Positions 1 to 64,000 of a stretch of 64,000 bases of DNA are shown here, piece after piece. The position numbers and the translations under genes are program-made. Position 1 is the first letter of the stretch. Each line of letters begins with the position of its first letter. Source of the DNA: Blastococcus sp. PRF04-17 (GTDB lineage Bacteria; Actinomycetota; Actinomycetes; Mycobacteriales; Geodermatophilaceae); assembly GCF_023016265.1 (NCBI RefSeq), contig NZ_CP095412.1:3596001-3660000 (forward strand), written 5' to 3'. The notes beneath the pieces were generated by a model. It saw only the letters and a program-made list of their open reading frames with translations. It did not search any database and was not told where the DNA came from.

Positions 1-8
1 AGGTCATT

Positions 9-25
9 GTCGTCCTCCGGACGAC
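9..25 (-). terminator. Small hairpin downstream of the efflux pump gene
   Basis: Arms GTCGTCC and GGACGAC enclose a 3-base loop, about 35 bases past the stop codon of the leftward efflux gene. No T tract follows, so termination is a guess from position and symmetry only. Confidence 0.3.
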
Positions 26-60
26 ACCGCGACCACGGCCCGTGCTCTCGGCTGCCGCGC

Positions 61-1821
61 CTAGCTCCTGGGCTTGCCGGCGGGCGGTGCCGTCGACGTG
101 GGTGCCGCGGCGCCGGCGGCATGCGCCGCCTCCTCCTCCGGGGTCCGCTCCACCACGGGCGGGACGGCGTCCGGCTGCTGGGCGGCCGCCTGCTGGGCCT
201 GGATGCCCGACTGGTTGCGCAGCTCGAGCTGCGGCAGGAACCACAGGACGAAGAAGCCCACGGCGACGACCGCTGCGGCGACCAGGAACACGAGGTCGAG
301 GGTGTTCGAGAAGCCGACCCGGAACGGCGTGACCAGCGCGGGGTAGGCGTCGATCGCGCTGGTGTCCGACAGGACGCTGCCGACCCCGGCCTGCTGGAGC
401 GCGGCCGCCTGCTGGGCGGCGTCCTGGCCGGCGCTCCCCGCCCGGCCGACCTGCTCCGGGATCTCGGTGCCGAGCCGGGTGAACATGATCGACAGGAAGG
501 CCGCCGTGCCGATCGTGCCGCCCATCTGGCGGAAGAAGGTGACCGACGAGGTCGCGACGCCGATCTCCCGCGGCGACACCGCGTTCTGCACCGCCAGGAT
601 CACCGGCTGCATGTTGAAGCCCAGGCCGAGGCCGAGCAGGACCATGAAGGGCACGAGGGTCCACACCGACGTGTCGGCCTCCACCACGAAGGACAGCGCG
701 GCCAGGGCGATCACCATGAAGACCACGCCGACCAGCGGGAAGACCTTGTACCTGCCCGTCCGGGCGATGGTCAGCCCGGAGGACATCGCTCCGGTCATGA
801 TGCCGAGCACCAGGGGCAGCATCTGCAGGCCGGCGACCGTCGGACTGGAACCGTGCACCACCTGCAGGTACTGGGGGAGCAGCAGGATCCCACCGAACAT
901 GCCCGCGCCGAGCACGATGCTGGAGACGGCGCTGACCGAGAAGGTCCGGTTGGCGAACATGCGCAGCGGCAGGATCGCGTCGTCCTTGTACGCGCGCTCG
1001 GCCAGCACGAAGGAGATCAGGCCGGCCGCTCCGAGGACGTAGCAGAACAGCGCCCGCCCGGAGCTCCAGCCCCACTCGCGGCCCTGCTCCGCGATGATCA
1101 GCAGCGGCACCAGGGCGACGACCAGGGCCAGTGCACCCGGCCAGTCGATGCGGTGGTCGCGGCGCTCGTGCGGCAGGTGCAGCACGCGCATCACGACGGT
1201 GATGGCGACGACGCCCAGCGGCACGTTGATCCAGAAGATCCACCGCCAGCCGTCGAGGCCGAGGATCGAGCCCTGGCCGGCGAGGAACCCGCCGATGACC
1301 GGGCCCAGCACGCTGGACGTGCCCCACACCGCCATGAAGTAGCCCTGGTACTTGGAACGCTCCCGGGGCGGGACGATGTCGGCGATGATCGCCAGCGCCA
1401 GCGACATGAGGCCGCCGGCGCCGATGCCCTGGACCGCCCGGAACGCGGCCAGTTCGTACATCGAGTTCGCGATGCCGCAGAGGGCCGAGCCGACGACGAA
1501 GACCACGATCGCGAACAGGTAGAAGCCCCGGCGGCCGTAGGTGTCGGAGAGCTTGCCGTACAGCGGGGTGGCGATCGTCGAGGTGATGAGGAAGGCCGTC
1601 GTCGCCCACGCCTGCAGGTCGTAGCCCTGCAGGTCGTCGGCGATCGTGCGGATGGCCGTCGACACGACCGTCTGGTCGAGCGCGGCCAGGAACATGCCGA
1701 GCATCAGCCCGGAGAGGATCGTGAGGATCTGCCGGTGGGTGAAGACGCCACTGGCGTCCGGGGCGGCCGCGGCGGCGCGAGCGGTCCGCCGCTCGGCCGC
1801 GCGGGTGTGGCTGGAGGTCAT
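61..1821 (-). CDS. DHA2-family (EmrB/QacA-like) MFS drug efflux transporter
   Basis: A 586-residue major facilitator protein of the 14-helix DHA2 group, expected to export drugs or toxic organics by proton antiport in the cytoplasmic membrane. Visible features are ALDQTVVSTAI in helix 1 (the family's motif D1), GKLSDTYGRRG between helices 2 and 3 (motif A), many hydrophobic segments, and an Ala/Pro-rich cytoplasmic tail of about 50 residues. The ATG start overlaps the stop of the upstream marR-type gene in an ATGA arrangement, so the two are translationally coupled. Regulation by that MarR protein is the natural inference. The substrate cannot be told from sequence. Confidence 0.9.
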   Translation of the reverse strand: MTSSHTRAAERRTARAAAAAPDASGVFTHRQILTILSGLMLGMFLAALDQTVVSTAIRTIADDLQGYDLQAWATTAFLITSTIATPLYGKLSDTYGRRGFYLFAIVVFVVGSALCGIANSMYELAAFRAVQGIGAGGLMSLALAIIADIVPPRERSKYQGYFMAVWGTSSVLGPVIGGFLAGQGSILGLDGWRWIFWINVPLGVVAITVVMRVLHLPHERRDHRIDWPGALALVVALVPLLIIAEQGREWGWSSGRALFCYVLGAAGLISFVLAERAYKDDAILPLRMFANRTFSVSAVSSIVLGAGMFGGILLLPQYLQVVHGSSPTVAGLQMLPLVLGIMTGAMSSGLTIARTGRYKVFPLVGVVFMVIALAALSFVVEADTSVWTLVPFMVLLGLGLGFNMQPVILAVQNAVSPREIGVATSSVTFFRQMGGTIGTAAFLSIMFTRLGTEIPEQVGRAGSAGQDAAQQAAALQQAGVGSVLSDTSAIDAYPALVTPFRVGFSNTLDLVFLVAAAVVAVGFFVLWFLPQLELRNQSGIQAQQAAAQQPDAVPPVVERTPEEEAAHAAGAAAPTSTAPPAGKPRS

Positions 1822-2315
1822 GCGGACACCGTCCGGGAGGAGAAACCCTGGTCGTTCGGCAGCGAGGTCGCGATGCCGTCGAGGAGGCGGTCGAAGAGCG
1901 AGGTGAAGGTGGACAGTTCGTCGTCGGTCCAGTCCGCGGTCACCGTGCGCAGGTAGGCCACGCGCTCGGCGCGGAGCTCGTCGAGCACGGTGCGACCGGC
2001 GTCGGTGAGCACCAGCCGGCTGGCCCGTCCGTCGGACTCGTCGGCCGACCGCACCACCAGCCCCCGCTCGACCAGCAGGGTCACGTGCCGGCTGACCGTG
2101 GAGGGGTCGGCGTGCACGAGCTCGGCCAGCGCGTTCTGCCGCAACGGGCCCAGCCGCTGCAGAGGGAAGAGCAGCACCAGCGCGGCCCGGTCCCGCCCGC
2201 CCTCGGCGGTGTGCTGCGCCTTGAGGCCGTGGATGAGCCGCATGAACCGGGGCATCTGCTCGCTGAGGGCCAGCAGCCCGGCCTCGCGCTGCGCCCCGGG
2301 GGAGGGAGTCGGCAT
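1818..2315 (-). CDS. MarR-family transcriptional regulator
   Basis: A 165-residue winged-helix regulator. The recognition region reads LAELVHADPSTVSRHVTLL, followed by a wing with a Gly/Arg-rich turn (ADESDGRASRLVLTDAG), the usual MarR pattern. The ATG at 2315 is chosen because it gives a normal MarR length; the frame stays open further upstream but with no family similarity. It is first in an operon with the efflux pump (4-base overlap). MarR proteins normally repress their own operon and release DNA on binding a phenolic or drug-like ligand. An imperfect inverted repeat at 2350-2364 could be its operator. Confidence 0.88.
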   Translation of the reverse strand: MPTPSPGAQREAGLLALSEQMPRFMRLIHGLKAQHTAEGGRDRAALVLLFPLQRLGPLRQNALAELVHADPSTVSRHVTLLVERGLVVRSADESDGRASRLVLTDAGRTVLDELRAERVAYLRTVTADWTDDELSTFTSLFDRLLDGIATSLPNDQGFSSRTVSA

Positions 2316-2349
2316 GGGGTACCTCGCGTCCGTCGGCAAACACGTGCAG

Positions 2350-2364
2350 GCTACACCTTGTTGC
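2350..2364. promoter_or_regulatory. Candidate MarR operator
   Basis: GCTACA-CCT-TGTTGC is an imperfect 15-bp inverted repeat (one mismatch), flanked by TGCA on both sides. It lies 35-50 bases upstream of the MarR start, in the gap before hrpA. Assigned from symmetry and position only. Confidence 0.3.
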
Positions 2365-2486
2365 AGGACGCACGCATCCACTTCTCGCTGTGGCCCCGGA
2401 CACGGGTCGCCGGATGGGATCCTGGGCGGGTCGTCCCCGACCGGCCGGGTCGGGGGCTCGGTACGGAGGGGACGCCGGGAGGGATC

Positions 2487-5400
2487 GTGAGCGCGCCGCA
2501 CGACGATCTCCGGTCACGCCTGGCCGACCTCACCCTCGCCGACGAGCACCGGCTGCGCCGTCGCCTGGACGGCCTCCGGAAGACCCGGGACCCGCAGGCC
2601 CGGCACCGGCAGCGGGAGAGGATCGCCGCCGACGTCGCCGCCGCCGAGCAGCGCATCGCCCGCAGGCGGGCCGCCGTCCCCGTGGTGGCCTATCCCGCCG
2701 ACCTCCCGGTCAGCGCCCGCCGGGACGACATCGCCGCTGCGCTGCGGGACAACCAGGTGGTGGTCGTCGCGGGCGAGACGGGTTCGGGCAAGACCACCCA
2801 GCTGCCGAAGATCGCCCTCGAGCTCGGGCGCGGCGTCCGCGGCCGGATCGGGCACACCCAGCCGCGGCGGATCGCGGCGCGCAGCGTCGCCGAGCGGATC
2901 GCCGAGGAGCTGGACACCCCGCTGGGCGAGGTCGTCGGATTCACGATGCGGTTCGCCGACCAGGTGTCGGACTCCACGCTGGTCAAGCTCATGACCGACG
3001 GCGTCCTGCTGGCCGAGATCGCGCGCGACCGGCTGCTCCGCCAGTACGACACGATCATCCTCGACGAGGCCCACGAGCGGAGCCTCAACATCGACTTCCT
3101 CCTGGGCTACCTGGCACAGATCCTGCCGAGGCGCCCGGACCTGAAGCTGGTCATCACCTCGGCGACCATCGACGTGGAGCGGGTGGCCGCCCACTTCAGC
3201 GGTGCACCGGTCGTCGAGGTCAGCGGCCGGACCTACCCGGTCGAGGTCCGCTACCGGCCCGTCGTCGACCCCGACGACCCGGACGCCGACCCGGACCGGG
3301 ACCAGGTCACCGCGATCGTGGACGCCGTCGACGAGCTGGTCGCGGAGGGGCCCGGCGACGTCCTCGTGTTCCTGGCGGGGGAGCGGGAGATCCGGGACAC
3401 CCAGGACGCGCTCGAGGAACGGGCCCTGCCGGCCACCGAGGTCGTGCCGCTCTACTCGCGGCTGTCGGCCGCCGACCAGCACAAGGTCTTCGCCCCGCAC
3501 AGCGGCCGCAGGATCGTGCTGGCCACCAATGTCGCCGAGACGTCGCTGACCGTCCCGGGCATCCGCTACGTGATCGACCCGGGGACGGCGCGCATCTCCC
3601 GGTACAGCCATCGCACGAAGGTGCAGCGCCTGCCGATCGAGCCGGTCAGCCAGGCTTCGGCGCGCCAGCGGTCCGGGCGGTGCGGCCGCCTCGGGCCCGG
3701 CATCGCGATCCGGCTGTACACCGAGGAGGACTTCGAGGCCCGGCCGGAGTTCACCGATCCCGAGATCCTGCGGACCAACCTCGCGTCGGTGCTGCTGCAG
3801 ATGGCGGCGCTCGACCTCGGGGACGTCGCGGACTTCCCGTTCGTCGACCCGCCCGACCGCCGGGCGGTCGCCGACGGGCTGGCCCTGCTCGAGGAGCTCG
3901 ACGCCCTCGACCAGCGGGGCGCCCTGACCCCGACCGGCCGGGCACTGGCCGCGCTGCCCCTCGACCCGCGCATGGCGCGGATGGTCGTCGAGGCCGACCG
4001 GCGCGGCGTGCTCGACGAGGTGCTCGTCATCGCCGCGGGGCTGACCATCCAGGACCCGCGCGAGCGCCCGACCGAGCACCAGCAGGCCGCCGACCAGCTG
4101 CACGCACGGTTCAGCGACGAGAACTCCGACTTCCTCGCGCTGCTCAACCTCTGGCGCCATCTCACCGAGCAGCAGGAGACCCTCTCCGGCAACCAGTTCC
4201 GCCGCACGGTGAAGCGCGAGTTCCTGCACTACCTGCGCATCCGCGAGTGGCAGGACCTGCACGGCCAGCTGCGCGGCACCGCCCGCCGGCTCGGGATGAC
4301 CCTCGGCGAGCCGGCCGCGGAGCCCGACGAGAAGGGCATCCATGCGGCGCTGCTGGCGGGCCTCCTCTCCCACGTCGGCCTGCAGCTGGAGCCCGACAAG
4401 AGCCAGAACCGCGGAAGTGGCTCCCCGTGGCGGCCCAGCCGCGAGTACCTGGGCACCCGGAACACCCGGTTCGTCATCGCGCCGGGCACCCCCTGGCGAA
4501 GAAGCCGCCCCGCTGGGTGATGGCCGCCGAGCTGGTCGAGACCAGCCGGCTGTTCGCCCGCACCGTCGCGCGCATCGACCCCGAGGTCGTCGAGCGGCTC
4601 GCCGCCCACCTGGTGCAGCGGCAGTACTCCGAGCCGCGGTGGGACGCCAAGCGCGGCTCCGTCGTCGCCACCGAGCGGGTCACCCTGTACGGGCTGCCGC
4701 TGGTCGTCGGCCGGCGGGTCCAGTACGGGGCGATCGACCCGGTCGTCTCCCGGGAGCTGTTCATCCGGCACGCCCTCGTGCAGGGCGAGTGGACGACGCA
4801 CCACCGGTTCTGGACCGACAACCAGCGGGCGATCGAGCAGGTCGCCGCCCTGGAGGAGCGCGCCCGCCGCCGCGACATCTCCGTCGACGACGAGACGCTC
4901 TTCGAGCTCTACGACGCCCGCATCCCGGCCGACGTCGTCTCCACCCGGCACTTCGACAGGTGGTGGAAGACGGCGCGGCGGGACCGGCCCGACCTGCTCA
5001 CCTTCACGCCGGAGCTGCTGACCAACGCCGCGGCGGCCGGTCAGGTGCGCGCCGAGGACTTCCCGGACGAGGTGCGCCTGACGCAGGGGCTGACCCTGCC
5101 GCTCTCGTACGCCTTCGCGCCCGGTGCACCCGAGGACGGCGTCACGGTCGACGTCCCCCTCGCCGTGCTGGACGGGGTCGCGCAGCAGACCTCGGGGGAG
5201 TCGCTGGCCTTCACCGTGCCCGGGCTGCGCGAGGAACTGGTCACGGCGCTGCTGCGGACGCTGCCCAAGCAGCTGCGCCGGGGGCTGGTGCCCATTCCCG
5301 ACCGGGTGCGCGAGGTGCTGCCGAACATCGATCCCGGCGAGCCGCTGCTGCCGGCGCTGGAGCGCGAGCTCCGGCGGGCGACGGCGATCACGATCCCGCC

Positions 5401-6433
5401 CGACGCCTGGGCGCCGGACCAGGTGCCCGACCACCTGCGGGCGACGTTCCGGGTGCTCGACGACCAGCAGCGCCCGCTCGCCACCGGCAAGGATCTCGCC
5501 GCCCTCAGGACACAGGTCGCGCCCACGGCCCGCGCGAGCCTCGCCCGCGCCGCGTCCGACATCGAGCGCGCCGGGCTGACCTCCTGGGAGTTCGGCAGCC
5601 TGCCGCGCACGGTGGAGGTCCAGCGCGGTGGGCACGTCGTCCCGGCACATCCGGCCCTGGTGGACGAGGGGACGACGGTCGGCATCCGCGTCGTGCCGAC
5701 CGAGGTCGAGGCGCAGCGCCTCACCTGGCGCGGTGCGCGCCGGCTGCTCCTGCTGGTGGCCGGCTCACCCACGAAGCAGGTGGTCAAGGGCATCCCCCCG
5801 GGGACCCGCCTGGCCCTGCAGTTCAACCCGGACGGCGAGATACCCGCGCTGGTGGACGACTGCGCCGACGCGGCGGCCGACGAGCTGATCGCCACCGCGG
5901 GTGGGCCGCCCCGCGACGAGGCCGCCTTCACCACCCTCGTCGCGACCGCGCGGCCCGAGTTGCACCGGCTGACCGTCGACGCCGTGCACAAGGTCGAGGC
6001 GGTGCTCACGGAGGCCCGGGAGGTGGCCGTCGCCATCGGGGCGGCGCCCGGGCGGCGGGTGCCCGACGCCGCGATCGCCGACCTGCGGCGGCAGATGGGC
6101 GGGCTGCTGCACCGTGGGTTCGTCGCGGCGGCCGGGCGGCGCCGTCTCCCCGACCTCGTGCGCTACCTGAGGGCCATGCGGTACCGGCTGGAGAAGCTGC
6201 CGGCCAACGCCGTCCGCGACGAGCTGTGGATGCGGCAGGTCGCCGCGGTGACCGAGGAGTACGAGCAGCTGCACACGCGGATCGCTGCGACCGGGACACC
6301 CGACGACCCGGTCGTCCGCGTCCGCTGGATGATCGAGGAACTGCGCGTGGGCCTCTTCGCCCAGGGCATCGGCACGCCGCGGCCGATCTCCGAGCAGCGC
6401 GTCTACAAGGCGATCGACCAGCTCAACGCCTAG
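2487..6433 (+). CDS. hrpA: ATP-dependent RNA helicase HrpA (DEAH box), interrupted by one frameshift
   Basis: A DEAH-box helicase of about 1315 residues, the normal HrpA size. The GTG at 2487 follows GGGAGG. Seen in order: Walker A GETGSGKTTQ (about residue 95), DEAHERS (about 193), SAT motif III, motif VI QRSGRCGRLG, helicase-associated and OB-fold regions, then the long C-terminal DUF3418 part. The frame breaks at the C5 run 4489-4493: the first frame stops at 4520, while the conserved continuation LAKKPPRWVMAAELVETSR is in the next frame. One extra C (C6) would restore a single protein. HrpA remodels RNA and rescues stalled or collided ribosomes. The TAG stop lies in the target duplication of the IS that follows, so the gene end is intact. 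Confidence 0.9.
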
Positions 6434-6450
6434 GAGCCTGCTGAATAAGG
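6434..6450 (+). repeat. Left terminal inverted repeat of the IS
   Basis: GAGCCTGCTGAATAAGG, matching 16 of 17 bases with the other end in inverted orientation and directly abutting the CTAG duplication. Confidence 0.85.
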
Positions 6451-6554
6451 AGTCACGGCGGGCGGGAGTGGCGCTGCAGTGAGGTCGGCACTCGTGGGTG
6501 TGACAGAGGGGGCGTCCTGCCCGGTGTTCTCCGTGGGACCTGCGGTGGTGGGGG

Positions 6555-8114
6555 TCAAGAGGCCAGTGCCCACTGGCCGTCGGTGCCGGTGAGTCCGAGG
6601 GCGAGCAGGCGGCGGAGGTTGATCGCGGCGACTCGCAGGTGCAGCCAGACGTCGTTCTTGATCACGCCTCGGTAGGGAACTCGGCGGTGGCCGCGGGTCA
6701 CCCAGGCCAGGGAGCGTTCGACCATCGGCCGGTGCCGGCGGTAGACGGCCTGGAAGTCCGGGTCGGCGGCGCGGGCCCGATGGGCCCGCTGCAGCGCGTC
6801 GTGCGGATGGAGACGCAGGGTCCGCCCGTCGGCGGCGGTGGTGCAGCGCTGCCGTAGCGGGCAGCCGCGGCAAGCAGCGCCGAAGGTCACGTGTCGGGTG
6901 CGGGTGATCGGCCGGGTGACCCCGTGCGGGCAGGTCGCGGTACCGGCGACCTCGTCGATGGTGAAGTCATCAGCGGTGAACCCACCGGGCACCGCGGGTT
7001 TCAGCGGCCATGGCTTGATCACCGGCGTGTGACCGGCGGCGGCGAGGGCGGCCAGTGCTTCTCCAGTGCCGTAGGCGGAGTCGCCGAGCACCTGCACCGG
7101 CCAGGCGATGGTGTCGTCGGCGGCCAGCAGGTCGACTCCGACGGCGGCGTCGGTGTTGGCTGCGCCGGCGGCCCGGGTGAGCCGGGTGTTGGTGATCAGC
7201 CCGGTGTCGGGTTCGACGACCACGTGCGCGGTGAACCCGTCCTGCCGGCGGGAGACGGTCTTGTGCGCGTGCCGGGAATCGGGATCGACGGTGGAGATGA
7301 CCCGCTCATGGGCCACCCGGCGGGCGATCTGCCACCGGCCGTCGCTGCCATCGCCGTCTTCGGCGGGTTCGACGTCCTGGCCGGCGACCAGCGCCAGCAG
7401 CGCGACCGCCTCCGCTTCTCGCGGGCCGAGCTGTTGGTCGGGCAGGTGACCCAGCAGCCGGTGCGCGTCGCCGACCAGCGCATTCACCAGCTGGGCGCGG
7501 GCCTGCGGGTCGTTCCAGGCGATCGACGGCTTGCCGGGATCGTCGTAGTCATGCCCGGCGCAGTGCGCCGCGACCACGTCGGCGGCGCCGGGCACCTCGC
7601 GGCGGACCCGCCGGATCGCCGCGATCAGCTGGGTGACGGTGTCCTGCGTGGCCACGGCATCGTCGAGCACCGTGGAGTCCAACGCCCGTCGTGTCTTCCC
7701 GGTCAGCGCGCCGGTGGCGGCCACCACCTCGCGGACGGCATCAAAGATCCGGTTCGGCTGGGCCGAGCGGGCCAGCCGGCGCCGCCAGTAGGTCAGCACC
7801 GTCGGATGGAACCCCGGCGCCCCGACCGGCCAGCCGCAGGCGGCCTTCCACCGCAGATCGAAGGTCAGTGCCTCGGCCGCTTCCCGATCCGAGCGGCCCT
7901 CCAAGGCCTGCAGCACCAGCACCGCGGCCACCACGTCGGCCGGCACGCTGGGCCGGCCCAACTGGGACGGGAAGAGGTCGGCGAACAGCTCGTCGGCAAA
8001 GAGCTCACGACGGTGTTCGGCCAGGAACGCGTACACGCTGCCCGCAGGCATCAGGCGATCAAGCGACGACTCGGCGTCCATCACCCCATGCTGGGCCGGG
8101 GAAGTGCCCTGCAT
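6555..8114 (-). CDS. IS1182-family transposase
   Basis: A 519-residue DDE-type transposase. The N-terminal third has the family's DUF772-like region (SVPADVVAAVLVLQALEG, REAAEALTFDLRWKAACGW). The centre carries RRALDSTVLDDAV with the first catalytic Asp, VLGDSAYGTGEA with the second, and a late Glu in HRPMVERSLAWVTRGHRR. A Cys-rich segment (CRGCPLRQRC) lies between the second and third, as is usual for IS1182/IS5-like enzymes. The frame is unbroken and fills the element between the inverted repeats. The closest named IS cannot be given without a database search. Confidence 0.92.
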   Translation of the reverse strand: MQGTSPAQHGVMDAESSLDRLMPAGSVYAFLAEHRRELFADELFADLFPSQLGRPSVPADVVAAVLVLQALEGRSDREAAEALTFDLRWKAACGWPVGAPGFHPTVLTYWRRRLARSAQPNRIFDAVREVVAATGALTGKTRRALDSTVLDDAVATQDTVTQLIAAIRRVRREVPGAADVVAAHCAGHDYDDPGKPSIAWNDPQARAQLVNALVGDAHRLLGHLPDQQLGPREAEAVALLALVAGQDVEPAEDGDGSDGRWQIARRVAHERVISTVDPDSRHAHKTVSRRQDGFTAHVVVEPDTGLITNTRLTRAAGAANTDAAVGVDLLAADDTIAWPVQVLGDSAYGTGEALAALAAAGHTPVIKPWPLKPAVPGGFTADDFTIDEVAGTATCPHGVTRPITRTRHVTFGAACRGCPLRQRCTTAADGRTLRLHPHDALQRAHRARAADPDFQAVYRRHRPMVERSLAWVTRGHRRVPYRGVIKNDVWLHLRVAAINLRRLLALGLTGTDGQWALAS

Positions 8115-8154
8115 AACCCTCAGCGTCCCGCCGATTCCGGCGCCAGGCGAGCCC

Positions 8155-8171
8155 CCTTCTTCAGCAGGCTC
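8155..8171 (-). repeat. Right terminal inverted repeat of the IS
   Basis: The reverse complement reads GAGCCTGCTGAAGAAGG, pairing with the left end with one mismatch. CTAG follows immediately. Confidence 0.85.
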
Positions 8172-8579
8172 CTAGGCCCCGTCCGGAGGCTCGCCCGAGC
8201 GTGCGAGGGGGGAGTGGGACGGGGTCCGTTCTTTGAGGAGGGCCGAGATCCGCTGGCGGGTCACACCGAAGAGCGCAGCGATGCGGTTGATGCTCACCTG
8301 CTCGCCCTGGAGGGCGACGGCCTGCTCGCGGCGCCACGCGTGGCCCGCGGACGCCAGGCCCGCCAGCACGGTCGAGATGCGCTCGACGATCAGCGGCCGT
8401 GACTCGCTGGTGACGACCTCCAGCCAGGGATGTCCGGCCCGCCGTGCGGTGAGCAGCTTCTCAGCCCGCTGCCGGGCGGAGGCGAGCTCGTCGAGGCATC
8501 GGTCGAGCTCCGTCACCAGATCGGTGAGGGCGCGCTCGGCGGCGTCACCTGCTGGTGCGTCCGCCGGGTCCGGGGCCAT
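8172..8579 (-). CDS. Small helix-turn-helix protein, hypothetical
   Basis: 135 residues. The first two thirds are helical and charged (LTDLVTELDRCLDELASARQ); an HTH-like segment follows near the C-terminus (INRIAALFGVTRQRISALLK, about residues 97-116). I do not recognise a named family. The ATG at 8579 is preceded by GAGGAG. The last 17 or so codons are read from a dispersed hairpin sequence (8175-8227), and the TAG stop is part of the IS target duplication, so the true ancestral end was the same. Palindromes at 8633-8677 just upstream suggest it binds its own promoter; that is inference. Confidence 0.6.
   Translation of the reverse strand: MAPDPADAPAGDAAERALTDLVTELDRCLDELASARQRAEKLLTARRAGHPWLEVVTSESRPLIVERISTVLAGLASAGHAWRREQAVALQGEQVSINRIAALFGVTRQRISALLKERTPSHSPLARSGEPPDGA
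8175..8227. terminator. Dispersed intergenic hairpin, likely terminator of hrpA before the IS inserted
   Basis: GGCCCCGTCC at the left pairs with GGACGGGGTCC at the right, the same arms and much the same centre as the element at 21767-21825. Before the IS arrived this directly followed hrpA's stop codon. It now overlaps the 3' end of the HTH gene. Confidence 0.55.
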
Positions 8580-8632
8580 GCCTGCTCCTCAGTGCGGCGG
8601 CGATTCTCGTTGCACGCTACACGACTGAACAG

Positions 8633-8677
8633 CCATTGCATGCAATGGTTGCGACACGCAATGGACATTGCATGCAA
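8633..8677. promoter_or_regulatory. Paired TTGCATGCAA palindromes, candidate operator
   Basis: CCATTGCATGCAATGG (8633-8648) is a perfect 16-bp palindrome, and TTGCATGCAA recurs perfectly at 8668-8677. Further TTGCA half-sites lie at 8610-8614 and 8683-8687. The cluster sits between the divergent HTH gene (start 8579) and the RsbW-like gene (8803). The HTH protein is the obvious candidate ligand. Confidence 0.55.
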
Positions 8678-8802
8678 CCCCCTTGCATCCCTGTCCCGTC
8701 CATGGTTGGTTGTCAGCACCGAAGACGCGAAGCGCTCGGCTCGGTCGGCCACGCCGGTGTGGACGCGCCCGTCCCCGCTCCCCCGGCAGAACGGACCCCG
8801 TC

Positions 8803-9192
8803 GTGTGCACTCGCAACGCGAGCATCGACCTACCGCCGATCCCACCGAGCATCCCGGTCGCCCGGCACGTCGTGCGGGAGCTGCTGCGGGCCTGGGACGC
8901 GCCGCACGACCACGAGGACGCCGCTCTGCTGGTGACCGAGCTCGTCGCCAACGTCGTCGACCACGTGCAGGGTGAGGCCAATCTCTCGCTCGAGCTGGCG
9001 ATGGCCGACGCGTGGCTGCGGATCGCCGTGGTCGACGGCTCGGCGGTGCGCCCCGTGGTCCAGGAGCTCACGGAGCACCGGCCGCGTGGCCGGGGACTGC
9101 AGATGGTGCGGGCCATCGCCGACCGCTGGGGAGTGGAGGACCACCGGGGGGGCAAACGGGTCTGGTTCGAGCTCGCGCCGCCCCTCGGGTGA
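8803..9192 (+). CDS. RsbW-like ATP-binding protein (anti-sigma/HATPase_c_2 domain)
   Basis: About 129 residues forming a single GHKL ATPase fold of the type found in anti-sigma kinases. The N-box is ALLVTELVANVVDH, a G1-like stretch is LRIAVVDGSAVRP, and the G2 region is RGRGLQMVRAIADRWGVE. Such stand-alone domains are abundant in actinobacteria and act as partner-switching serine kinases or anti-sigma factors in the cytoplasm. The GTG at 8803 is chosen because the domain begins directly after it; an ATG at 8668 in the same frame would add a basic, non-family leader that runs through the operator region. No sigma or anti-anti-sigma gene lies beside it, so its partner is unknown. Confidence 0.75.
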   Translation: MCTRNASIDLPPIPPSIPVARHVVRELLRAWDAPHDHEDAALLVTELVANVVDHVQGEANLSLELAMADAWLRIAVVDGSAVRPVVQELTEHRPRGRGLQMVRAIADRWGVEDHRGGKRVWFELAPPLG

Positions 9193-9272
9193 GCGGGTCC
9201 GGCTGGTTTGCCGGCGACGGCGATCGGGGAGGGGCTGGGGGAGAAGAGCCGGCCACCGAGAGGGAGTGCGCG

Positions 9273-9437
9273 ATGAGCGAGCCGAACACCCAGTCCGCGG
9301 GCGAGGGCCTGTCCGACGAGGAGATGGTCGAGACCGTCGCCGGTCAGACCGACAGCGCGTCGGAGAACGCCGACGCCGCGGGCAAGGACTGGAACGGCGA
9401 CCCCGGCGAGGCTCCCGCACCGACCGACGAGGCCTGA
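9273..9437 (+). CDS. Small acidic hypothetical protein
   Basis: 54 residues, strongly acidic and rich in Asp, Glu, Ala and Gly, with no hydrophobic segment and no cysteine (LSDEEMVETVAGQTD in the middle). The ATG follows AGGGAG at a proper distance. It lies 80 bases after the RsbW-like gene and 50 before the P450 gene, all in one direction. Composition resembles small disordered stress proteins of actinobacteria; no function can be assigned. Confidence 0.55.
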   Translation: MSEPNTQSAGEGLSDEEMVETVAGQTDSASENADAAGKDWNGDPGEAPAPTDEA

Positions 9438-9486
9438 GCCGACTGCACCCCTCGGACGCGCGGTGGGTCGCTGACAGACTGCGGCG

Positions 9487-10833
9487 GTGACCACGGACAC
9501 AGTCGCGACCGCGCCCCGTCCCGTCGTCCGGGCGGCGGCCCTGCGCCCGGCGAGGACGGCCGTCCGCTGGGCCGTGCGGCACGGGCTCCCGGCCGCCTAC
9601 CTCAGCGGCGGGGCCCGGCGGGGCGATCCCCTCGGGCGGTTGCTCAGGGATCCGGCGGTGCGGGAGGAGCCGTGGCCGCTCTACGAGGAGCTGCGGGCCC
9701 GCGGAGCGGTTGTCCCCGGCAGCCTCGGTCCGGTGACGACGTCCCACGCCGTCGCCTCCGAGGTGCTGCGGTCGGAGTCGTTCGGGTCCGCCCTCCCGCT
9801 GGACCGGGCGCCGCGGTGGATGCAGTGGGCCTTCCGCTTCGGCGACCAGCCGGAGGCCACCGGCGTCGCGGAGCCGCCGTCCATGCTGGTGGTGGACCCG
9901 CCGGACCACACCCGCTTCCGGCGTCTGGTGAGCAAGGCCTTCACCCCGAGGGCGATCACGGCCTTCGAGCCGGCCGTCCAGCAGACCGCCGACCACCTGC
10001 TCGACCGCCTCGAGCGCTCCACCGGTGTGGTCGACCTCGTCGACGCCTACGCCGCCCAGCTGCCCGTGCTCGTCATCGCCGACCTGCTCGGGGTCCCGCG
10101 TGAACGGCGGGAGGACTTCCTGCGGTGGGGTGCCGCCGCCGCGGCCACGCTCGACCCCGGGCTGTCCTTCCGGCGGTACGTGAGCGCCGAGCGGGCGCTG
10201 CGCGCCATGAACGCGTTCCTGGCCGAGCACTTCGCCCGTCTGCGCCGCCACCCCGGCGATGACCTGGTCAGCCGGCTGGTCGGCCTCCCCGAGGAGGAGG
10301 CGCTCACCGAGCGGGAGCTGCACGCGACGGTCCTGCTGCTGCTCGGGGCCGGCTTCGAGACGACGGTGAACCTGCTCGGCAACGCCGTCGTCCTGCTCGA
10401 CGCGCACCGCGACCAGTGGGAGTCGCTGATCGCCGACCCGCCGGGCTGGGACGGCGCGGTCGAGGAGGTGCTCCGGCACGACAGCCCTGTCCAGCTGACC
10501 GGGCGGACGGCCGGTGCGGACGTCGTCATCGCGGGGCAGCCGGTGCGGGCCGGCTCGCGCATGGTCGTCCTGCTCGGTGCGGCCAACCGTGACCCCGAGG
10601 TGTTCCCCGACCCGGCGAGGTTCGACGTGACCCGGCCGAACGCCCGCGACCACCTGGCGTTCTCGGCCGGCATCCACTACTGCCTGGGCGCGGGCCTGGC
10701 CCGTCTCGAGGGCGTGATCGGGCTGCGCAGGCTCAGCGAGCGGTTTCCGGAGCTGCGGGTGAGCGGGCGACCCGAACGACGCGACCTGAGGACGCTCCGG
10801 GGGTTCGAGCGGCTGCCGGTCAGGCTGCGCTGA
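9487..10833 (+). CDS. Cytochrome P450
   Basis: A 448-residue soluble bacterial P450 monooxygenase. The oxygen-binding I helix reads LLLGAGFETT, the K-helix ExxR is EEVLR, and the heme loop FSAGIHYCLG places the iron-ligating Cys at about residue 399. The order and length fit class I bacterial P450s that take electrons from a separate ferredoxin, but no ferredoxin or reductase gene is adjacent. The start is GTG. It is transcribed towards the cysDN operon and ends at a strong hairpin. The substrate cannot be predicted. Confidence 0.93.
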   Translation: MTTDTVATAPRPVVRAAALRPARTAVRWAVRHGLPAAYLSGGARRGDPLGRLLRDPAVREEPWPLYEELRARGAVVPGSLGPVTTSHAVASEVLRSESFGSALPLDRAPRWMQWAFRFGDQPEATGVAEPPSMLVVDPPDHTRFRRLVSKAFTPRAITAFEPAVQQTADHLLDRLERSTGVVDLVDAYAAQLPVLVIADLLGVPRERREDFLRWGAAAAATLDPGLSFRRYVSAERALRAMNAFLAEHFARLRRHPGDDLVSRLVGLPEEEALTERELHATVLLLLGAGFETTVNLLGNAVVLLDAHRDQWESLIADPPGWDGAVEEVLRHDSPVQLTGRTAGADVVIAGQPVRAGSRMVVLLGAANRDPEVFPDPARFDVTRPNARDHLAFSAGIHYCLGAGLARLEGVIGLRRLSERFPELRVSGRPERRDLRTLRGFERLPVRLR

Positions 10834-10852
10834 GAGCACCTCTGGCTTTCGG

Positions 10853-10898
10853 CCTCCTCCAGGGCACCGCCCCGAGCGAGCGAGGGGCGGGGAGGAGG
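10853..10898. terminator. Bidirectional terminator hairpin between P450 and cysN
   Basis: Inner arms CCGCCCC and GGGGCGG enclose GAGCGAGCGA; outer arms CCTCCTCC and GGAGGAGG extend the stem after a small bulge. It sits between convergent genes. The centre resembles the dispersed hairpins at 8175 and 21767. Confidence 0.65.
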
Positions 10899-10904
10899 AG
10901 GTCC

Positions 10905-12212
10905 TTACCCTGCGGGGGTGAGCATCCCGGCGCCGACGGTCGCGTTCGTGGACTCGTCGATGAGGATGAACCGGCCGGTGACCCGGTTGCGCGTGTAGTC
11001 GTCGACGAACAGCGGCTGGGTGACGCGCAGGCGCACCCGGCCGATGTCGTTGAGCCCGAGCTCCTCGGCGTCCTGGTCGCGGTGGAGGGTGTTGACGTCG
11101 AGCCGGTAGGCCAGGTCCTTCACCATCCCGCGGACCGTCCGGGTGGTGTGCTTGATCGCCAGCCGCTGCCGCGGCCGGAGCGGTTCGTCGGCCATCCAGC
11201 AGACGAGGGCGTCGACGTCCTGGGTGACGGTCGGTGCGTTCGCCGGCCGGCAGATGAGGTCGCCGCGGGAGACGTCGACGTCGTCCTCGAGCCGGATGGT
11301 GACCGCCATCGGCGGGAAGGCCTCCTCGACCGGCCCGCGGGGGCCGTCGATCCCGGCGATCGTGCTGGTCAGGCCACTGGGCAGCACCTGGACCTCGTCG
11401 CCGCGCCGCAGCACCCCGCTGGCCACGGTGCCGGCGTACCCGCGGTAGTCGTGGAACGCGTCCGACTGCGGCCGGATCACGTACTGCACCGGGAAACGCG
11501 CGTCGACCAGGTTGCGGTCGCTGGCCACGTGCACGTGCTCGAGGTGGTGCAGCAGGGTGGTGCCCTCGTACCACGGGGTGTTCGGCGAGTGGGTGACGAC
11601 GTTGTCGCCGTGCAGCGCCGAGATCGGGACGACGGTGAGATCGGGGACGTTCAGCTTGGTGGCGAACGCGCTGAACTCGTCGCGGATGTTCTCGTAGACC
11701 TCCTCTGACCAGTCGACGAGATCCATCTTGTTGACCGCGACCACCACGTGCGGCACCCGCAGCAGCGAGGCGAGGAAGGCGTGCCGGCGGCTCTGCTCGA
11801 GCATGCCCTTGCGGGCGTCGACGAGCACGATCGCGAGGTCGGCGGTGGAGGCGCCGGTGACCATGTTGCGCGTGTACTGCACGTGCCCGGGGGTGTCGGC
11901 CAGGATGAAGGTGCGCCGCGGGGTGGAGAAGTACCGGTAGGCGACGTCGATCGTGATGCCCTGCTCGCGCTCGGCGCGCAGCCCGTCGGTGAGCAGCGCG
12001 AGGTCGACGTAGTCGCCCTTGCTGGCCCGCTCGACCGCCTCGTACTGGTCCTCGAAGATGGCCTTGCTGTCGTAGAGCAGCCGGCCGATCAGCGTGCTCT
12101 TGCCGTCGTCGACGGAGCCCGCGGTCGCGATGCGGAGGATGTCCTTGCGGGCGAGCGCGACGTCGTGCGCGTGCTCTGCCTCGGGGGTGTGCAGGTCCAC
12201 AGGGTCGCTCAT
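10905..12212 (-). CDS. cysN: Sulfate adenylyltransferase subunit 1 (GTPase)
   Basis: The 435-residue regulatory GTPase of ATP sulfurylase, which with CysD makes adenosine 5'-phosphosulfate from sulfate and ATP. Translation-factor G motifs are clear: GSVDDGKST (G1), DTPGH (G3), VAVNKMDLVDW (G4). EF-Tu-like beta-barrel domains follow. The length matches a stand-alone CysN with no fused APS kinase (CysC) domain. Its ATG overlaps the cysD stop by one base (TGATG), so the two are co-translated. No APS kinase or reductase gene is in the window. Confidence 0.95.
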   Translation of the reverse strand: MSDPVDLHTPEAEHAHDVALARKDILRIATAGSVDDGKSTLIGRLLYDSKAIFEDQYEAVERASKGDYVDLALLTDGLRAEREQGITIDVAYRYFSTPRRTFILADTPGHVQYTRNMVTGASTADLAIVLVDARKGMLEQSRRHAFLASLLRVPHVVVAVNKMDLVDWSEEVYENIRDEFSAFATKLNVPDLTVVPISALHGDNVVTHSPNTPWYEGTTLLHHLEHVHVASDRNLVDARFPVQYVIRPQSDAFHDYRGYAGTVASGVLRRGDEVQVLPSGLTSTIAGIDGPRGPVEEAFPPMAVTIRLEDDVDVSRGDLICRPANAPTVTQDVDALVCWMADEPLRPRQRLAIKHTTRTVRGMVKDLAYRLDVNTLHRDQDAEELGLNDIGRVRLRVTQPLFVDDYTRNRVTGRFILIDESTNATVGAGMLTPAG

Positions 12213-13132
12213 CAGAAGTACCCCTCCTTCTTGCGGTCCTCCATGGCGGCGTCGCTGACCTTGTCGTCGCCGCGGGTGGCGCCGCGCTCGGTCATCCGGG
12301 TCACCGCGATCTCGGCGATGACGTCCTCGACCGTGGCGGCCTCCGAGAGCACGGCGGCGGTCAGATTGGCGTCACCGACGGTGCGGTAGCGGACCGTCTC
12401 CTTGCGGACCTGCTCGCCTTCCTTCGGGCGGATGAACTCGTTGACCGCGTAGAGCATCCCCTGCCGCTCGACGACCTCCCGCTCCTGCGCGAGGTAGAGC
12501 GGGGGGATCGCGATGTTCTCGCGGAGGATGTACTGCCAGATGTCGAGCTCGGTCCAGTTGGACAACGGGAACACGCGGATCGACTCGCCCAGGTGGATCC
12601 GGCCGTTGTAGAGGTCCCAGATCTCCGGGCGCTGGTTCTTGGGGTCCCACTGCCCGAACTCGTCGCGGAAGGAGAAGACCCGCTCCTTGGCCCGCGCCTT
12701 GTCCTCGTCCCGGCGCGCGCCGCCGAACAGCGCGGTGAAGCCGTGCTCCTCGACCGCGTCGAGCAACACCGGCGTCTGGATCCGGTTGCGCGAGCCGTTG
12801 GGCTCCTCCTTGACCAGGCCCTTGGCGATCGCGTCGGGCACCGAGGCCACGATCAGCTGCACGCCGAGCTCGGCCACGCGCTTGTCGCGGAACTCCAGGA
12901 CGTCGGGGAAGTTCAGCCCGGTGTCGACGTGCATCACCGGGAAGGGGATGCGGGCCGGCGCGAACGCCTTGCGGGCCAGCTCCAGCATCACGATGGAGTC
13001 CTTGCCGCCGGAGAACAGCAGCACGGGGCGCTCGAGCTCGGCGACCACCTCGCGGATGACGTGGATCGATTCGGCCTCCAGCGTCTCCAGCTGGCTGAGT
13101 CGGTAGTCAGGCCGGTGGTGCAGCGTCGTCAC
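12212..13132 (-). CDS. cysD: Sulfate adenylyltransferase subunit 2
   Basis: The 306-residue catalytic subunit of ATP sulfurylase, of the PP-loop ATP pyrophosphatase fold. The PP-loop VLLFSGGKDSIVMLEL is near residue 38, with HVDTGLNFPDVLEFRD after it and the C-terminal MTERGATRGDDKVSDAAME typical of CysD. First gene of cysDN. The GTG start follows a 110-base gap holding a hairpin and then cysQ, so cysQ, cysD and cysN all run leftward and may form one sulfate-assimilation unit. Confidence 0.96.
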   Translation of the reverse strand: MTTLHHRPDYRLSQLETLEAESIHVIREVVAELERPVLLFSGGKDSIVMLELARKAFAPARIPFPVMHVDTGLNFPDVLEFRDKRVAELGVQLIVASVPDAIAKGLVKEEPNGSRNRIQTPVLLDAVEEHGFTALFGGARRDEDKARAKERVFSFRDEFGQWDPKNQRPEIWDLYNGRIHLGESIRVFPLSNWTELDIWQYILRENIAIPPLYLAQEREVVERQGMLYAVNEFIRPKEGEQVRKETVRYRTVGDANLTAAVLSEAATVEDVIAEIAVTRMTERGATRGDDKVSDAAMEDRKKEGYF

Positions 13133-13206
13133 GGGGTGGACTCCGGTTGTCGGCGGCAGAGCTGGCTGGGCACGGCTGGGTGGCGCACGTCAGCGTTGAC
13201 GACCAA

Positions 13207-13225
13207 CCGCATCGGATCGATGCGG
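13207..13225. promoter_or_regulatory. Inverted repeat between cysQ and cysD
   Basis: Perfect arms CCGCATC and GATGCGG separated by GGATC, in the gap between the cysQ stop and the cysD start. It could be an operator for cysD or a weak terminator for cysQ. No T tract is present. Confidence 0.4.
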
Positions 13226-13243
13226 ATTCCCGACCAGTGTCCG

Positions 13244-13983
13244 CTATGACGAAGAGCGCACCGCAGCCAGCACCCGTTCGGCGAGCTCCGGACGGCAGAC
13301 GACGAGGTCTGGCAGGGATGGTTCCGGGGCGTTGTAGACCAGTGGCGAGCCGTCGAGACGGCAGGCCGTCAACCCGGCGGACCGGGCGACGGCCACCGGC
13401 GCGGCGGAGTCCCACTGGTACATGCCACCGGCGTGCACGTAGGCGTCGACCTCGCCGCGGGCCACCGCGACGGTCTTGTAGCCGGCCGACCCCATCGGCA
13501 CGAGCTCGGCGCCGAGCGTCGCGGCGACCGCATCGGCGACGGCGGGGGCCGGCTCCGGCTCACCGCGATGCGGACCGGTCCGTCCGCTCGCGCCGGCAGT
13601 CGCGGAGCGGGGTCGGTGAGCAGCAGCTCGCCGAGCCCCGGCAGGGCCACGGCGGCCGCCGTCAGCTCGCCGCTCGACCACAGGGCGACGTGCACCGCCC
13701 AGTCGTGCCGGTCCTCCTCGCCGTACTCCCGCGTGCCGTCGAGCGGGTCGACGATCCAGACCCGCGATGCGGCGAGACGGCGGCGGTCGTCGACGGCCTC
13801 CTCGCTGAAGACCACGTCGTCCGGCCGCTCCGCGGTGAGGACGGCGACGATCGCCTCCTGCGCCGCCGCGTCACCCGCGTCGCCGAGCGGGCGTCCGCCG
13901 AGGCCGCACCCGCGCAGGGCGACGAGCGCCCCCGCTGCCGCTCGTGCAGCGCGGGCGGCGACCTCCACGTCCCCCGCGGTCAC
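13244..13983 (-). CDS. cysQ: 3'(2'),5'-bisphosphate nucleotidase CysQ, interrupted by one frameshift
   Basis: A roughly 246-residue inositol-monophosphatase-fold phosphatase that clears 3'-phosphoadenosine 5'-phosphate from sulfate assimilation. The metal site is visible as FSEEAVDD and VDPLDGTREY; late motifs are AYVHAGGMYQWDSAAPVAVA and LPDLVVCRPELAERVL. The front part ends in ...IAVSRSRPP and the rest resumes at AVADAVAATLGAELVPMGS in another frame. The break is at the G5 run 13544-13548 (C5 on the coding strand); six would join them. The GTG start overlaps the upstream thioesterase stop by 4 bases. A general inositol phosphatase is the alternative, but the sulfate genes next door favour CysQ. 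Confidence 0.85.
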
Positions 13984-14690
13984 TCGTCCTCGACGGCCGT
14001 CGCGTCGGTGGCCCGGCTGGGCGGCCGGTGTTCGCCGGAGGCGTCGGTGATGCCGCCGAAGATGGTCGTCAACTTCTCCTGGCGGGGCAGGACGAACAGT
14101 CCGCGCGCCTCGACCAGCGGCTCGTCGGGGGCGGCCGCCAGCGCGATGGTCCCCACGATGAGCGACTTGCGGCCGGTGGTCTCGGCCACGCGGCCCCGGA
14201 AGGCCAGCTTCTCCCCGACGGGCAGGGGGCCGCGGTAGTCCAGTTCCAGGTGCACGGTCATGCCCCAGACGCCGGCGGCGGCCGCCGTGTCCCCCAGCAC
14301 CTGGTCCATGAGCAGGGCGCTCATCCCGCCGTGCACGTAGCTGGGCGGGCCCTCGTAGGCCACGCCGAGCGTCGCCTCGCCCACCAGGCCGTCCTCGGCC
14401 CGCCGCAGCCGCAGCGGCGGGGCCATCCCGTTGCCCGGGCCGCTCACGGGGTTGAACACCCGCCGGCCGGTGGACGGGTCGTCGAGGGCCGACAGCTGGG
14501 ACGCCGGTCGGCGCGCCACGGCCAGCCGCTCGGTCACCTGGCGGACCAGGTCGGCGGCCGTCCGCACCTCGGCCGGGTGGACGGTCGTCGTGACCGAGAC
14601 CTCGATCAGCTCGCGCAGCGCCGTCCCGAGGTCGACCACGGCGGCCAGCGGTTCGGCGTCCGGGAGGGCCACGTCGCTGTCGTTCATCAC
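13980..14690 (-). CDS. PaaI/4HBT-family thioesterase
   Basis: 236 residues with a hotdog-fold thioesterase domain in the C-terminal half. The signature region is YEGPPSYVHGGMSALLMDQVLGDTA, containing the HGG-x(8)-D pattern of the PaaI-like acyl-CoA thioesterases, followed by MTVHLELDYRGPLPVG. An N-terminal helical stretch of about 70 residues precedes it. Likely substrates are acyl- or aryl-CoA esters, not specified by sequence. It overlaps cysQ by 4 bases and may be first in the cysQ-cysD-cysN unit, although a thioesterase has no known role there. Confidence 0.85.
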   Translation of the reverse strand: MMNDSDVALPDAEPLAAVVDLGTALRELIEVSVTTTVHPAEVRTAADLVRQVTERLAVARRPASQLSALDDPSTGRRVFNPVSGPGNGMAPPLRLRRAEDGLVGEATLGVAYEGPPSYVHGGMSALLMDQVLGDTAAAAGVWGMTVHLELDYRGPLPVGEKLAFRGRVAETTGRKSLIVGTIALAAAPDEPLVEARGLFVLPRQEKLTTIFGGITDASGEHRPPSRATDATAVEDE

Positions 14691-14704
14691 GACCGCGAAT
14701 GCTG

Positions 14705-16216
14705 TCAGGGCCGTGGGGCCGGTTCCGCGTCGCCCCCGGTGGGCGCCCGGTGCTGCGGCCCGGAGCGGGGGAGCCGGACGGTCACCGCCGCCCCCTCGCC
14801 GGGGGCGGTGTCGAGGTGGACGGAACCGCCGTGCGCGGCGACCAGGGAGGCCACGATGGCCAGCCCGAGCCCGGTGCCCCCGGCGGCGCGCGTCCGGGAG
14901 GCATCGGCCCGGTAGAAGCGCTCGAACGCCCGCTCCGCGTCGGCCACCTCCATGCCCGGCCCCTCGTCGGCGACGCGCAGCAGCAGGACGTCGGGGTCCG
15001 CGTCGTCCCCGGCGACCGTGACGGTGATCCGGGTGCCGGGCGGTGTGTGGGTCAGGGCGTTGGTGACCAGGTTGCCGACCACCTGGCGCAGAGCGGACTC
15101 GTCGCCGACCACCACGGGCACATCGGTCAGCGAGTCGTCGAGCCGCAGCGCGATCGGCCGGTCCGGCTGCACCGCCGTGGCGTCGTGCACCGCGTCGCCG
15201 GCGATGCCGGCGAGGTCGACCGGGGCGAAGGTCAGTGGTCGCTGCTGGTCCATGCGGGCCAGCAGGAGCAGGTCCTCGACGAGCAGGCCCATCCGCGACC
15301 CCTCGGCCTCGATGCGCTCCATCAGCCGGCGCACGTCGTCGTCGCTGCGCACGGCCCCCTGCCGGTAGAGCTCGGCGAAACCCCGGATCGAGGTGAGCGG
15401 CGTGCGCAGCTCGTGGCTGGCGTCGGCCACGAACCGGCGCATGCGGTCCTCCGAGCCGCGCGCCTCCTCCTCGGAGGCCTGCTGCGCACGGAAGGCGCTC
15501 TCGATCCGCGACAGCATGCCGTTGAGGGCGAGGGAGAGCCGGCCGACCTCGGTGCGCTCATCCCCGACGGGCACGCGCCGGGACAGGTCGCCCTCCGCGA
15601 TGGCGCGGGCCGTCCGCTCGACCTCGACCAGGGGCCGGAGGCTGTTGCGGACCAGCAGGTAACCGGCGGCGCCGAGCACCGTGAGCACGATCAGGCCCAC
15701 GACGACCTCGATCCGGACCAGCCGGCCGATGGCGTTCGCGTCGCCGCGCTGCTCGGCGGCGACCACCAGCATGTATCCGCCCGGTAGCTCCGCCGAGGTC
15801 ATCCGCCAGTCGTCCCTGCCCGAGGAGTCGACGTCGAAGGGACCGGTGCCGCTGCGCAGCTTCTCGATCGCGGCGTCGTCGACCTCGGGCATCTCGTCGC
15901 CCGGGCCGCGGGGTGCGGCGAGGACGATGGGCTCGTCGTCGTCCGGGGCGAGGCAGGCCACGTAGGTGGGGCTCGGCTGGGCGTACTCCGGCTCGGCGAT
16001 GCACGCCTGCAGCAGTCCCGGGGTGCGCGCGAAGCCCATGACGCTGTCGCGCAGCTCGTCGTCGCTCTGCTGCTGCAGGTACTGCTTGAGCAGCGAGGTC
16101 GCCGTCACCCCGGTCGCCGCGAGCGCGACCGCGACCAGCGCGACCAGGAGCGCGACCAGGGTGATCCGGAGCGGGACGCGCGGCCCGCGGTCGGGGCTGG
16201 CCGGCGCCTGCGTCAC
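14705..16216 (-). CDS. Sensor histidine kinase
   Basis: A 503-residue membrane kinase. It has one N-terminal helix (about residues 15-40), an extracytoplasmic sensor of roughly 130 residues, a second helix (VVVGLIVLTVLGAAGYLLV), a HAMP domain, the phosphoacceptor H-box SHELRTPLTSIRGFAELY, and an HATPase with N-box VVGNLVTNALTH, G1 VADEGPGMEV and G2 GGTGLGLAIV. The GTG start overlaps the response regulator's stop by 4 bases. The architecture resembles mycobacterial TrcS/TcrY-type kinases; the signal is unknown. Confidence 0.93.
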   Translation of the reverse strand: MTQAPASPDRGPRVPLRITLVALLVALVAVALAATGVTATSLLKQYLQQQSDDELRDSVMGFARTPGLLQACIAEPEYAQPSPTYVACLAPDDDEPIVLAAPRGPGDEMPEVDDAAIEKLRSGTGPFDVDSSGRDDWRMTSAELPGGYMLVVAAEQRGDANAIGRLVRIEVVVGLIVLTVLGAAGYLLVRNSLRPLVEVERTARAIAEGDLSRRVPVGDERTEVGRLSLALNGMLSRIESAFRAQQASEEEARGSEDRMRRFVADASHELRTPLTSIRGFAELYRQGAVRSDDDVRRLMERIEAEGSRMGLLVEDLLLLARMDQQRPLTFAPVDLAGIAGDAVHDATAVQPDRPIALRLDDSLTDVPVVVGDESALRQVVGNLVTNALTHTPPGTRITVTVAGDDADPDVLLLRVADEGPGMEVADAERAFERFYRADASRTRAAGGTGLGLAIVASLVAAHGGSVHLDTAPGEGAAVTVRLPRSGPQHRAPTGGDAEPAPRP

Positions 16217-16992
16217 GACCCCCGCGGCAACCGCAGCGTGTAGCCGACCCCCCGGATGGTCTGCAGCAGGCGGGGCTCGGTGGTGTCGATCTTTCGACGC
16301 AGGTAGGAGATGTAGGACTCCACGACGTTGGCCTCGCCGTTGAAGTCGTAGTTCCAGACGTGGTCGAGGATCTGCGCCTTGGACAGCACCCGCCCGGCGT
16401 TGGCCATGAGGTAGCGCAGCAGCTTGAACTCGGTCGGGGAGAGGCTGATCACCTCGCCGGCCTTGATGACCTCGTGGCTCTCCTCGTCCAGTTCGATGTC
16501 GGCGAAGGTGAGGCGGGGGGCCTCCGCCGCGGCCGGCTGCGCGCCGGCGGTCCGCCGCAGCACCGCGCGGATCCGAGCGATGACCTCGTCGAGGCTGAAC
16601 GGCTTGGTGACGTAGTCGTCGCCGCCGAGCGTGAGGCCCGAGACCTTGTCCTCGGCGGCGTCCTTGGCCGTGAGGAAGAGCACCGGTGTGTGCCGGCCGG
16701 CCTGGCGCAGTCGGCGGACGACGCCGAAGCCGTCCAGTCCCGGCATCATCACGTCGAGCACGAGCAGGTCGGGCCGGAAGGAGTCGGCGAGCGCGAGCGC
16801 CTGCTGGCCGTCGGCCGCGGTCGCGACCTCGAATCCCGCGTAGCGCAGGCTGGCCGAGAGCAGCTCCCGGATGTTGGGCTCGTCGTCCACGACGAGCAGC
16901 CGGGCCTCCGGCGTCGTGCTGGTGTGCCCACCATGGGACTGCGAGGTGCCGGCCACGGGTCCTCCGGTCGGGCGAGCGGGTGCCGTCGTCAT
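16213..16992 (-). CDS. OmpR-family response regulator
   Basis: 259 residues. The receiver has the acidic pair in VVDDEPNIREL, the phosphoacceptor Asp in LLVLDVMMPGLDG, Thr in LFLTAKD and Lys in YVTKPF, so it is complete. The C-terminal winged helix (LSPTEFKLLRYLMANAGRVLSKAQIL ... VESYISYLRRKID) is of the OmpR/PhoB type. The ATG at 16992 leaves a 35-residue, His/Ser/Gly-rich leader before the receiver; a later start is possible. It pairs with the kinase gene that follows it in the operon. Confidence 0.92.
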   Translation of the reverse strand: MTTAPARPTGGPVAGTSQSHGGHTSTTPEARLLVVDDEPNIRELLSASLRYAGFEVATAADGQQALALADSFRPDLLVLDVMMPGLDGFGVVRRLRQAGRHTPVLFLTAKDAAEDKVSGLTLGGDDYVTKPFSLDEVIARIRAVLRRTAGAQPAAAEAPRLTFADIELDEESHEVIKAGEVISLSPTEFKLLRYLMANAGRVLSKAQILDHVWNYDFNGEANVVESYISYLRRKIDTTEPRLLQTIRGVGYTLRLPRGS

Positions 16993-17083
16993 GCCCTCGA
17001 CGGTGACGCCTCCGCCTGCGGTCGCTCTGGACGCTACCTGTGAACTTCCTGGGCGGCCGCGGCCGACCGGCCGGTGGGCCGGC

Positions 17084-17875
17084 TCAGCCGGCTGGTGACA
17101 TGGCCCGACCGCGCCGCCAGTAGCCGATCGCGTGGTGCTGCGCGCGGCCGAGCCCCCACCGTCCCCGCAGGTCGGCCCGGATGGCGCGGACCGCGGCCGA
17201 CTCACCGGCGACCCACGCGAACAGGTCGTCGGTCGCCGGGCGCTCCAGGGCGGCGACGGCGTCGGCCAGCAGCGAGTGCTCGCCCGGGAGCGCGTCTCCC
17301 CGGTGCAGCCACCGCACGTCCACCCCCGCGGGTGCGGTCAGCGGCTGCTCCTCCTCCGGGCCCGCAACCTCGAGCAGCGCCGTCCCGACGGTCGCCGGGG
17401 CTGCCGCCGACAGGATCCGGCTGATCGCGGGCAGGGCCGTCTCGTCACCGACGAGCAGCAGGTGGGCCGCGGCACGGTCACCCAGCGAGGCCGCGCCCGC
17501 CACGCCGAGCAGCGCGCCGGGTTCGGCGGCCGTCGCCCAGGCCGCGGCGGGTCCGTCGCCGTGCAGCACGAAGTCGATCTCCACCTCGCCCGCCGCCGGG
17601 TCCTGGCGGCGGGCGGTGTAGCTGCGCAGGCTGACGCCGTGGCTGCCCAGTGGCCACACGATCCGCCCGTCGCGGGCCACCCCGGGCCAGTGCGGGGCCC
17701 GGTCGCCCACGCGCGGGACCAGCAGGTTGACGGTCGGGCCGGCTCCGGCCACCGCGGCCGCGCTGCCGGAGAGCACCACCCGGCGCACCGAGGGGGTGAC
17801 GTCGCGAACGGAGACGACGGTCAGGACGTCCACCGGGCTGGGGCCCTCGGAGGTGCCGGCATCGGGGGTGGTCAC
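17084..17875 (-). CDS. Siderophore-interacting protein (FAD-dependent ferric-siderophore reductase family)
   Basis: About 263 residues. The N-terminal ferredoxin-reductase-like FAD domain holds SLRSYTARRQD (the RxYT flavin motif) and EIDFVLHGDGPAAAWA. The C-terminal NAD(P)H-binding domain holds LLLVGDETALPAISRIL and ends with HAIGYWRRGRA, the usual SIP-family close. These proteins release iron from ferric siderophores in the cytoplasm by reduction. The GTG at 17875 is chosen because it lies just before the domain; the frame is open upstream without similarity. No siderophore transporter or synthesis gene is adjacent. Confidence 0.88.
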   Translation of the reverse strand: MTTPDAGTSEGPSPVDVLTVVSVRDVTPSVRRVVLSGSAAAVAGAGPTVNLLVPRVGDRAPHWPGVARDGRIVWPLGSHGVSLRSYTARRQDPAAGEVEIDFVLHGDGPAAAWATAAEPGALLGVAGAASLGDRAAAHLLLVGDETALPAISRILSAAAPATVGTALLEVAGPEEEQPLTAPAGVDVRWLHRGDALPGEHSLLADAVAALERPATDDLFAWVAGESAAVRAIRADLRGRWGLGRAQHHAIGYWRRGRAMSPAG

Positions 17876-18151
17876 GTCGGCCCAGGGTAGGTGGACCCCG
17901 GACAGGGGCCGGCCCGGCCGTCTCCGGGGGAATGGAGTCGACCGGGCCGGCGATCGTGGACGGGTGCGGATCTCACCGTGGGTAGTCATCACGCGCCGTC
18001 TAGCAGCGCGGATGTGGGATCCACCCCCGTCCCCGTGAACGCTACGTGACGAAAGCCGGTCTGCCACTGCCCGCAGGAGTGAGGTCTGGTCCCGAACGGG
18101 TGATCCGCAACGCCATGTGTGTGCGCGGCCCCGGACGGGCAGGGGGGAGGC

Positions 18152-18376
18152 ATGGCTGACGACCGGCATCAGGACGGCCCCAGCACGGGTGATCACGTCT
18201 CCTGGAAGACCCACGGGACCACCACCGAGGGCACCGTCGAACGGAAGATCACCTCCGACACCGAGGCGTCGGGCCGGACGGTCCGCGCCAGCCCGGACGA
18301 GCCGCAGTACGAGGTGACGTCGGACAAGAGCGGCCGCACGGCGGTCCACAAGCCCGGCGCGCTGACGAAGGACTGA
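18152..18376 (+). CDS. DUF2945 (hypervirulence-associated, Tudor-like) small protein
   Basis: 74 residues. The segment GDHVSWKTHGTTTEGTVERKITSDTE and the ending QYEVTSDKSGRTAVHKPGAL match the DUF2945 family: a small beta-barrel of unknown function common in actinobacteria and rhizobia. The ATG follows the strong site GGGGGGAGG. It is the first of two short genes, with DUF2795 43 bases downstream. Confidence 0.82.
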   Translation: MADDRHQDGPSTGDHVSWKTHGTTTEGTVERKITSDTEASGRTVRASPDEPQYEVTSDKSGRTAVHKPGALTKD

Positions 18377-18418
18377 CCACGGCCCGGCGTCGTCCGGGTC
18401 CGAACAGCAGGAGGCACA

Positions 18419-18850
18419 GTGACCGAGTCCGGAGACCAGTTCGCCGGCACGTCCGCCCGCAGCACCAAGCACGGCCCCCGGATGGACGAGGAGCTCGAGC
18501 ACGAGATCCAGGGGATGCTCAAGGCGGAGCGCGCGACGCGCGCCGCGGAGTGGCGCGAGGTCGAGCCGGTCGCCGAGGGCGACCCGCACATCGACGCCGA
18601 TCCGGCCGGGACGCTCGTCGGGGGCGTCCCGGTCGGGATGACCGAGGACGCCGTCGTCGCCCGCGCCGAGCTGGCCCGCTGGCTGACCCGCGAGCCCTTC
18701 CCCGGAACCCGCGACCAGCTCGTCGAGGCCGCCCGTGACCACCGGGCCCCCGACGTCGTGGTCGCGGAGCTGGAGAAGCTGCCCGAGGGAGAGGTCTTCG
18801 AGCGGATCGGCGACGTGACCCGCGCCCTGGGGTACCCGACCGAGACCTGA
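18419..18850 (+). CDS. DUF2795 domain protein
   Basis: 143 residues, starting at GTG after an AGGAGG-like site. The N-terminal half is charged (RMDEELEHEIQGMLKAERAT) and the C-terminal half carries the DUF2795 core: AELARWLTREPFPGTRDQLV followed by LEKLPEGEVFERIGDVTRALG. This domain recurs in small actinobacterial proteins and has no proven function. It is co-oriented with the DUF2945 gene and probably in the same transcript. Confidence 0.8.
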   Translation: MTESGDQFAGTSARSTKHGPRMDEELEHEIQGMLKAERATRAAEWREVEPVAEGDPHIDADPAGTLVGGVPVGMTEDAVVARAELARWLTREPFPGTRDQLVEAARDHRAPDVVVAELEKLPEGEVFERIGDVTRALGYPTET

Positions 18851-18875
18851 TCGAGGACCAGGCGGACGCGACGGC

Positions 18876-19652
18876 TCACCCGCCGTCGTTCCCCCGTGCC
18901 TCCTCCTCGGCGATCTCCTCCGCCCCCCGCCGGCGGAACAGCCGGGAGCCGGGGAAACCCTTCACGATCTGCCGCATGTCCTGCACCGTGTCGACCAGGT
19001 CGTGGACGTCGGTACCGACGGTGCCGAGCGTCTCCAGCACCGGGAGGATGTCCTCGTCGAGGTGGGCGACGAGTTTCGGCAGCCGGTCGATGAGCGTGAT
19101 CAGCGCCTCCACCTCGGCGGGGTCGAAGCTCGCGGCGAACCGCCGCACGGCCGGGGCCAGGGACGTGAGGGCGGGCTGGTACTCGACGAGCAGCGGCTCC
19201 ACCCGGCCGACCAGTTCCTCCGCATGGACGACGGTGCCGTCGGCGCGGGCGGCGGTCCGCTCGACGCCGGTGATGGCCGCGTCGGCCTTCTCGCGCGTAC
19301 GGGTCACCGCCTCGATCGCGTCGTCCGCCCTCGCCTGGGTGCGGCCGACGCCCTCGATCGCCTGGTCCGCCCGGGCCTGCGTGTCGCCGACGGCGGCGAT
19401 CGCCTCGTCCGCGCGCGTCCGCGTGCTGTCCAGACGGGTGATGGCGTCGTCCGCACGGTCGACGATCGCGTCGACGCGGGTCAGCAGACGCGACACCTGG
19501 TCGAGCAGCTCCTCCATCCGGCCGACCGCGGCCCCCACCCGTGGGACGAGGGCGAGGGCGTCGCTGACGCCGTCCCGGACTCCCCCCACGGCCGACAACA
19601 CGTCCGACGGGCCAGGCAGTGACGGCAGTCTCACCGGGCTCAGGCTACGCAC
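18876..19652 (-). CDS. Hypothetical protein with six 14-residue helical repeats
   Basis: 258 residues, GTG start. Residues 66-141 form six units of 14 residues, each beginning RADDAI, RADEAI, RADQAI, RADDAI, KADAAI or RADGTV, which would make a long amphipathic helix or coiled coil. There are further helices before (GRMEELLDQVSRLLTRVDAIV) and after (FDPAEVEALITLIDRLPKLV), and a charged end (FRRRGAEEIAEEEARG). There is no signal peptide or membrane helix. It resembles actinobacterial proteins annotated only as hypothetical or apolipoprotein-like. It faces the DUF2795 gene convergently. Confidence 0.72.
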   Translation of the reverse strand: MRSLSPVRLPSLPGPSDVLSAVGGVRDGVSDALALVPRVGAAVGRMEELLDQVSRLLTRVDAIVDRADDAITRLDSTRTRADEAIAAVGDTQARADQAIEGVGRTQARADDAIEAVTRTREKADAAITGVERTAARADGTVVHAEELVGRVEPLLVEYQPALTSLAPAVRRFAASFDPAEVEALITLIDRLPKLVAHLDEDILPVLETLGTVGTDVHDLVDTVQDMRQIVKGFPGSRLFRRRGAEEIAEEEARGNDGG

Positions 19653-19789
19653 CAGGACGGTGGCCCACTATTCGGTTGCACCCTGCGCCCGGGCGAGGGG
19701 GGCGGTGTGCCGCGCGTCCGGCGTGAGGACCGGCGCGGCCCCCGTATCGTCGTGGTGAACACGGACAGGGCACGGACGACTACGAGAAG

Positions 19790-21765
19790 GTGTCGGCACC
19801 GGTGGGGGAACAGTCGACGGGGGACGGCGCAGGTGGCCGTGGCCTGACCCCTGGCCTACCCGGGCGCAGCCGCCGGTCCCGCGCGGGGGAGCCCTCCGCG
19901 GCCGACCCCGTCACCGTCGAGCAGTTGCTGGCCCGCCAGGGCAGCTCGGTGGGCCGGCGCCGGGCCGCGCGACGGGTCGAGGAGCCGGAGAACCGCGTCG
20001 AGCGCCCCCTGGAACGGCATCCCCACCGCCCTGCCGGCGGCGCTCCGCCGGCCGTCCGGCAACCCGGCCTGCCACCGGTACCCGGCGTCGCCGGCCGCCC
20101 GGCCCCGCAGGCGGGCCTTCCCCCGTGCCGGGCGCGGTCGGTCGCTCGGTTGCCCGGCCGGAGCCCGCCCGCGAGCCGGCCCGCTCGCCGGCCGCCTGGG
20201 AACCCGCCAGCCGTCCCTCCCGACGCAGTGGGCCGATCCCGCCGCTGCCCGGCACGGTGCCGCCGCCGACGGCCGCGAAGCCGCGGGGGAGCCGTCCGCG
20301 TCCCGCCGATCGCCCGCCGGCCAGCCCGCGGCGCCGTCGGATCACCCGGGTGATAGCCGCGCTCGCGGCGGTGGTGGGCGTGGTCCTGCTCTACCACCTG
20401 GGGCTGTACTTCTACGTCGACCAGAAGATCGACCGCGTGGACGCGCTGGCCGTCGACGGCCCTGAGGTGCTCGCCCCGGCGCTCCAGGAGGGTGCGCAGA
20501 CCTACCTCGTCGTGGGCAGCGGCGTTCCGGACCAGACGGGCGCCGCCTCCGTCGCCACGCTGCTCGCCACCGTCGCGGCCGACGGCAGGTCGGCGGTGCT
20601 GGTCAGTTTCCCGCCCACCGCGATGATCGACACCCCCGCGTGCCGGACGCCGGAGGGGGACCTGCGCAACCCCACCACGGAAGCCTTCGCCGCCTCGCTG
20701 CTCGAGGGCGGACCGTCCTGCATGGTCCGCGCCGTGCAGCAGCTCTCGGGTCTGCGCGTCGACCACTACCTCGATGTCGACCTGGGCCGGCTGCCCGGCA
20801 TGGTCGACGCCCTGGGCGGGGTGCCGGTCTGCGTGCTCCCGTCGGCGGCGACCGCGGCAGCGGCCGGCCCGCTGGAGCCGGGCCTGACGGAGGTCGACGG
20901 AGCGGCGGCCGGCAGCTTCCTGGCGCCGGGGGACACCGGGTCCGACGTCACCGGCGCACTGGTGGCCGAACGCGCGCAGCGGCTGCTGACCTCGACGTTG
21001 CGAGCCGCGATGTCGACGTCCACGCTGGCCGACCCGGTCGCGCTGGCGCGGTTCCTCAACCGGGCAGCCGACGCCCTCACCGTCGACGAGCAGACCACGC
21101 TGGGCGACCTGCGCGTGCTGGCCGGTTCGCTCGGCGAGCTGACCGGCGACGCGGTGCAGCGGGCGACGCTGCCGGTGGCCCAGGTCGGCCACGTGCCGGC
21201 CGGCTCCGAGGAGGCCTACGTCGTCCTCGACCACGACCTCACGCGCACGCTCTTCGACGCGGTCATCGAAGGGAACCCCGTGCCCGCCGAGCTGACCACT
21301 GACGGCGCCCCTGGCGCTGACGGTCAGGCGCCCGGCACAGCGGAGGCGCCCGCGCCGCCTCCGGCCGAACCAGCCGGACCGGTGCTCACCGCCGAGCCCG
21401 CGACGGTCACGGTCGACGTCCTCAACGGCACGGGGACGACGGGCCTGGCCGCCACCGTCGCCGACCAGCTGCGCGCCCAGGGGTTCGTCGTGGGAGCCGT
21501 GGGCAACGAGGCCGGGACCGTGAACCAGACCGTCGTGCGGCACGGGCCGGGGGTCGTGGAGCAGGCACGCACGGTGGCCGCCGCCGTGCCCGGCTCGGCG
21601 CTGCAGCCCAGCGACGCGATCGGCGACACCGTGCAGCTGGTCGTCGGTCCCGGGTTCGAGAGCGTCGTGGCCGTGACGATCCCGCCGCCGGCGGCGCAGC
21701 CGCCGGCCGACACGACGGCTCCGGCCCCCGCCACGGCAGCGGAGCCCGCTCCGATCGCCTGCTGA
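19790..21765 (+). CDS. LCP-like protein with LytR_C domain, interrupted by one frameshift
   Basis: About 658 residues once joined. A basic, proline-rich cytoplasmic N-terminus contains ADPVTVEQLLARQGSSVGRR, seen in related actinobacterial LCP proteins. Then come one membrane helix (VIAALAAVVGVVLLYHLGLY), an LCP-like domain (YLVVGSG ... LSGLRVDHYLDVDLGRLPGMVDALGGVPVC) and a C-terminal LytR_C domain (VTVDVLNGTGTTGLAATVADQL). The frame changes at the C5 run 20120-20124; six would fuse both parts. LCP enzymes attach glycopolymers to peptidoglycan, but here the expected PRD arginine is replaced (SFPPTAMID) and no R-x-R pair is seen, so it may be catalytically dead. Position next to pst recalls Rv0822c. 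Confidence 0.8.
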
Positions 21766-21766
21766 A

Positions 21767-21825
21767 GGCCCCGTCCAGAGGCTCGCGCCGAGCGGAGCGA
21801 GGTGTGAGGAGGACGGGGTCCTTTC
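21767..21825. terminator. Bidirectional terminator hairpin between the LCP gene and pstB
   Basis: GGCCCCGTCC pairs with GGACGGGGTCC around a GC-rich centre that can itself fold; TTTC follows on the plus strand. It lies between convergent stop codons. It is the same repeat type as 8175-8227. Confidence 0.7.
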
Positions 21826-22604
21826 TCAGCCGAAGCGGCCGGAGATGTAGTCCTCGGTGGCCTTCTCGTCCGGGTTGCTGAAGATCTTCTCGGTCGGGTT
21901 GAACTCGATCAGCCGACCGGGTTGGCCGGCGCCACCGATGTTGAAGAAGCCCGTCTGCTCGCTCACCCGCGCCGCCTGCTGCATGTTGTGGGTCACGATG
22001 ACGATGGTGAACCGCTCCTTGAGCTCGGTCATCAGGTCCTCGATCGCCAGCGTCGAGATCGGGTCCAGCGCCGAGGCGGGCTCGTCCATGAGCAGCACGT
22101 CCGGCTCGACGGCGATCGCCCGGGCGATGCACAGTCGCTGCTGCTGGCCCCCGAGAGCCCTGAGCCCGGGCGCCCCAGTCGGTCCTTCACCTCGTTCCAC
22201 AGGTTGGCTCCGCGCAGCGAGCGCTCGACCAGGTCGTCGAGGTCGGACTTCCTGATCTTCTTGTTGTTCAGCCGGATACCCGCTGCGACGTTGTCGTAGA
22301 TCGACATCGTCGGGAACGGGTTCGGACGCTGGAAGACCATGCCGATCTGCCGGCGGACGTCCACGGGGTCCACGCCGGGTCCGTACAGGTCCTGTCCGTC
22401 CATGACGACCTTGCCCTCGACCCGCGCACCCGGGAGCACCTCGTGCATCCGGTTGATCGAGCGCAGGAAGGTCGACTTCCCGCATCCCGACGGTCCGATC
22501 AGCGCCGTGACGCTGCGGGGCTCGATGGAGACGGTGACGTCCTGCACGGCGAGGAAGCTGCCGTAGTAGATGTTCAGGTCCGAGACGTCGATGCGCTTGG
22601 CCAC
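21826..22604 (-). CDS. pstB: Phosphate ABC transporter ATP-binding protein PstB (first copy), frameshifted
   Basis: A roughly 259-residue ATPase of the high-affinity phosphate importer. The GTG at 22604 follows GGAGGAAAC. Walker A is GPSGCGKST, the signature LSGGQQQRL, Walker [13 protein letters not shown] and the H-loop VTHNMQQA; the end [19 protein letters not shown] is classic PstB. The break falls inside the signature at the run of five C (22148-22152 on the plus strand): the front frame reads LSGAS instead of LSGGQQQ. One more base restores it. Last gene of pstS-pstC-pstA-pstB. Confidence 0.92.
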
Positions 22605-22621
22605 GGTTTCCTCCTGCCCGG

Positions 22622-23710
22622 TCAGCGACCGGTCGTGGGGGCGAAGAAGCGGCTGATCAGGCGGGCGACGACGTTCAGGCCCATCACGATCATGATGAGG
22701 ATGAGCGCCGCCGTCCAGGCCCGGTCGATGGCGAATTCCGGCGGGACGCCGGGCTGGGTGAGCTGGTAGTAGGCGTACACGGGCAGGGTCGCCATGCGCC
22801 CGTCGAACGGATCGAAGTTGGTCGCGTTGGCGATGCCCACCGTGATGAGCAACGGGGCCGTCTCCCCGATCACGCGTGCGATGGCCAGGGTCACCCCCGT
22901 GGCCAGTCCCGCCATGGCGGTCGGGACGACCACCTTGATGATCGTCCGCCACTTGGGCACGCCCAAGGCGTACGCCGCCTCCCGCAGTTCGTTCGGGACG
23001 AGTTTGAGGATCTCCTCCGCGGAGCGGACGACCACCGGGATCATCAGCACCGACAGCGCGACGGCGCCGGCGATGCCCAGGCGGATCCCTGGGCCGAAGA
23101 AGATGACGAACAACGCGTAGGCGAACAGTCCGGCGACGATCGACGGGATGCCGGTCATGACGTCGACCAGGAAGGTGATGGTCCGCTTGAGCCGGCCGGT
23201 GCCGTACTCGACGAGGTAGATGGCGGTCATCAGACCGATCGGCACGGCGATCAGCGTGGTCCAGCCGGTGATGACCAGCGTGCCCATGATCGCGTGGTAC
23301 GCGCCGCCGCCCTCTCCGACGACTCCCAGCAGCGACCAGGTGAAGAACTGACCGTCGAAGCGCTGGGCACCGCGGCGGACCACCTCGTAGACCAAGCTGA
23401 CCAGGGGCACCATGGCCAGCCCGAACGCGCTGAGGACGAGGCAGGTGACCAGCCGGTCCTTGGCTGTCCGCGCGCCCTCCAGCGCCCGCGACAGGCCGTA
23501 GAGGAGCGCCGTCCCCAGGACCACGGTGCCGAGGGCGAGCACCGCGACGTTCGAGTCCGTCGCCAGGTCCATCAGCAGCATGACGGCGAAGGCCACGGCG
23601 AAGGCGCCCGGTGGCACCCAGCGCGGGAGCCGCCGGGTGCGTTGCACGGTCCCGCGTCCGGAGGGCGTACTGCCGGCCGGCGGACGCACCGGGGTGACGG
23701 TTCCGGTCAT
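22622..23710 (-). CDS. pstA: Phosphate ABC transporter permease PstA (first copy)
   Basis: A 362-residue membrane permease. It begins with a proline-rich cytoplasmic stretch, then six or more hydrophobic helices. The ABC permease EAA loop is [23 protein letters not shown], and the family stretch [14 protein letters not shown] precedes it. Its start overlaps the pstC stop by one base (TGATG). The N-terminal extension with two added helices ([34 protein letters not shown]) is longer than in the second PstA. Confidence 0.94.
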
Positions 23711-24657
23711 CAGTTGGCTCCGGAGAAGTCGGCGCGGCGGTTGACGACGTACCGGGCGGCCATGTTCACCGCGAAGGTGATGACGAACAGCACCAGGCCG
23801 CTGGCGATCAGGGTGTTGACGTCGATGCCGCTGGACTCGGGGAACTGCAGCGCGACGTTGGCCGCGATCGTCGACGGGTTGCCGCTGCTGATCAGGTTGA
23901 AGGTGATGCCGCCGGACACCGACAGCACCAGCGCGATGGCCAGGGTCTCACCGAGGGCACGTCCCAGACCCAGCATCGAGCCGCCGATGATCCCGGATCG
24001 GCCGTAGGGGAGGACGGCCAGTCGGATCATCTCCCAGCGCGTCGCACCGAGGGCGAGCGCGGCTTCGCGGTGCAGCGTCGGTACCTGGCGGAACACCTCC
24101 CGGGTGATGGCGCTGACGATCGGCAGGATCATGATGGCCAGCACCAGGCCGGCGGTGAACATCGTCCGGCCGGTCGCGGAGGTGGGGCCGGCGAACAGGG
24201 GGATGAAGCCGAGGTTCTCCTCGAGCCAGCGGAAGAACGGAACGAGCCGGGGGGCCAGCCAGTAGATGCCCCAGAAGCCGTAGACGATGCTCGGGATGGC
24301 GGCGAGCAGGTCCACGAGGTACCCGAGCCCCTGGGCGACCCGACGCGGGGCGTACTGGGTGAGGAAGAGGGCGATCGCCACGGCGAGCGGTGTGGCGACG
24401 ATCAGTGCGATGACCGCGGCCAGCAGTGTGCCGAACAGGAGCGGCGCGATGTAGGCGACCAGGCCCTCACCGCCGGGGATGTCCTCCGCCGGTGCCCGCA
24501 GCGCCGGGGTCGCCTCGACGACGAGGAAGGCCGCCACCCCGGCCAGGATCACCATGATGAGGATCCCGGCCCCGCGAGCGGTTCCGGAGAAGACCCGGTC
24601 GCCGCGGCGCATCACCTGCTTCGGACGCGTGTCCGGCGCATGCCGGGTCCCGGTCAC
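23710..24657 (-). CDS. pstC: Phosphate ABC transporter permease PstC (first copy)
   Basis: A 315-residue permease with about six helices. The family's [11 protein letters not shown] and [12 protein letters not shown] are present, and the EAA loop is [26 protein letters not shown] start. It sits between pstS (55-base gap) and pstA (1-base overlap) in the leftward operon and forms the membrane channel with PstA. Confidence 0.94.
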
Positions 24658-24712
24658 GGGTGCTCCATCCGGAGGTATGGCAGATGTCCCATCGTCGGGT
24701 GTCGCTTCCTCG

Positions 24713-25810
24713 TCAGCCGGCCGCGACGGCGTCGATCGCCGTCAACGCCTGGTCGCGGAGCCGATCGGAGATCGGGGCGGAGCCTGCCACCAGGGCGGCG
24801 GCCTCCTGCCCCTCCTCGCTCACCACGTAGCCGAGGAACGCGCGGACGAGTTCGGCGGTGTTCGGATCGTCGTACGTGACGCACCCGATGTGGTAGCTGA
24901 TCAGCACGATCGGGTACTCCCCCGACCCGGCTGTGTCCCGGTTGACCTCGATCGCGTAGTCGTGTGGTCCGCGCCCCTCGAGCGGCTGGGAGTTCTCGAC
25001 GACGGCCGCGGCGGCCTCGGCACTGGGCGCCACGTACTCGTCTCCCACCCGGATGCGCGCGACACCGAGATCGCCCACCTGGCTGAGATCGGCGTATCCG
25101 ATGGTGCCGTTGCCGGCGCGCACCGCGCCGACCACTCCGGAGTTCCCTTGTGCCGCCTCGCCGCCTGGCACCGGCCACGAGCCGTCGACCTCGTGCGGCC
25201 ACACCTCGCCCGCCGCCTGGTGGAGGTAGTCGACGAAGTTCTCGGTCGTGCCCGACTCGTCGCTGCGGTTGACCGGCGTGATGCCGAGGTCGGGCAGCTG
25301 GACGCCGGGGTTGTCCTCGACGATCGCCGGGTCGTCCCATCGGGTGATCCGCTGGTCGAAGATGCCGGCCATGGTCGTCGGCGACAGATCGAGCTCGTCG
25401 ATCCCCGCGACGTTGTAGACCACGGCGATCGGTGCGATGTAGTTGGGCAGCTCGAAGACGCCGTCCGAACCGCAGCGCTGCTCGGCCTTGCCGAGTTCCT
25501 CGTCGTCGAGGTAGGCGTCGGAGCCGGCGAAGTCGGTTCCCCCGGCGAGGAACTGCTCGCGGCCCCCGCCGGAGCCGATGGGGTCGTAGTCGACGCTCAC
25601 CTCGGGCTGGACCCCGGCGAAGCCGGCGGTCCAGCCCTGCATGGCGGCCTGCTGGGCGCTGGAGCCGGCACCCACGAGGGATCCGCTGTACTGCTCACCC
25701 GCCCCGGGCGCAAGGTTGCGTTCGTTCACGGCCGCGCAGCCCGTGAGCGGGACGCTCGCGGCGAGCACGAGGAGGGGCAGCGAGCAGGAGCGCACACGGA
25801 CGGACCGCAC
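24713..25810 (-). CDS. pstS: Phosphate-binding lipoprotein PstS (first copy)
   Basis: About 365 residues. A lipoprotein signal, with basic RSVRVRS, a hydrophobic core and lipobox LTGC, anchors it outside the membrane. Phosphate-binding loops are visible in GAGSSAQQAAMQGW, DPIGSGGGREQFL, NRSDESGTTENFVDYL and AAQGNSGVV. I prefer the GTG at 25810 because GGAAGGGTGG lies just before it and it gives a compact signal peptide; an ATG at 25840 in frame is the alternative. First gene of the operon, preceded by PHO-box repeats at 25880-25919. It is clearly diverged from the second PstS. Confidence 0.93.
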   Translation of the reverse strand: MRSVRVRSCSLPLLVLAASVPLTGCAAVNERNLAPGAGEQYSGSLVGAGSSAQQAAMQGWTAGFAGVQPEVSVDYDPIGSGGGREQFLAGGTDFAGSDAYLDDEELGKAEQRCGSDGVFELPNYIAPIAVVYNVAGIDELDLSPTTMAGIFDQRITRWDDPAIVEDNPGVQLPDLGITPVNRSDESGTTENFVDYLHQAAGEVWPHEVDGSWPVPGGEAAQGNSGVVGAVRAGNGTIGYADLSQVGDLGVARIRVGDEYVAPSAEAAAAVVENSQPLEGRGPHDYAIEVNRDTAGSGEYPIVLISYHIGCVTYDDPNTAELVRAFLGYVVSEEGQEAAALVAGSAPISDRLRDQALTAIDAVAAG

Positions 25811-25864
25811 CCAACCACCCTTCCGCGATGAACCGGTCATGAATGTCCCGGTGAACGACCCGTG

Positions 25865-25919
25865 ACGGTAGGGACGGAAGATTGACGGCCACCCCCCAGC
25901 CGGTGAACGGAAGATGAAC
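25865..25919 (-). promoter_or_regulatory. PHO box and promoter of the first pst operon
   Basis: On the minus strand, GTTCATCTTCC (ending 25919) and GTTCACCGGCT (ending 25908) are adjacent 11-bp units. A weaker unit in the same register is GTCAATCTTCC (ending 25890). A -10-like TACCGT lies at 25865-25870. This matches the 11-bp direct-repeat PHO boxes bound by PhoP/RegX3-type regulators in actinobacteria. Confidence 0.75.
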
Positions 25920-25978
25920 GACGCGATCGGCGCGGGTTCCCCGCGCCGTGCCAGGCCGTCCGGGTGGCCGGGGTCACG

Positions 25979-26722
25979 TCAGTCGGCAGGCCCCTGCAGC
26001 AGGTAGCCGGAACGCCCCACCGTGGTGATCAGCCGCGGTCGATGGAGGTCGTCCCCGAGCCGGCGGCGGAGCCTGCGCACGTGCACGGAGACGGTGTTGG
26101 ACGCCGACGGCGCGGTGCGACTCCACACGGCCTCCCAGAGCTCCAGCTGGCTCACCACGCGCCCCTCGTGCGCCATGAGGAAATGGAGCAGCCGGAACTC
26201 CTGCGGGGGCAGGGCCACCAGCGCGCCGCGGAGCCGAACCGTGCCGGCGTCGGGCGAGAGTTCGAGCTGCCCGCAGCGGACGGTCTCGTCCTCGCGGGTG
26301 GCGGGCAGGAGGGCGGACACGAGGGAGACGAGCCGGGGGGCCCGGTAGGGCCGGGGAACACAAGCGACCGCGCCGGCGTCGAGGGCAGCGCCCGCGAGCT
26401 CCGAGTGCTCGGCGTCCACCGCCACGATCACCGGGATGTCGCAGCAGCGGTCGAGCAGTTCCACCACGGTGGGCGCTGGCACGTCCGCCGTGTCCGCACG
26501 CAGGAGGACGACGTCGGGGCTCGTCGCCCCGGCGATCAGGAGCGCTTCGGCGGCCGACGTGCAGATCCGCACATCGAGCCGATGACCGGTGTCCTCGAGC
26601 AGGGCGGCCGCCCCGGGGTCGGGGTCGACCACCAGCAGCATTGCGCGTGCCCGTGACCTCGCGGCGCCCGAGGCCGACTGGCCCTTCGGGAACGCCGTCA
26701 CCGTCGACCGCAGGCTGTTCAT
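25979..26722 (-). CDS. OmpR-family regulator with degenerate receiver, between two pst operons
   Basis: About 247 residues from the ATG at 26722 (an ATG at 26641, directly before the receiver, is the alternative). The receiver starts LLVVDPDPGAAALL. Where the phosphoacceptor Asp is expected the sequence reads DVVLLRADTAD, the usual Thr is replaced (IVAVDAEH) and the Lys becomes Arg (CVPRPY). Phosphorylation is therefore unlikely. The C-terminal winged helix is intact: LPPQEFRLLHFLMAHEGRVVSQLELWEAVW, then VSVHVRRLRRRLGDD and VGRSGYLL. An 11-bp-spaced PHO-box pair lies upstream (26769-26786), so the gene itself should be phosphate-regulated. GlnR is a precedent for such an orphan regulator. Confidence 0.85.
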   Translation of the reverse strand: MNSLRSTVTAFPKGQSASGAARSRARAMLLVVDPDPGAAALLEDTGHRLDVRICTSAAEALLIAGATSPDVVLLRADTADVPAPTVVELLDRCCDIPVIVAVDAEHSELAGAALDAGAVACVPRPYRAPRLVSLVSALLPATREDETVRCGQLELSPDAGTVRLRGALVALPPQEFRLLHFLMAHEGRVVSQLELWEAVWSRTAPSASNTVSVHVRRLRRRLGDDLHRPRLITTVGRSGYLLQGPAD

Positions 26723-26768
26723 GGTGCTGGCAGCAAAGCGGCCGAGGGTGTTGCAGGAGCGGCGCCAA

Positions 26769-26786
26769 CGTGAACGGCCGCTGAAC
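26769..26786 (-). promoter_or_regulatory. PHO box of the orphan regulator gene
   Basis: On the minus strand GTTCAGC and GTTCACG begin exactly 11 bases apart, the spacing of the neighbouring PHO boxes. The site overlaps an ATG at 26788, which argues against translation starting there. Confidence 0.6.
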
Positions 26787-26886
26787 ATCCTCGGTGGGGA
26801 CGACGACCGCCGCCTCCCCGTGGAGGGTCCGGGGACCTTTCACGGGCCGCCGGCGGACCGCCGAGGTCGACGGGCGTGTCGGCAAC

Positions 26887-26941
26887 GTTCGTCGTCCGTT
26901 CACCTGGCGCGGTGCATCGGTTCACCGCTGCTCCCTAGCTT
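26887..26941 (+). promoter_or_regulatory. PHO box and promoter of the second pst operon
   Basis: Four 11-bp units in register: GTTCGTCGTCC (26887), GTTCACCTGGC (26898), a weak GCGGTGCATCG (26909) and GTTCACCGCTG (26920). A -10-like TAGCTT follows at 26936-26941. A small hairpin (GCCCGG, CCGGGC at 26961-26976) lies in the untranslated leader. The remaining DNA between the regulator and pstS shows nothing else recognisable. Confidence 0.8.
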
Positions 26942-26997
26942 TCGGGCCGTCCGTACCGCTGCCCGGTCTCCCGGGCAGAGACAGAGAGGCTCATCCG

Positions 26998-27965
26998 TTG
27001 ACGACCAGCACCCTGCGCCGCGGTTCCGTACCGGCGGCCGCCGTGCTCTCCCTCGCCCTTGGTCTCAGTGCCTGCGGCGGTTCCAACGAAGCGGACGCCG
27101 GCAGCGGCGACTCGGCTCTGTCCGGGGAGGTGCTCGTCGACGGCTCCTCCACGGTCCAGCCGCTGACGGCGGCCGCGGGTGAGTTCTTCGCCGAGGAGGA
27201 GCCCGGTGTCAACGTCTCGGTCGGCACCTCGGGCACCGGCGGCGGCTTCAAGGTCTTCTGCCAGGGCGAGACCGACATCTCGAACGCCTCGCGCCCGATC
27301 AAGGACGAGGAGGCCGCGCTCTGCGAGGAGAACGGCATCGACTTCACCGAGCTCCAGGTCGCCACCGACGCCCTGACCGTCGTCGTCTCCGCCGACAACG
27401 ACTTCATCAGCTGCCTGACCACCGAGGAGCTGGCCACCCTGTGGGGGCCGGACGCTGAGGGCACCGTCACCACGTGGGACCAGGTGAACCCCGAGTTCCC
27501 GGCCGAGCGGATCGAGCTCTACGGCCCCGGTACCGACTCCGGGACCTTCGACTACTTCACCGACGAGATCAACGGTGAGGAGGGCGTGAGCCGTACCGAC
27601 TACAACGCCTCCGAGGACGACAACGTGCTCGTCCAGGGTGTGTCCGGCTCGGCGAACGCGATCGGCTACTTCGGCTACACGTACTACGAGGAGAACGCCG
27701 AGGCGCTCAAGGCCGTCGAGATCGACAGCGGGGAGGGGTGTGTCGCGCCCAGCGCCGAGACCGCGCAGGACGGGTCCTACACCCCCTGGCTCGTCCGCTG
27801 TTCATCTACGTCTCCAACCGCTCGGCGGCGGACAAGCCCGAGGTCAAGGCGTTCGTCGACTTCTACGCGACGAACGACGACCGGATCGCCGAGGCGGCCC
27901 AGTACATCCCGCTGAACGACGAGCAGCGGGACGAGCTGGAGTCCGCGGCCGCGTCGATCGGCTGA
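26998..27965 (+). CDS. pstS: Phosphate-binding lipoprotein PstS (second copy), frameshifted
   Basis: About 322 residues. The signal LSLALGLSACGGS has a lipobox. The binding fold begins VLVDGSSTVQPLTAAAGEFF with GTSGTGGGFKVFC and later YGPGTDSGTFDYFTD, which marks the PstS/SphX branch, distinct from the first copy. The start is TTG at 26998, placed after GAGAGG. The frame shifts at the C5 run 27782-27786: SYTP continues as LARPLFIYVSNRSAADKPEV only if a sixth C is assumed. First gene of the rightward pstSCAB operon. Confidence 0.9.
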
Positions 27966-28034
27966 CCGGAGCCGCTCGACCGTCCGCACCCCGGGCGATG
28001 AACACATGTGGGCGATGAACGACAGAGGAGCGTC

Positions 28035-29009
28035 GTGACCATCACGGCAGACGGGGGTCCCCCGCGGCGGGGACCCCCGGAGCAAGCGGGGCGACGGGTT
28101 CGACCCGACGTCCCTCCGCCGCCAGTCACCTCGCTACGGCGAGCGGGCCGTCATGATCGTGCTGATCGCGGCGGCCCTGCTCTCCGTCCTGGTGACCGTC
28201 GGCATCGTCGTGTCCCTGCTCATACCGGCGTTGTCCTTCTTCCGCGAGGTCAGCGTCGGAGAGTTCCTCTTCGGCACGCGGTGGTCGCCGCGGTTCACCG
28301 GCCAGGAGTCCTACGGCGTCCTGCCACTGGTGACGGGCACCGCCTGGACGACGGCCATCGCCCTCCTGATCGCTGTCCCCTTCGGTCTCGGGGCGGCGAT
28401 CTACCTGGCCGAGTACGCCCGCCCGCGCGTCCGCAAGGTGCTCAGCCGGTCCTCGAGGTGCTCGCCGGCATCCCGTCGGTGGTGTACGGGTTCTTCGCCC
28501 TCGCCTTCGTCGCCCCGGTCATCCTCAACGACCTCCTCGGTCTGGACGTCGGCACCTTCAGCGTGCTCTCGGCCGGCCTCGTCCTGGGCATCATGATCAT
28601 CCCGACGGTGGCGTCCCTGTCCGAGGACGCGATGTCCGCCGTCCCGGATTCGCTGCGCCAGGGATCGCTCGCCCTCGGCGCCAACAAGATGCGCACGACG
28701 CTGCGCGTCGTGTTCCCGGCTGCCGTCTCGGGGATCGCGGCCTCCATCGTGCTGGCGTTGTCGCGCGCCGTCGGCGAGACGATGATCGTCGCCTTGGCCG
28801 CGGGCACCCAGGCCCGGATGGTGAGCGGGCCCACCGAGGTGGGGCAGACGATGACCGGCTTCATCGCCCAGACCGCGACGGGCGAGAGCACGCCCGGAAC
28901 GCTGACCTACAACACGCTCTTCGCGGTGGGTCTGCTGCTCTTCCTCATCACGTTCGTGGTCAACATGATCAGCATCCGGCTGGTCCGTAAGTTCCGGGAG
29001 GCGTACTGA
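28035..29009 (+). CDS. pstC: Phosphate ABC transporter permease PstC (second copy), two frameshifts
   Basis: About 325 residues if repaired. The GTG follows AGAGGAG. The N-terminal part changes frame between 28050 and 28080, where runs G5 (28053), C5 (28059) and C5 (28074) sit close together; the first helix then reads MIVLIAAALLSVLVTVGIVV. A second shift at about 28444 separates RVRKVL from PVLEVLAGIPSVVYGFFAL; one extra A (CTCAAGCCG) would join them. The EAA loop is [22 protein letters not shown]. Its stop overlaps the pstA start. Two breaks make this the most damaged gene here, yet the protein pattern is otherwise conserved. Confidence 0.85.
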   Translation: MTITADGGPPRRGPPEQAGRRVRPDVPPPPVTSLRRAGRHDRADRGGPALRPGDRRHRRVPAHTGVVLLPRGQRRRVPLRHAVVAAVHRPGVLRRPATGDGHRLDDGHRPPDRCPLRSRGGDLPGRVRPPARPQGAQPVLEVLAGIPSVVYGFFALAFVAPVILNDLLGLDVGTFSVLSAGLVLGIMIIPTVASLSEDAMSAVPDSLRQGSLALGANKMRTTLRVVFPAAVSGIAASIVLALSRAVGETMIVALAAGTQARMVSGPTEVGQTMTGFIAQTATGESTPGTLTYNTLFAVGLLLFLITFVVNMISIRLVRKFREAY

Positions 29010-29911
29010 TGGCCACCATCGGTCAGCTCGCCCAGGCCGCCCGCCCGCTCAGGACGGAGCGGAACGGCGATCGGAGCCCCGCGTCGATCGGCTTCCTGGT
29101 CGCCCTCTGGGTGGCCCTGGCCTTCGCGGTGCTGACGCTGGTGGTCTTGCTGGTCACCTCGTTCATCGATGCACTGCCGCGGCTGGACGGCGCCCTGTTC
29201 ACCAACTACTCGTCGCAGGTCTCCCCGGAGACCGCGGGTGCTCGGGCGGCGATCATCGGATCCTTCTGGGTGATCGGTGCAACGGCCGTCCTGGCCATCC
29301 CGCTGGGCATCGCGGCGGCCATCTACCTCGAGGAGTTCGCCAATCCGGCGCGCTGGTACAACCGGCTGATCGAGGTGAACCTGCAGAACCTCGCGGCCGT
29401 GCCGGCCATCGTCTACGGCATGCTCACCGCGGGCCTGGCGCTCACCATCGGACTGCGACGGGGCGTCGTCCTCGCCGGGGCCATCGCCCTGGCCCTGCTG
29501 ATCCTGCCGGTCGTCATCATCACGACCCGTGAAGCGCTGCGCGCGGTTCCAGCCGAGATCCGCCAGGGTTCGCTGGCGCTGGGCGCGACGCCGCTGCAGA
29601 CGGTGTGGCGGCAGACCCTTCCGTCGGGAATCCCCGGTATCGCGACCGGGACGATCCTGGCGCTGTCACGGGCGCTCGGCGAGGCCGCCCCGCTGCTGCT
29701 GCTCGGCGGACTCGTGTTCATCCGCTACGACCCCGACGGACTGTTCTCGGGGTTCACGACGATGCCCATCCAGATCTTCAACTGGGCCGGTCAGCCACAG
29801 GTCGCCTTCCAGCAGGTCGCTGCGGCGGCGATCATCGTCCTGCTCGGCATGCTGCTCCTGATGAACGCCCTGGCCATCGTGATCCGCAACCGCTACCAGA
29901 GGCGCTGGTGA
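29009..29911 (+). CDS. pstA: Phosphate ABC transporter permease PstA (second copy)
   Basis: A 300-residue six-helix permease with the conserved [34 protein letters not shown] and the EAA loop [22 protein letters not shown]. The ATG overlaps the pstC stop by one base. It is shorter than the first PstA because it lacks the N-terminal added helices. It forms the membrane pore with PstC. Confidence 0.95.
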
Positions 29912-29960
29912 CCTCGGACCGGCTCGCCTGCCCGCACCCCTCCCACGGACTGGACGCATC

Positions 29961-30881
29961 ATGACCAGCACGCAGACCTCGACCGCGCCCGCGCCGGCCG
30001 CGGACACCACCTCCTCCGACGGCGGCGCGCCCACGAACGAGCCGCCCCGGCCCCATGTCGAGGCGCAGGGCGGTACGGGACGTTTCCTGCCGGAGACCCC
30101 GACCCCGGTCATCGAGTGCGAGAACGTCGACATCTACTACGGCGCCTTCCGTGCGGTGAACGACGTGTCGCTCGTGTACGGGCGCAACGAGATCACTGCG
30201 ATGATCGGCCCGTCCGGATGTGGGAAGTCGACCGTGCTCCGGTGCCTGAACCGGATGAACGACCTCATCCCCGGCGCGCGGGTGACGGGGCGCGTGGCCT
30301 ACCACGGGCAGGACATGTACGGCTCGGACGTGGATCCGATCGAGGTCCGGCGCCGGATCGGCATGGTCTTCCAGAAGCCCAACCCCTTCCCGAAGTCGAT
30401 CTACGACAACGTCGCCTACGGTCCGCGGGTGACGGGCATGAAGGTCGAGTCGATGGACGACCTGGTCGAGCAGGCGCTGCGCGGGGCGGCGCTGTGGGAC
30501 GAGGTCAAGGACAAGCTCAAGCAGTCCGCCTACGGGTTGTCCGGCGGTCAGCAGCAGCGCCTGTGCATCGCCCGCACGATCGCGGTGCGGCCCGAGGTGA
30601 TCCTGATGGACGAGCCGTGCTCCGCGCTGGACCCGATCGCCACCGCGCGCATCGAGGACCTGATGGAGGACCTGCGCAGGGACTACACGATCATCATCGT
30701 GACCCACAACATGCAGCAGGCCGCCCGCGTGGCCGACCGGACGGCCTTCTTCACCGCGCAGGCGGCGGAGGGCACCGGCGACCGGACGGGCCAGCTGGTG
30801 GAGTTCGACCTGACCACGAAGATCTTCTCCAACCCCGCCGACAAGCGGACCGAGGACTACATCTCGGGCCGGTTCGGCTGA
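29961..30881 (+). CDS. pstB: Phosphate ABC transporter ATP-binding protein PstB (second copy)
   Basis: 306 residues. A 45-residue Thr/Ala/Pro-rich leader precedes the ATPase, which starts at [16 protein letters not shown]; PstB usually has no such leader. Walker A is GPSGCGKST, the signature LSGGQQQRL, Walker [12 protein letters not shown] and the end [20 protein letters not shown]. It is intact, unlike the first copy. In mycobacteria the corresponding gene (phoT) likewise lies beside mshD and glnR. Confidence 0.95.
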
Positions 30882-30894
30882 TCGGAGGGCACCG

Positions 30895-31062
30895 ATGGGC
30901 GAGCGCGACGACCGTCCCGCGGACGAGGGCAGTGAGGAGGGTCCGCGGGAGCAGCTCGCTCGCAACGCGGCCGAGGGAGGCGACCCCGGTTCCGTCAGCG
31001 ACCGCAAGCATGACAGCCTGATCCCCCAGGAGGGGCCGGACCCCGGCATCGGTCCCGATTGA
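30895..31062 (+). CDS. Small hydrophilic hypothetical protein
   Basis: 55 residues, rich in Asp, Glu, Gly, Pro and Arg, with no hydrophobic segment. The ATG follows CGGAGGG, 14 bases after the pstB stop, so it is probably co-transcribed with the second pst operon. It ends before the convergent mshD stop. Codon use fits the neighbours. No family recognised. Confidence 0.5.
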   Translation: MGERDDRPADEGSEEGPREQLARNAAEGGDPGSVSDRKHDSLIPQEGPDPGIGPD

Positions 31063-31085
31063 ACCGCTTCGCCATGGGGTGAGGG

Positions 31086-31988
31086 TCAGGGGGCAGTGGT
31101 CTCAGCGGCCGGGCGCGTCCAGGCGACGTCGACGGCGTACCGGGTGAACCCCCGGCCCTCGTAGAGCCGCACGGCCGCCGCGTTGTCCTCCTCGACGTAG
31201 AGGAGCACCTCGCGCAGCCCCCGGCCGCGCAGGTGGGCCAGCCCGAGGTCGGTCAGCGCGCGGCCCAGGCGCATGCCCTGCGCATCGGGGTCGATCCCGA
31301 GCACGTAGACCTCGCCCACGGCCTCCGGCCCGGCGTCCCCGGGCGGGTGGACCTTCGTCCAGTGCGAGCCGAGCAGCTCGCCGCCTGCGTCGGGATCCCC
31401 GCGCCAGGCCATGAGGAAGCCGGCGGGGTCGAACCACGGCTCCGCCTCGCGCAGCTCCAGGTCCGCCCGCGACATCCGGCCCTGCTCCGGGTGCCAGGCG
31501 AACGCGCGGGCGTTGACCCGGAGCCAGGCCTCCTCGTCCCGGCCCGGCCGGAACGGCTCGACGTGCACGTCGTCGGGCAACCCGGGTGGCGGGGCGGGGT
31601 CGACGTCGTCGAGCGGCATGCGCATCTGCAGCAGCACGCGGGCGCGGGTGAAGCCGCGTGATCCCAGCAGCGCCGCCGAGCCGGGCAGGTCGCCGTGCGC
31701 CCAGATGCTCAGGGGAGCGGGACCGGCCAGCTCCAGGACGCGGCCGAGGAGGGTGCTGCCGAACCCCCGGCGGCGGAGATCCGGGTGCACGACCAGCTCG
31801 GCCACGCCGTCCTCCAGCCGGGCGTAGCCGGCCAGCGCGGACCCGTCCCGGACGACGACGTCGTGACCGCCGGGGGAGCGGTTGCGCAGCCGCAGCTCGG
31901 CGTCCTCCGACAGGGGGCGCACACCGTCGGCGGCCGCGGCCGCGTCGAGCAGCGACAGCACCTCGGGGACGTCGATCTGCTCGCTCAC
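31086..31988 (-). CDS. mshD: Mycothiol synthase MshD
   Basis: A 300-residue protein with two GNAT acetyltransferase domains. It performs the last step of mycothiol synthesis, acetylating Cys-GlcN-Ins. The first domain shows AELVVHPDLRRRGFGSTLLGRVL; the second shows VYVLGIDPDAQGMRLGRALTDLG and LYVEEDNAAAVRLYEGRGFTRY. The GTG at 31988 gives the normal family length. It lies 7 bases after the glnR stop, in the same direction, as in mycobacteria. mshA is at 57.4 kb in this window. Confidence 0.93.
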   Translation of the reverse strand: MSEQIDVPEVLSLLDAAAAADGVRPLSEDAELRLRNRSPGGHDVVVRDGSALAGYARLEDGVAELVVHPDLRRRGFGSTLLGRVLELAGPAPLSIWAHGDLPGSAALLGSRGFTRARVLLQMRMPLDDVDPAPPPGLPDDVHVEPFRPGRDEEAWLRVNARAFAWHPEQGRMSRADLELREAEPWFDPAGFLMAWRGDPDAGGELLGSHWTKVHPPGDAGPEAVGEVYVLGIDPDAQGMRLGRALTDLGLAHLRGRGLREVLLYVEEDNAAAVRLYEGRGFTRYAVDVAWTRPAAETTAP

Positions 31989-31995
31989 CCGGTCA

Positions 31996-32742
31996 TCAGA
32001 CCAGTTCGGCGTCGGCCCGCTCCTCCGAGGTGGTGGCCCGGGCCGCCTTGGCGGTGGCGTCGGCAACCTGCTGGTCGAGCTTGTAGCCGACGTTGCGCAC
32101 CGTGCCGATCAACGCCTCGTGCTCGGTGCCGAGCTTGGCCCGCAGCCGCCGCACGTGGACGTCGACGGTCCGCGTGCCGCCGAAGTAGTCGTAGCCCCAG
32201 ATCTCCTGGAGCAGCTGCGCCCGGGAGAAGACCCGGCCGGGGTGCTGCGCCAGGTACTTCAGCAGCTCGAACTCCTTGTACGTGAGGTCGAGCGGCCGGC
32301 CGCGCAGCTTGGCTGAGTAGCTGTGCTCGTCGATGACCAGCTCGCCGGCCTGCGTGACGCCCCGCTCCCCGCTGTCCGTGGGTGCCGCGGCGGCCAGGCG
32401 TCGGGCGGTCGCCCACCTCAGCCGGGCGTCGACCTCGGCCGGGCCGGCGGTGTCGAGCAGCACGTCGTCGACACCCCAGTCCGCCGACAGCGCGACCAGG
32501 CCGCCCTCGGAAAGGACGGCGACCAGCGAGGCGGCCACGCCGGTGGAGGAGAGCAGGCCGCAGAGCGTGCGGGCCTGGATGAGGTCGTGGCGGGCGTCGA
32601 CGAGCACGACGTCGCCCGAGTCGCCGTCGAGCAGGCTGGACAGCTCGGGCGCCACCACGCGCACCTGGTGGGCCAGCAGCCCGAGCGCGGGCAGCACCTC
32701 GGTGGTGGCCTGCCGGGCGGCCGTCATGAGCACGAGTCGCAT
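31996..32742 (-). CDS. glnR: Orphan OmpR-type nitrogen regulator GlnR
   Basis: 248 residues. The ATG at 32742 follows GAGGAG. The N-terminal receiver-like domain lacks a full acidic pocket, as is known for GlnR. The winged helix reads [51 protein letters not shown], which is very close to actinobacterial GlnR. GlnR controls nitrogen assimilation genes such as glnA and amtB by binding GlnR boxes. Synteny with mshD and pst supports the assignment. Confidence 0.88.
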
Positions 32743-32863
32743 GTCATCTCCTCGAACACTCGTCGACGGCGCTGTCGAGATGAGTCCGCAGGATAACCGA
32801 TCACCGCGGTGCCGTTCCGCTCGTCGCGCGGAAGGTGGGGCCGGTGCGTGTCACGATCCAGGG

Positions 32864-33688
32864 GTGAGCTCACCGGTGGAGGCGCAGGAGGCGGTGCCGA
32901 CGGCGCGGGCGCACCATCTGCCGGCCGCCGGGCTCGCCGGCGTGGCGGTGGCGCTGCTCGTCGGCCTGCCCGAGCTCTTCGGGGACATCGGCCGGCTCGC
33001 CGCCGTCCTGGTGCTGCAGCTGGGCCTGGTGCTGTCGTGGGTGCTGGTGACCGGTGTCGAGGGCTTCGCCGGGTCCCTGGCCGTCGGCGCGGCGGCCGCC
33101 GTCGCCGCCGACCTGATCCTCGGGCTGCCGGAGGACCCGACGCTCGGCGGACTGCTCGTCGTCCTCGGTGTCGGCTTCGTGGCCGCGGTCCTCCAGCAGA
33201 TGCTCCGGCGGCCACGGCACCACCTGGTCGCCTCGCTGTCCGGCGTCGTGCTGCTCCTCTGCCCCGTCGTCGCCCTGGCCGCGCTCCTCCTGCTGGGACG
33301 GGCATCCGGCGCAGGGCGGGCCACGGTGGCACTGCTCGCCGTGGGCGTCGCCCTCGTCGTCGGTCACCTCGTGGACCTGGTCCTCCCGCGCCCGCGGGTC
33401 GCCCCGGGCGTGCCGCGCGGCGTGCTGGGGCTGCTGCTGGCCGTGCCGGCCGCGGCGGCCGTGACCTGGCTCGGTCGCGACCTGGGCGACCTGTCCGGTC
33501 CGCAGAGCGCCCTGGTCTTCGGTGCGATCCTGGGCGCGGTCGCCGGCTTCTCGGCTCTCGTCGCCAGCTACGTGGCCGCGGAACGGCGGAGCGCGGCGGA
33601 GTCGCCCTGGGCCCTCTCGGTCATCCAGGCGGCCCTCCCGCTGGCCGCGTGCGGTCCGGTCGCGCTCGCGCTGCTGACCGTGCTGTGA
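32864..33688 (+). CDS. Polytopic membrane protein, hypothetical
   Basis: 274 residues with about seven hydrophobic helices (for example AGLAGVAVALLVGL and LGGLLVVLGVGFVAAVL), Leu/Ala/Val-rich, with short loops. The GTG at 32864 is divergent from glnR. Its stop overlaps the GTG of the lmeA-like gene (GTGA), so they are coupled. I recognise no family motif. Position beside the lmeA-like gene suggests an envelope role, which is only inference. Confidence 0.75.
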   Translation: MSSPVEAQEAVPTARAHHLPAAGLAGVAVALLVGLPELFGDIGRLAAVLVLQLGLVLSWVLVTGVEGFAGSLAVGAAAAVAADLILGLPEDPTLGGLLVVLGVGFVAAVLQQMLRRPRHHLVASLSGVVLLLCPVVALAALLLLGRASGAGRATVALLAVGVALVVGHLVDLVLPRPRVAPGVPRGVLGLLLAVPAAAAVTWLGRDLGDLSGPQSALVFGAILGAVAGFSALVASYVAAERRSAAESPWALSVIQAALPLAACGPVALALLTVL

Positions 33689-34380
33689 AGGCGCTCCTCG
33701 TCGTCCTCCTCCTGCTGCTGGGGGTGGCGTTCGTCGCCGACCGGGTGGTCGAGCGCTGGGCCGAGGGATACGTCGCCGACCAGCTCGTCGAGCAGGCCGG
33801 CCTGGCGGCGGCCCCGGAGGTGGACGCCCGCGGCTTCCCGTTCCTGACCCAGGCGGTCGCGGGGCGGTACGAGGACGTGCGCATCTCGTTGAGCGCCGAG
33901 GAGCTGCGGCAGCCCGAGGGCACCCGCGCCGACGTCGTCCTGCGGGGCGTGCAGGTGCCGCTGTCGAGCGTCGTCTCGGGATCGGTGCAGGAGGTTCCGG
34001 TCGACCGCATCGACGGGACGGCGACGCTCTCGTACGCCCTGCTCTCCGAGCAGCTCGGCCGGGACACCGAGCTGACCCGGGACGGGGACGGCCTGCGCAT
34101 CACCCGAACGGTCGAGGTTCTCGGCCAGGAGGTGCGGCTCTCCGCGGTGGGGCAGGTGAGACTGGACGGCGGGGCCCTGGTCGCCGACGTGCGGGAGGCC
34201 TCCGGGGCGGGCGTGGAGGTGCCGGGTTTCGTGCTGGATCGGGCGGTCGACCTGCTCGACCTGCGTCACCCCGTGCCCGCGCTGCCCTTCGGCCTGGAGC
34301 TCACCGGTGTCCGGCCGGCCGAGGACGGCGTGGTCATCGAGGTCGAGGCGACCGACACCGTGCTCCGTGCGCCGGAATAG
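33685..34380 (+). CDS. DUF2993 protein, LmeA-like (lipomannan elongation factor A homolog)
   Basis: 231 residues. An N-terminal hydrophobic anchor or signal (ALLVVLLLLLGVAFVADRVV) is followed by the DUF2993 pattern: ADQLVEQAGLAAAPEVDARGFPFLTQAVAGRYEDVRISLS and late FGLELTGVRPAEDGVVIEVEA. In mycobacteria the DUF2993 protein LmeA (Rv0817c) supports maturation of the lipomannan mannan backbone, and it likewise sits between glnR and a thioredoxin gene. The exact role in this organism is uncertain. GTG start, 4-base overlap with the membrane protein gene. Confidence 0.75.
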   Translation: MKALLVVLLLLLGVAFVADRVVERWAEGYVADQLVEQAGLAAAPEVDARGFPFLTQAVAGRYEDVRISLSAEELRQPEGTRADVVLRGVQVPLSSVVSGSVQEVPVDRIDGTATLSYALLSEQLGRDTELTRDGDGLRITRTVEVLGQEVRLSAVGQVRLDGGALVADVREASGAGVEVPGFVLDRAVDLLDLRHPVPALPFGLELTGVRPAEDGVVIEVEATDTVLRAPE

Positions 34381-34410
34381 CGCGCCCGCGCCGGAGGGTT
34401 GGTGCCGGGG

Positions 34411-34845
34411 ATGAGCGGGATCGGAGCGGGCGTCCTCGTCGCGGCGCTGGTGGTCAGCGTCGTGGCGGCCTGGTGGCTGCGCACGCGCAGCGGAGCCGTC
34501 CGCGCGATCGGGGAGGGATCGGTGACGACGACGGTGTTCCAGCGGCTCGGCGTGCAGCCGGGCGCGGCCGCCCTCACCGTGGTCCAGTTCTCCACCGCGT
34601 TCTGCGCACCGTGCCGCGCGACGAAGGCCCGCCTGCAGCAGCTGCAGGCGACCCGGCCGTCGCTCGCGGTGGTGCACGTCGACGCCGAGAGCCACCTCGA
34701 CGAGGTGCGCGAGCTGGATGTCCGCCGCACCCCGACGCTGTTCTACCTGGACCGGGACGGACGGGTCCTCGGGCGCAGCAGCGGCGCACCGCAGGCCGAG
34801 GAGCTGACCGCTCTCGTGGACGCCCATACGGGGGCGACCGCGTGA
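34411..34845 (+). CDS. Membrane-anchored thioredoxin-family protein (ThiX-like)
   Basis: About 144 residues. One N-terminal helix (GAGVLVAALVVSVVAAWWL) is followed by a thioredoxin fold with the active site FCAPC, the cis-Pro in VRRTPTLFYLDRDG, and an ordinary C-terminal helix. A GTG at 34402, nearer to the GGAGG at 34393, is a possible alternative start. Its stop lies only 5 bases before the -10 element of the cysteine leader peptide. A role in reducing envelope or sulfur-carrier thiols is inferred from the fold and the sulfur genes that follow. Confidence 0.85.
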   Translation: MSGIGAGVLVAALVVSVVAAWWLRTRSGAVRAIGEGSVTTTVFQRLGVQPGAAALTVVQFSTAFCAPCRATKARLQQLQATRPSLAVVHVDAESHLDEVRELDVRRTPTLFYLDRDGRVLGRSSGAPQAEELTALVDAHTGATA

Positions 34846-34850
34846 TCGGC

Positions 34851-34856
34851 TACTCT
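34851..34856 (+). promoter_or_regulatory. -10 element of a leaderless cysteine leader-peptide mRNA
   Basis: TACTCT lies 6 bases before the GTG at 34863, the spacing expected when transcription begins at the start codon itself. No good -35 hexamer is visible, as is common in actinobacterial leaderless promoters. Confidence 0.6.
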
Positions 34857-34862
34857 CGCGCC

Positions 34863-34937
34863 GTGGGCACCCTGCTGACCTCTCGCCGCACAGTGGACCT
34901 GTGCCGCGTCGGCAGCTGCCTCTGTCCGTCCTTCTGA
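34863..34937 (+). CDS. Cysteine-rich leader peptide (attenuator uORF)
   Basis: 24 codons from GTG to TGA. The middle reads SRRTVDLCR, like the RRxVDL leader peptides found before actinobacterial sulfur genes; the end is CRVGSCLCPSF with Cys at codons 14, 19 and 21. No ribosome-binding site is present and the -10 element implies a leaderless start. It precedes DUF4395-cysA2-DUF1416, the same gene set that in Mycobacterium smegmatis is controlled by a poly-cysteine leaderless uORF. Ribosome stalling at the Cys codons when cysteine is scarce would then open the operon. Confidence 0.75.
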   Translation: MGTLLTSRRTVDLCRVGSCLCPSF

Positions 34938-34978
34938 GGACGGTTCCCGACCGTCCAGACGCGCCCTGTCCGCCGTCC
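34926..34978 (+). promoter_or_regulatory. Competing stem-loops after the leader peptide (attenuator)
   Basis: GGACGG (34938-34943) can pair with CCGTCC inside the leader's last codons (34926-34931), with the perfect arm ACCGTCC just downstream (34950-34956), or with CCGTCC at 34973-34978. These pairings exclude one another, as in an attenuator whose state depends on where a ribosome sits on the uORF. Confidence 0.55.
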
Positions 34979-34995
34979 GAAGGTCTGCTGCTCCC

Positions 34996-35427
34996 ATGAC
35001 TGCACCTGCCCGTCAGGTCGACGTGCGTGCCCCGCGCTTCGCCGCGGCTCTCACCTCCGTCGTCCTCGCCGTCGCGCTGCTCACCGGCAGCGGATGGCTG
35101 GTCGCCGCGCAGGCGGCCGCCTTCGCCGTCGGTGCGTTCGCCGGCCTCCGGGTCGCGCCCTACGGGGTGCTCTTCCGCGTCCTCGTCGCGCCCCGGCTCG
35201 GTCCGGTGCGCGAGCGGGAGCCGGAGGCGCCGCCGCGTTTCGCCCAGTTCGTGGGACTGCTCTTCGCCGTCGTGGGTGCGGCCGGCTACCTGGCCGGCGC
35301 GCCCGTCGTCGGCGCCGTCGCCACCGGCCTCGCGCTGGTCGCGGCTCTGCTCAACGCGGTCACGGGCTTCTGCCTGGGCTGCGAGCTCTACCTGACCGTC
35401 CGGCGGGTCCTGCCGGCCCGCACCTGA
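34996..35427 (+). CDS. DUF4395 membrane protein
   Basis: 143 residues with about four hydrophobic segments and the family's Cys-containing end, AVTGFCLGCELYLTVRR. DUF4395 proteins occur mostly beside rhodanese-type sulfurtransferases and thioredoxin-like proteins; a transport or thiol role is suspected but not shown. First structural gene after the leader peptide, 33 bases before cysA2. Confidence 0.82.
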   Translation: MTAPARQVDVRAPRFAAALTSVVLAVALLTGSGWLVAAQAAAFAVGAFAGLRVAPYGVLFRVLVAPRLGPVREREPEAPPRFAQFVGLLFAVVGAAGYLAGAPVVGAVATGLALVAALLNAVTGFCLGCELYLTVRRVLPART

Positions 35428-35459
35428 CCATCCGCACACCGAACTATCCGGAGGAATCC

Positions 35460-36287
35460 ATGAGCCGCAACGACGTGCTCGTCACCGCCGACTGGGCGCA
35501 GGAGAACCTGGGCACGCCCGGTCTCGTCTTCGTCGAGGTGGACGAGGACACCAGCGCCTACGACGGCGGCCACCTCGAGGGTGCCGTCAAGCTGGACTGG
35601 AAGAAGGACCTGCAGGACCCGCTGCGCCGCGACTTCGTCGACAAGTCCGGCTTCGAGAAGCTGCTGTCGGAGCGCGGCATCAGCAACGACGACACCGTGA
35701 TCCTCTACGGCGGCAACAACAACTGGTTCGCCGCCTACGCGTACTGGTACTTCAAGCTCTACGGCCACCGGGACGTCAAGCTGATCGACGGTGGCCGCAA
35801 GAAGTGGGAGCTCGACGGCCGCCCGCTGTCGAAGGACCCGGTGGAGCGCCCGGCCACGCAGTACCAGGCCCAGGACCCGGACCTGTCGATCCGAGCCTTC
35901 CGCGACGAGGTCGTCTCCTCGATCGGGTCGAAGAACATCATCGACGTCCGCTCGCCCGACGAGTTCTCGGGAAAGATCCTCGCTCCTGCGCACCTGCCGC
36001 AGGAGCAGGCGCAGCGCGGCGGGCACGTGCCGACCGCGAAGAACATCCCGTGGAGCAAGGCGGCCAACGAGGACGGCACGTTCAAGAGCGACGAGGAGCT
36101 GGCCAAACTCTACGAGGAGCAGGGCTACGACGACAGCAAGGCGACCATCGCCTACTGCCGGATCGGTGAGCGCTCCAGCCACACCTGGTTCGTGCTGCGC
36201 GAGCTGCTCGGCAAGCCCGACGTCAAGAACTACGACGGCAGCTGGGTCGAGTACGGCTCGCTCGTCGGCGTCCCGATCGAGAAGTGA
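35460..36287 (+). CDS. cysA2: Thiosulfate sulfurtransferase (rhodanese) CysA2-like
   Basis: 275 residues made of two rhodanese domains. The catalytic loop of the second domain is YCRIGERSSHTW, with the active Cys at about residue 233; the first, inactive domain holds VILYGGNNNWFAAYAYW. It moves sulfane sulfur from thiosulfate or a similar donor to an acceptor. The ATG follows GGAGG. It lies between DUF4395 and DUF1416, matching the mycobacterial cysA2-sseC pair. Confidence 0.93.
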   Translation: MSRNDVLVTADWAQENLGTPGLVFVEVDEDTSAYDGGHLEGAVKLDWKKDLQDPLRRDFVDKSGFEKLLSERGISNDDTVILYGGNNNWFAAYAYWYFKLYGHRDVKLIDGGRKKWELDGRPLSKDPVERPATQYQAQDPDLSIRAFRDEVVSSIGSKNIIDVRSPDEFSGKILAPAHLPQEQAQRGGHVPTAKNIPWSKAANEDGTFKSDEELAKLYEEQGYDDSKATIAYCRIGERSSHTWFVLRELLGKPDVKNYDGSWVEYGSLVGVPIEK

Positions 36288-36298
36288 GCTGACCTGAC

Positions 36299-36592
36299 AT
36301 GTGCGGAGCACCGAAGCAGGGCGGTTCCCTCGCGGGCATCGACCTGACGACCCAGACGGTCATCCAGGGGCAGGTCTGGCACGACGGCGCCCCGGTGGCC
36401 GGTGCCTACGTCCGGCTCCTGAACGACACCGACGAGTTCACCGCCGAGGTGGTGACCAGCCCCGAGGGCGAGTTCCGGTTCTTCGCCGCCCCGGGGCAGT
36501 GGAAGGTCCGCAGCCTGGCGCCGGTCGGCAAGGGCGAGCGCGCGCTCGACGCCGAGGTGGGCCTGAACGAGACGACCATCGTCATCGACTGA
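36299..36592 (+). CDS. DUF1416 protein (SseC-like)
   Basis: 97 residues beginning MCGAPKQGGSLAGIDL, with a carboxypeptidase-regulatory-like beta-sandwich (VIQGQVWHDGAPVAGAYVRLL). The family is found almost only beside actinobacterial rhodaneses (sseC in mycobacteria); a partner role to the sulfurtransferase is inferred. Last gene of the leader-controlled operon, 11 bases after cysA2. Confidence 0.88.
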   Translation: MCGAPKQGGSLAGIDLTTQTVIQGQVWHDGAPVAGAYVRLLNDTDEFTAEVVTSPEGEFRFFAAPGQWKVRSLAPVGKGERALDAEVGLNETTIVID

Positions 36593-36601
36593 CCGATCGA
36601 T

Positions 36602-36660
36602 GATCAGGGTCCCTGATCGAGACGGGTCCTCCCTCACCGCCGGAGGTGGGGGAGGACCCG
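36602..36660. terminator. Two hairpins between the sulfur operon and the tetR gene
   Basis: GATCAGGG-T-CCCTGATC is a perfect short stem (36602-36618). Next to it is a 16-bp stem with arms CGGGTCCTCCCTCACC and GGTGGGGGAGGACCCG (one wobble) around GCCGGA (36623-36660). Convergent genes on both sides suggest a bidirectional terminator. Confidence 0.75.
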
Positions 36661-36691
36661 TTGTCGTGAGGGAGGACGCCGCTCCCGGGCG

Positions 36692-37369
36692 TCAGAGGCC
36701 GATGAGCCCGGCGAGATCGGCCATCGCCCGGTCGAAGTAGCGGTCGCCGTCCTCGACCGATCCGACGAAGTGGCCGAAGAGCTCGAAGCTGATCGTCCCG
36801 TACAGCGAGCTCCAGGCGAGCAGCGCCCGGACGCGGACCGCCTCGTCGAGCGCCGGGTGCTCCCCACCCAGGACGGCGACGGCGTCGTCGCTGACCAGGT
36901 CGGGATCCCGCTCGCCGGAGCCGTCGGGGAGCAGGCCGGCCCGCGCCGCCTCGCCCAGGATGTTCCCGAGCACGATGCCGACGCGGGACGCCGCGGGCAC
37001 CGTGTCCTCCGGAGCGGAGTAGCCCGGCACGGGGGAGCCGTAGAGCAGCGCGTACTCGTGCGGGTGGGCCAGCGCCCAGGCCCGCACCGCCCGGCAGACC
37101 GCGAGCCACCGCTCCGCGGGCGCCGTTGCCGGGTCGTCGGCCGCCTCTGCGGCGGCGCCGAGGGCGTCGTAGCCGTCGATGATCAGCCGGGTCAGCAGGT
37201 CGTCGCGGCTGGGGAAGTACCGGTAGATCGCGGACGACGCCATGCCGACCTCCCGGGCGACGGCCCGCAGCGACAGGGCGGGCGCGCCGACCTCGGCGAG
37301 CTGCCGGCGGGCGGCATCGGTGATCTCGGCGGTCAGCTCGGCGCGGACCCGCTCGCGGACGTTCGGCAC
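36692..37369 (-). CDS. TetR-family transcriptional regulator
   Basis: 225 residues, GTG start. The N-terminal HTH reads ALSLRAVAREVGMASSAIYRYFPSRDDLLTRLI, a textbook TetR sequence. The C-terminal ligand domain resembles the WHG-type TetR group (FELFGHFVGSVEDGDRYFDRAM). It is divergent from an NAD-dependent epimerase gene, and three GAGCNNNGCTC palindromes lie between them, so it most likely represses both. Confidence 0.92.
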   Translation of the reverse strand: MPNVRERVRAELTAEITDAARRQLAEVGAPALSLRAVAREVGMASSAIYRYFPSRDDLLTRLIIDGYDALGAAAEAADDPATAPAERWLAVCRAVRAWALAHPHEYALLYGSPVPGYSAPEDTVPAASRVGIVLGNILGEAARAGLLPDGSGERDPDLVSDDAVAVLGGEHPALDEAVRVRALLAWSSLYGTISFELFGHFVGSVEDGDRYFDRAMADLAGLIGL

Positions 37370-37409
37370 CGAACCAGGATGTCACTCCGAGACCATTGTT
37401 CGCAATCGT

Positions 37410-37473
37410 GAGCACTGCTCTTGACAGCACTCCGCAGAGCTGCGAGCGTCGCTCCCAAGCGAGAGCACCGCTC
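37410..37473. promoter_or_regulatory. Three GAGCNNNGCTC palindromes, candidate TetR operators
   Basis: GAGCACTGCTC (37410-37420), GAGCGTCGCTC (37444-37454) and GAGCACCGCTC (37463-37473, widened to CGAGAGC-ACC-GCTCTCG) all fall in the 127-base divergent gap. The first directly precedes a TTGACA -35-like hexamer (37421). Confidence 0.6.
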
Positions 37474-37496
37474 TCGCAATGATGGGAGGAACTGTC

Positions 37497-38426
37497 ATGG
37501 CACTGCACGTGATCGTGGGCAAGGGCCCGGTCGGCACGACCACCGCCGAGGAGCTGCTGCGACGTGGTCACCAGGTGCGGGTGCTGTCCCGCAGCGGCGG
37601 CTCCTCGACGGCGGACGTCGAGCACCGGACGGTGGACGCCACGGACGCCGAGGCGCTCACGGCCGCCGCACGCGGGGCGGCAGCCGTCTACAACGCGGTC
37701 AACCCCGCGTATCACCGCTGGGCGACCGACTGGCCGCCGGTCGCGGCGGCGCTGCTGACCGCGGCGGAGCGGACCGGCGCCGTGCTCGTGACCATGTCCA
37801 ACCTCTACGGCTACGGCCGCCCGACGGGTCCGATGACCACCGGCTCCCCGCTCGCCGCCACCGACCTGAAGGGCCGGGTGCGGACGCGGATGTGGCAGGA
37901 GGCGCTCACCGCGCACGAGGCGGGCCGGGTCCGGGTCACCGAGGCCCGCGCCGCCGACTTCGTCGGACCGCAGGTTCCGGCGGACCACTCGCACCTGGCC
38001 CGCCAGCTGCCGGCGCTGCGCAGGGGACGGCACGCCTGGGTGGTCGGCGACCCCGACGTGCGGCGGAGCTGGGCCTACCTGCCCGACGTCGCGGCCACCC
38101 TCGCGGTGCTCGGCACCGACGAGCGCGCATGGGGCCGCGCCTGGCACGTCCCGAGCGCCGCGCCGCGGACCCAGCGCGAGGCGCTGGGCGACCTCGCCGC
38201 CGCCCTCGGGGCGCCGCCCGCCAAGGTCAGCGGCATCCCCTGGGGGCTGCTTCGCGCCGTCGGACTCGTCGTGCCGATGATGCGCGAGGTCGTCGCCGTG
38301 CGGCACCAGTTCGACCAGGAGTTCGTCATCGACGCGACAGCTACGGCGCAGACGTTCGGCCTCACCGCCACCCCGTGGGACGAGGTCGTGGAGGCAACCG
38401 TCCGCAGTGCCCCCGTCCCGGCCTGA
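37497..38426 (+). CDS. NAD-dependent epimerase/dehydratase family protein
   Basis: 309 residues. A Rossmann start HVIVGKGPVGTTTAEELLRRGH has an atypical glycine pattern, as in extended SDRs of the NmrA/epimerase type. SNLYGYG supplies the Tyr of the YxxxK position, but the Lys is not obvious. Late RSWAYLPDVAATLAVLG is typical for extended SDRs. The ATG at 37497 follows GGGAGGA. It is probably controlled by the divergent TetR; the substrate is unknown. Confidence 0.82.
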   Translation: MALHVIVGKGPVGTTTAEELLRRGHQVRVLSRSGGSSTADVEHRTVDATDAEALTAAARGAAAVYNAVNPAYHRWATDWPPVAAALLTAAERTGAVLVTMSNLYGYGRPTGPMTTGSPLAATDLKGRVRTRMWQEALTAHEAGRVRVTEARAADFVGPQVPADHSHLARQLPALRRGRHAWVVGDPDVRRSWAYLPDVAATLAVLGTDERAWGRAWHVPSAAPRTQREALGDLAAALGAPPAKVSGIPWGLLRAVGLVVPMMREVVAVRHQFDQEFVIDATATAQTFGLTATPWDEVVEATVRSAPVPA

Positions 38427-38444
38427 GGCCCGCAGGGACGGGCG

Positions 38445-38738
38445 TCAGGCGGCGACGATCCAGACGGCAGCGGCGACCGCCGGCGCGAGGCCGAGCAAGC
38501 ACCAGCCCACGGGCATGCGGCGGTCGAGCGCCATGCCCGCGCAGGCCACCGCCCCCATCCCGGTCAGCGAGGTGACGATCAGGCCGGGAACCGAACCCCG
38601 GAGTCCTGACCACCCGGCACCGGCTCCCCAGGCGGAGAGGACGACGAACCCCGCGCAGAACGCGGCGAGCACGCATCCGTAGACCGGTGCGAGGACGCGG
38701 CCCGACAGGGCCAGGTGCCGACGTTCCCAGGGCGCCAT
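38445..38738 (-). CDS. Small membrane protein, hypothetical
   Basis: 97 residues with three hydrophobic helices (VYGCVLAAFCAGFVVLSAW, LIVTSLTGMGAVACAGMAL, WCLLGLAPAVAAAVWIVAA). A charged N-terminus (MAPWERRHLALSGR) precedes them. It is convergent with the epimerase gene. No family recognised. Confidence 0.6.
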   Translation of the reverse strand: MAPWERRHLALSGRVLAPVYGCVLAAFCAGFVVLSAWGAGAGWSGLRGSVPGLIVTSLTGMGAVACAGMALDRRMPVGWCLLGLAPAVAAAVWIVAA

Positions 38739-38842
38739 GCCGGTCGGCCTCCTCGACCCTCGGACTCGCTCGACATCAGGATCGCGACCATGATGCCCGC
38801 CCGCTCGCTTCCCTCGGGGCGAGCGTCATTACCGTGGGGCTC

Positions 38843-38947
38843 ATGCTGTCCGCCTGGGTCCTCGTCGGGAGCGCGGCCGCCGCGGCGCTCGCCTGTGCGT
38901 GGAGCGCCGTCCGGCTCGCGCGCCGTCCGCCGAGGGCGCGGCGATGA
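38843..38947 (+). CDS. Single-helix short protein, hypothetical
   Basis: 34 residues: one hydrophobic helix (AWVLVGSAAAAALACAW) and a basic tail (RLARRPPRARR). Its stop overlaps the ATG of the next gene by 4 bases (ATGA), the only support for it being translated. Confidence 0.4.
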   Translation: MLSAWVLVGSAAAAALACAWSAVRLARRPPRARR

Positions 38948-39489
38948 CCGGGCCCACGGAGCTGCCGGTGCCCGACACCGTCGACGTCCGCAGCGGACCG
39001 GAGGTGTCCGACCAGCTGCTCTCGCTCCTTCCGCTGCTGGGCGAGTGGCACGGCGAGGGCGTCATGACGGGCACCGCGGCCGGGTCCGCACAGGACGTCC
39101 GGTTCGGCCAGTGGATGCGCTTCAGCCATGACGGCCGCGGTTTCCTGGCCTACGAGTCGCGCACCTGGCGGCTCACCGACGAGGGGAGGATCGTCGGTCC
39201 CGACGTCCGGGAGACCGGGTTCTGGCGGCCCCGCGGCGACGACGACGTCGAACTGCTGACGGCCAGTCCCGAGGGGCTGGTCGAGATCTACGTCGGCCGC
39301 GCCCGGACGACGACCAGCTGGGAGCTGACCTCGGATGTCGTGGCCCGCACCCCCGATGCCGCCGACGTGACCCGCGCCGTGCGGCTCTACGGGCTCGTCG
39401 AGGGGGCGCTGATGTACGCCATCGACCGCGCCGGCGCCGACGACCCGCTCCGCCCCACGATGTCCGCCCGACTGGAGAGGCTGCGATGA
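38944..39489 (+). CDS. FABP-like/nitrobindin-fold protein (Rv0813c-like)
   Basis: 181 residues. The nitrobindin signature GxWxGxG is present as GEWHGEG, followed by a beta-barrel pattern. At the C-terminus, where nitrobindins have a heme-ligating His (PHxSAxL), this protein has PTMSARL. It should therefore not bind heme in the usual way. In mycobacteria the corresponding Rv0813c was described as a fatty-acid-binding-protein-like fold. The stop overlaps the ATG of the DUF885 gene. Confidence 0.8.
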   Translation: MTGPTELPVPDTVDVRSGPEVSDQLLSLLPLLGEWHGEGVMTGTAAGSAQDVRFGQWMRFSHDGRGFLAYESRTWRLTDEGRIVGPDVRETGFWRPRGDDDVELLTASPEGLVEIYVGRARTTTSWELTSDVVARTPDAADVTRAVRLYGLVEGALMYAIDRAGADDPLRPTMSARLERLR

Positions 39490-41173
39490 CCACCCCCGTC
39501 AGGTCGCCGACCGCTACGTCGAGGCCCTGAGCGACCTGAACCCCATGGTCGCCACGCAGCTGGGCACCCGCCCCGACGACGACCGGTTGCCCGACCTCAG
39601 CCCGGCCGGCCTGGCGGCCGAGGAGGCGCTCGAGCGCGAGACGCTGACCGAGCTCGACCGGGTGCTGGCCGCCGATCCGGCCCTGGACGACGACCCGATC
39701 GAGCGACGCTGCGCCCGCCTGCTGCGGGAGCGCATCGGCGCCGAGCTCGCCGCCGCCGAGGCGGGGGAGGGCTACCTGACGCTGAACAACCTGTTCAGCC
39801 CGGTGCACTCGATCCGCCAGATCTTCTCGCTGATGCCGGCCGTGACGGAGGCGGACTGGTCCGTCATCGCCCGGCGCATGGCGCGCGTGCCCGAGGCCCT
39901 CCGCGGCTACCGCGCGACCCTCGAGGAGGGCTGCCGCCGCGGGCTGGTCGTCGCCCCGCGACAGGCGGAGACCGTCGTCGCGCAGTTGGACGAGTGGCTG
40001 GCCGGGCCGTACTTCGCCGGCTTCGTGGGCACCGGGCCGGAGGCGCTGCTGCCCGAGCTCGTGTCGGCCGCCCGCGCGGCCGACGAGGCCGTCGCGGAGA
40101 TGCGGGACTACCTGCGCGACGTCTACGCCTCCCACACCGAGGGGACGCCCGACGCGGTCGGTCGCGAGCGCTACGCCCGGGCGGTGCGCCGGTGGACCGG
40201 CTCCGACCTGGGGGCCGGGACCGGACTCGAGGACGCGTACGCCTGGGGCTGGTCGGAGCACCAGCGGATCCTCGCCGAGCAGCGGATCGAGGCGGACAAG
40301 GTGCTGGGCGGCGCGACTCCCATGGAGGCCATGCGCTGGCTCGGCGTCAACGGGCCGGCGGTCGAGGGCGTGGACGCCGTCCGCGAGCGGCTGCAGGCGA
40401 TGATGGACGAGGCGATCGCCGCCCTCGACGGCACGCACTTCGACCTCGCCGAGCCGGTCCGCCGCGTCGAGGCCATGATCGCGCCGCCCGGCAGTGCCGC
40501 CGCGCCGTACTACACGCGCCCGGCTCAGGACTTCTCCCGTCCCGGACGGACGTGGCTGCCGACGCTGGGTCGCACCCGGTTCCCGCTCTGGGACCTGGTG
40601 TCGATCTGGTACCACGAGGGCGTCCCCGGCCACCACCTGCAGCTGGCGCAGTGGGCGTACGTCGCCAAGGACCTGTCGACCTACCAGGCGTCGCTCGGCT
40701 CGGTCGGGGCGAACGTCGAGGGCTGGGCGCTCTACGCGGAGCGCCTGATGGACGAGCTCGGTTACCTCACCGACCCCGGCGAGCGCCTGGGCTTCCTCGA
40801 CGCCCAGCAGCTCCGCTCGATGCGCGTGGTCGTCGACATCGGCATGCACCTGCAGCTGCCGATCCCCGGCGACGCCGACGGCGTGCTGGCCGACCACCGG
40901 GGCCGGCCGTGGACGCCGGAGCTCGCGCGCGCCTTTCTCGGGGAGCACTCGGGAGCCGACGTGGCCTTCCTCGACAGCGAGCTGATCCGCTACCTGGGCA
41001 TCCCGGGGCAGGCGATCAGCTACAAGCTCGGCGAGCGGGCCTGGCTGGCCGGGCGCGCGGCGGCCCGGGCCGCCCGAGGCGACGCCTTCGACCTCAAGGC
41101 GTGGCACATGGCCGCCCTGTCACAGGGTTCGCTCGGCCTCGACGACCTCGAGGCCGAGCTCTCGCAGCTCTGA
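39486..41173 (+). CDS. DUF885 family metallopeptidase-like protein, frameshifted near its start
   Basis: About 562 residues. The zinc-site-like stretch WYHEGVPGHHLQLAQ (HExxxHH type) and AQDFSRPGRTWLP are DUF885 marks, as is the Glu-rich VEGWALYAERLMDELGY. These proteins are thought to be cytoplasmic or secreted peptidases. The natural start is the ATG at 39486, overlapping the previous stop (ATGA). From there the frame fails after the C5 run 39493-39497, and six C would lead directly into QVADRYVEALSDLNPMVATQ. Without repair, translation could only start at the ATG 39545, losing about 20 residues. Confidence 0.85.
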
Positions 41174-41191
41174 GAACGGGCGGGCCGCCGC

Positions 41192-41920
41192 TCAGACGGC
41201 CGCCGGCGACGGGTTGATCGGGTCGGCGTTCACGCGGTCGTGCGGCGCCGCGGGAGCCGCCTCCAGGCCGTCCGCGGTCAGCACGTCGGCGATGCAGCCC
41301 GCAGTCCCGCCGACGTACGTCGTCCGCAGGTCGATGTCGGTGACCACCAGCCACGCGCGGTCGGCCGGCCACCAGAGGTTCGCGCTCTGCTCGTGCGGCT
41401 CCGGGGCGAGGTTGCGGACGGCGTCGCCCACGGCGCCCCGTACGAGGACGACGTCCTGCCCGCCCCGGAGGAGCAGCTGGGGAACGCCCTCGAGGGCCGC
41501 GGCGTCGAAGCCGAACCCGGCCCACCGGCCGAACACGCAGTCCTGCGGCGTGCCGGTGTGCCGGGCGAGGACGGCAGCCAGCCGCGCGGCGACGGCCACC
41601 GGCAGGTGCCCCTCGCTCGGGGCGTCGTCCCACACCGGCGGCTGGCTGTCGGACCCCAGGTACTCCCAGCTGCCGGTGACGCACTGCCACTGCATGTGGG
41701 GGTGCGCGACCGTGCCGTTGTGCGCCGCGACCTCGGCCCAGGACACCTCGACGTCGGCGTCCCCGACGTAGCGCACGGCGGGATGGAAGACGCGCGCGTA
41801 GGCCTCGAAGACGGGGGGCACGAGAGCGGAGACGGTGCCGGGCTCGCCGCGACGACGGCCGGAGGACACCCAGACGCCCGCGGAGACGTCGCCCTCGATC
41901 GCGAGACCGCCCAGTTCCAT
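41192..41920 (-). CDS. Conserved hypothetical protein
   Basis: 242 residues from the ATG at 41920. Notable stretches are RVFHPAVRYVGDADVEVSWAEVA, HMQWQCVTGSWEYLG, CVFGRWAGFGFD and SANLWWPADRAWLVVTDIDLRTTYVGG. It is Trp-rich, with no signal peptide or membrane helix. The pattern recurs in actinobacterial hypothetical proteins, but I know no function. It is convergent with the DUF885 gene (18-base gap). Confidence 0.7.
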   Translation of the reverse strand: MELGGLAIEGDVSAGVWVSSGRRRGEPGTVSALVPPVFEAYARVFHPAVRYVGDADVEVSWAEVAAHNGTVAHPHMQWQCVTGSWEYLGSDSQPPVWDDAPSEGHLPVAVAARLAAVLARHTGTPQDCVFGRWAGFGFDAAALEGVPQLLLRGGQDVVLVRGAVGDAVRNLAPEPHEQSANLWWPADRAWLVVTDIDLRTTYVGGTAGCIADVLTADGLEAAPAAPHDRVNADPINPSPAAV

Positions 41921-42254
41921 GAAAGGCAAAGTACCCGGAGAACGGACAACCTCCGGGCTGCTCCGCGGCGCTCCCCGGAGCGGGGGGCTGCACGCGGGCC
42001 GACTGGACAAGTGTCGGCGGCCCGGAGGTCGGGTGACTGTCCGGTTCTCGCTCGCCGCCGTACGACGGACGGGCGATCATGCCGTCGCTCAGATCCTGTC
42101 GCCGTGGCGCAGCGTCTGAACGGGCGGCCCATCTGGACGGCGGCTAGCGGACAGCCACCTCACGAGTCCTGTAGCTCAGCAAAGTTACGGACCACCTCCT
42201 CTCTCGTGTACGACGACGGTACGTCGGCGCGGAGACGGCCAGCAAGCACAATTG
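41921..42254. other. Intergenic stretch without a recognised gene
   Basis: 334 bases between the start of the hypothetical gene and the nhaA stop. It should hold the hypothetical gene's promoter. I see no convincing ORF, hairpin terminator or RNA. A short tRNA-like GTAGCTCAG string near 42175 has no T arm. Confidence 0.5.
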
Positions 42255-43631
42255 TCAGCCGTCGGCGAACGGCCGTGCGGTCCGGCCCGGCGGCGGAGCG
42301 CCCTCCCAGTCGGGATCGTGCTCGGCGCGGTCGTCCACCGTGTCCCAGGCGTCGGGGATGCCGTCCCGGTCGACGTCGCTGCGCTCCTCCTCGTACATGA
42401 CCTTGTACCGCCGGTTGCGCAGTCGGAGGATGACCGTCGCCAGCGCGGCTGCCGCCAGCGTGCCGAAGAGGATGCCGACCTTGGCGTGGTCGTAGCTCTC
42501 GCTCTCCGCCCCGTAGGCCAGCTCGGTGATGAGCAGGGAGACGGTGAAGCCCATCCCACCCAGCAGCGCCAGGCCGACGACGTCGGGCCAGCCGAGGTTC
42601 TCGTCGAGCTGGGCGCGCGTGAACCGTGCCACCAGCCAGGTGGCGGCCGTGATGCCGATCGCCTTGCCGGCGACGAGGCCGACCATGATGCCGATCGCGA
42701 TGCTGTCGCCGAGGGAGGCGCCCAGCCCGGACAGGCCGCCGATGGTGACCCCGGCGGAGAAGAACGCGAAGATCGGGACCGCCACGCCGGCCGAGATCGG
42801 CCGGATGAGGTGCTCGAAGTGCTCGGCGAGCCCGGGGCCGGCGTCGGGGCCGCCTGCGGCGTCGCTGCGGACCACCGGCACGGTGAAGGCCAGCAGGACC
42901 CCGGCCACCGTGGCGTGCACCCCGGACTCGTGCATGAGCACCCAGCAGAGGAGGGCCAGGGGCAGCAGCAGCCACCAGGACCGGATGCGCTTCTGGACCA
43001 GGAAGCCGAAGAGGGCCAGCGGTGCCAGCGACAGCAGCAGCGCCACGACGTTGAGCTGCGCGGTGTAGAAGACGGCGATCACGACGATGGCGAGGAGGTC
43101 GTCGACCACCGCCAGGGTCAGCAGGAAGGTGCGCAGGGCGCTGGGCAGGTGCGTGCTGATGACCGCGAGGACGGCGAGGGCGAAGGCGATGTCGGTCGCC
43201 GAGGGGATCGCCCACCCGCGCAGTGCGCCTTCGGGGCCGCCGAGGTTGAACAGCACGAAGAACAGGGCCGGCACCGCCATGCCGCCGACCGCGGCCGCGA
43301 TCGGCAGCGCGGCGCGGGCGGGATCGCGGAGGTCACCGGCGACGAACTCGCGCTTGAGCTCCAGCCCGGCGACGAAGAAGAAGATCGCGAGCAGGCCGTC
43401 GGCGGCCCAGGTGCCGAGCGTCAGGTCCAGGTGCAGGGACGCCGGCCCCACCCGCGTGTCGCGCAGCGTCTCGTAGGCCCCGGCCCAGGGGGAGTTCGCC
43501 CACACCAGCGCGATGAAGGCGGCGACGAGGAGCAGGGCACCGCCGACGGTCTCCTTGCGCAGGACGGAGGCGATCCGCTGCGTCTCGCGCCACGAGCCGC
43601 GGCCGAGGAGGCGGGTGGAGGTGCTTGTCAT
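42255..43631 (-). CDS. nhaA: Na+/H+ antiporter NhaA with Asp-rich C-terminal tail
   Basis: A 458-residue inner-membrane antiporter that exports sodium in exchange for protons. The ion-binding Asp pair is in [30 protein letters not shown] and [14 protein letters not shown] are further NhaA marks. About 50 residues follow the last helix and include [12 protein letters not shown], a calcium-binding thrombospondin-type-3-like pattern that is not part of ordinary NhaA. The gene stands alone, with a 72-base gap to pabC. Confidence 0.94.
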
Positions 43632-43703
43632 GGAGGCGGCTCCGGTACAGGGGGTCGGTCGAGGAAGTTGCCGACCAGACTTCCCGGCGCACCGGGGAAG
43701 ACC

Positions 43704-44551
43704 CTACCGGCAGAGCAGATCCTGCACTCTCGCCGAGAGGCCTCCGTCACCGCGCCGGACACCGTCCAGTGTGTGCACGGTCGCGGCCCCGCGCACCCCC
43801 GACAGCAGCCACACGGCGTCGGCGGCGTGCAACTCGTCGACGGTGCCGGGCGTCACCGACGTCGGCCAGCCGTCGTCCGCGGCGCGAGCGAACAGCCGGG
43901 CCATGGTCGTGCCGGCGAGGATGCCGGTCTCGAGCGGCGGCGTGTGGAGCGTGCCCCCGCTCGCCCACACCACGGTCGCGGTCGGTGCCTCGAGCAGCCG
44001 CCCCTCCAGCGAGGTGAAGACGACGTCGTCGGCGCCGAGGCGGTGCGCGTGGCGGAGCGCCGCCATGTTGACCGCGTAGGACAGCGTCTTCGCCCCGCCC
44101 AGCAGCCACGGCGCCGCTGCGCGGAAGTCGGCGGGGACGCCGAGACCCAGGCTGACCACCGAGATGCCCTCGGCCCGTTGCCGGATCGTCTCGGCCGGCA
44201 CCGGGGCGAGGACGGCGAGCGCGGTCGGTGGCCTGTCCTGGCCCGAGCCGCGGGTGAGGTACATCCGGCAGGCGCCCTCCTCCTCGACCGGCCAGTCGGC
44301 GAGCAGGCTGTCGAGCAGGGCCCGCCAGACGGCTTCCCCGGGTCGGCCAGGTCGAGCAGCGCCGCCGAGCGGGCGAGCCGGGCGAGGTGGGCCTCGAGCC
44401 ACGGGGTCCGGCCGGCGACGACGTCCACCGACTCGAAGACGCCGTCGCCGCGGCCGAGCCCCTGGTCGAAGGCCGACACGACCGGCTCGAGCGCGGGCAC
44501 GCGCACCGCGCTGCCGTCCCGCCAGACCGCCACCGCACGCAGATCGCTCAC
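43704..44551 (-). CDS. pabC: Aminotransferase class IV, likely aminodeoxychorismate lyase (PabC), frameshifted
   Basis: About 282 residues of the PLP-dependent class IV fold. VSAFDQGLGRGDGVFESVDV opens the domain, the PLP Lys lies in LLGGAKTLSYAVNMAAL, and ADDVVFTSLEGRLLEAPTATVVW and PPLETGILAGTTMARL are family marks. The front frame (DLADPG) passes to EAVWRALLDSLLADW in another frame at a run of four C (44336-44339); one more base restores it. The likely reaction makes 4-aminobenzoate for folate; a branched-chain or D-amino acid aminotransferase is the alternative. Proximity to ygfZ recalls Rv0811c-Rv0812. Confidence 0.82.
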
Positions 44552-44589
44552 CCGGCCAGCCTGCCGTACCGCAGGAATAGGCTCGCAGC

Positions 44590-45036
44590 GTGGGAGACGA
44601 GCGCCTGGCGGAACGGCTGCGGGCCCGCGGCCTGCGGCTGACCGCCCAGCGGCAGCGCGTGCTCGAGGCGGTGAGCGCGCTCGAGCACGCGACGCCGGAG
44701 GCGATCGGCGCGCGGCTGCGCGAGGAGGCCGGTCCGGGCGGCGCGGCGCCGGACACCTCGACCGTCTACCGCAACCTCGAGCTGCTGGAGCGGCTCGGCC
44801 TCGTCTGGCACACCCACCTCGGCAAGGGCGCGCCGGTCTACCACTCCGCCGAGCACCCCCACCTGCACGTCGTCTGCCAGTCCTGCGGCGAGGTCTCCTC
44901 GGTCGCGCCGGACCTCCTCGACGGCGCGGCGGAACGTCTGGCGGCCGAACTGGGTTTCACCGTCGACGTCGGTCACGTGGCCCTCTCCGGGACGTGCCGC
45001 GCGTGCCGCGAACGAGCCGGATCGGAGCATCCCTGA
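44590..45036 (+). CDS. Fur-family metal-responsive regulator
   Basis: 148 residues, GTG start. The recognition helix is in PDTSTVYRNLELLERLGLV. The metal sites are HPHLHVVCQSCGEV and the C-terminal CRACRER, giving two CxxC pairs for structural zinc. Which metal it senses (Fe, Zn, Mn or peroxide) cannot be told. It is divergent from pabC (38-base gap) and overlaps the ygfZ start by one base. Confidence 0.9.
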   Translation: MGDERLAERLRARGLRLTAQRQRVLEAVSALEHATPEAIGARLREEAGPGGAAPDTSTVYRNLELLERLGLVWHTHLGKGAPVYHSAEHPHLHVVCQSCGEVSSVAPDLLDGAAERLAAELGFTVDVGHVALSGTCRACRERAGSEHP

Positions 45037-46121
45037 TGACCTCACCCCTCCTGTCGCGCCCGGGCGCCGTGCAGGTCGAGGGCGGCACCGTCGCCGCCCA
45101 CTACGGCGACCCGCTGCGCGAGCAGCGACTGCTCGCCGAGGGCGCCGGGCTGATCGACCGCAGCGACCGCGACGTCCTCGTCGTCCCCGGCCCGGACCGG
45201 CTCTCGTGGCTGCACAGCATCACCAGCCAGCACCTCGACCGGCTCGCCGAGGGTGCCGGCACCGAGGCGTTGGTCCTCTCGCCGCACGGGCACGTCGAGC
45301 ACCACCTGGTCCTCGCGGAGCTCGGCGGCACGACGTGGGCCGACGTCGAGCCGGGCACGGGCGCCGACCTGCTGGCCTTCCTCGATCGGATGCGGTTCAT
45401 GCTCCGGGTCGAGCCGGGGCTGGTGACGCCTGACTGGGCCGTGCTGAGCCTCGTCGGGCCGAAGGCCCCGGAGGCCCTCGCCGCCGCGGGTGTGCCGGTG
45501 CCCGAGGGCGTCGCGGCCCTGGACGACGGCGGCCTCGTCCGCCGCATGCCTCCGCTCGGCGACGGCGGCGCCACCGCCTTCGACCTGGTGGTCCCCCGGG
45601 GCGACCTGGCCGGCTGGGCCGACCGGCTGGCCGTCGCCCTGGCCGGCATCGACGCGTACGAGGCGCTGCGCGTGGAGGCGCGCCGTCCGCGGCTGGGCCT
45701 CGACAGCGACCACCGGACGATCCCCAACGAGCTGCCGTGGCTGCGCACCGCCGTCCACCTGGACAAGGGGTGCTACCGGGGGCAGGAGACCGTCGCCCGG
45801 GTGCACAACCTCGGCCGGCCGCCGCGGCGGCTGGTCCTGCTCCACCTCGACGGCGTCAGCGAGGTGCTCGCCGAGCCGGGGACGCCGGTGATCACCGGCA
45901 CCCGCGAGGTCGGCCGGGTGGGCACCGTCGTGCGCCACCACGAGCTGGGCGTGATCGCGCTGGCGCTGGTGAAGCGCTCGGTCGGACCGGACACCCCGCT
46001 CGCGGTCGGCGACGCCGTCGCGGCCGTGGACCCCGACGACCTCGTCGAGACCGCGGACGACACGAGGGAAGCCGCCCGCGCCAGGGTGCAGGCAGTGCGG
46101 TCTGCGACGATCGGCCGGTGA
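45036..46121 (+). CDS. ygfZ: Folate-binding protein YgfZ/GcvT-like
   Basis: 361 residues of the GcvT-like tetrahydrofolate-binding fold. The signature KGCYRGQETVAR (K-G-C-Y-x-G-Q-E) identifies YgfZ, which supports iron-sulfur cluster assembly and repair. WLHSITSQHLDRL near the N-terminus is also typical. The TGATG overlap with the Fur-family gene suggests joint expression, consistent with metal-linked control. Confidence 0.93.
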   Translation: MTSPLLSRPGAVQVEGGTVAAHYGDPLREQRLLAEGAGLIDRSDRDVLVVPGPDRLSWLHSITSQHLDRLAEGAGTEALVLSPHGHVEHHLVLAELGGTTWADVEPGTGADLLAFLDRMRFMLRVEPGLVTPDWAVLSLVGPKAPEALAAAGVPVPEGVAALDDGGLVRRMPPLGDGGATAFDLVVPRGDLAGWADRLAVALAGIDAYEALRVEARRPRLGLDSDHRTIPNELPWLRTAVHLDKGCYRGQETVARVHNLGRPPRRLVLLHLDGVSEVLAEPGTPVITGTREVGRVGTVVRHHELGVIALALVKRSVGPDTPLAVGDAVAAVDPDDLVETADDTREAARARVQAVRSATIGR

Positions 46122-46948
46122 TCCCGCACACCCTGCTCACGGTCGCGCCGACCGGGGCCGAATCGGCGAAGGCGGACGTGCCCGCGCTGCCGGTGACCGT
46201 CGACGAGGTGGCGGCGACCGCGCGGGACTGCCAGGCCGTCGGCGCCGCGGTGATCCACCTGCACGTCCGCGACGAGGACACGCGGCCGACGCTGGACCTC
46301 GGGCGGGTGCGCGAGGTCGTCGCGGCGGTGCGCGACTCCAGCGACCTCGTCGTCCAGCTCTCCAGCGGCGGCGCGGTCACCGATCCGTTCGACGCGCGGC
46401 TCGCGGTCCTCGACGCCGCCCCCGATGCGGCGTCGCTGACGCTCGGCACGGTCAACTTCGGCCGCGACGTCTTCAGCAACCCGTGGGACCTGATCGTCGA
46501 GCTGCACACCCAGATGCAGCAGCGCGCGATCGTGCCCGAGTACGAGGTCTTCGACCTCGGCCACCTGGCCACCCTGCAGCGGCTGCTGGACAAGCACGGC
46601 CCACCGCACGGCGGGCACGTGCACGTCGACTTCGTGATGGGCGTGCCCGGCGGCATGCCCGGGACGACGCAGGCGCTCGCGGCCTGCCTGCCGCACCTCC
46701 CGTCCGGTGCGACCTTCGCCGCGACGGGGGTGGGCCGGACGTCGCTGCCGGTGATGCTGGCGGCACTGTCCGCCGGCGGTCACCTGCGGGTGGGCATGGA
46801 GGACACGCTCACCTACGCTCCGGGCGAGCCGGTGCGCGACAACACCCAGCTCGTCGCCCGGGCCGCCGGCCTGGCCCGCATCGCGCAGCGCCCGCCGATG
46901 ACCGCCGACGACGCCCGACGCTTCCTGGGGATCGAGGAGAAGCCATGA
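46118..46948 (+). CDS. BKACE-family (DUF849) beta-keto acid cleavage enzyme
   Basis: 276 residues from GTG. Metal-binding His pairs are in AVIHLHVRDEDTRP and GGHVHVDFVMGVPGGMPGT, both hallmarks of the BKACE family (zinc TIM barrels that cleave beta-keto acids with acetyl-CoA). LSSGGAVTD and GVGRTSLPVMLAALSAGGHLRVGMEDTL complete the pattern. The founding activity is 3-keto-5-aminohexanoate cleavage in lysine fermentation, but the family is broad and the substrate here is unknown. It overlaps ygfZ and rsiG by 4 bases each. Confidence 0.9.
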   Translation: MIPHTLLTVAPTGAESAKADVPALPVTVDEVAATARDCQAVGAAVIHLHVRDEDTRPTLDLGRVREVVAAVRDSSDLVVQLSSGGAVTDPFDARLAVLDAAPDAASLTLGTVNFGRDVFSNPWDLIVELHTQMQQRAIVPEYEVFDLGHLATLQRLLDKHGPPHGGHVHVDFVMGVPGGMPGTTQALAACLPHLPSGATFAATGVGRTSLPVMLAALSAGGHLRVGMEDTLTYAPGEPVRDNTQLVARAAGLARIAQRPPMTADDARRFLGIEEKP

Positions 46949-47502
46949 GCCCGAAGCCCGCTCCTGCCGGGGGTGCCGCCGTCGACGCGCTCCTCGAGCC
47001 CGCGTTCCTGGAGAACGCGACGCGGCAGCCCATGGGGGAGGTGCGCCGGCTGCGCCGCGAGGCAGAGCAGCAGGAGGTCAACCTCTCCTACACCCGGCGG
47101 CTGCTGCAGGGGCGGCTGGACATCGTGCGGCGGGAGCTGCAGCGCCGCGCCGAGGACGACGGCCGCTCGCTGGTCGACCTGCTGCCCGAGATCCTCTCGG
47201 AGAAGGGTCGCGGCCCGGCGCACGGCCTGGGCCGGCACCAGACCGTGCAGCCGCACGCCCCCGAGGAGTACGAGTCCTGGGTCAACTCGCTGACCGGGGG
47301 CGTCGACCTGTCGGCCATCACCGAGCTCAGCGACGCGAAGCTGCAGAAGGCGGCCAAGGCGCTCGCGGACGCGGAGCTGGGGCTGTCCGAGCGGCGGCGC
47401 GGCGTGCAGCAGGTGATGGACGGCCTGGCGGCGGAGCTGGGCCGCCGCTACCGCGACGGCGAGGCCGACGTGGCCGCGCTGCTGGCCGACGAGGGCAGAT
47501 GA
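46945..47502 (+). CDS. rsiG: RsiG-like c-di-GMP-dependent anti-sigma factor
   Basis: 185 residues, helical. The c-di-GMP-binding motif E(X)3S(X)2R(X)3Q(X)3D occurs twice without a mismatch: EVNLSYTRRLLQGRLD and ELGLSERRRGVQQVMD, one on each helix of the expected antiparallel pair. In Streptomyces, RsiG holds sigma WhiG only when loaded with c-di-GMP. The N-terminal 30 residues are likely disordered. The ATG overlaps the BKACE stop (ATGA). No WhiG/FliA-type sigma gene lies nearby, so the partner is elsewhere. Confidence 0.88.
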   Translation: MSPKPAPAGGAAVDALLEPAFLENATRQPMGEVRRLRREAEQQEVNLSYTRRLLQGRLDIVRRELQRRAEDDGRSLVDLLPEILSEKGRGPAHGLGRHQTVQPHAPEEYESWVNSLTGGVDLSAITELSDAKLQKAAKALADAELGLSERRRGVQQVMDGLAAELGRRYRDGEADVAALLADEGR

Positions 47503-48521
47503 AGGACCCTCTTGCCCCCCATCGCTCGCAGGCTCGCGGTGGGACCCTGCACGGGGGCCGCTGGCCCGACAACCCGATCCTCGTGGAGGTCTGGCGGTCG
47601 GGATTCCTGGAGTCGGTGCACCGCGGGTCTTTGGTGGTGCTCGACGCGGACGGCGAGGTGCTGCTGGCGGCCGGTGCCGTCGACCGGCCCACGCTGCCCC
47701 GGTCGTCGAACAAGCCGGTGCAGGCGACCGCGTTGCTCGCGGCGGGCTGGACGCCGCGATCGGGGGAGGAACTGGCCATCGGCGCCGGCTCGCACAGCGG
47801 CGAGGACGGTCACCGCGAGCTGGCAGCCTCGATGCTCGCGGCCGTCGGGCTGGGGGCGGACGACCTGGGCTGCCCGCCCGCCCTGCCCCAGCACGTCGGC
47901 ACGGAGTCGGCGTGGATCGTCGCCGGCCGGAGCCCGGAGCGGCTGGCCATGAACTGCTCGGGCAAGCACGCCGCGATGCTGGCGGCCTGCGTGGCTGCCG
48001 GGTGGTCGGTGGAGGGGTACCTGGACCCGGCGCACCCGTTGCAGCAGGCGGTCGAGGCACGGCTGGCCGAGGCCGCCGGGGAGCCGGTCACCGCGGTCGT
48101 CGTGGACGGCTGCGGCGCGCCCCAGCACGCGCTGTCGCCCCTCGGTCTGGCACGCAGCGTGCTGGGTCTCGTGCAGGCGCCGGAGGGCAGCCGCGAGCGG
48201 GCGGTCGCCGACGCGATGCGCGCCCACCCGTGGTTCGTCGCCGGCACCGGACGGGAGGACACCGACCTCATGACGGCGGTGCCGGACCTGCTGGTGAAGG
48301 GTGGTGCCGACGGCGTCCACGTCGCCGCCCTGCCGGGCCGGGGTGCGGTCGCGCTGAAACTCGACGACGGCGGCGACCGGGGCCGGACGCCTTCCCTCTG
48401 CGCCGGCCTGCGGCTGCTCGGCGTGCCCGAGGACGTGCTCGCACCCTGGTTGCAGATCCCTCTCTCCGGAGGCGACGGAGTGGTGGGCGAGGTCCGCGCT
48501 TCCGACGTCATGCGGCGCTGA
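47499..48521 (+). CDS. L-asparaginase II family protein
   Basis: 340 residues of the AnsA/asparaginase_II family (actinobacterial and rhizobial type). SVHRGSLVVLDADGEVLLAAG, SSNKPVQATALLAAG, GSHSGEDGHRE and MNCSGKHAAMLAACV are family marks. It converts asparagine to aspartate and ammonia in the cytoplasm. The ATG at 47499 overlaps the rsiG stop, but the first 20 or so codons are read from a dispersed hairpin repeat; a GTG at 47583, right at the family's usual N-terminus, may be the true start. Confidence 0.88.
   Translation: MKDPLAPHRSQARGGTLHGGRWPDNPILVEVWRSGFLESVHRGSLVVLDADGEVLLAAGAVDRPTLPRSSNKPVQATALLAAGWTPRSGEELAIGAGSHSGEDGHRELAASMLAAVGLGADDLGCPPALPQHVGTESAWIVAGRSPERLAMNCSGKHAAMLAACVAAGWSVEGYLDPAHPLQQAVEARLAEAAGEPVTAVVVDGCGAPQHALSPLGLARSVLGLVQAPEGSRERAVADAMRAHPWFVAGTGREDTDLMTAVPDLLVKGGADGVHVAALPGRGAVALKLDDGGDRGRTPSLCAGLRLLGVPEDVLAPWLQIPLSGGDGVVGEVRASDVMRR
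47503..47562. repeat. Dispersed intergenic repeat (type B), first copy
   Basis: AAGGACCCTCTTGCCCC near the start, CGCTCGCAGGCT in the centre and GGGACCCTGC near the end are shared, with changes, with 63316-63371. Both lie directly after a stop codon. This copy is read through as the N-terminus of the asparaginase if the upstream ATG is used. Confidence 0.55.
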
Positions 48522-48556
48522 ACTGCACCTTCCCGTGTGACGGGCCTCACGGCGGT

Positions 48557-48588
48557 GTGCTAGCTACTGCGCTTGCAACTGCTAGCAC
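48557..48588. promoter_or_regulatory. GTGCTAGC inverted repeat upstream of the XRE regulator
   Basis: GTGCTAGC (48557-48564) and GCTAGCAC (48581-48588) form a perfect 8-bp-arm inverted repeat with a 16-base spacer that contains TTGCAA. It ends 20 bases before the regulator's GTG. Probably an autoregulatory operator. Confidence 0.55.
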
Positions 48589-48608
48589 CGCCGACTACCG
48601 TCGTATCC

Positions 48609-49085
48609 GTGCAGACGCCCGGAGAGTTCGTCCGTGAGCAGGTGACGACGGTCCGCGAGAAGGTGGACCGGGTCGCCGGCAGCGTGGCGGAGTCGGTCGC
48701 CCCCTCGCAGGTGGGCGACTTCATCCGTGAGCAGCGCAACGCCGCTCGGGTGTCGTTGCGCGAGCTGGCCCGCACCGCCGGTGTCAGCAACCCGTACCTG
48801 TCCCAGGTGGAGCGGGGGCTTCGCAAGCCGTCAGCGGAGATCCTCGCGTCGATCGCCCGGGGCCTGAAGATCTCCGCCGAATCGCTCTACGAGCAGGCGG
48901 GCATCCTCGACCGGCGCTCCGGGAACCCGGACACCGTGGCGGCGATCCGGTCGGACGACGCCCTGTCCGAGCGCCACAAGGCGGTCCTGCTCGAGCTCTA
49001 CGAGACCTACGTCCGCGAGCACCGGGCCGCCGCAGCCCAGACCTCTTCCCAGCCACAGACCCCCACCTCCAAGGAGTCGGCATGA
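48609..49085 (+). CDS. XRE-family HTH regulator upstream of hbhA (Rv0474-like)
   Basis: 158 residues, GTG start. A coiled N-terminal part (REQVTTVREKVDRVAGSVAES) is followed by the Cro/CI HTH: DFIREQRNAARVSLRELARTAGVSNPYLSQVERGLRKPSAEIL. The tail is Ser/Gln/Thr-rich. The stop overlaps the HbhA-like gene (ATGA). The same pair, Rv0474-Rv0475, occurs in M. tuberculosis, where the HTH gene likewise precedes hbhA. Confidence 0.9.
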   Translation: MQTPGEFVREQVTTVREKVDRVAGSVAESVAPSQVGDFIREQRNAARVSLRELARTAGVSNPYLSQVERGLRKPSAEILASIARGLKISAESLYEQAGILDRRSGNPDTVAAIRSDDALSERHKAVLLELYETYVREHRAAAAQTSSQPQTPTSKESA

Positions 49086-49861
49086 CCCCCACCCAGACCG
49101 TGAAGCAGTACGGCGAGTTCGCCGTCACCCACGCCAAGCCTGCCGTCCTCGCCGTCATCGGCGCCGGCGACCTGGCCGTCGAGCGCGCCAAGACCGTGTT
49201 CGGCTCGTTCGTCTCCAAGGCCGGCGCCCAGGTCGTGGCCCTGCCGGGCGAGGCCCAGGTCCAGGCCGACCTGGCCGTCAAGGAGGCCCGCACCCGGGCC
49301 ACCGAGGCCGCCGGCAACGCCCGCACCACGGCCCAGCAGCTCGCAACCGCCGTTCGGCCCGAGACGCTGAAGACCACCGTCGCGGGCCTGGTCGAGACCG
49401 CCCGCACCCAGGCGGCCGCCACCGTCGAGACCCTCGCCGAGCGCGGCGCCGAGGTCGTCGAGGACCTGCGCCGTCAGCCGGCCTTCCGCCGAGTCGTCCG
49501 TCGCGCCGAGCGCGCCGTGGACACGGTCGAGGACACCCTCGAGGACGTGCTCGAGGAGACGGCCGAGGCCGTCGTCGAGGCGTCCAACGAGGTCACCTCG
49601 GTGGCGCAGAAGACCGCTGCCAAGGCCACCAAGGTCGCCACCAAGGCCGAGGACAAGGTCGAGGCCGCCGCCGAGAAGACCAAGGGAGCCGCCGAGGAGG
49701 CCGTCGAGGCCCCGAAGGCCGCCAAGAAGGCTGCACCGGCCGCACGCAAGAGCACCACGGCTGCCCGCAAGGCGCCGGCCAAGGCGACCTCCGCCCGGGT
49801 GACCCGCGCCCGTGCCGCCAAGCCGGCGAACCCGACCGCGGTGCCCGCCAAGAAGAGCTGA
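49082..49861 (+). CDS. hbhA: Heparin-binding hemagglutinin (HbhA)-like protein
   Basis: 259 residues. The long alanine-rich coiled coil begins after VERAKTVFGSFVSKAGAQV, and the Lys/Ala/Pro-rich tail (about residues 175-259, with KKAAPAARKSTTAARKAPAK) mimics the heparin-binding end of mycobacterial HbhA. There is no signal peptide, as in mycobacterial HbhA. In a soil organism a role in adhesion, lipid bodies or envelope organisation is more likely than host binding. The gene ends at a strong terminator. Confidence 0.8.
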   Translation: MTPTQTVKQYGEFAVTHAKPAVLAVIGAGDLAVERAKTVFGSFVSKAGAQVVALPGEAQVQADLAVKEARTRATEAAGNARTTAQQLATAVRPETLKTTVAGLVETARTQAAATVETLAERGAEVVEDLRRQPAFRRVVRRAERAVDTVEDTLEDVLEETAEAVVEASNEVTSVAQKTAAKATKVATKAEDKVEAAAEKTKGAAEEAVEAPKAAKKAAPAARKSTTAARKAPAKATSARVTRARAAKPANPTAVPAKKS

Positions 49862-49890
49862 CGTCGCGAGCCGACGTCGGACCACCGACC

Positions 49891-49927
49891 AGGGCCCCGG
49901 AGCTGCGATCCCGCGCTCCGGGGCCCT
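49891..49927. terminator. Strong terminator hairpin after hbhA
   Basis: Perfect 13-bp arms AGGGCCCCGGAGC and GCTCCGGGGCCCT enclose an 11-base loop, 30 bases past the stop. Confidence 0.75.
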
Positions 49928-50013
49928 GTCGCGTCCACCGGCACGTTCTTCCGGGGGACGTCGATCGGTCGATGGGCGGAGTTCCGCGGGGCGTGCCGGG
50001 TACGCTCCCGGTC

Positions 50014-50298
50014 ATGCGCTGGTTCGACTTGTGGGTCTACACCGCCCTCTACTGGGGTGCGCTGGCGCTGACTCTGTGGGCCTTCGTCGACTCGCTGGTG
50101 CGCCCGGCCCCCGCCTTCGTGGCCACCGGGAAGCTGACCAAGCCCGGGTGGGCGGCGATCACCGGCGTCTCGGCCGCCGTCATCTTCTACTTCACGCCGA
50201 TGAGCATCCTCGGCCTGCCCGCCGTGATCGCCGCGATCGTCTACCTGGTCGACGTCCGGCCGGCGGTGCGCGGACTGCCCCGCGGCAACAGCTGGTGA
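50014..50298 (+). CDS. DUF2516 membrane protein (Rv0476-like)
   Basis: 94 residues with three hydrophobic helices. WGALALTLWAFVDSLVRPAPAF, KLTKPGWAAITGVSAAV and IYLVDVRPAVRG are typical of DUF2516. It follows hbhA, as Rv0476 follows Rv0475. The function is unknown. It is convergent with the PspC gene (3-base gap). Confidence 0.85.
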   Translation: MRWFDLWVYTALYWGALALTLWAFVDSLVRPAPAFVATGKLTKPGWAAITGVSAAVIFYFTPMSILGLPAVIAAIVYLVDVRPAVRGLPRGNSW

Positions 50299-50301
50299 CC
50301 G

Positions 50302-50496
50302 TCAGTCCGACGGGATGAGCACCCACAGCAGCAGGTAGGCGATGAACTGCGGGCCGGGGAGCACGCAGGAGACCACGAACGCAAGGCGCAGGCCGTTCGG
50401 CGACAGGCCGTAGCGGCGAGCGATGCCGGCGCAGACGCCGGCGATCACGCGGTTCCGCGAGTCGCGGCGGAGGGCGTACGGAGTAGGCGAGCTCAT
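50302..50496 (-). CDS. PspC-domain small membrane protein
   Basis: 64 residues: RDSRNRVIAGVCAGIARRYGLSPNGLRLAFVV followed by one membrane helix and WVLIPSD, the full PspC domain. PspC proteins take part in the envelope stress (phage shock) response. The ATG shares the CATG at 50494-50497 with a possible start of the divergent macro-domain gene. Confidence 0.88.
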   Translation of the reverse strand: MSSPTPYALRRDSRNRVIAGVCAGIARRYGLSPNGLRLAFVVSCVLPGPQFIAYLLLWVLIPSD

Positions 50497-50521
50497 GCCT
50501 GCTGACCCTACGGTCGAACGC

Positions 50522-51040
50522 ATGGAGCTGCGGGCCGTGCGCGGGGACATCACGACCGTCGACGTCGACGTGATCGTGAACGCGGCCAACCCTGGTCTGC
50601 TCGGCGGGGGCGGTGTCGACGGGGCGATCCACCGCGCGGGCGGACCGGAGATCCTCGCCGAGTGCCGCTCGATCGCGGCCCGCCTGGCCGACCACCGGCT
50701 GCCGCGGGGCCAGGCGGTCGCGACGACGGCGGGCCGACTGCCCGCGCGCTGGGTGGTGCACACGGCCGGGCCCATCTGGTCGGCGTCGACGGACAGGTCG
50801 GCGGTGCTGCGGTCGTGCTACACGCAGTCGCTGCGGGTGGCCGATGAGCTGGGGGCGCGCACCGTGGCCTTCCCCGCGATCTCGACCGGCGTCTACGGCT
50901 GGCCCCTCGAGGACGGTGCGCGCCAGGCGGTGGCCGGCGTGCGGGCCGCTCGCGTCGAGCACGTGCGCGAAGTGCTGTTCGTGCTGTCCAGCGACCGGGC
51001 GCTCGCAGCCTTCACCGATGCGCTGCGGCTCAACGACTGA
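50522..51040 (+). CDS. Macro-domain protein (O-acetyl-ADP-ribose deacetylase type)
   Basis: 172 residues forming one macro domain. The ADP-ribose site shows VDVIVNAANPGLLGGGGVDGAIHRAGG and later AFPAISTGVYGWPLEDGARQAV. Members remove acetyl-ADP-ribose or ADP-ribose modifications. The ATG at 50522 starts right at the domain; an in-frame ATG at 50495 would add 9 residues. It overlaps the convergent SAM-dependent gene by a few bases. Confidence 0.9.
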   Translation: MELRAVRGDITTVDVDVIVNAANPGLLGGGGVDGAIHRAGGPEILAECRSIAARLADHRLPRGQAVATTAGRLPARWVVHTAGPIWSASTDRSAVLRSCYTQSLRVADELGARTVAFPAISTGVYGWPLEDGARQAVAGVRAARVEHVREVLFVLSSDRALAAFTDALRLND

Positions 51041-51872
51041 AGACGCCGGCGGGCGGCTCGGGGGACGGGACGGCGTCGGAGTCCCTGATCGGCTTCGCCC
51101 TGCCGACGAACCGGCGGAGGTCTGCCCCGTGGACGACGCGGGAAGACATCGGGTCGCGCGCGCAGGCACGGATCAGCCCGTCGATCGGCAGCTCGGCACC
51201 CGAGGCCACGGCGACCAGGTTGCCGAAGCGCCGTCCGCGGAACGTGCCCGGTTCGGCGATGAGGCAGACGTGCCCGAAGACCTGCTCGAGCGTCGCGACC
51301 TGTCCGCGCGCGAAGGCGAGAGGCGGGCCGTCGGCGACGTTCGCGATGTAGGTGCCGCCGGGACGCAGCACCCTGCGCACGTCCAGGGCGAACTCCTCGC
51401 TGGTGAGGTGGGCCGGCGTCCGGGCGCCGGCGAAGACGTCACAGATGACGACGTCGGCAGACCTGTCGCGGTGAGCGGCGAGTCCGGCGCGCGCGTCGGC
51501 GGCGCGGACGCGGATCTGCGCCCGGCGGGGGAGCGGCAGGTACTCGCGAACCAGGTCGGTGAGCGGCTGGTCGAACTCGACGACCCGCTGACGGGACCCA
51601 GGCCGGGTGGCCGCGACATAGCGGGGGAGCGTCAGCGCGCCACCGCCGAGATGGACGACGTCCAGCGGCGCAGCCGTGTCCGGCCCGATGAGGTCGAGCA
51701 CGTGGCCCATGCGGCGTACGTACTCGAACTCCAGGTGTGTCGGGTCGTCGAGGTCGACGTGGGACTGCGGAGTGCCGTCGACGAGCAGCATCCACGAGCC
51801 GTCACGATCGGCGTCGGCGAGGAGCTCGGCGGTGCCACCGTGGACCTCGACCGGCCCGGGGGGCGCCCTCAT
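51030..51872 (-). CDS. Spermidine synthase-like SAM-dependent protein
   Basis: 280 residues. The Rossmann core is VVHLGGGALTLPRYVAATRPGSRQRVVEFD, with an aspartate pattern ADVVICDVFAG in place of the polyamine synthase active loop, and LTSEEFALDVRRVLRPGGTYIANVADG. This matches the spermidine/spermine synthase-fold group common in actinobacteria; true polyamine synthesis is doubtful because no speD or speE partner is seen. The ATG overlaps the upstream gene's stop (ATGA). Confidence 0.8.
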   Translation of the reverse strand: MRAPPGPVEVHGGTAELLADADRDGSWMLLVDGTPQSHVDLDDPTHLEFEYVRRMGHVLDLIGPDTAAPLDVVHLGGGALTLPRYVAATRPGSRQRVVEFDQPLTDLVREYLPLPRRAQIRVRAADARAGLAAHRDRSADVVICDVFAGARTPAHLTSEEFALDVRRVLRPGGTYIANVADGPPLAFARGQVATLEQVFGHVCLIAEPGTFRGRRFGNLVAVASGAELPIDGLIRACARDPMSSRVVHGADLRRFVGRAKPIRDSDAVPSPEPPAGVFSR

Positions 51873-52642
51873 CGGCCGCGGAGGAGCGCTTCAGAGGCGG
51901 GGTCGCCCTCGACGGTGACCGCGGCCGGCCGACCCCAGAGGCGGAGCAGCAGCTGGGTCGTGTCGCCGGCGAGATGTGCGTCGGCTCCGCTCGGCGGGTG
52001 CGCCGTCACGGTGACGTGTCCGCGGTCCACGCGCACCGTCCACCGGCGACCGGTGTCCGTGGCGGTGACCGTCACCACGGCGTCGGCGGTGCTGAGGGGT
52101 GCCGTGTGCGCCCATCGTGGGACGACGACGGTGAGCAGTTCGTCGACGCCGTCCTCGGCGAGCGCCGGATCCAGGGGCGCATGGCCGGTGCCGGCGGCGG
52201 CTTCGAGGTCCATGCGGTGGACGGCGAGCTCGTGCGCCTGGCGCCGGGCCCATGACCGGGCGGTCTTCTCCGCTGTGGGGCTCATGTGCCAGGCGGGCGC
52301 GTCCGGGGGCGTGGTGCGCAGCGCCGTGACGAGCTCGGCCAGTCCGGTGCCGTACCAGTCGATCAGGTCGTTCGGGGGCGGGGTCTGCATCGCCTCTCGC
52401 AGTGGGGGATCGGTGCGTCCCGCGCGCAGGATCGCCGTGGCCCAGCGATGGACGGTGCCGAGGTGGCCGACCAGGTCGCGGGCGGTCCAACCGGGCACCC
52501 AGGGCACGGTCGTGTCGAGGCGATCGGTCGCGGCGGTGAGCCCTGCCTCCAGCTGCTGAGCCAGGATGCCGACTCGCTCACCCTCCTCGACCACGGCTTC
52601 GACGCAGCGCTGGCGCAGCGCTTCGTCGACGGGCGTGGTCAC
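51869..52642 (-). CDS. Maleylpyruvate isomerase-family (mycothiol-dependent, DinB-like) protein
   Basis: About 257 residues from the GTG at 52642. The DinB-like helical bundle opens with ALRQRCVEAVVEEGERVGILAQQLEAGL, then VPWVPGWTARDLVGHLGTVHRWA (the metal His), and later RRQAHELAVHRMDLEAA with the second His pair. The C-terminal part (HVTVTAHPPSGADAHLAGDTTQLLL) is the usual SCP-2-like domain. Such proteins use mycothiol as cofactor or thiol substrate; the window also has mshA and mshD. The exact reaction is unknown. Confidence 0.85.
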   Translation of the reverse strand: MTTPVDEALRQRCVEAVVEEGERVGILAQQLEAGLTAATDRLDTTVPWVPGWTARDLVGHLGTVHRWATAILRAGRTDPPLREAMQTPPPNDLIDWYGTGLAELVTALRTTPPDAPAWHMSPTAEKTARSWARRQAHELAVHRMDLEAAAGTGHAPLDPALAEDGVDELLTVVVPRWAHTAPLSTADAVVTVTATDTGRRWTVRVDRGHVTVTAHPPSGADAHLAGDTTQLLLRLWGRPAAVTVEGDPASEALLRGR

Positions 52643-52683
52643 GCCGTCATGGTGCACGACGAGCAGCCGGACCCGGACGGCGC

Positions 52684-54510
52684 TCAGAACGGTGCGGGGT
52701 CGTCGGTGTGGTGGGCGGGTGTGGGTGGTCGGCCGAGGACGCGTTCGCGGAGGGTGAGTCCTGGTCGGGGTGGTTGTGCGGGTGGAGGGGGTGGGAGGTC
52801 GTCGGTGCCGTAGGGCTGGGGGTGGGTGGTGATGGTGTGCCCGCCGGGGGTGGTCCATTGCAGGCCGCCGTCGGGGCGTCGTTGCATGCGCCAGCCGGGT
52901 GCCTGGTGGCTGAGTCGGTGGTGGTGGCGGCACAGGCAGCAGAGGTTGTCGGCGCTGGTGGGCCCGAGAGGCCAGGGCTGGTTGTGGTCCAGATCGCAGC
53001 GGATGGCGGGGGTGCGGCAGCCGGGGAACCGGCAGCGCCGGTCGCGGGCGCGGACGAACTTCTGCAGGGCCGTGGCCGGGGCGTAGCCGGGGGTCGGGCC
53101 GGGTGGGTCGAGGGCTTGGCCGGTGCGGAGTCCGGCGGCGGTGGTCAGGGCCAGCAGTTGACCGGTGAGTTCGTCGACGACGGCGAGAGCCGGCAGGTGG
53201 GCCAGCGCGGTGCCGGTGACGGCGCGCAGGTCCAGCAGTTCGGCCAGCGCCGCCCGCGCCGCCGGCTCGGCGGTGGCCTCGGTGGCGGTGGGCTCGGTGG
53301 TGGCGGGCTCGGTGGTGGCGGCCTCGGTGGTGGCGGGCTCGGTGGTGGCGGGCTCGGTGGTGGCGGGCTCGGTGGTGGCGGGCTCGGTGGTGGCGGGCTC
53401 GGTGGTGGCGGGCTCGGTGGTGGCGGGCTCGGCCGGCGGGGGTGGGGTGCGGGGGAGCAGGCCGAGGGCGGCGGCCAGCGCGCGGACCATGGCCGCGGGG
53501 ATCGGGTGGCCGTCGAGTTCGCCGGGGTCGTCGCCGCCGCTCATCGTGTTCACCCCGGCGATCAGGGTGAGGGCGATCTGCACCGGTGGATGGTTCGCGT
53601 CCGGGCGCAGGATCAGGTCGACCAGGCAGTCGGTCATCCGCTGGTCCTGGGTGCGCGGGTCGTCGGGGGTTCTGCTCGCCGCGGCGTAGGCCTGCAATGC
53701 CCGGTAGCAGGCCGCCAGCACCGGGGTGGACAGGCCGGTGGCGGTCAGCGACCCGACGCCGTCCCGGCCCGGATGGGTCTGGACCTGCCGGTCGCCGATG
53801 GCCCGGGCCGCGCGCCGCAGGGCCGCGTTGGGGTCAGCCTTGAGCACCGCCCGGCGGGCGGCGGCGCGCAGCTGGGGCACGGTCTTGTCCGCCGCCCGGG
53901 CCAGCAGCCGGGCCTCGACCGCGGCGCGCACGGCCGGGTCGGTCAGCACCGGGAGGACCTCGGTGAGCATCACCGCGTGCGTCCAGGAGATGACTCCGGC
54001 CTGGCACGCGTCCAGGGTGGCCGGCAGCAGCTCGACCAGGATGACCGACTGCTCCAGCAGCCTGGCCGCGGCCTGGGCGGACAGGGTCAGCCGGGCCATC
54101 ACCTCGTCCACGGCCCACTCGCTGACCTCGGTCAGCACCGCCGGGCGGGCCGCCCGCGAGGCCGCCGCGGCGGCGCCGGCCTCGTCGTCGGGGCGGTCCA
54201 TCGCCGCCGCCGGCCGGCACGCGGCGAACGCGGCCAGCGCCCGCGCCTGCACCGCGGCCAGCCGGCCCTGCTCCCCGAACGCGGCCGCCGCGACATCCAG
54301 GTGACCGGCGCCGGTCTCCAGCAGCTGTCGCAGGCCCCGCGGGTCATCGCCGTCGGGCCGGTGGCCGGCGCGCTCGACGGTCCACACCTCGCCGGCAGGC
54401 GGATGGCCCACATCGATCAGCGGGGGGCGCTCCGCCCTCCGCCAGGCCCGCATCCCCGCCTCCAGGCGCGACCCCCGGTCGCTCCGGTCGAGGAGAAGCT
54501 CATCGAACAT
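52684..54510 (-). CDS. DUF222 / HNH endonuclease domain protein with TTEPA repeats
   Basis: 608 residues of the 13E12-repeat type common in actinobacteria. The DUF222 domain covers about residues 60-360 (LSAQAAARLLEQSVILVELLPATLDACQAG). The HNH nuclease is near residue 510: CRFPGCRTPAIRCDLDHNQPW then NLCCLCRHHHRLSH. Between them lies a low-complexity linker of tandem ATTEP pentapeptides, encoded by ten 15-bp repeats (53281-53430). Whether these proteins cut DNA, or belong to a retrotransposon- or phage-like family, is unresolved. Confidence 0.88.
   Translation of the reverse strand: MFDELLLDRSDRGSRLEAGMRAWRRAERPPLIDVGHPPAGEVWTVERAGHRPDGDDPRGLRQLLETGAGHLDVAAAAFGEQGRLAAVQARALAAFAACRPAAAMDRPDDEAGAAAAASRAARPAVLTEVSEWAVDEVMARLTLSAQAAARLLEQSVILVELLPATLDACQAGVISWTHAVMLTEVLPVLTDPAVRAAVEARLLARAADKTVPQLRAAARRAVLKADPNAALRRAARAIGDRQVQTHPGRDGVGSLTATGLSTPVLAACYRALQAYAAASRTPDDPRTQDQRMTDCLVDLILRPDANHPPVQIALTLIAGVNTMSGGDDPGELDGHPIPAAMVRALAAALGLLPRTPPPPAEPATTEPATTEPATTEPATTEPATTEPATTEPATTEAATTEPATTEPTATEATAEPAARAALAELLDLRAVTGTALAHLPALAVVDELTGQLLALTTAAGLRTGQALDPPGPTPGYAPATALQKFVRARDRRCRFPGCRTPAIRCDLDHNQPWPLGPTSADNLCCLCRHHHRLSHQAPGWRMQRRPDGGLQWTTPGGHTITTHPQPYGTDDLPPPPPAQPPRPGLTLRERVLGRPPTPAHHTDDPAPF
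53281..53430. repeat. 15-bp minisatellite inside the HNH gene
   Basis: Ten tandem copies of GGTGGTGGCGGGCTC; the last seven are identical, the first and third carry substitutions. The unit length is a multiple of three, so copy number can change without breaking the frame. Confidence 0.92.
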
Positions 54511-54651
54511 GCGTTCGATGATAGCGCTGGGCCCGGCCTTCTGACCAGCCGAAACGGCTCCTGTGGACGAGCTGGTCGCCTGTGGACAGGCTCGTCGCGG
54601 GTGTCGGTCCGTGAGCTCATGCTCGCCGCATGAACGAACTCGACGAACGCC

Positions 54652-55515
54652 TCAGACCGGCGCGACGGCCGACCAGCGAACCGTCACCTCCCCGTGCCGC
54701 CACCGCCGAGAAGACCCGACCAGCGGCCACCCTTCCTCCGCGAGTGCCTCGACGGCCGCAACCCACCGCTGGCGCGGCCCGAAGGTCGACAGTCCGGCCG
54801 CGGCCGCCCAGGCGGCGTCGAAGGCGCGCAGGAAGTCGTGGATCGGCTGTCCGGGCACGTTGTGGTGGATCAGGCCTTTCGGCAGTCGCTCGGCGAGATC
54901 GGAGGGCGTGGCGATGTCGGCCACCCGCACGGAGAACGTCAGGGTGAGCGGGCCGTCGGCGTCGAGGGCGACCCAGACCGACCGCCGTCCCCACTCGTCG
55001 CAGGTCCCCTCGACGATGACCCCACCGGGCCCCAGAGCGGCCCGCATCGTGTCCCACGCCTGGGCCGCCGACCGCTCGTCGTACTGCCGCAGGACGTTGA
55101 ACGCGCGCACCAGCACCGGCTGCAGACCGGCCAGCTCGAAGCCGCCCACCCGGAAGTCGACGCGGGGCGGATCGCGATCCGCCTCGACGGCGGTCACCCG
55201 GGCCGGATCGATCTCCAGACCCACGACCTCGAGCCCCGCCACCTCGGGGCCCAGCCGCTCGACCAGCTCGAGGGTCGTCACGGCCGAGGAGCCGTATCCC
55301 AGGTCGATGACGAGCGGGCGCGGGCAGTCGCGCAGCCGCGGCACCTGCGTGGCGAGGATCCACCGGTCGACGCGGCGCAGGCGGTTGGCGTTCGTCGTCC
55401 CCCGGGTGGGCAGGCCGAGGGCGCGAGCCCGGCCGGCCGCCAGTCGCGGCGCCCTGCGGCGCGGGAGCGGGGACAGCGATGCCCGGTCCTTGTGGTCGCT
55501 CCGAGCCTCGCTCAC
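54652..55515 (-). CDS. Class I SAM-dependent methyltransferase-like protein
   Basis: 287 residues, GTG start. The SAM site is LVIDLGYGSSAVTTLELVERL, with VVGLEIDPARV after it; there is a promoter-independent N-terminus rich in Arg (PRRRAPRLAAGRARALGLPTRG). LPKGLIHHNVPGQPIHDFLRAFD is a conserved stretch near the end. Related proteins lie beside murB in other actinobacteria. The substrate is unknown. It is divergent from murB (34-base gap). Confidence 0.78.
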   Translation of the reverse strand: MSEARSDHKDRASLSPLPRRRAPRLAAGRARALGLPTRGTTNANRLRRVDRWILATQVPRLRDCPRPLVIDLGYGSSAVTTLELVERLGPEVAGLEVVGLEIDPARVTAVEADRDPPRVDFRVGGFELAGLQPVLVRAFNVLRQYDERSAAQAWDTMRAALGPGGVIVEGTCDEWGRRSVWVALDADGPLTLTFSVRVADIATPSDLAERLPKGLIHHNVPGQPIHDFLRAFDAAWAAAAGLSTFGPRQRWVAAVEALAEEGWPLVGSSRRWRHGEVTVRWSAVAPV

Positions 55516-55549
55516 CGGTCCCGAGGGTAGTCGCGGTTAGCGTGGGGGC

Positions 55550-56557
55550 GTGCAGGTTCGACGCGACGTCCGGCTGGCGGAGCTCACCACCCTCCGCGTC
55601 GGCGGTCCCGTCGAGCGCCTGGTCGAGGTGACCGACGCCGAGGAGCTCGTCGCAGCGGTGCGCGAGGCGGACGAGGCCGGGCGCCCGCTGCTGGTCCTCG
55701 GCGGGGGGTCCAACATCGTCGCCCCGGACGACGGCTGGCCGGGGGACGTGGTGGCCGTCCGGAGCCGGGGCATCGACCGCGACGGTTCTCAGCTGGTCGT
55801 GGCGGCCGGCCACGACTGGGACGAGCTCGTCGCGTACACCGTCGCCCACGACCTCGCCGGCGTGGAGGCGCTGTCGGGGATCCCGGGTTCGACGGGTGCG
55901 ACCCCGGTGCAGAACGTCGGTGCCTACGGCCAGGAGGTAGCCCAGACGATCACCGCGGTGCGCGTCTACGACCGCGCCGAGAAGAGCGAGCGCACCCTCT
56001 CACCGCAGGAATGCGGATTCGCCTACCGCGACAGCCGGCTCAAACGGAACCCGTCGCGCTTCGTCGTCCTCGACGTCACCTTCGTGCTGGACGAGAGCCC
56101 GCTCTCGCGTCCTGTCGGCTATGCCGAACTGGCCCGCACCCTCGGCGTCGAGCTGGGGGAGTCGGCTCCACTGGCCGACGTCCGCGAGGCGGTGATCGCG
56201 CTGCGTCGCGGCAAGGGCATGGTTCTCGACGCCGACGACCCCGACAGCCGCAGCGCGGGCTCGTTCTTCACGAATCCGATCGTCCCGTCCGAGCGGGCCG
56301 TCGCCGGCTGCCCGAGCTGGCCGGCGGGCGACGGGCAGGTCAAGCTGAGCGCGGCATGGCTGGTGCAGCACGCCGGCTTCGGCCGTGGGACGCGGCAGGG
56401 CAACGTCGGGACGTCGTCGCGCCACAGCCTCGCCCTGACCACGGCACCCGGGGCGACGGCGGCCGAACTGCTCGACTTCGCCGGCCGCATCGTCGCCACC
56501 GTGCAGGGGGAGTTCGGCGTCACCCTCGAACGCGAGCCGACGGCCGTCCGGCCCTAG
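55550..56557 (+). CDS. murB: UDP-N-acetylmuramate dehydrogenase
   Basis: A 335-residue FAD enzyme that reduces UDP-GlcNAc-enolpyruvate to UDP-MurNAc in peptidoglycan synthesis. The FAD site shows TTLRVGGPVERL and LLVLGGGSNIV; GIPGSTGATPVQNVGAYGQEV and FAYRDSRLK are type I MurB marks, and the catalytic Ser is in SAGSFFTNP. GTG start. The TAG stop overlaps the stop of the convergent SDR gene in a shared CTAG. Confidence 0.96.
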   Translation: MQVRRDVRLAELTTLRVGGPVERLVEVTDAEELVAAVREADEAGRPLLVLGGGSNIVAPDDGWPGDVVAVRSRGIDRDGSQLVVAAGHDWDELVAYTVAHDLAGVEALSGIPGSTGATPVQNVGAYGQEVAQTITAVRVYDRAEKSERTLSPQECGFAYRDSRLKRNPSRFVVLDVTFVLDESPLSRPVGYAELARTLGVELGESAPLADVREAVIALRRGKGMVLDADDPDSRSAGSFFTNPIVPSERAVAGCPSWPAGDGQVKLSAAWLVQHAGFGRGTRQGNVGTSSRHSLALTTAPGATAAELLDFAGRIVATVQGEFGVTLEREPTAVRP

Positions 56558-57342
56558 GAGGGGTCCCGGGCGACCTTGTGCTGCGCGGCCTGGGCCAGCG
56601 GGCGCACCACGAGCAGGTCGACGTTCACGTGGTGCGGCCGGGTGATCGCCCACGCGATGCAGTCGGCGACGTCCTCGGCGACCAGGGGCTCGCGCACACC
56701 GCGGTAGACCTCGTCGGCCGCGTCCGCGGAACCCAGCCGGTTGAGCGAGAACTCCTCTGTTCGCACCATCCCCGGCGCGATCTCGACCACTCGGACGGGC
56801 TCGCCGTTCAGCTCGAGCCGCAGCGTCTCGGCCAGCGTGTGCACGCCGTGCTTCGCCGCCGTGTACGACGCCCCGCCCTCGTAGCTGATCAGCCCCGCGG
56901 TCGAGCTGACGAACACGACGTCGCCCGCACCGGACGAACGCAGTGCCGGCAGCAGCGCTTTGGTCAGTCGCACGGTGCCGAGCACGTTCACCTCGTACGT
57001 CCGCGCCCACGAGTCCAGGTCCGCCTCGGCCACGGGCAGCGCGTCGAACGCGCCCCCGGCGTTGTTGACCAGCACGTCCACCCGGTCCAGAGCGGCGGCG
57101 AAGGAGGCGACCGACGACGGGTCCGTCAGGTCCAGCGGCAGTGCCCGCGCACCGATCGAGTCGGCGAGCGGGGTGAGCCGGTCCATCCGCCGCGCCCCCA
57201 GGACCACCTGGAAGCCTTCGGCGGCCAGCCGCGAGGCGGTGGCCGCCCCGATGCCGCTCGAGGCACCCGTCACGACGGCGGTGCGGCCGGCGCCGGGCAG
57301 CGTGCGGACGGCGGGGGAGTGGGATGCGTCGGGACCGGGCAT
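56554..57342 (-). CDS. Short-chain dehydrogenase/reductase
   Basis: 262 residues, classical SDR. The cofactor motif is [18 protein letters not shown] is in VLVNNAGG, and the active Ser and Tyr-x-x-x-Lys are in VFVSSTAG and [16 protein letters not shown] suggests NADP preference. An in-frame ATG at 57351 is possible but leaves no room for a ribosome site. It lies between murB and mshA, as does Rv0484c in mycobacteria. The substrate is unknown. Confidence 0.92.
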
Positions 57343-57427
57343 GAAGCCCATCCTGACGTTGTTGCAGGATTGGACGACGTCAGGGGGCCACGGGTCCCGC
57401 CGAACCGGAGATCGAAGAGCGGGAGGA

Positions 57428-58768
57428 ATGGCCGTGCCCGCTCGCCGTTTCTCCCGCCCCGGCGCGCCCCGGCGGGTGGCGACCCTCTCGGTGCACACCA
57501 GCCCGCTCGACCAGCCCGGCGCCGGCGACGCCGGCGGCATGAACGTCTACATCGTCGAGGCGTCCCGTCGCCTGGCCGCCCGCGGCATCGCCGTCGACAT
57601 CTTCACGCGTGCCACCTCCAGCGACCTGCCGCCGGTGGTCGAGATGTCCCCGGGGGTGACGGTCCGTCACGTCAGCGCGGGGCCGTTCGAGGGGCTGGAC
57701 AAGGACGAGCTGCCCGGGCAGCTCTGCGCCTTCACCGCCGCCGTCCTGCGCGCGGAGGCCCAGCACGAGCCGGGCTACTACGACGTCGTCCACTCGCACT
57801 ACTGGCTGTCCGGTCAGGTCGGGTGGCTGGCCCGGGACCGCTGGAGCGTGCCGCTGATCCACACCGCGCACACGCTGGCCAAGGTGAAGAACGAGGCGCT
57901 CGCCGACGGCGACCGCCCCGAGCCGCGAGCCCGCGTCATCGGCGAGGAACAGGTGGTCGCCGAGGCCGACCGGCTGATCGCCAACACCGACGAGGAGGCC
58001 CGTCAGCTCGTGCGCCTCTACGGCGCCGACCCGCACCGCACCCTCGTCGTCCCGCCCGGTGTCGACCTCGACCGCTTCTGCCCCGGCGACCGCGCCTCCG
58101 CGCGGCGGGCGATCGACGTCCCCGACGACGCCCTGGTGCTGTTGTTCGTCGGCCGCATCCAGCCGCTGAAGGCTCCCGACGTCCTCCTGCACGCCGCGGC
58201 CGAGATGCTCACCGCGGACCCCTCGCTGCGCCGGACGCTGCGCGTGCACGTGGTCGGCGCGCCCAGCGGGTCCGGCCTCGAGGCGCCCGAGCAGCTCCAG
58301 AAGCTCGCCGGCGATCTCGGCATCGCCGACGTCGTCACCTTCTTCCCGCCGGCCCCCGCCGAGCGGCTGGCCGACCACTACCGGGCCGCCGACGTCACCG
58401 TCGTCCCCAGCCACAACGAGTCCTTCGGCCTCGTCGCCCTCGAGTCGCAGGCGTGCGGCACCCCGGTCGTCGCCGCCGCCGTCGGCGGCCTGCGCACCGC
58501 CGTCCGCGACGGCGTCTCGGGCGTGCTCGTCGACGGCCACGACCCGCGGGACTACGCCGCGGCCGTCCGAGCCGTGCTCGGACGGCGCCAGTTGCTGCGC
58601 GCCGGCGCCCGTCGCCACGCGGGGCTCTTCTCCTGGGACCGCACGGCGGACGCGCTCGTCGCGGCCTACTCCTCGGCCATGGAGGAGATGGCCGGCGCCC
58701 CGCGCCCGGTCCGGCGCCGTGCGCTCGGCCCGCTGTGGGTGGTGCCGGGAGTGCAGGTCGCCCGATGA
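57428..58768 (+). CDS. mshA: D-inositol-3-phosphate glycosyltransferase MshA
   Basis: A 446-residue GT4 glycosyltransferase, the first enzyme of mycothiol synthesis; it joins GlcNAc from UDP-GlcNAc to inositol-3-phosphate. [52 protein letters not shown] and [23 protein letters not shown] (the donor EX7E region) identify it. GGGAGG lies so near the ATG that a GTG at 57434 may be the real start. Confidence 0.95.
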
Positions 58769-58778
58769 GCGAGGAGCG

Positions 58779-59288
58779 ATGACCGAGGGGGTAGTCGCCC
58801 GGCTGGACGCGGTCATCGACGCCGCCCTGCGCGACGGCGAGCTCACCCACGAGCATCCCGAGCCGGGTAGATGGCTGGTCGATCTGCCGGGCACCAAGAA
58901 GCTCAAGACGGTCTGCGGTCTGATCGTGGGCGAGCACGCGCTCCGGGTGGAGGCGTTCGTCTGCCGCCAGCCCGACGAGAACCGGGAGCAGCTGTGGACG
59001 TTCCTGCTGCAGCACAACGCCCGCATGTACGGCGTCGCGTACTCGATCGACAGGGTCGGTGACGTGTACCTGACCGGCCGCCTGCCGCACGCCGCGGTCA
59101 CCGTGGACGAGATCGACCGCATCCTCGGCGCGGTCCTCAGCTACGCCGACGACCACTTCAACGCCATGCTCGAGATCGGTTTCGGCACCTCGATCCGCCG
59201 CGAGTGGGAGTGGCGGGTCAAGCGCGGGGAGTCGCTGCGCAACCTCGAGGCCTTCGCCGCGTTCGCGGACCCGACCCGCCACGCCTGA
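58779..59288 (+). CDS. YbjN-domain protein (Rv0487-like)
   Basis: 169 residues. The YbjN/type III secretion chaperone-like alpha-beta fold is seen in WLVDLPGTKKLKTVCGLIVGEHALRVEAFV and LLQHNARMYGVAYSIDRVGDVYLTGRLP. A long C-terminal helix with Glu/Arg/Trp follows (IRREWEWRVKRGESLRNLE). The ATG follows GAGGAG, 11 bases after mshA, the same order as in mycobacteria. The function is unknown. Confidence 0.88.
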   Translation: MTEGVVARLDAVIDAALRDGELTHEHPEPGRWLVDLPGTKKLKTVCGLIVGEHALRVEAFVCRQPDENREQLWTFLLQHNARMYGVAYSIDRVGDVYLTGRLPHAAVTVDEIDRILGAVLSYADDHFNAMLEIGFGTSIRREWEWRVKRGESLRNLEAFAAFADPTRHA

Positions 59289-59301
59289 TCACGACCGAGG
59301 C

Positions 59302-60909
59302 GTGACCGAGACCTCCGCGTCCGTCGTGCCGGCGGAACCCGTCGCCGCCGGTCATCGACCCCGCTGGTGGGTCCTCGCCACCATGACCGTCTGCCTGCTC
59401 GTGGTGATCATGGGCAACACGATCCTCAGCGTCGCGCTCCCCACCCTCCAGCGCGATCTCGGCGCGACGCACGGCGAGCTCCAGTGGGCCATCGACGCCT
59501 ACATCCTCGTCTTCGCCGGGCTGCTGTTCACCTGGGGCGTGATCGGGGACCGCATCGGCCGTCGGCGGGTGCTGCTCGTCGGCCTGACCGTGTTCGCCGT
59601 GGGATCGACCTGTGCGGCGTTCTCCACCAGCCCGCTCGAGCTCATCGCCTGGCGCGCGGTCATGGGGATCGGCGGTGCCGCGGTCCAGCCGACCACCCTC
59701 GCGGTCATCACCAACGTGTTCCCGCCCCGCGAACGGGCCCGCGCCATCGGCGTCTGGGCCGGCACCGCGGGGATCGCCGTCGCCGGCGGTCCCCTCGCCG
59801 GCGGTGCCGTCCTCCAGCACTTCTGGTGGGGCGCGGTCTTCCTGATCGGCGTCCCGGTCGCCGTTCTCGGGATCGTCGGCATCCTGGCCGTCGTCCCCGA
59901 GTCGAAGGACCCGGCGCCCGGCCGGGTCGACGTCCTCGGGGTGCTGCTGTCCATCGTGGCGCTGGCCGGCCTGGTCTACGGGATCATCCGCGGTGGGGAG
60001 GGCGGCGGATGGACGACGCCCGGCGTGCTCGTCCCCCTGCTCGGCGGCCTGCTGCTCCTCGCACTGTTCGTCTGGCTGCAGCGGCGGTCGGCGCATCCGG
60101 CGCTGGACGTCTCGCTGTTCCGCAGCCCGGGGTTCTCCGCGGCGGCGGGCGCCCTGGGGCTGAACTTCTTCGCCCTGCAGGGCGCGACCTTCTACCTCGT
60201 CTACTACCTGCAGGGAGTGCTCGACTACGACCCGCTGCAGAGCGGAGCGGCGCTCATCCCGGTGGCGGTCGGGATGGCGATCATGAGCCCGCGCAGCTCG
60301 ATGCTCGCGCTGCGCTTCGGACCGAAGCTGGTCTGCGGCACCGGTTTCCTGCTGATCACGCTCTCGTTCGTCGGCTTCCAGCTGCTCGACGAGCGGGCCC
60401 CGGTCGGCTTGATCATCGCCATCCTGGCCGTCCAGGGCGTGGGCATGGGCTCGGTGATGGCGCCGGCCACCGAGTCCATCATGTCGGTCGTCCCCCGTGA
60501 CAAGGCCGGGGCGGGGGCCGCGGTGAACAACTCGGTGCGGCAGATCGGCGGGGCGCTGGGTGTGGCCATCCTGGGCTCGCTGCTCTCCGCGTCCTACTCG
60601 GCGCACCTGGGCCGCGCGGTCGACGTCCTGCCGCCCGGCGACCGCGCCGAGGCCGGGCAGTCGATCGTCGGAACCCTCGAGGCGGTCCGCCGGGCCGAGG
60701 CGGCCGGTGACCCCGAGCTCGCCCGGGCGGCCGGCGACATCGTCGGGCCGGCCCGGGAGGCCTTCGTCGCGGCCATGCACGTCACCGCTGTGGGCACCGC
60801 GATCGCCTCACTGGTGGCGGCCGCCGTCGTCTTCGTCTGGTTGCCCGGACGCCGGCCCGCGCGGGCGCGTTCCCTCACGGACCGACCCCGAGGTGCAACT
60901 CACGGTTGA
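59302..60909 (+). CDS. DHA2-family MFS efflux transporter
   Basis: 535 residues, about 14 helices, GTG start. Helix 1 has MGNTILSVALPTLQRDL (motif D1) and the loop after helix 2 has GVIGDRIGRRRVLLVG (motif A); motif C is near GVWAGTAGIAVAGGPLAGG. It exports unknown compounds by proton exchange. The nearest gene upstream is ybjN (13 bases) and downstream an aminotransferase, with no dedicated regulator beside it. Confidence 0.92.
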   Translation: MTETSASVVPAEPVAAGHRPRWWVLATMTVCLLVVIMGNTILSVALPTLQRDLGATHGELQWAIDAYILVFAGLLFTWGVIGDRIGRRRVLLVGLTVFAVGSTCAAFSTSPLELIAWRAVMGIGGAAVQPTTLAVITNVFPPRERARAIGVWAGTAGIAVAGGPLAGGAVLQHFWWGAVFLIGVPVAVLGIVGILAVVPESKDPAPGRVDVLGVLLSIVALAGLVYGIIRGGEGGGWTTPGVLVPLLGGLLLLALFVWLQRRSAHPALDVSLFRSPGFSAAAGALGLNFFALQGATFYLVYYLQGVLDYDPLQSGAALIPVAVGMAIMSPRSSMLALRFGPKLVCGTGFLLITLSFVGFQLLDERAPVGLIIAILAVQGVGMGSVMAPATESIMSVVPRDKAGAGAAVNNSVRQIGGALGVAILGSLLSASYSAHLGRAVDVLPPGDRAEAGQSIVGTLEAVRRAEAAGDPELARAAGDIVGPAREAFVAAMHVTAVGTAIASLVAAAVVFVWLPGRRPARARSLTDRPRGATHG

Positions 60910-60940
60910 CGACGGCAACGGGCGCATCGCAGGGTTTCCC

Positions 60941-62197
60941 GTGCCCGACGACCGATCCGCATCGACACCCGGCCGCCGGGACCCCTTCGCGCCGCTGCTG
61001 GAGAATCCGCTGGCCGCGCTCCTCCGCGCGCACGCCCGCGCCGGGGCGGCCACGCACGCCGTGCCGACGGCCGGCGCGCCGCAGGCGGTCACGCGCTACG
61101 ACGACGGCCGGCACCGGATCAACCTCGGCTCCAACAACTACCTCGGTCTGGCCGACGACCCGCGGGTGATCGCGGCCGCGACGGCCGCCGTCCGGCGCTA
61201 CGGCACCAGCACCTCCGGCAGCCGCGTGCTCAACGGCACGACCCGCATGCACCTCGAGCTCGAGGAGCAGCTCGCCGACCACTACGGCACCGAGGCGGCG
61301 GTGCTCACGTCGTCGGGGATCAACGCGAACATCGCCCTGCTGTCCACGGTGGGCAGTCCCGGTGACGTACTGCTCGTCGACGCGCACGCCCACGCCAGCG
61401 TGCACGCCGGCGCCGCCGCGAGCCGCGGCACCGTCGTACGGTTCCGGCACAACGACCTGACCTCGCTGCGCCAGCGCCTCGACGGCCTCGAACCGCGCGC
61501 CGGCGCGGTCGTCGTGGTGGACGGCGTCTACTCGATGACCGGCGAGACCGCGCCGCTCGCCGAGATGGCGCTGCTCTGCGACCGGTTCGGCGCCCGCCTC
61601 GTGGTCGACGAGGCGCACGGTCTCGGGGTCCTCGGTGCCCGGGGGCGGGGTGCGGTCGAGCAGGCCGGCGTCCTCGACCGGGTGGACGCCGTGACCGTCG
61701 CCTTCAGCAAGTCGCTGGCCAGCATCGGCGGGGCGGTGATGACCAGCCGTGCGGCCGCCGACGGGATCCGCGCGTCGGCGGTGCCCTACGTGTTCAGCGC
61801 CGCGAACGACCCCGCCGCGGTCGGCGCCGCGCTGGCCGCGCTGCACGTCCTGCGCACCGAGCCGGACCGGATGACCAGGCTGCGCGAGAACGGCGCCCTG
61901 CTGCGCACGGCGCTCGCCCGGGCCGGCACGCCGCCGATGGCGGGCACGGGTGCGGTCATCGCCGTCGGCACCGGGGAGGCGGAGGCGACCGCGGCCGCGT
62001 GGCGCCTGGCCTTCGACGCCGGCGTGTACTGCAACGCGGTCGCCTACCCCGCCGTCCCCCGCGGCAAGGGCGTGCTGCGGCTGTCGGTCATGGCGACGCA
62101 CACCGGGGCGCAGCTGCAGCAGGCGGCCGGGATCATCGCCGCGGCGGTCCAGCACGTGCAGGCGGAGGCGCCCGACGCCGCGGCCGCGCTCGTCTGA
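60941..62197 (+). CDS. BioF/KBL-like alpha-oxoamine synthase family enzyme
   Basis: About 418 residues of the PLP fold-type I alpha-oxoamine synthase family. INLGSNNYLGLADDPRVI, GTSTSGSRVLNGTTRMHLELEEQLA, DEAHGLGVLGARGRG and the PLP Lys in AFSKSLASIGG are its marks. Members condense an amino acid with an acyl-CoA (8-amino-7-oxononanoate synthase, 2-amino-3-ketobutyrate ligase, serine palmitoyltransferase). No other biotin gene is here, so the name is left open. The GTG at 60941 has AGGG before it; a GTG at 60893 would overlap the transporter end. Confidence 0.85.
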   Translation: MPDDRSASTPGRRDPFAPLLENPLAALLRAHARAGAATHAVPTAGAPQAVTRYDDGRHRINLGSNNYLGLADDPRVIAAATAAVRRYGTSTSGSRVLNGTTRMHLELEEQLADHYGTEAAVLTSSGINANIALLSTVGSPGDVLLVDAHAHASVHAGAAASRGTVVRFRHNDLTSLRQRLDGLEPRAGAVVVVDGVYSMTGETAPLAEMALLCDRFGARLVVDEAHGLGVLGARGRGAVEQAGVLDRVDAVTVAFSKSLASIGGAVMTSRAAADGIRASAVPYVFSAANDPAAVGAALAALHVLRTEPDRMTRLRENGALLRTALARAGTPPMAGTGAVIAVGTGEAEATAAAWRLAFDAGVYCNAVAYPAVPRGKGVLRLSVMATHTGAQLQQAAGIIAAAVQHVQAEAPDAAAALV

Positions 62198-62231
62198 GCG
62201 GTGGACGTCGGCCGCGGCTAGCGTGGCCGTG

Positions 62232-62534
62232 ATGGCGGACAGCGGGCCCGAGGCCGAACGCCGCGGACGCGCGCTCATCGGCGTGGTCGCCGCCTCGGCG
62301 CTGGCCTACCCGCTGGTCGTCTGCGCCGTCCAGCTCGGCTTCGCCCAGGTGCTCACCGTCGACGTCGCCGTGATCGTCGTCTGGCTGACCGTCGCGGTCC
62401 TCTGCAGCATGGCGGTCGTCGCCGTCCTGCGCTGGGGCGCGGCGCTGCCGGTGCGCAGTCCCTGGCTGCTGCTCGGGCTGGCGCCGCCGGCGCTCTACGA
62501 ACTGTGGCTGCTGTGGCCCCGGCTGGCGTCCTGA
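62232..62534 (+). CDS. Small membrane protein, hypothetical
   Basis: 100 residues with three hydrophobic helices ([62 protein letters not shown]) and a charged N-terminus. It lies just before gpmA in the same direction (23-base gap). No family recognised. Confidence 0.6.
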
Positions 62535-62557
62535 GCCCGGTCCGGCAGGATGATCGC

Positions 62558-63316
62558 GTGACGACTCCTCCGGGCACCCTCATCCTGCTCCGCCACGGCG
62601 AGAGCGAGTGGAACAAGGCGAACCTGTTCACCGGCTGGGTCGACGTCCCGTTGTCGGAGAAGGGCCGGGTCGAGGCCGCGCGTGGCGGCGAGCTGCTGGC
62701 CGAGCACGACCTGCTGCCGGACATCGCGCACACATCGGTGCTCAAGCGCGCCATCGCCACCGCCGAGCTGTCGCTCGCCGCCGCCGACCGCCAGTGGATC
62801 CCGGTCAAGCGCTCGTGGCGGCTCAACGAGCGGCACTACGGCGCGCTCCAGGGCAAGGACAAGGCCGCGACTCTCGCCGAGTACGGCGAGGAGCAGTTCA
62901 TGATCTGGCGCCGGTCGTACGACACGCCACCCCCGCCGATCGACCCGAGCGACCAGTACTCGCAGGACGGCGACCCGCGCTACGCGATGCTGCCGTCGGA
63001 GGTCCGCCCGGCGACCGAGTGCCTGGCCGACGTCGTCGTCCGCATGCTCCCGTACTGGTACGACGCGATCGTGCCCGACCTGCGCACCGGCGCCACGGTG
63101 CTCGTGGCCGCGCACGGCAACAGCCTGCGCGCGCTGGTGAAGCACCTCGACGGCATGGGGGACGACGAGGTGGTCGGGCTGAACATCCCGACGGGAGTGC
63201 CGCTGCGCTACGACCTGGACGACGACCTGAAGCCGGTCCGGCCCGGTGGCGAGTACCTCGACCCGGACGCGGCCGCCGCCGCCATCGAGGCGGTCAAGAA
63301 CCAGGGCAAGAAATAG
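62558..63316 (+). CDS. gpmA: 2,3-bisphosphoglycerate-dependent phosphoglycerate mutase
   Basis: 252 residues, GTG start. It interconverts 3- and 2-phosphoglycerate in glycolysis. The catalytic His is in [24 protein letters not shown] and [16 protein letters not shown] complete the site, and the length is standard for dPGM. In mycobacteria gpm1 precedes senX3-regX3; here phoU follows convergently. Confidence 0.96.
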
Positions 63317-63371
63317 CGGACCCCTCTGCCCCACCCCTCGCAGGCTGGGAGCGGGACCTGCCAGAAGGGCC
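63316..63371. repeat. Dispersed intergenic repeat (type B), second copy
   Basis: GGACCCCTCTGCCCC, CTCGCAGGCT and GGGACCTGCC match the order of blocks at 47503-47562. It lies between the convergent gpmA and phoU, and may act as a terminator. Confidence 0.5.
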
Positions 63372-64000
63372 TCAGCTCGCGCTGACCGTCGTCCCCCGTT
63401 CGCCGGTCACCAGGTACACGACCCGGCGCGCGACGCTGACCGCGTGGTCGGCGAACCGCTCGTAGTAGCGGCCGAGCAGGGTGATGTCGATCGCCGTCTC
63501 GACGCCGTAGGGCCAGTCGTCGGACAGGAGCTGCCGGAACAGTCCGCGGTGCAGGCGGTCCATCGCGTCGTCGTCGGACTCCAGCTCGCGGGCGGCGTCG
63601 ACGTTGCGCGTCGCGATCACCGTCCCGGCCTTGGCGACGAGCATCTCGGCGACGTGCCCGGCCTCGAGGAACGCGGGGCGGACCTCCTGCGGGACGGCGT
63701 GGTCCGGGAAGCGCATCCGGGCGACCTTCGCGATGTGCTCGGCGAGGTCCCCCATGCGCTCGAGGTCGCTGGCGATGCGCGTCGCGACGACGATCGTCCG
63801 CAGGTCGGTGGCGACCGGCTGCTGGCGCGCCAGCAGGGTGAAGCAGCGCTGGTCGATGCTCTCCCGGGTGGCGTCGATCTGCTCGTCGCCCGCGATCACG
63901 AGGTCGGCGAGCGCGACGTCCGCGTCCAGCAGGGCGGTGGTGGCGGTGCTCATCTGCGAGCCCACCGTGTTCGCCAGCTCGACCAAGCAGTTGCGGATGT
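63372..64000 (-). CDS. phoU: Phosphate signalling protein PhoU, cut by the window edge
   Basis: At least 209 residues of a helical-bundle PhoU; the N-terminus lies beyond the right edge, since the frame stays open to base 64000. The metal-cluster motifs ERMGDLAEHIAK and YYERFADHAVSVARR (E/DxxxD) are present, one per repeat. PhoU links the Pst transporter to the phosphate-sensing kinase and prevents PHO induction when phosphate is ample. It is not next to either pst operon. Placement near gpmA suggests senX3-regX3 may lie just outside. Confidence 0.93.
   Translation of the reverse strand, partial: IRNCLVELANTVGSQMSTATTALLDADVALADLVIAGDEQIDATRESIDQRCFTLLARQQPVATDLRTIVVATRIASDLERMGDLAEHIAKVARMRFPDHAVPQEVRPAFLEAGHVAEMLVAKAGTVIATRNVDAARELESDDDAMDRLHRGLFRQLLSDDWPYGVETAIDITLLGRYYERFADHAVSVARRVVYLVTGERGTTVSAS

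Follow-up and report, generated by a model that had tools for sequence, protein, structure and literature searches.

Ribosomes stalled at poly-Cys tracts reportedly block the formation of structures that mask the ribosome-binding site. A mycobacterial small ORF with a cluster of Cys codons upstream of cysA2 is described by Shell et al. (2015; PMC4633059). Short ORFs with Cys codons close to their stop, lying upstream of actinobacterial cys genes and lacking a terminator, had been predicted earlier for the cys operons of Mycobacterium and of Propionibacterium acnes as well as for cbs of Bifidobacterium longum; these leaders carry runs of Cys codons, and Rho rather than masking of the Shine-Dalgarno (SD) sequence is suggested as the means of control (Seliverstov et al., 2005; PMC1262725). 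Two profiles cover such peptides, NF042933 ("Ms5788A family Cys-rich leader peptide") for the Ms5788A-type uORF of Mycobacterium and NF042934 ("putative leader peptide," a cis_reg_atten entry), which is a general domain model.

Here we describe a leader of this kind in a stretch of 64,000 nucleotides from Blastococcus sp. PRF04-17 (the window). A preliminary description of this DNA had read TACTCT followed six bases later by a GTG, a 24-codon ORF with SRRTVDLCR and Cys codons at positions 14, 19, and 21, and one GGACGG with three CCGTCC copies. All of these readings agree with the letters of the sequence; the ORF runs from the GTG at 34863 to a TGA stop at 34935–34937, GGACGG lies at 34938–34943, and the CCGTCC copies lie at 34926–34931, 34951–34956, and 34973–34978. 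Pfam matches likewise confirmed the gene set after the leader as DUF4395, a CysA2-like rhodanese, and DUF1416 (Table 1). The uORF resembles the Ms5788A type in having a CysA2 operon downstream, an LTxRRxVDLCR core, a probably leaderless start, and Cys codons just ahead of the stop. It differs in that the Ms5788A type has a Cys run, whereas no consecutive run of Cys codons, a feature of poly-Cys leaderless attenuators, is found in the window's leader. In the Ms5788A type the Cys run itself is the anti-SD sequence, and in Mycobacterium loci it is able to base-pair with CAACAGGAGCA, the ribosome-binding site ahead of the following gene, while in the window's leader this part would fall to codons 22–24, past the last Cys. 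A thioredoxin-like gene (34399–34845; PF00085) ends five bases ahead of the −10 box of the leader, and the sequence upstream of the leader looks alike in many relatives.

Table 1. Features of the leader and of the genes that follow it (window coordinates; counts out of 58 refer to Geodermatophilaceae leaders).
Feature	Position	Strand	Remarks
−10 promoter element TACTCT	34851..34856	+	−12 to −7 relative to GTG; start predicted to be leaderless
Leader uORF VGTLLTSRRTVDLCRVGSCLCPSF, with stop	34863..34937	+	conserved upstream of DUF4395; profile matches; start and spacing kept
Possible hairpin GCACAG-TGGAC-CTGTGC inside uORF	34888..34904	+	invariant in the 46 aligned leaders
Cys14 codon TGC, in VDLCR motif	34902..34904	+	TGC in 58/58
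Cys19 codon TGC	34917..34919	+	TGC in 55/58, not Cys in 3
Cys21 codon TGT, proposed sensing position	34923..34925	+	TGT in 58/58
uORF tail, putative anti-SD arm GTCCTTC	34928..34934	+	CCTTC 34930–34934 can pair with GAAGG
Post-stop hairpin, GGACGGT 34938–34944 with ACCGTCC 34950–34956	34938..34956	+	93.8% of cells paired, two-sided changes
SD GAAGG of DUF4395	34979..34983	+	masked by uORF tail in proposed off state
DUF4395 gene, proposed first regulated gene	34996..35427	+	PF14340 E 1.4e-44
CysA2-like rhodanese (sulfurtransferase)	35460..36287	+	PF00581 E 4.2e-31; NF008557 108 bits, below cut-off 250
DUF1416 gene, third of set	36299..36592	+	PF07210 E 6.2e-39

The peptide scored 42.6 bits with NF042933 when searched alone and 37.4 bits in a scan of the genome, below the curated cut-off of 45 bits, and it occupies the position typical of that family, ahead of the cysA2 operon. 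NF042934 gave 29.3 bits (alone) and 27.4 bits (genome scan), both above its cut-off of 27, while as a general model it also matches leaders that precede other sulfur genes in the family. Throughout the class, NF042933 matched 163 of 246 genomes at E 1e-4 or better, 34 of them above the cut-off, and it matched none of 14 control genomes. CysA2 was found by tblastn at all 30 of the best class-wide NF042933 loci, and a stricter motif detected the leader in 27 of these 30, with dispersed Cys codons in 16 of the 27 leaders read. Some other dispersed leaders pass the NF042933 cut-off, among them L252 with 63.8 bits. At E 0.1, NF042934 matched 107 of 108 Geodermatophilaceae genomes (100 above the cut-off) and one of the 14 controls, the latter below the cut-off. 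In kind the leader is ordinary: it is related to the Cys leaders already known from actinobacteria and has the dispersed arrangement found outside the mycobacterial group. Among the open-access papers listed in literature searches we found none on this leader outside mycobacteria, which is weak evidence of absence. With a limit of E 5, Rfam gave a pair of matches (E 1.8 and 2.5), both far below the gathering scores.

A DUF4395 match was found in 62 of 112 Geodermatophilaceae genomes. After removal of two duplicate loci of the own genome (L001 and L032), the leader was present ahead of DUF4395 at 58 of the 59 places read, own genome counted. This reading left out the match in G002 and partial matches in G027, G086, and G090; in the three genomes with partial matches, the region ahead of cysA2 was examined instead. 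The leader before DUF4395 is a real, well-conserved regulatory leader and not the product of chance. Cys14 and Cys21 were kept in every family leader and Cys19 in nearly all (Table 1). The sole place with DUF4395 but without the leader is L061, in genome G070, which is also the only one of the 108 genomes that NF042934 failed to match at E 0.1.

In 51 of the 58 leaders the first base of the T-A---T box is at −12, and in the other 7 it is at −13, leaving six and seven bases, respectively, between its end and the start codon, which is GTG in 50 leaders and ATG in 8. Such an exchange of GTG and ATG at a fixed distance from the −10 box would be expected of a leaderless start, and we infer that the mRNA begins at the GTG of the uORF. 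A joint scan of 34700–35100 for the −35 and −10 consensus of sigma-70 gave no promoter-like site. Conservation, spacing, and profile scores together bear out the earlier proposal of a Cys leader, probably leaderless, ahead of DUF4395-cysA2-DUF1416 and akin to the mycobacterial one.

We also examined 20 hand-picked genomes, of which 19 lack a full-length match to DUF4395 and one, G070, has such a match. The leader was retained in 18 of the 19 genomes without intact DUF4395, where it now lies closer to cysA2, and in the nineteenth (G009) the leader was assessed only at the second copy, which was negative. The leader count made by the script omitted loci L087 and L102. That the leader stays ahead of cysA2 without an intact DUF4395 fits the control of cysA2 as its purpose. 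At six loci (L083, L084, L085, L092, L097, and L099), remnants of DUF4395 that look decayed separate an intact leader from cysA2.

The preliminary description had regarded the dispersed Cys codons as a variant of the mycobacterial mechanism in a distant family, a view that the wider comparison does not support. A motif search upstream of 80 named cysA2 loci, which like the other sampled loci are best-scoring matches and no random draw, detected 65 leaders. Neighboring Cys codons were seen in 34 of these, all in records of Mycobacterium, Mycolicibacterium, Rhodococcus, Rhodococcoides, and Nocardia. The other 31, including all leaders outside the Mycobacterium/Rhodococcus/Nocardia group, have dispersed Cys codons; they come from Blastococcus, Modestobacter, Geodermatophilus, Lentzea, Saccharopolyspora, Micromonospora, Actinoplanes, Catellatospora, and Nakamurella, from two MAGs, and from one Bacillus-titled (L176) and one Nocardia-titled (L192) record. 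Elsewhere, a terminal pair of neighboring Cys codons was seen in two leaders (L151 and L266). Because the dispersed form makes up the leaders outside the mycobacterial group, the arrangement of the window's leader is the common one there, as the class-wide best loci described above also indicate. The mechanism known from mycobacteria therefore has relatives across much of the class, and beyond the mycobacterial group these mostly carry their Cys codons dispersed. This suggests that the poly-Cys form may be a special case; the Cys run looks like a specialization. Among 40 further loci of the order, the motif found the leader in 20. At L109 and L126, of the same order, a longer uORF brings the stop codon next to where the following gene begins (GGAGGTGACATG), so that leader and gene are coupled.

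RNA structure was assessed in an alignment of 46 of the 58 leaders, nine of one genus (g8) and three of another (g5) being omitted for their shifted structure; four rows with a TAG stop (L012, L013, L018, and L040) were retained though out of register for the post-stop hairpin. Two helices were considered jointly, namely the hairpin just after the stop and a helix between the uORF tail and the SD sequence of DUF4395, a match that the preliminary description had missed. Together they were paired in 86.8% of the cells of the alignment, with 58 cells changed on both sides, and their paired fraction, double-change count, and covariation score were each reached by 0 of 500 shuffles, whereas the pair count and pair-type count did not beat the shuffles (67 and 401 of 500). 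On the tree, two pairs of the post-stop hairpin changed on the same branch 5 and 6 times against 1.47 and 0.71 expected. The tail:SD helix alone was paired in 80.7% of cells with 24 double-changed, and 0 of 500 shuffles reached either value or its covariation score, while two other covariation measures did not stand out from shuffles (146 and 500 of 500). When this helix was shifted by one column, the covariation score was 0.189 against 0.201 and the paired cells fell to 50.0%. Same-branch changes of its pairs numbered 2 and 3 against 0.44 and 0.70 expected (p 0.06 and 0.02). Because the shuffle and tree tests differ in strength for the two helices, the post-stop hairpin is well established, and the anti-SD helix is probable on somewhat weaker grounds.

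Complementarity between the tail and the SD sequence was also seen apart from the alignment of pairs. In all 58 leaders, with the SD window of L062 misplaced, native duplexes were stronger than duplexes with swapped tails (mean −10.7 vs. −9.1 kcal/mol; 0/5000 permutations). In the 46 aligned leaders, the longest perfect tail:SD run averaged 5.09 against 3.37 for shuffled tails (0/500), and windows of the leader other than codons 21–24 and 22–25 never gave a mean perfect SD run above 4.17. The longest run was only 3 in 10 of the 46 leaders, and the helix of the window itself contains a T-T mismatch that leaves five contiguous pairs (CCTTC:GAAGG). Codons 22–24 and the GAAGG or GGAGG opposite them give the exact bases for mutation. 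A single-sequence fold of the leader was not unusually stable (z −1.22; 24/200 shuffles as good).

Further pairings were also considered. A duplex test not confined to the tail, which paired long uORF ends with ribosome-binding sites across all actinobacteria and covered the 87 leaders with a usable start among 162 distinct ones, gave a weak result: 209 of 2000 permutations were as good within the family, 22 of 2000 outside it, and 1 of 2000 over all 87. In a clade without DUF4395 (L086–L096), the uORF is retained with no good tail:SD match by eye. The GCACAG-CTGTGC hairpin inside the uORF never varies and hence offers no covariation; in 161 of 162 leaders codon 10 has a purine at its third base (ACA in 101), which keeps this hairpin possible, and codon 6, taken as a control, reads ACC in 124 of 162. 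Re-pairing of GCACAG with CTGTGT at codons 20–21 was rejected, Leu20 being CTC in 18 of 58 leaders. Two helices proposed by RNAalifold for the 46-leader alignment, one between codons 15–16 and GACGYG of the linker and a small hairpin around Cys19–Cys21, had no cell changed on both sides.

Given that 34700–35100 holds no terminator-like site, that the uORF end matches the ribosome-binding site downstream of it, and that this end directly follows Cys codons, translational attenuation is the best reading, and the leader is probably a cysteine-responsive translational attenuator of DUF4395-cysA2-DUF1416. The sequence shows a conserved uORF with its start/promoter spacing and Cys positions, a post-stop hairpin, and tail/SD complementarity; from these we predict leaderless transcription, stalling, a response to Cys, and a direction of control as follows. 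The transcript would start at the GTG of the uORF, as suggested by the conserved −10 spacing. When Cys-tRNA is ample, the ribosome would pass codons 14, 19, and 21, terminate, and depart; the emptied codons 22–24 would then pair with the SD sequence of DUF4395, and DUF4395-cysA2-DUF1416 would be weakly translated. When Cys-tRNA is scarce, a ribosome stalled while its A site holds the Cys19 or Cys21 codon would cover codons 22–24 wholly or partly, the post-stop hairpin would stand alone, and the freed SD sequence would allow translation of the operon. A ribosome at Cys14 would leave codons 22–24 uncovered.

A fold model of the 46 sequences follows this scheme in part. With the A site blocked at Cys19 or Cys21, mean openness of the SD sequence rose from 0.21 to 0.32, and with a block at Cys14 or codon 8 it did not rise (0.21 and 0.19). 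Blocking at Cys21 raised openness in 33 of 46 sequences (by >0.2 in 15), and 13 failed to open. The largest opening (mean 0.37) came with a ribosome at the stop codon, so the model fails to single out Cys stalling. In the window's own fold the SD sequence closes on stalling, from 0.13 when free to 0.02 at both Cys19 and Cys21.

The repeats around the stop codon had been given another role in the preliminary description, in which GGACGG pairs by turns with the first, second, and third CCGTCC to form mutually exclusive stems, an attenuator and an anti-attenuator. Such a switch has in its favor that every copy is present in the window, that the minimum-energy fold of the window forms the first stem, and that the variable pair of this stem (67/78) co-changes on 3 branches against 0.67 expected (p 0.016). 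However, the first stem was paired in 74.3% of cells against 74.5% in shuffles, with 28 of 46 leaders unpaired at the variable pair, and the third stem in 84.1% against 84.0%, with no cell changed on both sides. The hairpin with the second copy is well supported and covaries, as does the tail:SD helix to a moderate degree, but the first- and third-copy stems are not well supported, and alternation among the three copies seems very unlikely to us.

Control might instead be exerted on transcription, if in response to Cys the stretch left untranslated after departure of the leader ribosome let Rho terminate before or within DUF4395. Rho was proposed for mycobacterial cys leaders without terminators by Seliverstov et al. 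(2005; PMC1262725), and an intrinsic terminator is absent here as well, no terminator-like site having been found in 34700–35100. Nevertheless, only 58 bases separate the stop of the uORF from the start of DUF4395, and the tail:SD complementarity argues for control of initiation, which makes Rho-dependent attenuation unlikely. It is also conceivable that the conserved RRxVDLCR peptide is an arrest peptide or nascent-chain sensor, with the Cys codons supplying just a share of the signal. Family leaders retain the amino acids Val11 and Asp12 despite variation at the third codon position (GTG/GTC/GTT and GAC/GAT), and a similar motif is seen again in Cys-poor leaders ahead of other sulfur genes; yet the third bases of codons 9, 10, 14, 18, and 21 are fixed in 58/58 family leaders, which means that a constraint at the RNA level exists too, and we consider a peptide sensor quite unlikely.

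The identity of the last Cys codon is a further conserved feature of the leader. All 106 distinct dispersed leaders use TGT for Cys21. The codon is TGC in 80 of 80 at Cys19 and in 101 of 104 at Cys14; these leaders are related sequences, and the counts are not independent trials. With a looser motif, the last Cys codon was TGT in 120 leaders and TGC in 1, and this lone TGC may reflect the script picking Cys19, as in a leader like L195. The Cys codons of cysA2 at the 80 named loci comprise 80 TGC and 1 TGT. The codons after VDLCR in poly-Cys leaders are mixed (100 TGT and 100 TGC), and TGC may be the last Cys codon in leaders that precede other genes (L076, L077, and L296), so the TGT rule is specific to the dispersed cysA2 leaders. 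Among the open-access papers listed in literature searches we found none on this UGU constraint, again weak evidence of absence.

Since the last Cys codon is UGU in all 106 distinct dispersed leaders, against UGC almost always at Cys14, Cys19, and the Cys codons of cysA2, the pause may depend on how tRNA-Cys reads UGU, and a wobble-read UGU at the decision point is one explanation that could account for the conservation of TGT. The reading of UGU might hinge on a sulfur-containing modification made by MiaB beside the anticodon of tRNA-Cys, which we take to be a substrate of MiaB, and a MiaB-type gene is present in the own genome. That the leader reads more than the charging of Cys-tRNA, the UGU pause sensing sulfur through tRNA thiolation in addition to cysteine, is a speculative and quite unlikely extension.

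Leaders of this type are not confined to cysA2. In the own genome, two further leader-like ORFs, VAETTVLLVGRIHVDLLRVCASRCPGR and VTDAGSLLVARLHIDLALVSSAACPAQR, precede a TauE/SafE gene and a nitrite/sulfite reductase gene. Their NF042934 scores, 20.6 and 20.3 bits, do not reach the cut-off of 27. These two HVDL/HIDL ORFs lie at L033:1501–1557 and L034:1501–1557 (C1:1975839 and C1:2196988), have few Cys codons, and each use TGT as the last of them. These weaker leaders before sulfur genes suggest a small sulfur regulon in this genome. Two of five weaker leader-profile matches there resemble pieces of longer reading frames. In relatives, like leaders precede a TauD-family gene (L287), a gene for an FAD-NAD(P)-binding protein (L295), and an ABC ATPase gene (L290) that is closest to MetN yet below the cut-off of that model. 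The script gave a leader at 7 of 10 and 9 of 20 loci in two sets of such other-sulfur-gene loci.
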